From Candidatus Poribacteria bacterium (lineage in GTDB: Bacteria; Poribacteria; DTPJ01; WJIO01): a stretch of 17,283 bases of DNA. Positions 1 through 17,283 of the stretch are shown here, piece after piece. The notes under the pieces were generated by a model, which made no database searches, was not told where the DNA came from, and was given only the letters and a program-made list of their open reading frames with translations. Location of the stretch: positions 1 through 17,283 of the forward strand of contig WJIO01000444.1 in the NCBI GenBank assembly GCA_014730235.1, written 5' to 3'. Position numbers and translations under genes: made by a program. How positions within the stretch are numbered: position 1 is the stretch's first letter; every line of letters begins with the position of its first letter.

Positions 1-423
1 GATATTGATTTTGAGCAAAGGACTTTAACCGTTCAGGCAAAGGATGACTGGCATACTAAAAATTACAAATCCCGGACAATCCAACTGACCCCAGTTCTGC
101 ATGATGTCCTGGTAGCGCATAGAGAACAACAACAGGCAAGGAAGTATAAGTGTGAGTATATATTCACTTATAAAGGCATTCGAATAAAGTATAGTGTTCG
201 GGATAGTTTAAGATCGGTTCTGAAAAAGGCAGGAATGAGTGGAGTTACTTTACACACATTAAGGCATACATTTGCTTCTCAACTTGTTATGGCGGCAGTT
301 CCACTGAGAGACGTACAAGAGCTTATGGGTCATCGTTCCTTTGAAACAACCCTTAAGTATGCACACCTCTCAGCAGAACACGTCAAACGGCAAGTCATGA
401 AACTACCGTTTGCAAGTGCTTGA
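1..423 (+). CDS. Tyrosine recombinase/phage-type integrase, C-terminal part (5' end outside window)
   Basis: Frame 1 is open from the first base to a TGA at 421-423, giving 140 residues with no start in view. This is the catalytic C-terminal part of a site-specific tyrosine recombinase, an enzyme that inserts and excises mobile elements. Visible active-site boxes, numbered from the window edge, are a basic beta-hairpin with lysines at 20 and 23, HTLRH at 85-89 (H85, R88), LMGHRS at 108-113 (H111) and the nucleophile in TLKYAHLS (Y120). The first catalytic Arg should lie upstream, outside the window. Such enzymes are usually 300-400 residues, so about 40% is seen here. The gene points at the 3' end of tRNA-Sec 93 bases away, the usual place of an integrase beside its attachment site. 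The catalytic half looks intact. After the TGA the frame stays open for 27 sense codons to TAA at 505-507. Confidence 0.93.
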   Translation, partial: DIDFEQRTLTVQAKDDWHTKNYKSRTIQLTPVLHDVLVAHREQQQARKYKCEYIFTYKGIRIKYSVRDSLRSVLKKAGMSGVTLHTLRHTFASQLVMAAVPLRDVQELMGHRSFETTLKYAHLSAEHVKRQVMKLPFASA

Positions 424-431
424 GGAAAAGT

Positions 432-451
432 TACGCCACGTATACGCCACG
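432..451. repeat. Short tandem direct repeat beside integrase end
   Basis: TACGCCACG occurs at 432-440 and again at 443-451, one helical turn (11 bases) apart, just after the integrase stop codon. An 8-base inverted repeat, AGCGTTTT at 456-463 and AAAACGCT at 496-503, follows before the tRNA gene. Regularly spaced short repeats between an integrase gene and a tRNA are what recombinase arm or core binding sites look like, but the role here is inferred from position only. The other attachment site, a copy of the tRNA 3' end, is not in the window. Confidence 0.4.
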
Positions 452-516
452 CGAAAGCGTTTTATCTTTACCCTTCGCACAAAATCAAATCCGGAAAAAC
501 GCTGTAAAGCCAATAA

Positions 517-611
517 TGGCGAGGGAAGGTGGGAGTCGAACCCACCAGGGATGGTAACCACCCCTAACTGGATTTGAAGTCCAGCAGAGCCACCGGACCC
601 TATCTTCCCTC
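517..611 (-). tRNA. selC: tRNA-Sec (UCA anticodon), selC
   Basis: This 95-base minus-strand gene folds as a bacterial selenocysteine tRNA. It has an 8-bp acceptor stem (GAGGGAAG with CTTCCCTC), a 6-bp D stem with a CGGT loop, and the anticodon stem CTGGA/TCCAG around a CTTCAAA loop. The anticodon UCA (plus-strand 575-577) reads UGA. An 8-bp variable arm (AGGGGTGG/CCATCCCT) has a three-base loop, and the T arm is GTGGG/CCCAC. The 3' G-CCA is encoded (517-520). The extended acceptor and D stems and the long variable arm separate tRNA-Sec from tRNA-Ser and from UGA suppressors. It lies 19 bases downstream of the polyol dehydrogenase gene on the same strand with no terminator between, so it may be processed from that transcript. 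Its 3' end faces the integrase, marking it as the likely integration target. It implies selA, selB and selD elsewhere in the genome. Confidence 0.96.
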
Positions 612-630
612 TTGATAAAATTTTCTGGTA

Positions 631-1668
631 TTATATTTCAACTATTACTTTGATACATGTTTCAGGATGTTTTCCCGGATATTCTAGGGCTTCCTGAACA
701 TGATCCAGGGTAAAAGTCGTAGTAATCATTGATTTTACATCTACCTGATCGTTGCTAACCATTTTTATTGCTGTGGGATAGGCATTGGCGTACCTGAAAA
801 TCCCTCTTATGTCCACATCTTTGCATATAGCTTCAACTGCTCTTATGGGAATTTCATCCACTGTGGGCATACCTACCCAGACAATGGTTGCTCCCATTCT
901 GGCTATATTTATTGTCTGTTGAAGCGTTTCAGGTAAACCTACGGCATCCATTACTACATCTGCTCCACCATTGGTAAAATCCAATATTTTTTCGACAGGA
1001 TCATCTTCTGTTACGTTTATAGTTAATGATGCACCAAGTTTCTTAGCTAATTCCAGACGAAAAACTTGAAGGTCTGTTATAACTACATCAGTAACTCCCC
1101 TTGCTCGGACAGATTGCAAAATCATGAGACCTATAGGACCTGAACCTATAATAGCCACTGTATTTTTTACATTTACATCTCCACGTTCTGCCGCATATAC
1201 TCCAACAGCCAGTGGTTCTATCATAGCCCCTTCTTCAAAAGTCATATTATCCGGCAACTTAAAAAGGTAATCTTCAGGATGGACTATGTATTCACAAAAA
1301 GCACCGTGAAAAGGGGGCGTGGCTAAAAATGTCACATCAGCACAGAGGTTGTATCTTCCAGTTCGGCAGTAATAGCATTTTCTGCAGGGAACACCAGCTT
1401 CTATGGCAACTCGATCTCCGGGTTTTAAATTCTTTACATTCTTACCTATTTCCACAACTTCACCGGCGCATTCATGACCCAGTATAAGAGGTCTTTTTAC
1501 AATGAAATCACCTATTCTGCCTTTATTATAAAAATGCACATCTGAACCGCAAACCCCAACTGCCCTTATTTTAATTAAAGCTTCATCATCCTCTATTACA
1601 GGTATATCTGTTTCATCAATGCGAATATCTCCTGGTTTGTGAAGGAAAGCAGCTTTCATCTTTGCCAT
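631..1668 (-). CDS. Zinc-dependent medium-chain dehydrogenase, sorbitol/polyol dehydrogenase type
   Basis: A protein of 345 residues that should oxidise a secondary alcohol of a polyol (sorbitol, xylitol or similar) with NAD in the cytoplasm. Catalytic zinc ligands are visible as C40 in GVCGSDVHFY, H65-E66 in GHE and E151. The structural zinc site keeps all four cysteines (C95, C98, C101, C109). A GSGPIGLM motif marks the Rossmann fold, and DVDIRGIFRYANAYP near the C terminus is typical of the sorbitol dehydrogenase branch. The start is the ATG at 1666-1668, because AGGGGG lies about 7 bases upstream. A longer in-frame start at 1713 would put codons inside the nagB terminator hairpin. The gene follows nagB on the same strand and ends 19 bases before tRNA-Sec. 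The exact substrate is not certain; threonine dehydrogenase or another family member is possible. Confidence 0.88.
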   Translation of the reverse strand: MAKMKAAFLHKPGDIRIDETDIPVIEDDEALIKIRAVGVCGSDVHFYNKGRIGDFIVKRPLILGHECAGEVVEIGKNVKNLKPGDRVAIEAGVPCRKCYYCRTGRYNLCADVTFLATPPFHGAFCEYIVHPEDYLFKLPDNMTFEEGAMIEPLAVGVYAAERGDVNVKNTVAIIGSGPIGLMILQSVRARGVTDVVITDLQVFRLELAKKLGASLTINVTEDDPVEKILDFTNGGADVVMDAVGLPETLQQTINIARMGATIVWVGMPTVDEIPIRAVEAICKDVDIRGIFRYANAYPTAIKMVSNDQVDVKSMITTTFTLDHVQEALEYPGKHPETCIKVIVEI

Positions 1669-1695
1669 AGTCTTACCCCCTGGTGCTTCTCCGTG

Positions 1696-1738
1696 AAAAA
1701 TTAAGATAGGCAAATTATTAATATTTGCCTATCTTAAT
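1696..1738 (-). terminator. Rho-independent terminator after nagB
   Basis: A perfect 16-bp stem (1700-1715 with 1723-1738) has a 7-base loop. On the minus strand it is followed by a short run of five T. It sits 21 bases beyond the nagB stop codon and 27 bases before the ATG of the dehydrogenase, so it should end or attenuate the pta-nagB transcript. Either some read-through or a weak promoter close by must supply the dehydrogenase and possibly tRNA-Sec. Confidence 0.75.
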
Positions 1739-1759
1739 GAAATTATCAGCCTGTAAAAT

Positions 1760-2533
1760 CTATATTTCAGGTTGGTTTTCGTATGCCCATTTATAATAAT
1801 CTATCCTGTTTAATTTGGAAGCAGCCGCCTCGTCGAGGATAACAGTAGCTTTGGGATGCATCTGCAACACTGAAGCAGTAACCTGGGATGTGATAGGACC
1901 TTCAATTAATACAGACACAGGATCAGCCTTCTTTTCACCATTTGCTACCAGAAGGCAATGTTTTGCTTCCATTATCGTTCCGACGCCCATAGTGATAGCA
2001 AATCTTGGAACATCTTCCTTTTTCTCAAAGAATCTCGAATTATCTTCTATAGTTTCTTCAGTAAGTGTAACTACCTGGGTTCGGGATACAAGGGATGTTC
2101 CGGGTTCATTAAATCCTATATGACCATCCCCACCGATTCCTAGAACCTGCACATCAACTCCACCAACTTTGTCAATTTCATCCTCATACCACTGACAATA
2201 AGCGTTAAAATCCTTGACTATTCCTGAAGGAACATGAATATTTTCAGGATTTATATTAATACCTTTGAAAAGCTTTTCCTGCATAAAATAGAAATAGCTC
2301 TGGTTATGAGTCGAAGGAAGTCCTACATATTCATCCAGATTGAATGTAACCACTTTGGAAAAATCAACTTCTCCAGCCTCATACATACGAATAAGCTCTT
2401 TATATGTTCCAATAGGTGTGCTGCCTGTAGCAAGTCCAAGAACCAGATTTGGTTTGTGAAGAATTTCATCCTTAATAATTTTCGCCGCTTCTTTGCTCAT
2501 TTCTTCATAATTTTCTTTGATAATTACCTGCAT
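1760..2533 (-). CDS. nagB: Glucosamine-6-phosphate deaminase
   Basis: A 257-residue cytoplasmic enzyme that converts glucosamine 6-phosphate to fructose 6-phosphate and ammonia, the step that brings amino sugars into glycolysis. Family motifs are clear: LATGSTP near 34-40 (phosphate binding), NLDEYVG at 65-71 (D67), and GIGGDGHIGFNEPG at 132-145 with D136, H138 and E143 of the catalytic relay. MGVGTIMEA follows in the C-terminal half. Length is normal for bacterial NagB. The ATG at 2531-2533 is preferred over a TTG one codon upstream because AGGAG at 2540-2544 is then 6 bases away. That ribosome site abuts the pta stop codon and only 11 bases separate the genes, so pta and nagB should be co-transcribed and perhaps coupled in translation. 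Confidence 0.96.
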   Translation of the reverse strand: MQVIIKENYEEMSKEAAKIIKDEILHKPNLVLGLATGSTPIGTYKELIRMYEAGEVDFSKVVTFNLDEYVGLPSTHNQSYFYFMQEKLFKGININPENIHVPSGIVKDFNAYCQWYEDEIDKVGGVDVQVLGIGGDGHIGFNEPGTSLVSRTQVVTLTEETIEDNSRFFEKKEDVPRFAITMGVGTIMEAKHCLLVANGEKKADPVSVLIEGPITSQVTASVLQMHPKATVILDEAAASKLNRIDYYKWAYENQPEI

Positions 2534-2544
2534 CAAATACTCCT

Positions 2545-3558
2545 TTAATTATTGTCTTCATAAGCGTAAGCCTGTAATGTAGTAAAAGCCATCACGCCTA
2601 CAATATCGTCAACACTTGCACCTCTTGATAGATCATTAACCGGCAGTGAAAAACCCTGAAAAAGAGGGCCATAGGCTTCTGCTTTTGCCAGGTATTGGGT
2701 CATTTTATAACCAATGTTACCAGCATTAAGGTCTGGAAAGATAAGTATATTCGCTTTACCCGCGATGTCATTATCTTCCTTCAGCTTTCTTTTTGCCACT
2801 TCAGGAACTACTGCCGTATCAAATTGAAATTCACCGTCAATCAGCAATTCCGGGGCCATTTCCCTGGCTTTTTTGGTTGCTTCAGTAACTTTATCCACCA
2901 ATTTATGCCCGGAGCTACCCTTGGAAGAAAAAGAAAGCATGGCAACCTTTGGCTCCCAGTCCAATATTTCCCGAGCGCTTCTGGCTGATAGAACAGCTAT
3001 TTCTGCCAATTCATCAACAGTCGGTTCTGGATTAACCCCAGCATCGGCAAATATAAAGTTACCGTTTTCTCCATACGGACAATCAGGAACCGACATCACA
3101 AAAAAGCTTGAAGATGCGGAAACACCTTCTTTAAGACCTATAATAAGTTCGCTGGCTTTAATAACTGTTGCTGTCAAACTCATACAACCAGCAACCATTC
3201 CGTCAATGTCTCCAGCATTTACCATAGATGCGCCAAAATATAGAGGCTTCTTTACCAGTCGTTCAGCCATCTTTTCAGTGACGCGCTTACCTTTTCGGGA
3301 ATCAATATAAAATTTTGCATATTTCTGTAGCTGATTTGAGCTTTCAGGATTTATTATCTCTACGCCCGAAATATCAACTCCAGCGGATTTGGCTATAAAC
3401 TGAATATCCTCAGTACTACCCAGAAGAACAGGCTTAGATATACCTTCTTCTGCGCTTATGGCAGCGGCTTTTACAGTTCTCTCTTCTTCACCCTCAGCCA
3501 GAACTATCCGTTTAGGATTTTTGCGTGCTTTATCCTTGATCTTATCTATAAGATTCAT
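2545..3558 (-). CDS. pta: Phosphate acetyltransferase
   Basis: A 337-residue cytoplasmic enzyme interconverting acetyl-CoA and acetyl phosphate. With acetate kinase (not in this window) it makes ATP and acetate, or activates acetate. Typical blocks are AEGEEERTVKAA near the N terminus, MVNAGDIDGMVAG, ADAGVNPEPTVDELAEIA, LIDGEFQFDTA, NILIFPDLNAGNIGYK and FQGFSLPVNDLSRGAS toward the C terminus. The length fits the short single-domain form without the N-terminal DRTGG regulatory region of E. coli Pta. The ATG at 3556-3558 has a GGAAGG site about 8 bases upstream. The gene leads the operon with nagB under a near-perfect sigma70 promoter, so high expression is likely. Alternative members of the fold (phosphate butyryltransferase) are less likely given these motifs. 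Confidence 0.95.
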   Translation of the reverse strand: MNLIDKIKDKARKNPKRIVLAEGEEERTVKAAAISAEEGISKPVLLGSTEDIQFIAKSAGVDISGVEIINPESSNQLQKYAKFYIDSRKGKRVTEKMAERLVKKPLYFGASMVNAGDIDGMVAGCMSLTATVIKASELIIGLKEGVSASSSFFVMSVPDCPYGENGNFIFADAGVNPEPTVDELAEIAVLSARSAREILDWEPKVAMLSFSSKGSSGHKLVDKVTEATKKAREMAPELLIDGEFQFDTAVVPEVAKRKLKEDNDIAGKANILIFPDLNAGNIGYKMTQYLAKAEAYGPLFQGFSLPVNDLSRGASVDDIVGVMAFTTLQAYAYEDNN

Positions 3559-3615
3559 AAAACTTACCTTCCCGCCAGTTTTAATTTTTATTTGATATCA
3601 ATCTGACTCCTATAG

Positions 3616-3645
3616 ATTATATTCCAGCTAATTGTATTATGTCAA
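3616..3645 (-). promoter_or_regulatory. Strong sigma70-type promoter of pta-nagB
   Basis: On the minus strand TTGACA (plus 3640-3645) and TATAAT (plus 3616-3621) are both exact consensus hexamers with an 18-base spacer. They lie about 60 bases upstream of the pta start codon. The match points to high basal expression with no evident operator overlap. Confidence 0.85.
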
Positions 3646-3732
3646 GTTACATAATGAATATCCAAGCATAAATTTTACATCCCCGTGTTATTGCGAAGAA
3701 CGGAATAACAAAGAAAGTTTTTAGTCTGTATC

Positions 3733-3935
3733 AGAAGTTTTGGCTCATCCAGTTTGAATGTGGAGGTGTAAAAAAACATTGTCCAATTAAGAAAAAAAAT
3801 ATTCTCCATTTGTCATTCCTGCTTCAAGCTTTTTGAAAAAGCTTGAGCAAAAAGGAATAAGAGTTTCGCAGGAATGACAAGCTGAGAAAATTTTCAAATT
3901 ATTACCATATTCAAACCGGAATAGCCAAAGTTTTC
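3733..3935. repeat. MITE/REP-like element: long imperfect inverted repeat with nested palindromes
   Basis: Outer arms at 3733-3763 and 3905-3935 match as inverted repeats at 23 of 31 positions, and six of the eight differences are transitions. Inside lies a perfect 13-base inverted repeat (3810-3822, TTGTCATTCCTGC, with 3868-3880). At the heart is a perfect 10-bp stem with a one-base loop (3825-3845, CAAGCTTTTT-G-AAAAAGCTTG). A smaller pair TGTTATT/AATAACA sits just outside at 3686-3710. No reading frame is credible. This and the extended -10 promoter account for most of the 500-base gap between pta and the plus-strand gene at 4060. The nested shape and a related copy near 5601-5710 suggest a small non-autonomous element; mobility is inferred. 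Confidence 0.7.
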
Positions 3936-3974
3936 ACGGACATAAGAAATTTCTGCTTGGTTTTCATACAGGTC

Positions 3975-4003
3975 TTGTATTATAATTTATTAACTGATAT
4001 AAT
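3975..4003 (+). promoter_or_regulatory. Extended -10 promoter for the uroporphyrinogen-decarboxylase-like gene
   Basis: TATAAT at 3998-4003 is preceded by TG at 3995-3996 with one base between (TGATATAAT), an extended -10 element. A weak -35 TTGTAT lies at 3975-3980 with a 17-base spacer. A second TATAAT at 3981-3986 has only a weak partner. Transcription would start near 4010, about 50 bases before the ATG. Confidence 0.6.
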
Positions 4004-4059
4004 TTTGTAAATTTATTTCCTTAGTTATGAGAATTGAATAAGAGAAAGAGGTTTCAAAT

Positions 4060-5193
4060 ATGATGACACCGCGAGAAAGATTTTTAGAAACATATCTTTT
4101 TGGTAAACCTGACAAAGTGCCCTTCAGACCCGGTGGACCAAGAGAATCTACCCGGGCGGCATGGCATACTCAGGGTTTACCTAAAGATAAAAACTATATG
4201 CAGGCAATTTATGAAATACTGGATTTTGAACCACCCAAATCCCATAAACCCCATGCCAGTCTTGGGGTATCCTTCCGAATGATACCTACATTTGAGGAGA
4301 AAGTTCTGGAACATAAAGACGGCCATTACATCGTCAGGGATTGGATGGGAGCTATAACAGAGATTTCAGATCAATATGATTACACGTATATCCGATCTGC
4401 AAAGGATTTTGTTACACGAAAATGGCATAGATTTCCAGTTCAGACCCGTGAAGAATGGGAAGAAATGAAAAAACGCTACGATCCCAGAGATCCCAAGCGT
4501 CATCCTGACGATCTTAAAGAAAGATGCAAAATACTTCAGGACAGAGATTATGTATGCAGTTTTGGTTTTAACGGACCCTTCTGGCAAATTAGAGAATGGG
4601 TTGGTATGGAAAATCTGTGCATAATGATGGCTGAAGATCCGGAATTTGTTCAGGATATGGCCCAATTCTGGACAAATTTTGTGTCAGAAACTATGGCTCC
4701 TATAATTGAAAATTTGGCAGTTGACAGCGTAACCATAAATGAGGATATGGCTTATAAAGCCCACAGCATGATCTCACCCAAGATGGTTCGTCAATTCCTG
4801 ATGTCTGCCTATAAACGCTGGGTTTCAGAGCTTAAAGACAGTGGATGTCCAATTGTATATATGGATTCCGACGGATATGTGGGAGAATTAATCCCCCTCT
4901 GGATAGAGTCAGGAATAAATGCCTCCGGCCCTAATGAAGTAGCAGCCGAAAATGACCTGGTAGAATTCCGCAGGTTGTATGGAAAGAAAATGGCCTATAA
5001 CGGTGGAATTGACAAAAGGGCTATAGCAAAAGGTGGTAAAGTAATTGAGGATGAAATTGAGAGGGTAGTTCCCCCATTGCTCAAAGATGGTGGTTATATT
5101 CCGGGTTGTGACCACGGTGTTCCACATGATATATCCTGGCCAAATTTTATTGAGTATTCCAGATTGCTGGCAAGAATGACAGGTTGGATTTAA
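4060..5193 (+). CDS. Uroporphyrinogen-decarboxylase-family (HemE/MtaA-like) protein
   Basis: A 377-residue protein of the UROD/cobalamin-methyltransferase superfamily. Members either decarboxylate uroporphyrinogen or move methyl groups between corrinoid proteins and thiols. The fold is recognised mainly in the C-terminal half: NEDMAYKAHSMISPKM near 227-242, VYMDSDGYVGELIPLW near 266-281, MAYNGGIDKRAIAKG near 311-324 and GGYIPGCDHGVPHDIS near 344-359. The methyltransferase branch normally binds zinc through H-x-C and a later C. Here the H-x-C position reads D-S-D (269-271) while C350 remains, so a canonical zinc-thiol methyltransferase role is doubtful. No corrinoid protein or heme gene is nearby. 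Tandem ATGs open the gene, and AGAGG lies about 9 bases before the first. It is monocistronic between two repeat-rich gaps. True heme-pathway HemE is unlikely because the N-terminal arginine-rich motif is not obvious. Confidence 0.8.
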   Translation: MMTPRERFLETYLFGKPDKVPFRPGGPRESTRAAWHTQGLPKDKNYMQAIYEILDFEPPKSHKPHASLGVSFRMIPTFEEKVLEHKDGHYIVRDWMGAITEISDQYDYTYIRSAKDFVTRKWHRFPVQTREEWEEMKKRYDPRDPKRHPDDLKERCKILQDRDYVCSFGFNGPFWQIREWVGMENLCIMMAEDPEFVQDMAQFWTNFVSETMAPIIENLAVDSVTINEDMAYKAHSMISPKMVRQFLMSAYKRWVSELKDSGCPIVYMDSDGYVGELIPLWIESGINASGPNEVAAENDLVEFRRLYGKKMAYNGGIDKRAIAKGGKVIEDEIERVVPPLLKDGGYIPGCDHGVPHDISWPNFIEYSRLLARMTGWI

Positions 5194-5250
5194 TTCAAGC
5201 TTCTTCAAAGAGCCTGAGAGCAGGGATCCAGAAAAAACTTATCCTGAAAG

Positions 5251-5276
5251 ACTGGATTCCTGTCTTCGCAAAAATG
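5251..5276. repeat. Degenerate half-copy of the ATTCCTGC repeat
   Basis: ACTGGATTCCTGTCTTCGCA at 5251-5270 matches ACTGGATTCCTGCTTTCGCA at 5680-5699 at 18 of 20 positions, but its second arm has decayed. It belongs to the same family as the hairpin repeat at 5685-5704. No gene is seen between 5194 and 5751; the gap holds this, the terminator-like hairpin at 5292-5333, an 8-base inverted repeat TGTCCAAT/ATTGGACA (5403-5442) and the repeat at 5601-5710. Confidence 0.55.
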
Positions 5277-5291
5277 GATGCTAATTGATGT

Positions 5292-5333
5292 AAAAAAAGA
5301 GTTCATGCCTCGCGAACTAAGGCATGAACTCTT
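5292..5333 (-). terminator. Hairpin with minus-strand U-tract (terminator)
   Basis: A 14-bp perfect stem (5297-5310 with 5320-5333) closes a 9-base loop. On the minus strand it is followed by an unbroken run of seven T, the form of an intrinsic terminator. It would stop transcripts from the DUF4097 operon that ends at 5752, about 420 bases upstream in that direction. On the plus strand no T-run follows, although the hairpin lies 104 bases after the stop codon of the plus-strand gene and could protect its mRNA end. Confidence 0.65.
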
Positions 5334-5600
5334 GCAGTAGCAGATCTGGCTTGATGTTTTTTAGCGTTTGGAGGTTATGAGGTCATCAACATGATCTGAG
5401 GTTGTCCAATTTGTAATTAAATTTTGCTTATTTTATTGGACATTCTAATGAGGATGTAATTTGAAGATGATATGTTTTTTAGTTCACAACAATCATCTTT
5501 GCTTTCGACCTATATTATATCATGATAGTTTTAAGAAAACGCAAAGAAAAAGTAAATTGAAAGTAACTTTAAGAAAATAGTATGGTTTTTCCAGATTTAG

Positions 5601-5710
5601 TGTGGTAATAATTCGAAAAATATCTCAACTTGCCATTCCTAAGAAAGCATGAAAACAGAAAACACGTTAATTTTGGAAAACTGGATTCCTGCTTTCGCAG
5701 GAATGACAGG
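5601..5710. repeat. Second, decayed copy of the MITE/REP-like element
   Basis: Bases 5601-5640 align, in opposite orientation, with the right arm of the element at 3733-3935. About 35 of 41 positions match, with the shared core GTGGTAATAATT...CTCAACTTGCCATTCCT. The copy ends with a clean hairpin at 5685-5704, ATTCCTGC-TTTC-GCAGGAAT, followed by GACA. It lies 41 bases after the end of the DUF4097 operon on the minus strand, where the hairpin could also stabilise or end the transcript. Confidence 0.65.
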
Positions 5711-5751
5711 ACTTATTTTAAATATATTCACAGAAAAACAGTGACTACTAA

Positions 5752-6954
5752 TTAGCTTGATGATTTCATGGGAAATGAATTCATCCATGATTCCTGTATA
5801 TATATTCTACCACTTTGAGTAACAAGGCTTATAGATGCACCAGGATTTTTTAGAATTCCGTGAACCTTACTTTCGGATCTCTCCAGAAGTCTTTGCCAGG
5901 GCAGTATAACAGGGGCAATTTTTCCACCTTTTGTGGCTTCCATAAGAAGTTCACATTCCAGATCACCGTTAGTTAGAAGGTTAATATCACCTTTATCATT
6001 TTCGCACCTGAAACGTCCACTTTTTACCGAGTCAAGATTCAGGGATATGTCACCTTCTGTAGTCTTAAGCGTCACGTCTTTTGAAACTATATCCCGGACT
6101 TTTGTATTACCCCTGATAGCGTTTATGTATATAGAACCTTCCACGTCAGAGATTCTTATATCTCCACCATTAACCCGGGCTTTAATATTACCTTTCATAT
6201 GTTCACAACCCAGATCGCCGCTTTGGCAATGCAGATCAACTTCACTTTCAATATTGCTTAACCACATATCACCGGGTTTTGCGCTGGCCTGGATATTTGT
6301 TATAACCTTTGGAACCCAGACCTGCAATTGACCTGTAGAGCTGGCAATCCTTGTGGTGTTTTCATCCTGACCTACTCTTATATCGAATACAGCGCCATCT
6401 ATTTTGAGTCCAGGTTTTTCCCAACCTCTTATAAATAAGTCCCCCTGAAAATTCACTATATACAAAGCGCTTCCTTCAGCGACTTCAATGGAATGGCTTA
6501 CATATATAGGATACTCGAAATTCTGCCACATCCATTTCCAGTTGCTATCTTCCCAGGGCCACTGCCATGACATTGGTCTTCCTTCTGCTAAACCAATCAT
6601 CATATCAGGCTGCCAATCTTTCAACCTTTCTGCCAGAGCCATTTTTCGCTCTCGCCGCGTGGGTACACCTTCATCTGTAAAGTCATCTGTTTCTGGAAAT
6701 TCTATATTTTTAATGCTATCCTGTGCTCTTGGAACAGGTGCTAAAGATTCTTCTTCTTCAACTTCCTCATCTCTTTCATCATTAAGCCCTATAAGAATCT
6801 CTTCCAGATCACTATCATCTTCTTCTTCGGTAACCTTTCGGAGAACTTCTTCAGCTTCTTCTATTGATAACTCACCGCGTTCTACGCGTTCGAGTATTGA
6901 AAGTCGATCCTCTTCTTTATATTCTTCAGAATTCTTTTCATTATTCTGGTTCAT
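5752..6954 (-). CDS. DUF4097-type beta-repeat protein, acidic and Trp-rich
   Basis: A 400-residue protein with no signal peptide. Residues 14-41 form a short helical segment (DRLSILERVERGELSIEEAE) like the N-terminal domain in YvlB/LiaX-type proteins of Firmicutes. It is followed by a very acidic linker (about 42-97). An unusual Trp cluster lies at 130-143 (W130, 132, 134, 139, 141, 143). From about 150 onward come short beta strands with G-D-I-x-hydrophobic turns (for example GDLFIRGWEK, GDIRISDVEGSIYI, GDISLNLDS, GDINLL), the DUF4097 putative-adhesin beta-helix pattern. LiaX in enterococci senses cell-envelope stress; a similar envelope role is inferred. ATG at 6952-6954 has GGAGG 10 bases upstream. 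It is the second gene of an operon, 46 bases after its paralogue. What the Trp patch binds is unknown. Confidence 0.78.
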   Translation of the reverse strand: MNQNNEKNSEEYKEEDRLSILERVERGELSIEEAEEVLRKVTEEEDDSDLEEILIGLNDERDEEVEEEESLAPVPRAQDSIKNIEFPETDDFTDEGVPTRRERKMALAERLKDWQPDMMIGLAEGRPMSWQWPWEDSNWKWMWQNFEYPIYVSHSIEVAEGSALYIVNFQGDLFIRGWEKPGLKIDGAVFDIRVGQDENTTRIASSTGQLQVWVPKVITNIQASAKPGDMWLSNIESEVDLHCQSGDLGCEHMKGNIKARVNGGDIRISDVEGSIYINAIRGNTKVRDIVSKDVTLKTTEGDISLNLDSVKSGRFRCENDKGDINLLTNGDLECELLMEATKGGKIAPVILPWQRLLERSESKVHGILKNPGASISLVTQSGRIYIQESWMNSFPMKSSS

Positions 6955-7000
6955 GCCAATTTTTCCTCCATAATATCCAGATTTATAACTAACCTTTTTA

Positions 7001-8443
7001 TTAATTAATATCCAATAATTTCAGAAGCCTTATTTCACCATTTGGTGCGTTCAGATTGATTGTTGACTTTCCGCCATTCATTACCCCACTTATGTTTTCT
7101 CTATCCGTTTCCATGATTTTTATGGGTAATTCAACTTTCGTGCTTTCAGGAAGAGCGTGGGTTGAAACCTGACAAGAAGCATCCGGGGACATTTTAACAG
7201 TAACGTTGCCTTTAATTACATTAATTCTTGCTTCCGCATCGGTTAATAATTTCTCCATATCCAATTTAACATCACCATTCTCCAAGTTAATTTTTATATC
7301 CTCAAAGGTTCTTCGACTTAAATTAATATTACCTGAAACAATATCCAGCCGGATCTTGCCCATACCACCAAAAGACAGGTTTTTACCTGATACAGAGACA
7401 TTTCCTTCCCTGGATTTTATATTCAGATCGGCATAACAATCCTGTATAAAAATATCCCCGGAATCAGATTGAATATTTATTTCGGCATCGCCAGTTTTTC
7501 TCAGACAAATCTCAGATTTATGCGATTCAATTCTTAATTTACCTGAAAATTCTTCTATTTCAATATTGCCTTCATGAGCTTTTACACTTATATCATCACC
7601 TACATCCGTAAGTGTAATATTATTCCCTGCCTGTATATCCATTTCCGTATTTCTGCATTTCGCTACCTGTATATTTCCCGTTCCGCTTTTTGCCTTTATT
7701 GGTATATTTAGACCCATTAACGAAACATCACCTGTATCTGTCTGTATATCAGCAAGTAATATATCCGACTTATTTTGTTTAATATCCTGATATATATAGT
7801 CTTCTTCCTGTAATTTGGTAAAAATGTCTCCGGTTTTAGAACGCAGGAAAAGTGAATTTGAACAATCTTCTATAAATATATTTCCCTTACTGGTAGTAGC
7901 TTTGACAATTTCATTTGATTTCCTGATTTCTACATTTCCGGAACTGCTGTATACAGCCACTTCTCCAGGGCAAGAATCTATATCAACTATCCCTGTTCCA
8001 CTGAAAAGAGTAACTTTGGCAATTGAATCGGGAATATACAATAAAATGTCATTATATCCGGAGAATTTTAGTTGATTTTCTTTCCTTTTTATAGCTAAGG
8101 AGTTAACACCTCCTTCGCTTTTTGCGTAAATATAATCTTTTTCCCAGCCTTGAATAACAATATTACCTGACTTTTGCTCTATAAGTAAATGTGTACCATC
8201 TCTTAGGTCCCTTATTATTTCGATCTGGGGTTCATTGGGTAAATCATCAGTAAATACGACGTCTTTGTTATTATTTTGTTTTTCATCAAATGATTTGACT
8301 AATTGTCTTATTAATTGCTGACCCAGATCAGGATTTCCTTCTTTCTTAAATGAATCAAGCATTTGCAAAATCTTATTTGCCATTTGTGCACTTATCTGTT
8401 TTGCTGCAACCATCTTCATTATCAGGGTGACTTCGTTATCCAT
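7001..8443 (-). CDS. DUF4097-type beta-repeat protein, longer paralogue
   Basis: A 480-residue protein and first gene of the two-gene operon. Residues 1-30 make a helical N-terminal motif (VTLIMKMVAAKQISAQMANK) equivalent to the one in its neighbour, followed by a linker to about 75. The rest is a long series of short strands and Gly-Asp or Gly-Asn turns (SGNIVIQGWEK, SGNVEIR, KGNIFIEDCSNSL, TGDISL-like units, EGNIEIEEFSG, SGDIFIQDC, EGNVSVSG, SGNINLS), as in DUF4097 beta-helices. The unit GNIVIQGWEKDYIYAK matches GDLFIRGWEKPGLKID of the next gene, which supports a duplication. No signal peptide or membrane segment is seen, so it is either cytoplasmic or exported by a route not visible here. 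A ribosome site AGAGG lies 4-5 bases before the ATG at 8441-8443. Function is not established; cell-envelope sensing is inferred from LiaX. Confidence 0.78.
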   Translation of the reverse strand: MDNEVTLIMKMVAAKQISAQMANKILQMLDSFKKEGNPDLGQQLIRQLVKSFDEKQNNNKDVVFTDDLPNEPQIEIIRDLRDGTHLLIEQKSGNIVIQGWEKDYIYAKSEGGVNSLAIKRKENQLKFSGYNDILLYIPDSIAKVTLFSGTGIVDIDSCPGEVAVYSSSGNVEIRKSNEIVKATTSKGNIFIEDCSNSLFLRSKTGDIFTKLQEEDYIYQDIKQNKSDILLADIQTDTGDVSLMGLNIPIKAKSGTGNIQVAKCRNTEMDIQAGNNITLTDVGDDISVKAHEGNIEIEEFSGKLRIESHKSEICLRKTGDAEINIQSDSGDIFIQDCYADLNIKSREGNVSVSGKNLSFGGMGKIRLDIVSGNINLSRRTFEDIKINLENGDVKLDMEKLLTDAEARINVIKGNVTVKMSPDASCQVSTHALPESTKVELPIKIMETDRENISGVMNGGKSTINLNAPNGEIRLLKLLDIN

Positions 8444-8472
8444 ATTTCCTCTACATAATCTATGTTTAATTT

Positions 8473-8501
8473 AGTATACATTAGTTAGTAACAAATGCCA
8501 A
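8473..8501 (-). promoter_or_regulatory. Sigma70-type promoter of the DUF4097 operon
   Basis: On the minus strand TTGGCA (plus 8496-8501) and TATACT (plus 8473-8478) each match 5 of 6 consensus bases and are separated by exactly 17 bases. Transcription would start near 8466, leaving a leader of about 22 bases before the ATG at 8443. Confidence 0.75.
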
Positions 8502-8696
8502 TCCTAATATTCCATACCTGCATAAATCGCAAGAAAAGTGCCAGACCAGCTTGCTGAAATTCACGAACTTGACAGTTATAAAAAAGCTTTCATCCCTTTT
8601 ATCATGGACTTTTATAAATCCAAAAATAAATGATAATATTGTATGTTTAAGGGAATTAATCATATATATTTCATACTTCTGATGCACTATTGATCA

Positions 8697-8896
8697 TGTT
8701 GCATTTTGAGGCAAGTTTCTATATATCTATTTACTAGGTTTGTTGATCCGTTAAAGTTTTCCCTGTTGCATTTTGATCCATCAAATCATACTGTATTGAT
8801 AAGGTTTTGGGATTATTTTTGTTATGGATAAATCACAGTTTCAGGCAATATATTTAACTTACTGAGAATATATATAGCGTTGGCATGATTCATGCC
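8697..8896. promoter_or_regulatory. Repeat-rich upstream region of the histidine kinase gene
   Basis: The 474 bases from 8502 to 8975 hold no credible gene. Visible structure is a 13-base direct repeat TGTTGCATTTTGA (8697-8709 and 8764-8776, 67 bases apart) and a palindrome TTTGATCCATCAAA (8772-8785) overlapping the second copy. A perfect 15-base palindrome GGCATGATTCATGCC (8882-8896) lies about 80 bases before the kinase start. These are candidate operator sites; no convincing -35/-10 pair stands out. Confidence 0.4.
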
Positions 8897-8975
8897 TTAG
8901 TATTAGTCTGATGGTATTTTTAGATTGATAATTGCATCTGGTTATTGATTTGGCTACAGTTATAAGGGGTAAGAC

Positions 8976-10619
8976 TTGCAGGAAAGTCAGAAATCTAGAG
9001 AAGAACTAATCCAGGAAATAGCAAAACTCCGTCGGGAAATTGAAGAGAAAAATTCAAGAGAAACCAATTATAAACGCATTGAAAACGCCTTACGGATAAG
9101 TGAAAGCAGATACAGGTCATTAGTAGAAAACACCGCTGATGTAATTTTTACTCTTGATAGAAACTGGAATTTCACCTTTCTCAATCCACGTTTTCAAGAA
9201 ATAACTGGTTACAGCATCCAGGAATTACTGTGGCATCCTTTAGCTGAAATAGTTTCTCAGGATGATACTGAAATCTTGTCCGATGATTTTCGTGAAAAAG
9301 TTCTTAATGGAAAAATAGTAAAATCCGAAATAAATATTATCCATAAAGATAACAAAAAGATCTATATTGAATTAATCTTTATACCTATGGATTATGAAAG
9401 CGATTCTGATGTCATGAATGTGCTGGTTGCAGGACAGGACATAAGCAGACACAAGAAAAATTTTGAAGATAGTTTGAAAATCCAGAAGCTGGAATCAATT
9501 GGGGTATTGGCCGGGGGTATTGCCCATGATTTTAACAATATACTTACTGCGATTCTAGGTAACATATCCCTTTCGAGAATGTATCTGGAGTCTGAGGATG
9601 CGGAAGATAAAGCCATGAAAAGGCTTAAAGAAGCGGAAGACGCATCAATCCAAGCCAAGAGTTTAACCCAACGATTACTGACTTTTGCCAAGGGAGGTAC
9701 TCCTATAAGAAAACCTATATTCCTGGTTAACTTGCTTAAAGATTCAGCGGAATTTGCACTTAGTGGATCTGATTCTGTTTGTGATTTTGATATAGATGAA
9801 GATCTCTGGATGATAAATGCAGATGAAGGACAGATAAGTCAAATTGTAAATAATATTGTAGTTAATGCAGACCAGGCTATGCCTGAAGGCGGCAGGATTA
9901 AACTGACCGCGAAAAATGTAGACATTGAAGAAAATACTGTACCTCTAAAACCCGGTAAACATGTAAAAATCTCTATTGAAGATCATGGGCACGGTATACC
10001 TAAGGAAAATATTAACCAGGTATTTGATCCATATTTTACCACCAAGCAGTCAAGTGGGTTAGGTTTATCCACAGCATATTCAATTGTAAGAAAACATAAG
10101 GGATATATTGATGTAGATTCGAAAATTGGGGAGGGAACTGTTTTTCATGTTTATCTTCCTGCTCTTGATGAAAATGAAGTAAAAGAAGAAAATATCGAAA
10201 ATACAGATAAAGCAAGCGCTATAGCATCAGCATTAATAGGAGATTCTACAACGAAACGTCTGCTTTTGATAGATGAAAGCGATTCGATTTCCGGTAATAT
10301 AATCGAATCAATCGAAGCCGCCGGGTATGATATTAACCGCTTATCAGAACTTGCAGGAGCTTTAGAATTATACAGAGAAGCTAAAGAATCAGGATTGCCA
10401 TATAAATTTGTTGTTATTAATTCGGATGTATTTAAGGGGAATAATATAAATAATATTACCAGAGAATTGAAGCAGATTTATCCGGAAGTGAATATCGTCC
10501 TTTCAGTAGATCATCCGGATAATCCTATAAGTGCAGAATATGTTAAATATGGCTTTCAATATGTAATATCAAAACCCTATAATGAAAAAGATTTAATGGA
10601 TATGATAGAAAAGCTTTGA
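8976..10619 (+). CDS. PAS-domain histidine kinase with degenerate receiver domain
   Basis: A 547-residue soluble sensor kinase. An N-terminal coiled coil (about 1-40) leads to a PAS domain (about 42-160; ENTADVIFTLDRNWNFTFLN). The HisKA helix carries the phospho-acceptor H184 in GGIAHDFNNIL. The ATPase domain shows the N box (NNIVVNADQAM, N297), the G1 box DHGHGIP (D336), the F box FDPYFTTK and GLGLS (361-365). Residues 427-547 form a receiver-like domain in which the usual phospho-acceptor Asp appears to be N482 (FVVINSDVF), while D433 and K533 remain, so it probably cannot be phosphorylated. There are no membrane segments, so it should sense a cytoplasmic signal. The start is TTG at 8976, supported by AAGGGG 6 bases upstream; no nearby ATG is in a better place. 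No response regulator lies in the window. The 3' end meets rpiA tail to tail with 3 bases between. Confidence 0.93.
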   Translation: MQESQKSREELIQEIAKLRREIEEKNSRETNYKRIENALRISESRYRSLVENTADVIFTLDRNWNFTFLNPRFQEITGYSIQELLWHPLAEIVSQDDTEILSDDFREKVLNGKIVKSEINIIHKDNKKIYIELIFIPMDYESDSDVMNVLVAGQDISRHKKNFEDSLKIQKLESIGVLAGGIAHDFNNILTAILGNISLSRMYLESEDAEDKAMKRLKEAEDASIQAKSLTQRLLTFAKGGTPIRKPIFLVNLLKDSAEFALSGSDSVCDFDIDEDLWMINADEGQISQIVNNIVVNADQAMPEGGRIKLTAKNVDIEENTVPLKPGKHVKISIEDHGHGIPKENINQVFDPYFTTKQSSGLGLSTAYSIVRKHKGYIDVDSKIGEGTVFHVYLPALDENEVKEENIENTDKASAIASALIGDSTTKRLLLIDESDSISGNIIESIEAAGYDINRLSELAGALELYREAKESGLPYKFVVINSDVFKGNNINNITRELKQIYPEVNIVLSVDHPDNPISAEYVKYGFQYVISKPYNEKDLMDMIEKL

Positions 10620-10622
10620 TAA

Positions 10623-11321
10623 TCACCTAACAATATGTCTAACCCCCTGGTTTCCGGCTACAATAACATCCGTTGCAATATCCAGAAATAAACCATGCTC
10701 TACAATTCCCACCCGTTTAGCAAGTTTTTCCGAAAGTGTATATGGGTCTTTTATGGGACCAAAATTACAATCCATTAAAATATTCCCCTGATCTGTTATA
10801 AAAAAATCACCATTATCTTTCTTACGAATTTTTACATCTGCGTCTAATCTTTCAAGATAATTCTTCTGAGAATTGCATCCAAAGGAAATAACCTCAACGG
10901 GAACAGCCCAATGAGTACCAAGAACCGGAGAAAGTTTTGATTCATCAACGACAATAATCTCCCTGCGACTTACCTGAGCTACAATCTTCTCCCGAAGTAA
11001 GGCCCCGCCTCCGCCCTTGATAATATTGAGACTCAAGTCTACCTCATCTGCCCCATCTATTGTCAGATCAATATTTAAATCTTTGTTTACACAATCATTA
11101 AAAGTAAACAAAGGTATATCAAGTTTTTGCGCTTCTTTTTCCACATGCCTGGAACAGGGAATTCCTGTTATATCTCTAAGTTTTCCCTTTTTTAATAACT
11201 CAGCAATATAGTATAAGGCATAAATAGCTGTGCTACCATGACCAAGTCCGACTATCATACCTGATTCAACAAATTCAGCGGCTTTTTCACCTGCTAAACG
11301 TTTAAGTTTAGCAACATCCAT
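10623..11321 (-). CDS. rpiA: Ribose-5-phosphate isomerase A
   Basis: A 232-residue enzyme interconverting ribose 5-phosphate and ribulose 5-phosphate in the non-oxidative pentose phosphate pathway. Conserved blocks are IVGLGHGSTA (23-32), LTIDGADEVD (86-95, with D89 and D92), IKGGGGALLREK (101-112, K102 and E111 as the catalytic residues), IVVDESKL (123-130) and GLFLDIATDV near the C terminus. The phosphate loop reads G-H-G-S where most family members have G-T-G-S, a small departure. Length is normal. It is the last gene of a long minus-strand run, 30 bases after a membrane protein gene, with AAGGA upstream of its ATG. Its role in central metabolism looks unrelated to the upstream envelope genes. 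It ends 3 bases from the stop codon of the converging kinase gene, with no terminator in the gap. Confidence 0.96.
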   Translation of the reverse strand: MDVAKLKRLAGEKAAEFVESGMIVGLGHGSTAIYALYYIAELLKKGKLRDITGIPCSRHVEKEAQKLDIPLFTFNDCVNKDLNIDLTIDGADEVDLSLNIIKGGGGALLREKIVAQVSRREIIVVDESKLSPVLGTHWAVPVEVISFGCNSQKNYLERLDADVKIRKKDNGDFFITDQGNILMDCNFGPIKDPYTLSEKLAKRVGIVEHGLFLDIATDVIVAGNQGVRHIVR

Positions 11322-11351
11322 TTTCTATTCCTTTTTTATTTGTTCTGTTAT

Positions 11352-11804
11352 TTATAACGGTTCTTCCTGTTTTTTTTGAGTGCGTTTCTTAGCAGTGGAC
11401 TTTTGATAAACTATAACCATCCATAAACCGGCCACAAATCCCCACACTCCGTTAAGGAATAAAACAAAAAGCGGGGTCAGGTCTCCCAACTCAAGGCCCA
11501 TTATCCCCTGTTCTTTCCTCATGGGTAAAATTACAAAAAGCTCAACGGCAGTAGGAGCGAGGCTGTAAATCAACCCCCTGAATATATAATTACGGGCGAT
11601 GGGAAATATAAGTAATCCACCCCATATACCACCCCATACAATTCTTGGATATAACCATGGTAACGCTAAAGCCGGGGCCATATTTATGTTTAAGGAAGCT
11701 GTAATCTCACGGGAACCTAAAAACCATAGAAGAATACTATTTACCAATCCTCCAAGACATCCGGCGCCAAAGGTAAGAGTCAAATTTCTTAAAAAGTTCC
11801 GCAT
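11352..11804 (-). CDS. Small integral membrane protein, unknown function
   Basis: A 150-residue hydrophobic protein with about four membrane segments (roughly 8-30, 54-70, 76-95 and 108-132) and a short lysine-rich C-terminal tail (KSTAKKRTQKKQ) that should face the cytoplasm. Small-residue motifs such as GAGCLGGLVNS and VWGGIWGGLL suggest tightly packed helices. I do not recognise the family. A strong ribosome site, AAGGAGG, lies 5 bases before the ATG at 11802-11804. It sits 45 bases after the chagasin-like gene and 30 bases before rpiA, so it is part of the same transcript unit. No cysteine pair or transporter signature is seen. Confidence 0.75.
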   Translation of the reverse strand: MRNFLRNLTLTFGAGCLGGLVNSILLWFLGSREITASLNINMAPALALPWLYPRIVWGGIWGGLLIFPIARNYIFRGLIYSLAPTAVELFVILPMRKEQGIMGLELGDLTPLFVLFLNGVWGFVAGLWMVIVYQKSTAKKRTQKKQEEPL

Positions 11805-11849
11805 TATACCCTCCTTATATAAAGCTTCTCTTAATTATTAAAATCATGA

Positions 11850-12263
11850 TTATCGTGTAATAATTTTCACGTTGATGATCTTTTCTTCAATGGCTTCATT
11901 CTCCCATGATCTCTTATAAAGCATTTTTATTTCAGTCTGTCCGGTATTCAGTGCTTTAAACTTAAAACGCTGATGTCCCGGTGCTCCTACTAATTCCGGA
12001 TCATCGTTATCTTTTATAAATTTTTCCTCCAGAAGTTCCAAGTATACAGAATCATACTCAGCTTCCCATTTGTAACCGGTTGTTGGATTTGATTCCAGTG
12101 TAACATAAAAATTTTCCCCTGCTCCAACAACAGTTGTTTGCGATTGATCATCATCTTCATCTTCTGGTAAAACCGTACATCCATGATTACCTAAATTTGA
12201 CGCAATCGTCATAATAGTCAAGGTTATTAAGGCCGATTTATAAATAATGGATCCCCCTCTCAT
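11850..12263 (-). CDS. Chagasin-family (I42) cysteine protease inhibitor-like protein, exported
   Basis: A 137-residue protein whose C-terminal domain (about 44-137) carries the three loops of chagasin-type inhibitors of papain-like cysteine proteases: NPTTGYKW (59-66), GAPGHQRFKFKA (93-104) and YKRSWE (116-121, the family's RPW-type loop). The N terminus has a hydrophobic stretch (about 9-24) and then C29 in GNHGC, which could be a lipoprotein cysteine but does not fit the usual lipobox. An acidic linker (34-39) follows. It should act in the periplasm or at a membrane. AGGAGGT lies 8 bases before the ATG, and the gene follows the CcdA-fusion gene by 18 bases. Inhibition of a particular protease is inferred from the family; no protease gene is seen here. 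Confidence 0.85.
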   Translation of the reverse strand: MRGGSIIYKSALITLTIMTIASNLGNHGCTVLPEDEDDDQSQTTVVGAGENFYVTLESNPTTGYKWEAEYDSVYLELLEEKFIKDNDDPELVGAPGHQRFKFKALNTGQTEIKMLYKRSWENEAIEEKIINVKIITR

Positions 12264-12281
12264 GGTCCTTTACCTCCTGTT

Positions 12282-14177
12282 TTAAATTAAAGTAGATATT
12301 AAGAACGCACATAAGCCAAAGAAAAGAATACTCGTTAGAAGTTTTAAAAGAGCCAGATGTCTTTGAAAGACCTTTGTTAGAGATGTAAAGCTGGTTCCAA
12401 GGTATGTCAAAATGAATATAACAATAAGGGGAATAATAAACATAAAATTATATAATAACAGATAGAGGATAGCATTTCTCCTGAGTTCTGGCACGCCTAC
12501 TACGAAACATAAAGTCGGAAGATAGACCTGTCCGGTACACGCTAACTCCATCAGTGATACAATAACACCTGCGACAAATGATGCAATGATAAACCTTTTT
12601 GTTCTCATCTTTCCCCGAATGGTCTTGTTTATCCGATCTTTAAGAAAACCGGGGAGTTGAAGGAACATTTTCTGTGATTTTCCGCGTTTTACCATTATAA
12701 AATCGTATAAGCTTAGCACAGCCAATACAAAGGTCAATAAAATAATAATTATATAGAGTATGCGGCTAAAGATAGAAAATACGGAAAGGGTTTGTATAAA
12801 ACTGAAAACTCCCAGGCCAATCAGGAAGTATGTCAGAAAGACCGCGACAGTAAACGCTGTTCCTACATAAATCAGATCTTTTCCCTTGCGCCCTACCAGA
12901 GCCAAATAAGACATAAACATGATGATTGTGGCAAAAGCACATGGATTAACACCATCCAGAAGTCCGGCAACCAAAATCGCAAAAGGCCCCAGGGTTTTGA
13001 ATCTTTCGATCAGGTTATTCCTGGCACTTGAGCGTATTTCTTCTGCATCTTCCCAGGGTTTTGTTGTTCCTATTTCCTGATATTTCTTTACGGTTTCCTT
13101 TAGCTTTTTGTCTGTTATCTCATCCGAATACAAATGCTTCTCTCCGATAAAGACAGCCGGGGCAATAAGTCTTTCTTCTTTCGGAACTTTATAAAGACAA
13201 CAGATCGCCTCAAATAGCTCTATATCCTCTTTTTTCTCTGAATTAAATCTCTTTATTTGTATCTCTGGATATGAACGTTTCAGGCTTTTTAATATATAAT
13301 TTACCCTGTTGCATTCCTTGCATCCGGGTTTCTCAAAATAAGCTATATATATAGTTTTTTCCGATGTTTTTTCTGTTTTTTTCGTATTTATCTCAGCAAT
13401 TCCGGGAAAGTCACATCCACCTTGTTCTGAATATTCAGCAACCAGCTTTCCCAGGTTATTTACAATTTCTTCTTTACCCCCCAGGACATTCCTGCCAATA
13501 AATATAACCGGAATATCGTTACCCTCATCACCGAAATACTCTTCCATGGACACCAGTAAATCGTAATTATCCACATCTTCAACAGATAAGAATTTATAAC
13601 TTAGTTGCTCGGAAAATTTTTCATTGAGAACCGGTATTAATTCATTTTTAACATAAATACAATCATTACAGTCCTCGGAGTAAAACATTATGAAACATAC
13701 TGATCCATCCTCAGTTTTCTGAACTTTGGCATCGGTATGTGAAATAGATTCAGCAGATGGTTTTGTATCCTGAAAATTAGAAACATCTTTGCCTGAGACT
13801 TCTGCTTTTACCCGAATAATTGATCGCGGATTTTCCGGATCATTTGAATCTATATAGATTGTTTTAACTACTTCTCCCAGGCGTTCATCTTCCTTAAATA
13901 CAGCTTTTATATCTGATTCTTCATCCGGCTGTATAGTATCCGACGTTATCTCAACCTTAAGACAGCTACAACTGCTTCGCAGTTGAGTAATAATGAGTTC
14001 TTCAGAACCCTTATTTTTTATCTTGAATACATGCCTTATTTCTTCCCCAAGATCAACTGTTCCAATATCCCAGACCGATTCTGAAATGACAATTTTGGGC
14101 GCATCTAAAGCATATACAAATGTTACAACAAATAAAAGAAACAAACAGATAAAAGCTTTGAGTGATTTAAATTCCAT
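12282..14177 (-). CDS. DUF1573 - thioredoxin - thioredoxin - CcdA membrane fusion protein
   Basis: A 631-residue protein counted from ATG 14175-14177. A signal peptide (1-23, MEFKSLKAFICLFLLFVVTF) is followed by a DUF1573 Ig-like domain (about 28-130) with its C-x-C pair (C70, C72). Next is a thioredoxin-like domain (about 155-255) with SEDCNDC (C170, C173) and cis-Pro region DIPVIF (P223). A second (about 274-370) has KPGCKEC (C286, C289) and IAPAVF (P340). A six-helix CcdA/DsbD-type membrane domain (about 395-631) has its redox cysteines in GVNPCAFA (C413) and ELACTGQ (C547). CcdA-type proteins pass thiol electrons from cytoplasmic thioredoxin to the periplasm, so this protein appears to carry its own periplasmic acceptors. 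A TTG start at 14255 would spoil the signal peptide and has no ribosome site; the chosen ATG also lacks a clear one. It follows the outer-membrane protein gene. Confidence 0.87.
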   Translation of the reverse strand: MEFKSLKAFICLFLLFVVTFVYALDAPKIVISESVWDIGTVDLGEEIRHVFKIKNKGSEELIITQLRSSCSCLKVEITSDTIQPDEESDIKAVFKEDERLGEVVKTIYIDSNDPENPRSIIRVKAEVSGKDVSNFQDTKPSAESISHTDAKVQKTEDGSVCFIMFYSEDCNDCIYVKNELIPVLNEKFSEQLSYKFLSVEDVDNYDLLVSMEEYFGDEGNDIPVIFIGRNVLGGKEEIVNNLGKLVAEYSEQGGCDFPGIAEINTKKTEKTSEKTIYIAYFEKPGCKECNRVNYILKSLKRSYPEIQIKRFNSEKKEDIELFEAICCLYKVPKEERLIAPAVFIGEKHLYSDEITDKKLKETVKKYQEIGTTKPWEDAEEIRSSARNNLIERFKTLGPFAILVAGLLDGVNPCAFATIIMFMSYLALVGRKGKDLIYVGTAFTVAVFLTYFLIGLGVFSFIQTLSVFSIFSRILYIIIILLTFVLAVLSLYDFIMVKRGKSQKMFLQLPGFLKDRINKTIRGKMRTKRFIIASFVAGVIVSLMELACTGQVYLPTLCFVVGVPELRRNAILYLLLYNFMFIIPLIVIFILTYLGTSFTSLTKVFQRHLALLKLLTSILFFGLCAFLISTLI

Positions 14178-14193
14178 AATTGTTTTGATTATA

Positions 14194-14295
14194 GTAATCG
14201 TTAAAAAATGAAAAATGTGTTTAGAAAATACCTTTATAATGATGGTAAATGACAACTAAATTTTAACGATTACATTATAGGTTAAAATTTAGTTG
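14194..14295 (-). promoter_or_regulatory. Leader of the CcdA-fusion gene with two competing hairpins
   Basis: A perfect 15-base inverted repeat (14253-14267 with 14281-14295, 13-base loop) overlaps the last codons of the upstream gene. A different perfect 13-base pairing is possible between 14261-14273 and 14194-14206. The two stems share 14261-14267, so they cannot form together. No T-run follows either stem. An alternative reading is an internal promoter: TATAAT (plus 14274-14279) with TTGGTC (plus 14297-14302) at a 17-base spacing, and another TATAAT at 14188-14193, close enough to the ATG for a near-leaderless transcript. Confidence 0.45.
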
Positions 14296-15778
14296 AGACC
14301 AAAACCGATGTGATATTCGCATTATGATCAAGTTGATTGTTAATTTTGTTTTTATTCCTGACATGCTGGTATTTAAAGCTTACATTGCTTTCATAAGCAA
14401 GGGCATAAATAATTTCTACGTTCAAACTTCGGGTTAGAGTATCAACAGCAGCTATATCGGCTTCTGCATCTCGAGTAGAAGTCTTATGAATATAGCTGGT
14501 TTGTAAGCGCAAATCTCTGAGTAAATCAGCCGTTATACCAACGCTACCTGTTGATAAATTTTCTATAAGGTCAGGGAAATCTTCTATTGTTGATTCCACC
14601 TCATTGAGCCATTTATAGAATATCCATATTGACAGCTTATCCTCTATAATATCATAACTCCATGACAGACGGAAACCATGACTGTTTGATGAATAGGAAA
14701 GGGCGCTGTAAATAGATTTGTATTTCGGGCTTATTCTGATATAAGATAAACTGGTGGTTAGTTTTCGTGGATATTTTAGCAGGGAAGTTATAAGTAGAGC
14801 ATGTCCAGTTATTTCTTCACCTTGGTCTTCTATCCTTTTTTCGAGAAGGCTGGAGTATGCAAAATCTCCCGTCAAAAGCAGGTGTTTTCCCAGGGGAAAA
14901 TTAAAATCAACGCCATATACCTGGTTATCAACCGGGAAATACAATATCCTGGATGGGTTTTCAACAGAATTTTTATCGTCAGTTATGTAAATAGCCTTTA
15001 ATCCTAACCATCGTAAGGATGTACTGGGTTTGTAATATGATTGTAACTTGATGTTAGTTGCATATAGATATTGTTGATAAGTTTCCCTTTCCTGAGCGGT
15101 TTTTGGTCTAGCAAATATGGCAGCTATGTTTAAATTATCCCAAAAATTTAAATCCATCCGACTGCCTTCAAATGTAAAATCAGGCCCCAACTCCTCCAGA
15201 CTTTCGGCTGTTATAGCGCCGCCTTCTGAAGGACAAACGGCACATCTGCTTGTTCCTCCACCTTCTGGATTATCATCCATATCCCAACGCATGAGTGTTA
15301 AAGGGGTAAAGTGAACGTCGTAATAACCTAAGGTCCAACGAAATCCCCGAAAGTTATATCTTACAAAAACACTTCCAAACTCATTGGAAAATCTTTCCGG
15401 ACCTGTATCAAAAACTACATCATCCTCATTGGAAATCCTCAATATACCACCTGTGGTTAATTTTTCACTGATCCTGGCTTTTAACTCCCATATCATACGA
15501 TGATTAAGTTTCAGGCCTTTTATCAATGGTTCACCGTAAGGACCGACAGGATCAGGTGTATCTGAATGATTGGTATTTCTAATTCGTATCTTTGTATATC
15601 CGTTTATACCGATCCTTGAAAATTCATCCGCCTGTGATTCTATAGTTTCTAAAATAGAATCAATCTCTGACAAAAGCTCTTCATTTGTCAATTCAGCCGA
15701 AACAAAAGAAGTTATAGAAAAAGAAAAACATATACATAACAGGAAAATTGTCTTTCTGGATATACTACATATTTTCAT
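14282..15778 (-). CDS. Outer-membrane beta-barrel protein (porin-like)
   Basis: A 498-residue secreted protein. A signal peptide (1-28, ending SFVSA) is followed by a short helical segment (about 30-55, ELTNEELLSEIDSILETIES). The rest is amphipathic strands rich in aromatic residues with acidic turns (RFSNEFGSVFVRYNFRGF, FRLSWSYDI, SIWIFYKWL). The chain ends in Phe (VLVSTKF), the usual recognition signal for barrel assembly. One loop holds a C-x-x-C pair (C179-A-V-C182) in a Gly-rich stretch, rare in porins. It shows the organism has an outer membrane. The ATG lies inside the end of the redoxin gene (14-base overlap) with GAGGA upstream, so translation is probably coupled. Pore size and substrate cannot be read from sequence; a structural barrel without a pore is also possible. 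Confidence 0.8.
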   Translation of the reverse strand: MKICSISRKTIFLLCICFSFSITSFVSAELTNEELLSEIDSILETIESQADEFSRIGINGYTKIRIRNTNHSDTPDPVGPYGEPLIKGLKLNHRMIWELKARISEKLTTGGILRISNEDDVVFDTGPERFSNEFGSVFVRYNFRGFRWTLGYYDVHFTPLTLMRWDMDDNPEGGGTSRCAVCPSEGGAITAESLEELGPDFTFEGSRMDLNFWDNLNIAAIFARPKTAQERETYQQYLYATNIKLQSYYKPSTSLRWLGLKAIYITDDKNSVENPSRILYFPVDNQVYGVDFNFPLGKHLLLTGDFAYSSLLEKRIEDQGEEITGHALLITSLLKYPRKLTTSLSYIRISPKYKSIYSALSYSSNSHGFRLSWSYDIIEDKLSIWIFYKWLNEVESTIEDFPDLIENLSTGSVGITADLLRDLRLQTSYIHKTSTRDAEADIAAVDTLTRSLNVEIIYALAYESNVSFKYQHVRNKNKINNQLDHNANITSVLVSTKF

Positions 15779-16745
15779 CCATAGTCCTCAGTTTCTTAAT
15801 TTGTTCTTCAATTTCATCAATTTTCTCTGGAATTTTGTATGATATATATCTTATTATACCTTTTTTATCAATGACAAAAACGCTAAAACAAAGATCTTCA
15901 GCTTTATACAATTTCACAACTTTTTCATCAGCATCAGAAAGAATTGGATATTCCAGTTCCATTTTATTCGCAAAAGATTGAAGCATTTCATTTTTCTTAT
16001 CAAAATTGACGGACAAAAAACCCACATTGATTTTCTTCATTTTTTTATACAACTTTTGGTATTCAACAACAGCATCCAGGGATTCTTTACACTTTATGTT
16101 CCAAAAAATCAGTATAGTTAAATCAGTCTGGGAGAACACTTCTTCTGATTTAATAGTCCTACTACCATCCAAAGTCTTAAGCTTGAAAGAAGGAGCAGAT
16201 TCTTTTACCTTTAGTCTTTCTTTTAGAAGTTTTAAAACAACTTCCTTAATTACATTTGAGACATCAGGTGGATGGTCATAGTTTATATATTGAATTGTTC
16301 CTTTATTGTCTATGATAAAGAAGCTGAAATCATAGGCTTTTGCCTTGTAGCGACTTACAGCAATTTTCCGTTTATCTGAAAGGATGGGAAAAGTTATTCC
16401 CTCTCCTCTGACAAACCTTCTGACTGATGAAAGCTTCTCATCGTCAAAGTTAATAGAATAGACGTTTACATCAAGATTGTTTTCTTTGGAATACTGGTAG
16501 AATTTCTGGCAGTCTGCAACAGCTTTCAGGCAATCGGGACAATAGCTATCCCAAAAAATTAAAACAGTAAGTTTCTTTTCAGAGAAAATATCCCTGGATT
16601 TTACCACTTCATTACCATCCAGAGTCTTCAAAATAAAAGCCGGTGCTTTTTGGAGTATTTCCAGGCTTTCATCAGCAAATGTATTAAAGGAAGTTGGCAT
16701 AAATAATATGAATATGAATGAAATAAATGCAAAATGTTTTATCAT
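15765..16745 (-). CDS. Secreted tandem redoxin (two TlpA/AhpC-TSA-like domains)
   Basis: A 326-residue exported protein with a signal peptide (about 1-24). Two copies of a thioredoxin-like TlpA/redoxin domain follow. Domain 1 (about 32-175) has the active site FWDSYCPDC with C69 and C72. Domain 2 (about 182-322) has FWNIKCKES, with C219 but Ser in place of the second Cys (S222). The copies share obvious blocks (PAF/PSF...LKTLDG, LT-LIFW, INFD/VNFD, PILSD, FIIDNKG/VIDKKG), so an internal duplication made the gene. TlpA-like proteins reduce or exchange thiols in the periplasm; the second domain could bind a partner through one Cys or be catalytically weak. The ATG at 16743-16745 has AAAGGA about 8 bases upstream. 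It lies 16 bases after the lipoyl gene and overlaps the barrel gene by 14 bases. Confidence 0.88.
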   Translation of the reverse strand: MIKHFAFISFIFILFMPTSFNTFADESLEILQKAPAFILKTLDGNEVVKSRDIFSEKKLTVLIFWDSYCPDCLKAVADCQKFYQYSKENNLDVNVYSINFDDEKLSSVRRFVRGEGITFPILSDKRKIAVSRYKAKAYDFSFFIIDNKGTIQYINYDHPPDVSNVIKEVVLKLLKERLKVKESAPSFKLKTLDGSRTIKSEEVFSQTDLTILIFWNIKCKESLDAVVEYQKLYKKMKKINVGFLSVNFDKKNEMLQSFANKMELEYPILSDADEKVVKLYKAEDLCFSVFVIDKKGIIRYISYKIPEKIDEIEEQIKKLRTMDENM

Positions 16746-16761
16746 AATATAATTCCTTTGT

Positions 16762-17130
16762 TTAATCTCTATTGATTATACGTTTAAAGATTTGCCGCAA
16801 ACCTTTTTTCGATTTTTTGTTTTTATAAGAATCTTCATGTTTTTTATCTTTGGAGGATTTTGCCACATCCAGATTTAACTCATCATCGGTTTTTGATATA
16901 TAACCCAGGGAATCGGTCAAATTTACCTTATCACCTTCAGAATAATTTTTCTTTTCAATGACACCTGTATCTGGAGCTTCTATCTCAATGGCAAATTTCT
17001 CTGTTTCCACAACAGCCACTGGATTATATTTTTTTACTATTTCACCTTCTTCAACAAGCCATTCCACCAGTTTAACATTCTTTATACCATCCCCTAATTC
17101 TGGTATCTTTATATCAATTCTTTCTGGCAT
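16762..17130 (-). CDS. Free-standing lipoyl-domain carrier protein
   Basis: A 122-residue cytoplasmic protein. Residues 4-79 form a lipoyl/biotinyl domain with the lipoylation motif VETEKFAIEIEAPDTG, in which K45 is the expected lipoyl lysine. The sequence around K45 is the E2 (2-oxo acid dehydrogenase) type and not the A-M-K-M of biotin carriers or the GcvH type. A lysine- and aspartate-rich tail (about 81-122) ends in a basic helix (KKGLRQIFKRIINRD). There is no catalytic acyltransferase domain, so it is a stand-alone carrier and not a whole E2. The ATG at 17128-17130 has an AAGGAG site upstream. It is the first gene of the minus-strand run, 16 bases before the redoxin gene. A role in thiol electron transfer is inferred from the neighbours; the reading of a broken E2 gene is less likely because the stop is clean and the tail is not E2-like. 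Confidence 0.82.
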   Translation of the reverse strand: MPERIDIKIPELGDGIKNVKLVEWLVEEGEIVKKYNPVAVVETEKFAIEIEAPDTGVIEKKNYSEGDKVNLTDSLGYISKTDDELNLDVAKSSKDKKHEDSYKNKKSKKGLRQIFKRIINRD

Positions 17131-17171
17131 TATATCTCCTTGGTCTTGTAATTGTATCCGGATATGTTGTG

Positions 17172-17177
17172 ATTATA
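17172..17177 (-). promoter_or_regulatory. Candidate -10 element for the lipoyl-redoxin gene run
   Basis: TATAAT is read on the minus strand (plus 17172-17177), about 42 bases upstream of the lipoyl gene's ATG. The -35 region at a 17-base spacing (TATATT) is weak. The element lies in the left arm of the edge palindrome, so the right arm carries a mirror copy pointing off the window. Confidence 0.5.
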
Positions 17178-17206
17178 GTTTAGCAGAAATTTCCAATATA
17201 TAAAAT

Positions 17207-17242
17207 AAAAAAAGCGATGTAAATATTTACATCGCTTTTTTT
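17207..17242. terminator. Bidirectional intrinsic terminator core
   Basis: GCGATGTAAAT / ATTTACATCGC (17214-17235) is flanked by seven A on the left and seven T on the right, so it would end transcription in both directions. It would shield the minus-strand operon from genes to the right. Being palindromic, it is also a natural point for assembly to fold back. Confidence 0.7.
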
Positions 17243-17283
17243 ATTTTATATATTGGAAATTTCTGCTAAACTATAATCACAAC

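Follow-up and report, generated by a model that had tools for sequence, protein, structure and literature searches.

The locus studied here raises the question of whether four adjacent genes encode one thiol-redox relay running from the cytoplasm across the whole cell envelope, as a sequence-only reading had proposed, or whether only some of their products work together. The analysed stretch of DNA, here called the window, is the complete contig C397 (17,283 nucleotides) of a 5.5 Mb genome (G000, a MAG, 92% complete). All four ORFs are present on the minus strand where that reading had placed them, in the order lipoyl carrier, redoxin, barrel and fusion:

16762 to 17130, minus strand: stand-alone E2-type lipoyl carrier of 122 aa (PF00364, Biotin_lipoyl, 2.2e-15)
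15765 to 16745, minus strand: secreted tandem TlpA/ResA-like redoxin with two AhpC-TSA domains (Pfam 2e-39)
14282 to 15778, minus strand: putative outer-membrane beta-barrel, an exported protein of 498 aa with a C-terminal Phe
12282 to 14177, minus strand: DUF1573-Trx-Grx-CcdA-like fusion protein of 631 aa

The spacings given earlier also proved exact, with a 16-nt gap between the lipoyl and redoxin genes, a 14-nt overlap between redoxin and putative barrel, and a 104-nt gap between barrel and fusion when the latter is counted from the ATG at 14177. A TTG at 14255 is an alternative start giving a longer fusion ORF, and the ATG is favoured by homology to the protein of the nearest relative (G079) and by a clean signal peptide.

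The fusion protein contains a DUF1573 domain with the cysteine motif CSC (70-72), a Trx domain with CNDC (170-173), a Grx domain with CKEC (286-289) and a membrane domain with Cys413 in NPC and Cys547 in CTGQ. The DUF1573 match is strong (PF07610, 9e-22, 77 bits against a gathering score of 26.1), CSC fits the CxC motif of this domain, and the glutaredoxin domain was matched in Pfam at 5e-6. In the AF2 model both Trx-fold domains have pLDDT values of about 80-90 and match thioredoxin structures with Z about 10. The membrane part was modelled at about 50-84, and the matches of the structure search were filled by Trx folds with no CcdA structure among them, which excludes nothing. With an E limit of 0.5, the Pfam DsbD/CcdA models left the membrane domain unmatched in all 31 homologues, and neither an NCBIfam search with this domain nor an hmmsearch of its profile against PDB sequences gave anything useful. 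The NPC and CTGQ cysteines are invariant among the 31 homologues, which come from several phyla, and hhalign, with both membrane cysteines in register, aligned the family profile with E. coli DsbD at E 2e-3 and with four DsbD sequences at E 1.3e-4 (probability 54%, 205 columns), a modest value from a single comparison. Homology of the membrane domain to DsbD is supported by these profile alignments, and in view of the missing Pfam match we name the domain CcdA-like and do not assign it to the Pfam family. The earlier description as a DUF1573-Trx-Trx-CcdA fusion thus stands for DUF1573, the two Trx folds, the invariant cysteines and the likeness to DsbD, but not for CcdA in the sense of Pfam.

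The redoxin had been called a secreted tandem redoxin, which agrees with its two AhpC-TSA domains, but the domains are not equivalent: domain 1 carries CPDC (69-72), a CxxC, whereas domain 2 has CKES (219-222) and has lost the second cysteine. The best NCBIfam match is ResA (NF002854) with 105 bits, below the cutoff of 170. In a homologue search of 97 genomes the full fusion was found only in G079 (62% identity), with Trx-CcdA relatives in many other genomes. On contig C750 of G079 the fusion gene is immediately preceded, at a distance of about 40 nt, by the redoxin gene, and domains 1 and 2 of the window redoxin are 59% and 44% identical, respectively, to the redoxin domain encoded there. Neither a lipoyl nor a barrel gene is present beside this pair in G079. 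Whether the four genes are neighbours in related genomes had been set beforehand as the test that could refute the proposal; they are not neighbours there, and as a set of four they are not conserved.

A narrower association does recur. Fusions of DUF1573, with its CxC, to Trx-CcdA occur in the window, in G079 and in the G090 phylum, where Trx-CcdA has a fused N-terminal CxC domain whose DUF1573 score is marginal in G090 itself. A DUF1573 gene adjoins Trx-CcdA in genomes of the phylum of G086, on the contigs read, and on one Omnitrophota contig; Trx-CcdA occurs in 12 of the 17 genomes of the G086 phylum. In other families of the window's own phylum Trx-CcdA has a (seleno)protein domain of UshA-like type as its fusion partner (NF041198, 121 bits against a cutoff of 275), and in the tree the window protein groups with that of G079 and then with these UshA-fused copies. 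What we observe directly are the domains, the invariant cysteines and two gene linkages, one between redoxin and fusion and one between DUF1573 and Trx-CcdA; these observations support the inner-membrane and periplasmic part of the proposal, namely a CcdA-like domain, tethered Trx domains and a redoxin.

The 16-nt gap and the 14-nt overlap suggest co-transcription and translational coupling, and the lipoyl, redoxin and barrel genes look translationally coupled. The layout beyond these three genes involves further features:

17166 to 17283: perfect palindrome of 2 x 59 bp (118 bp), forming the contig end
14253 to 14295: perfect inverted repeat of 15 bp with a 13-nt loop, overlapping the barrel stop codon
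11850 to 12263, minus strand: I42 chagasin-type peptidase inhibitor (PF09394, 1e-25)

The loop of the 15-bp repeat encloses TATAAT on the minus strand, a competing second repeat of 13 bp (14194-14206/14261-14273) has one arm in common with it, and the hairpin region between barrel and ccdA gave a fold z of -2.6. In about 75 kb of the window's genome, perfect repeats of this sort were intergenic in 15 of 18 cases, to be compared with a coding fraction of about 0.77-0.92. Since such repeats are mostly intergenic, the 15-bp repeat may mark a transcript boundary; the hairpin argues against one transcript, and the ccdA fusion may belong to a transcription unit separate from that of the barrel. The same-strand run continues beyond the fusion with genes for the I42 inhibitor and for a membrane protein of 150 aa and then with rpiA (gaps of 18, 45 and 30 nt), so that no operon end is marked at 12282. 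The inhibitor is probably unrelated to the thiol module. The palindrome at the other end is a terminator-like hairpin plus, probably, an assembly fold-back, and because the contig ends in it the true upstream context of the lipoyl gene is lost.

The putative barrel is an orphan. It matched no Pfam or NCBIfam family, no homologue was found in the 96 other genomes, its similarity to Wzi is weak (E 0.1), and its AF2 model, made from the single sequence, reached a pLDDT of 35 and was discarded. Calling it a barrel is a guess from the signal peptide and the C-terminal Phe in a protein with no other features. The mature part contains two cysteines only, which form CAVC (179-182), a CxxC, and an outer-membrane step that would rest on this one motif is speculation. 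The trans-envelope step through the barrel finds no support, given the orphan status of the gene and its absence beside the redoxin/ccdA pair in G079, and the barrel gene is probably accessory or merely co-located.

A more probable target of the redoxin is suggested by a multihaem cytochrome and by a further gene in the window:

517 to 611, minus strand: tRNA-Sec

This tRNA indicates that the organism uses selenocysteine, which bears on a Sec cytochrome tied to the module. In G079 the gene of a multihaem cytochrome with an in-frame TGA (DCG-U-PG) has the redoxin domain at its end, and contig C171 of the window's genome encodes a stand-alone multihaem cytochrome, 42% identical to the redoxin-fused one, with an in-frame TGA at the matching place (FCGG-U-PG). 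The in-frame TGA of these cytochromes probably encodes selenocysteine. That cytochrome and redoxin are fused in G079 and separate in the window's genome suggests that the window redoxin serves the cytochrome. A selenocysteine inside the G079 redoxin was also considered and rejected, as the TGA there terminates the redoxin itself and the candidate Sec codon is farther upstream, in the cytochrome joined to it. For the family of the cytochrome, the name UshA-like PCGU (NF041198) was not supported for the full read-through, which did not match the NCBIfam model of ExtKL either. A Sec form of the DUF1573 motif, UGC, has been listed (PMC9312934), which points to a redox role of DUF1573.

The gene described earlier as a lipoyl carrier is confirmed as such at the level of the domain by the Biotin_lipoyl match and by a lysine in ETEKF. 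This candidate lipoyl lysine (Lys45) lies at the beta-turn, in a motif other than MKM. The protein is without a signal peptide, and its C-terminal tail is basic and amphipathic (hydrophobic moment 0.68, with shuffles giving 0.35 +/- 0.17; p about 0.04). It resembles E2 lipoyl domains (sucB, 54-58 bits) and weakly GcvH, and is the only E2-type lipoyl domain found in G000, a 92% complete genome in which no E2 was detected. GcvH of G000 has its lipoyl lysine replaced (ESIDG for ESVKA), the biotin carrier adjoins its carboxylase, and none of the other detected lipoyl-type domains keeps the attachment lysine. A single true Lpd (567 bits) is encoded on another contig. With no E2 and a GcvH lacking the lysine, the lipoyl protein of the window is the only detected candidate substrate of Lpd in G000.

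A second, independent line comes from another phylum, where an operon of Lpd, DUF1573 and Trx-Trx-CcdA, with Lpd first and gaps of about 12-94 nt where read, is shared by the five genomes of one family (G086 and G109-G112). The G086 Lpd scores 442 bits with TIGR01350, above the cutoff of 409; those of G109-G112 are 60-77% identical to it, and in each of the five genomes it is the only Lpd found. These operons may represent one evolutionary event, and the operon Lpd could simply serve GcvH, which was detected in four of the five genomes; G112 has Lpd and no detectable GcvH. In G090, Lpd lies about 5 kb from the ccdA fusion on the opposite strand, which we do not count as evidence. Among the relatives searched, no lipoyl gene adjoins redoxin or ccdA outside the window. 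A lipoyl protein as part of the electron relay gains indirect support from the Lpd operons and from the lack of another detected lipoylatable domain in G000, not from gene neighbourhood elsewhere, and given the incomplete genome and the possible single origin of the operons the support from these two lines is circumstantial. A chain from NADH through Lpd to the lipoyl protein is plausible as the cytoplasmic donor of the module, and lipoylated proteins are known to feed thiol peroxidases from NADH (PMC8945050). The literature searched describes no system in which lipoyl or lipoamide dehydrogenase is combined with CcdA, or Lpd with DUF1573.

The reading that we consider reasonably probable is that the core is a reductive periplasmic thiol relay of the CcdA/DsbD type, with the lipoyl donor as a less certain extra step. 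The CcdA-like membrane domain would take thiol electrons from the cytoplasm and pass them to the two periplasmic Trx/Grx domains and the CxC-bearing DUF1573 domain, from which they would reach the secreted redoxin, where domain 1 would be catalytic and domain 2, with CKES, monothiol or accessory. The redoxin would then maintain in reduced form a periplasmic target with a thiol or selenol group, most likely the multihaem cytochrome with its probable Sec-containing site. The direction of electron flow, the partners and the target we infer. With less certainty, NADH, acting through Lpd and the stand-alone lipoyl protein, could replace or supplement thioredoxin as the cytoplasmic donor. That Lpd and a dedicated lipoyl protein form an NADH-fed source for a CcdA-type relay keeping a Sec-containing periplasmic multihaem cytochrome reduced is a tentative proposal, to which we give a rather low probability.

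The strongest competitor, somewhat short of an even chance in our estimate, is that the same-strand run is partly fortuitous, so that the ccdA fusion and the redoxin belong together and the lipoyl and barrel genes serve other processes. The orphan barrel, the lipoyl gene that is near redoxin/ccdA in no relative, the I42 inhibitor and rpiA genes that follow ccdA in the same direction, and the TATAAT-bearing hairpin before ccdA would all fit such a run, whereas it leaves unaccounted for the tight lipoyl-redoxin-barrel spacing, the tie of Lpd to the same CcdA family in another phylum, and a barrel whose only two cysteines form a CxxC. The full relay, in which electrons from the cytoplasmic lipoyl protein would pass through CcdA and redoxin to the barrel CxxC or an outer-membrane partner and reduce a target at or beyond the outer membrane, draws on the gene order, the redoxin-barrel overlap, the lone CAVC and the analogy with Geobacter extHIJKL, a cluster that encodes a barrel together with a rhodanese lipoprotein and a Sec pentahaem cytochrome (PMC6148476). 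We regard it as very improbable, as no barrel was found in G079 or any other relative searched, the AF2 model is poor and the protein is called a barrel from its signal peptide, C-terminal Phe and lack of other features.

The link between redoxin and cytochrome could also mean that the module is a System II-like helper of cytochrome c maturation, in which the CcdA-like protein and a ResA-like redoxin hold the apocytochrome CxxCH cysteines in the reduced state before haem attachment and the lipoyl and barrel proteins are bystanders. This is in line with ResA as best match, with the joining of a multihaem cytochrome to the redoxin in G079 and with known ccdA-ccmG pairs for cytochrome maturation (PMC8945050). 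We hold it to be unlikely: the ResA score is below its cutoff, the joining to one particular, probably Sec-containing cytochrome suggests a dedicated substrate, and in relatives the Trx-CcdA family is tied to DUF1573, UshA-like (seleno)protein domains and Lpd. CcsA/CcsB genes are not in the window, and the neighbourhoods read contained no recognised ccs/ccm genes.

In known CcdA/DsbD systems, electrons from NADPH pass through cytoplasmic thioredoxin. The preferred reductive relay resembles these systems in the two membrane cysteines at matching places, the fused periplasmic Trx domains and the partner redoxin of ResA/TlpA type, and differs in the missing Pfam match, the N-terminal DUF1573, the pair of periplasmic Trx/Grx domains fused in series and the lipoyl/Lpd linkage. 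Lpd- and lipoyl-dependent thiol systems include AhpD/AhpC of mycobacteria and Ohr/OsmC, in which, as proposed here, NADH electrons reach thiol proteins via lipoyl groups; those systems are cytoplasmic, whereas the acceptor here would be a membrane thiol conductor. The LbpA lipoate-binding proteins, which belong to the sHdr sulfur-oxidising system (PMC6067878), are likewise stand-alone lipoyl carriers encoded in a dedicated cluster of redox genes, but the lipoyl domain of the window is E2-like, with weak resemblance to GcvH, and the window is without hdr genes. Geobacter extHIJKL is comparable in having a barrel (putative here), a sulfur-type protein and a periplasmic multihaem cytochrome with TGA (PMC6148476), but it is without CcdA or lipoyl, its ExtKL model is unmatched and its barrel is unrelated to ours by any model.

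The core machine would thus be a variant of the known CcdA/DsbD kind, and the lipoyl feed, which is unproven, would be new. If true, the lipoyl-fed version would couple the thiol state of the periplasm to NADH and lipoyl metabolism, and stand-alone lipoyl proteins of this kind would gain a role, as would DUF1573. A further consequence would be a hint as to how selenoproteins of the periplasm, of the UshA-like, DUF1573 and cytochrome types, stay reduced.

The in-frame TGA of a multihaem cytochrome is conserved between the window's own genome (G000) and its nearest relative among the compared genomes (G079); U below is selenocysteine (Sec), its candidate reading, and L numbers are extracted loci.

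Window 517-611, minus: gene for tRNA-Sec, scoring 79 bits
Window 5752-8443, minus: two neighbouring proteins of repetitive beta sequence, assigned by visual inspection as DUF4097-like
Window 14253-14295: perfect short inverted repeat
Window 17166-17283: perfect 2 x 59-bp palindrome, contig end
L174:848-1717, G000 (contig C171): multihaem cytochrome, in-frame TGA, FCGG-U-PG
L062:1327-2703, minus, G079 (contig C750): multihaem cytochrome, in-frame TGA, DCG-U-PG
L174:3248-3628, minus, G000: GcvH homologue without the lipoyl lysine
L173:339-788, G079: GcvH homologue without the lipoyl lysine
L160:5626-11442, G000 (contig C181): 1938-aa protein, about seven DUF1573 repeats

The contig-end palindrome is centred on a bidirectional terminator-like hairpin and is probably an assembly fold-back. 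Intergenic perfect short inverted repeats similar to that at 14253-14295 are frequent in G000 (L149, L150, L160, L174).

In G047, G029, G004, G051 and other genomes (L066-L073) a UshA-like (seleno)protein domain is fused to a Trx-CcdA domain, with GLHGCG close to the start.

NCBIfam holds no model for the TGA-bearing cytochrome, which in G079 is fused to a TlpA-like redoxin and which, in both genomes, is probably a selenoprotein.
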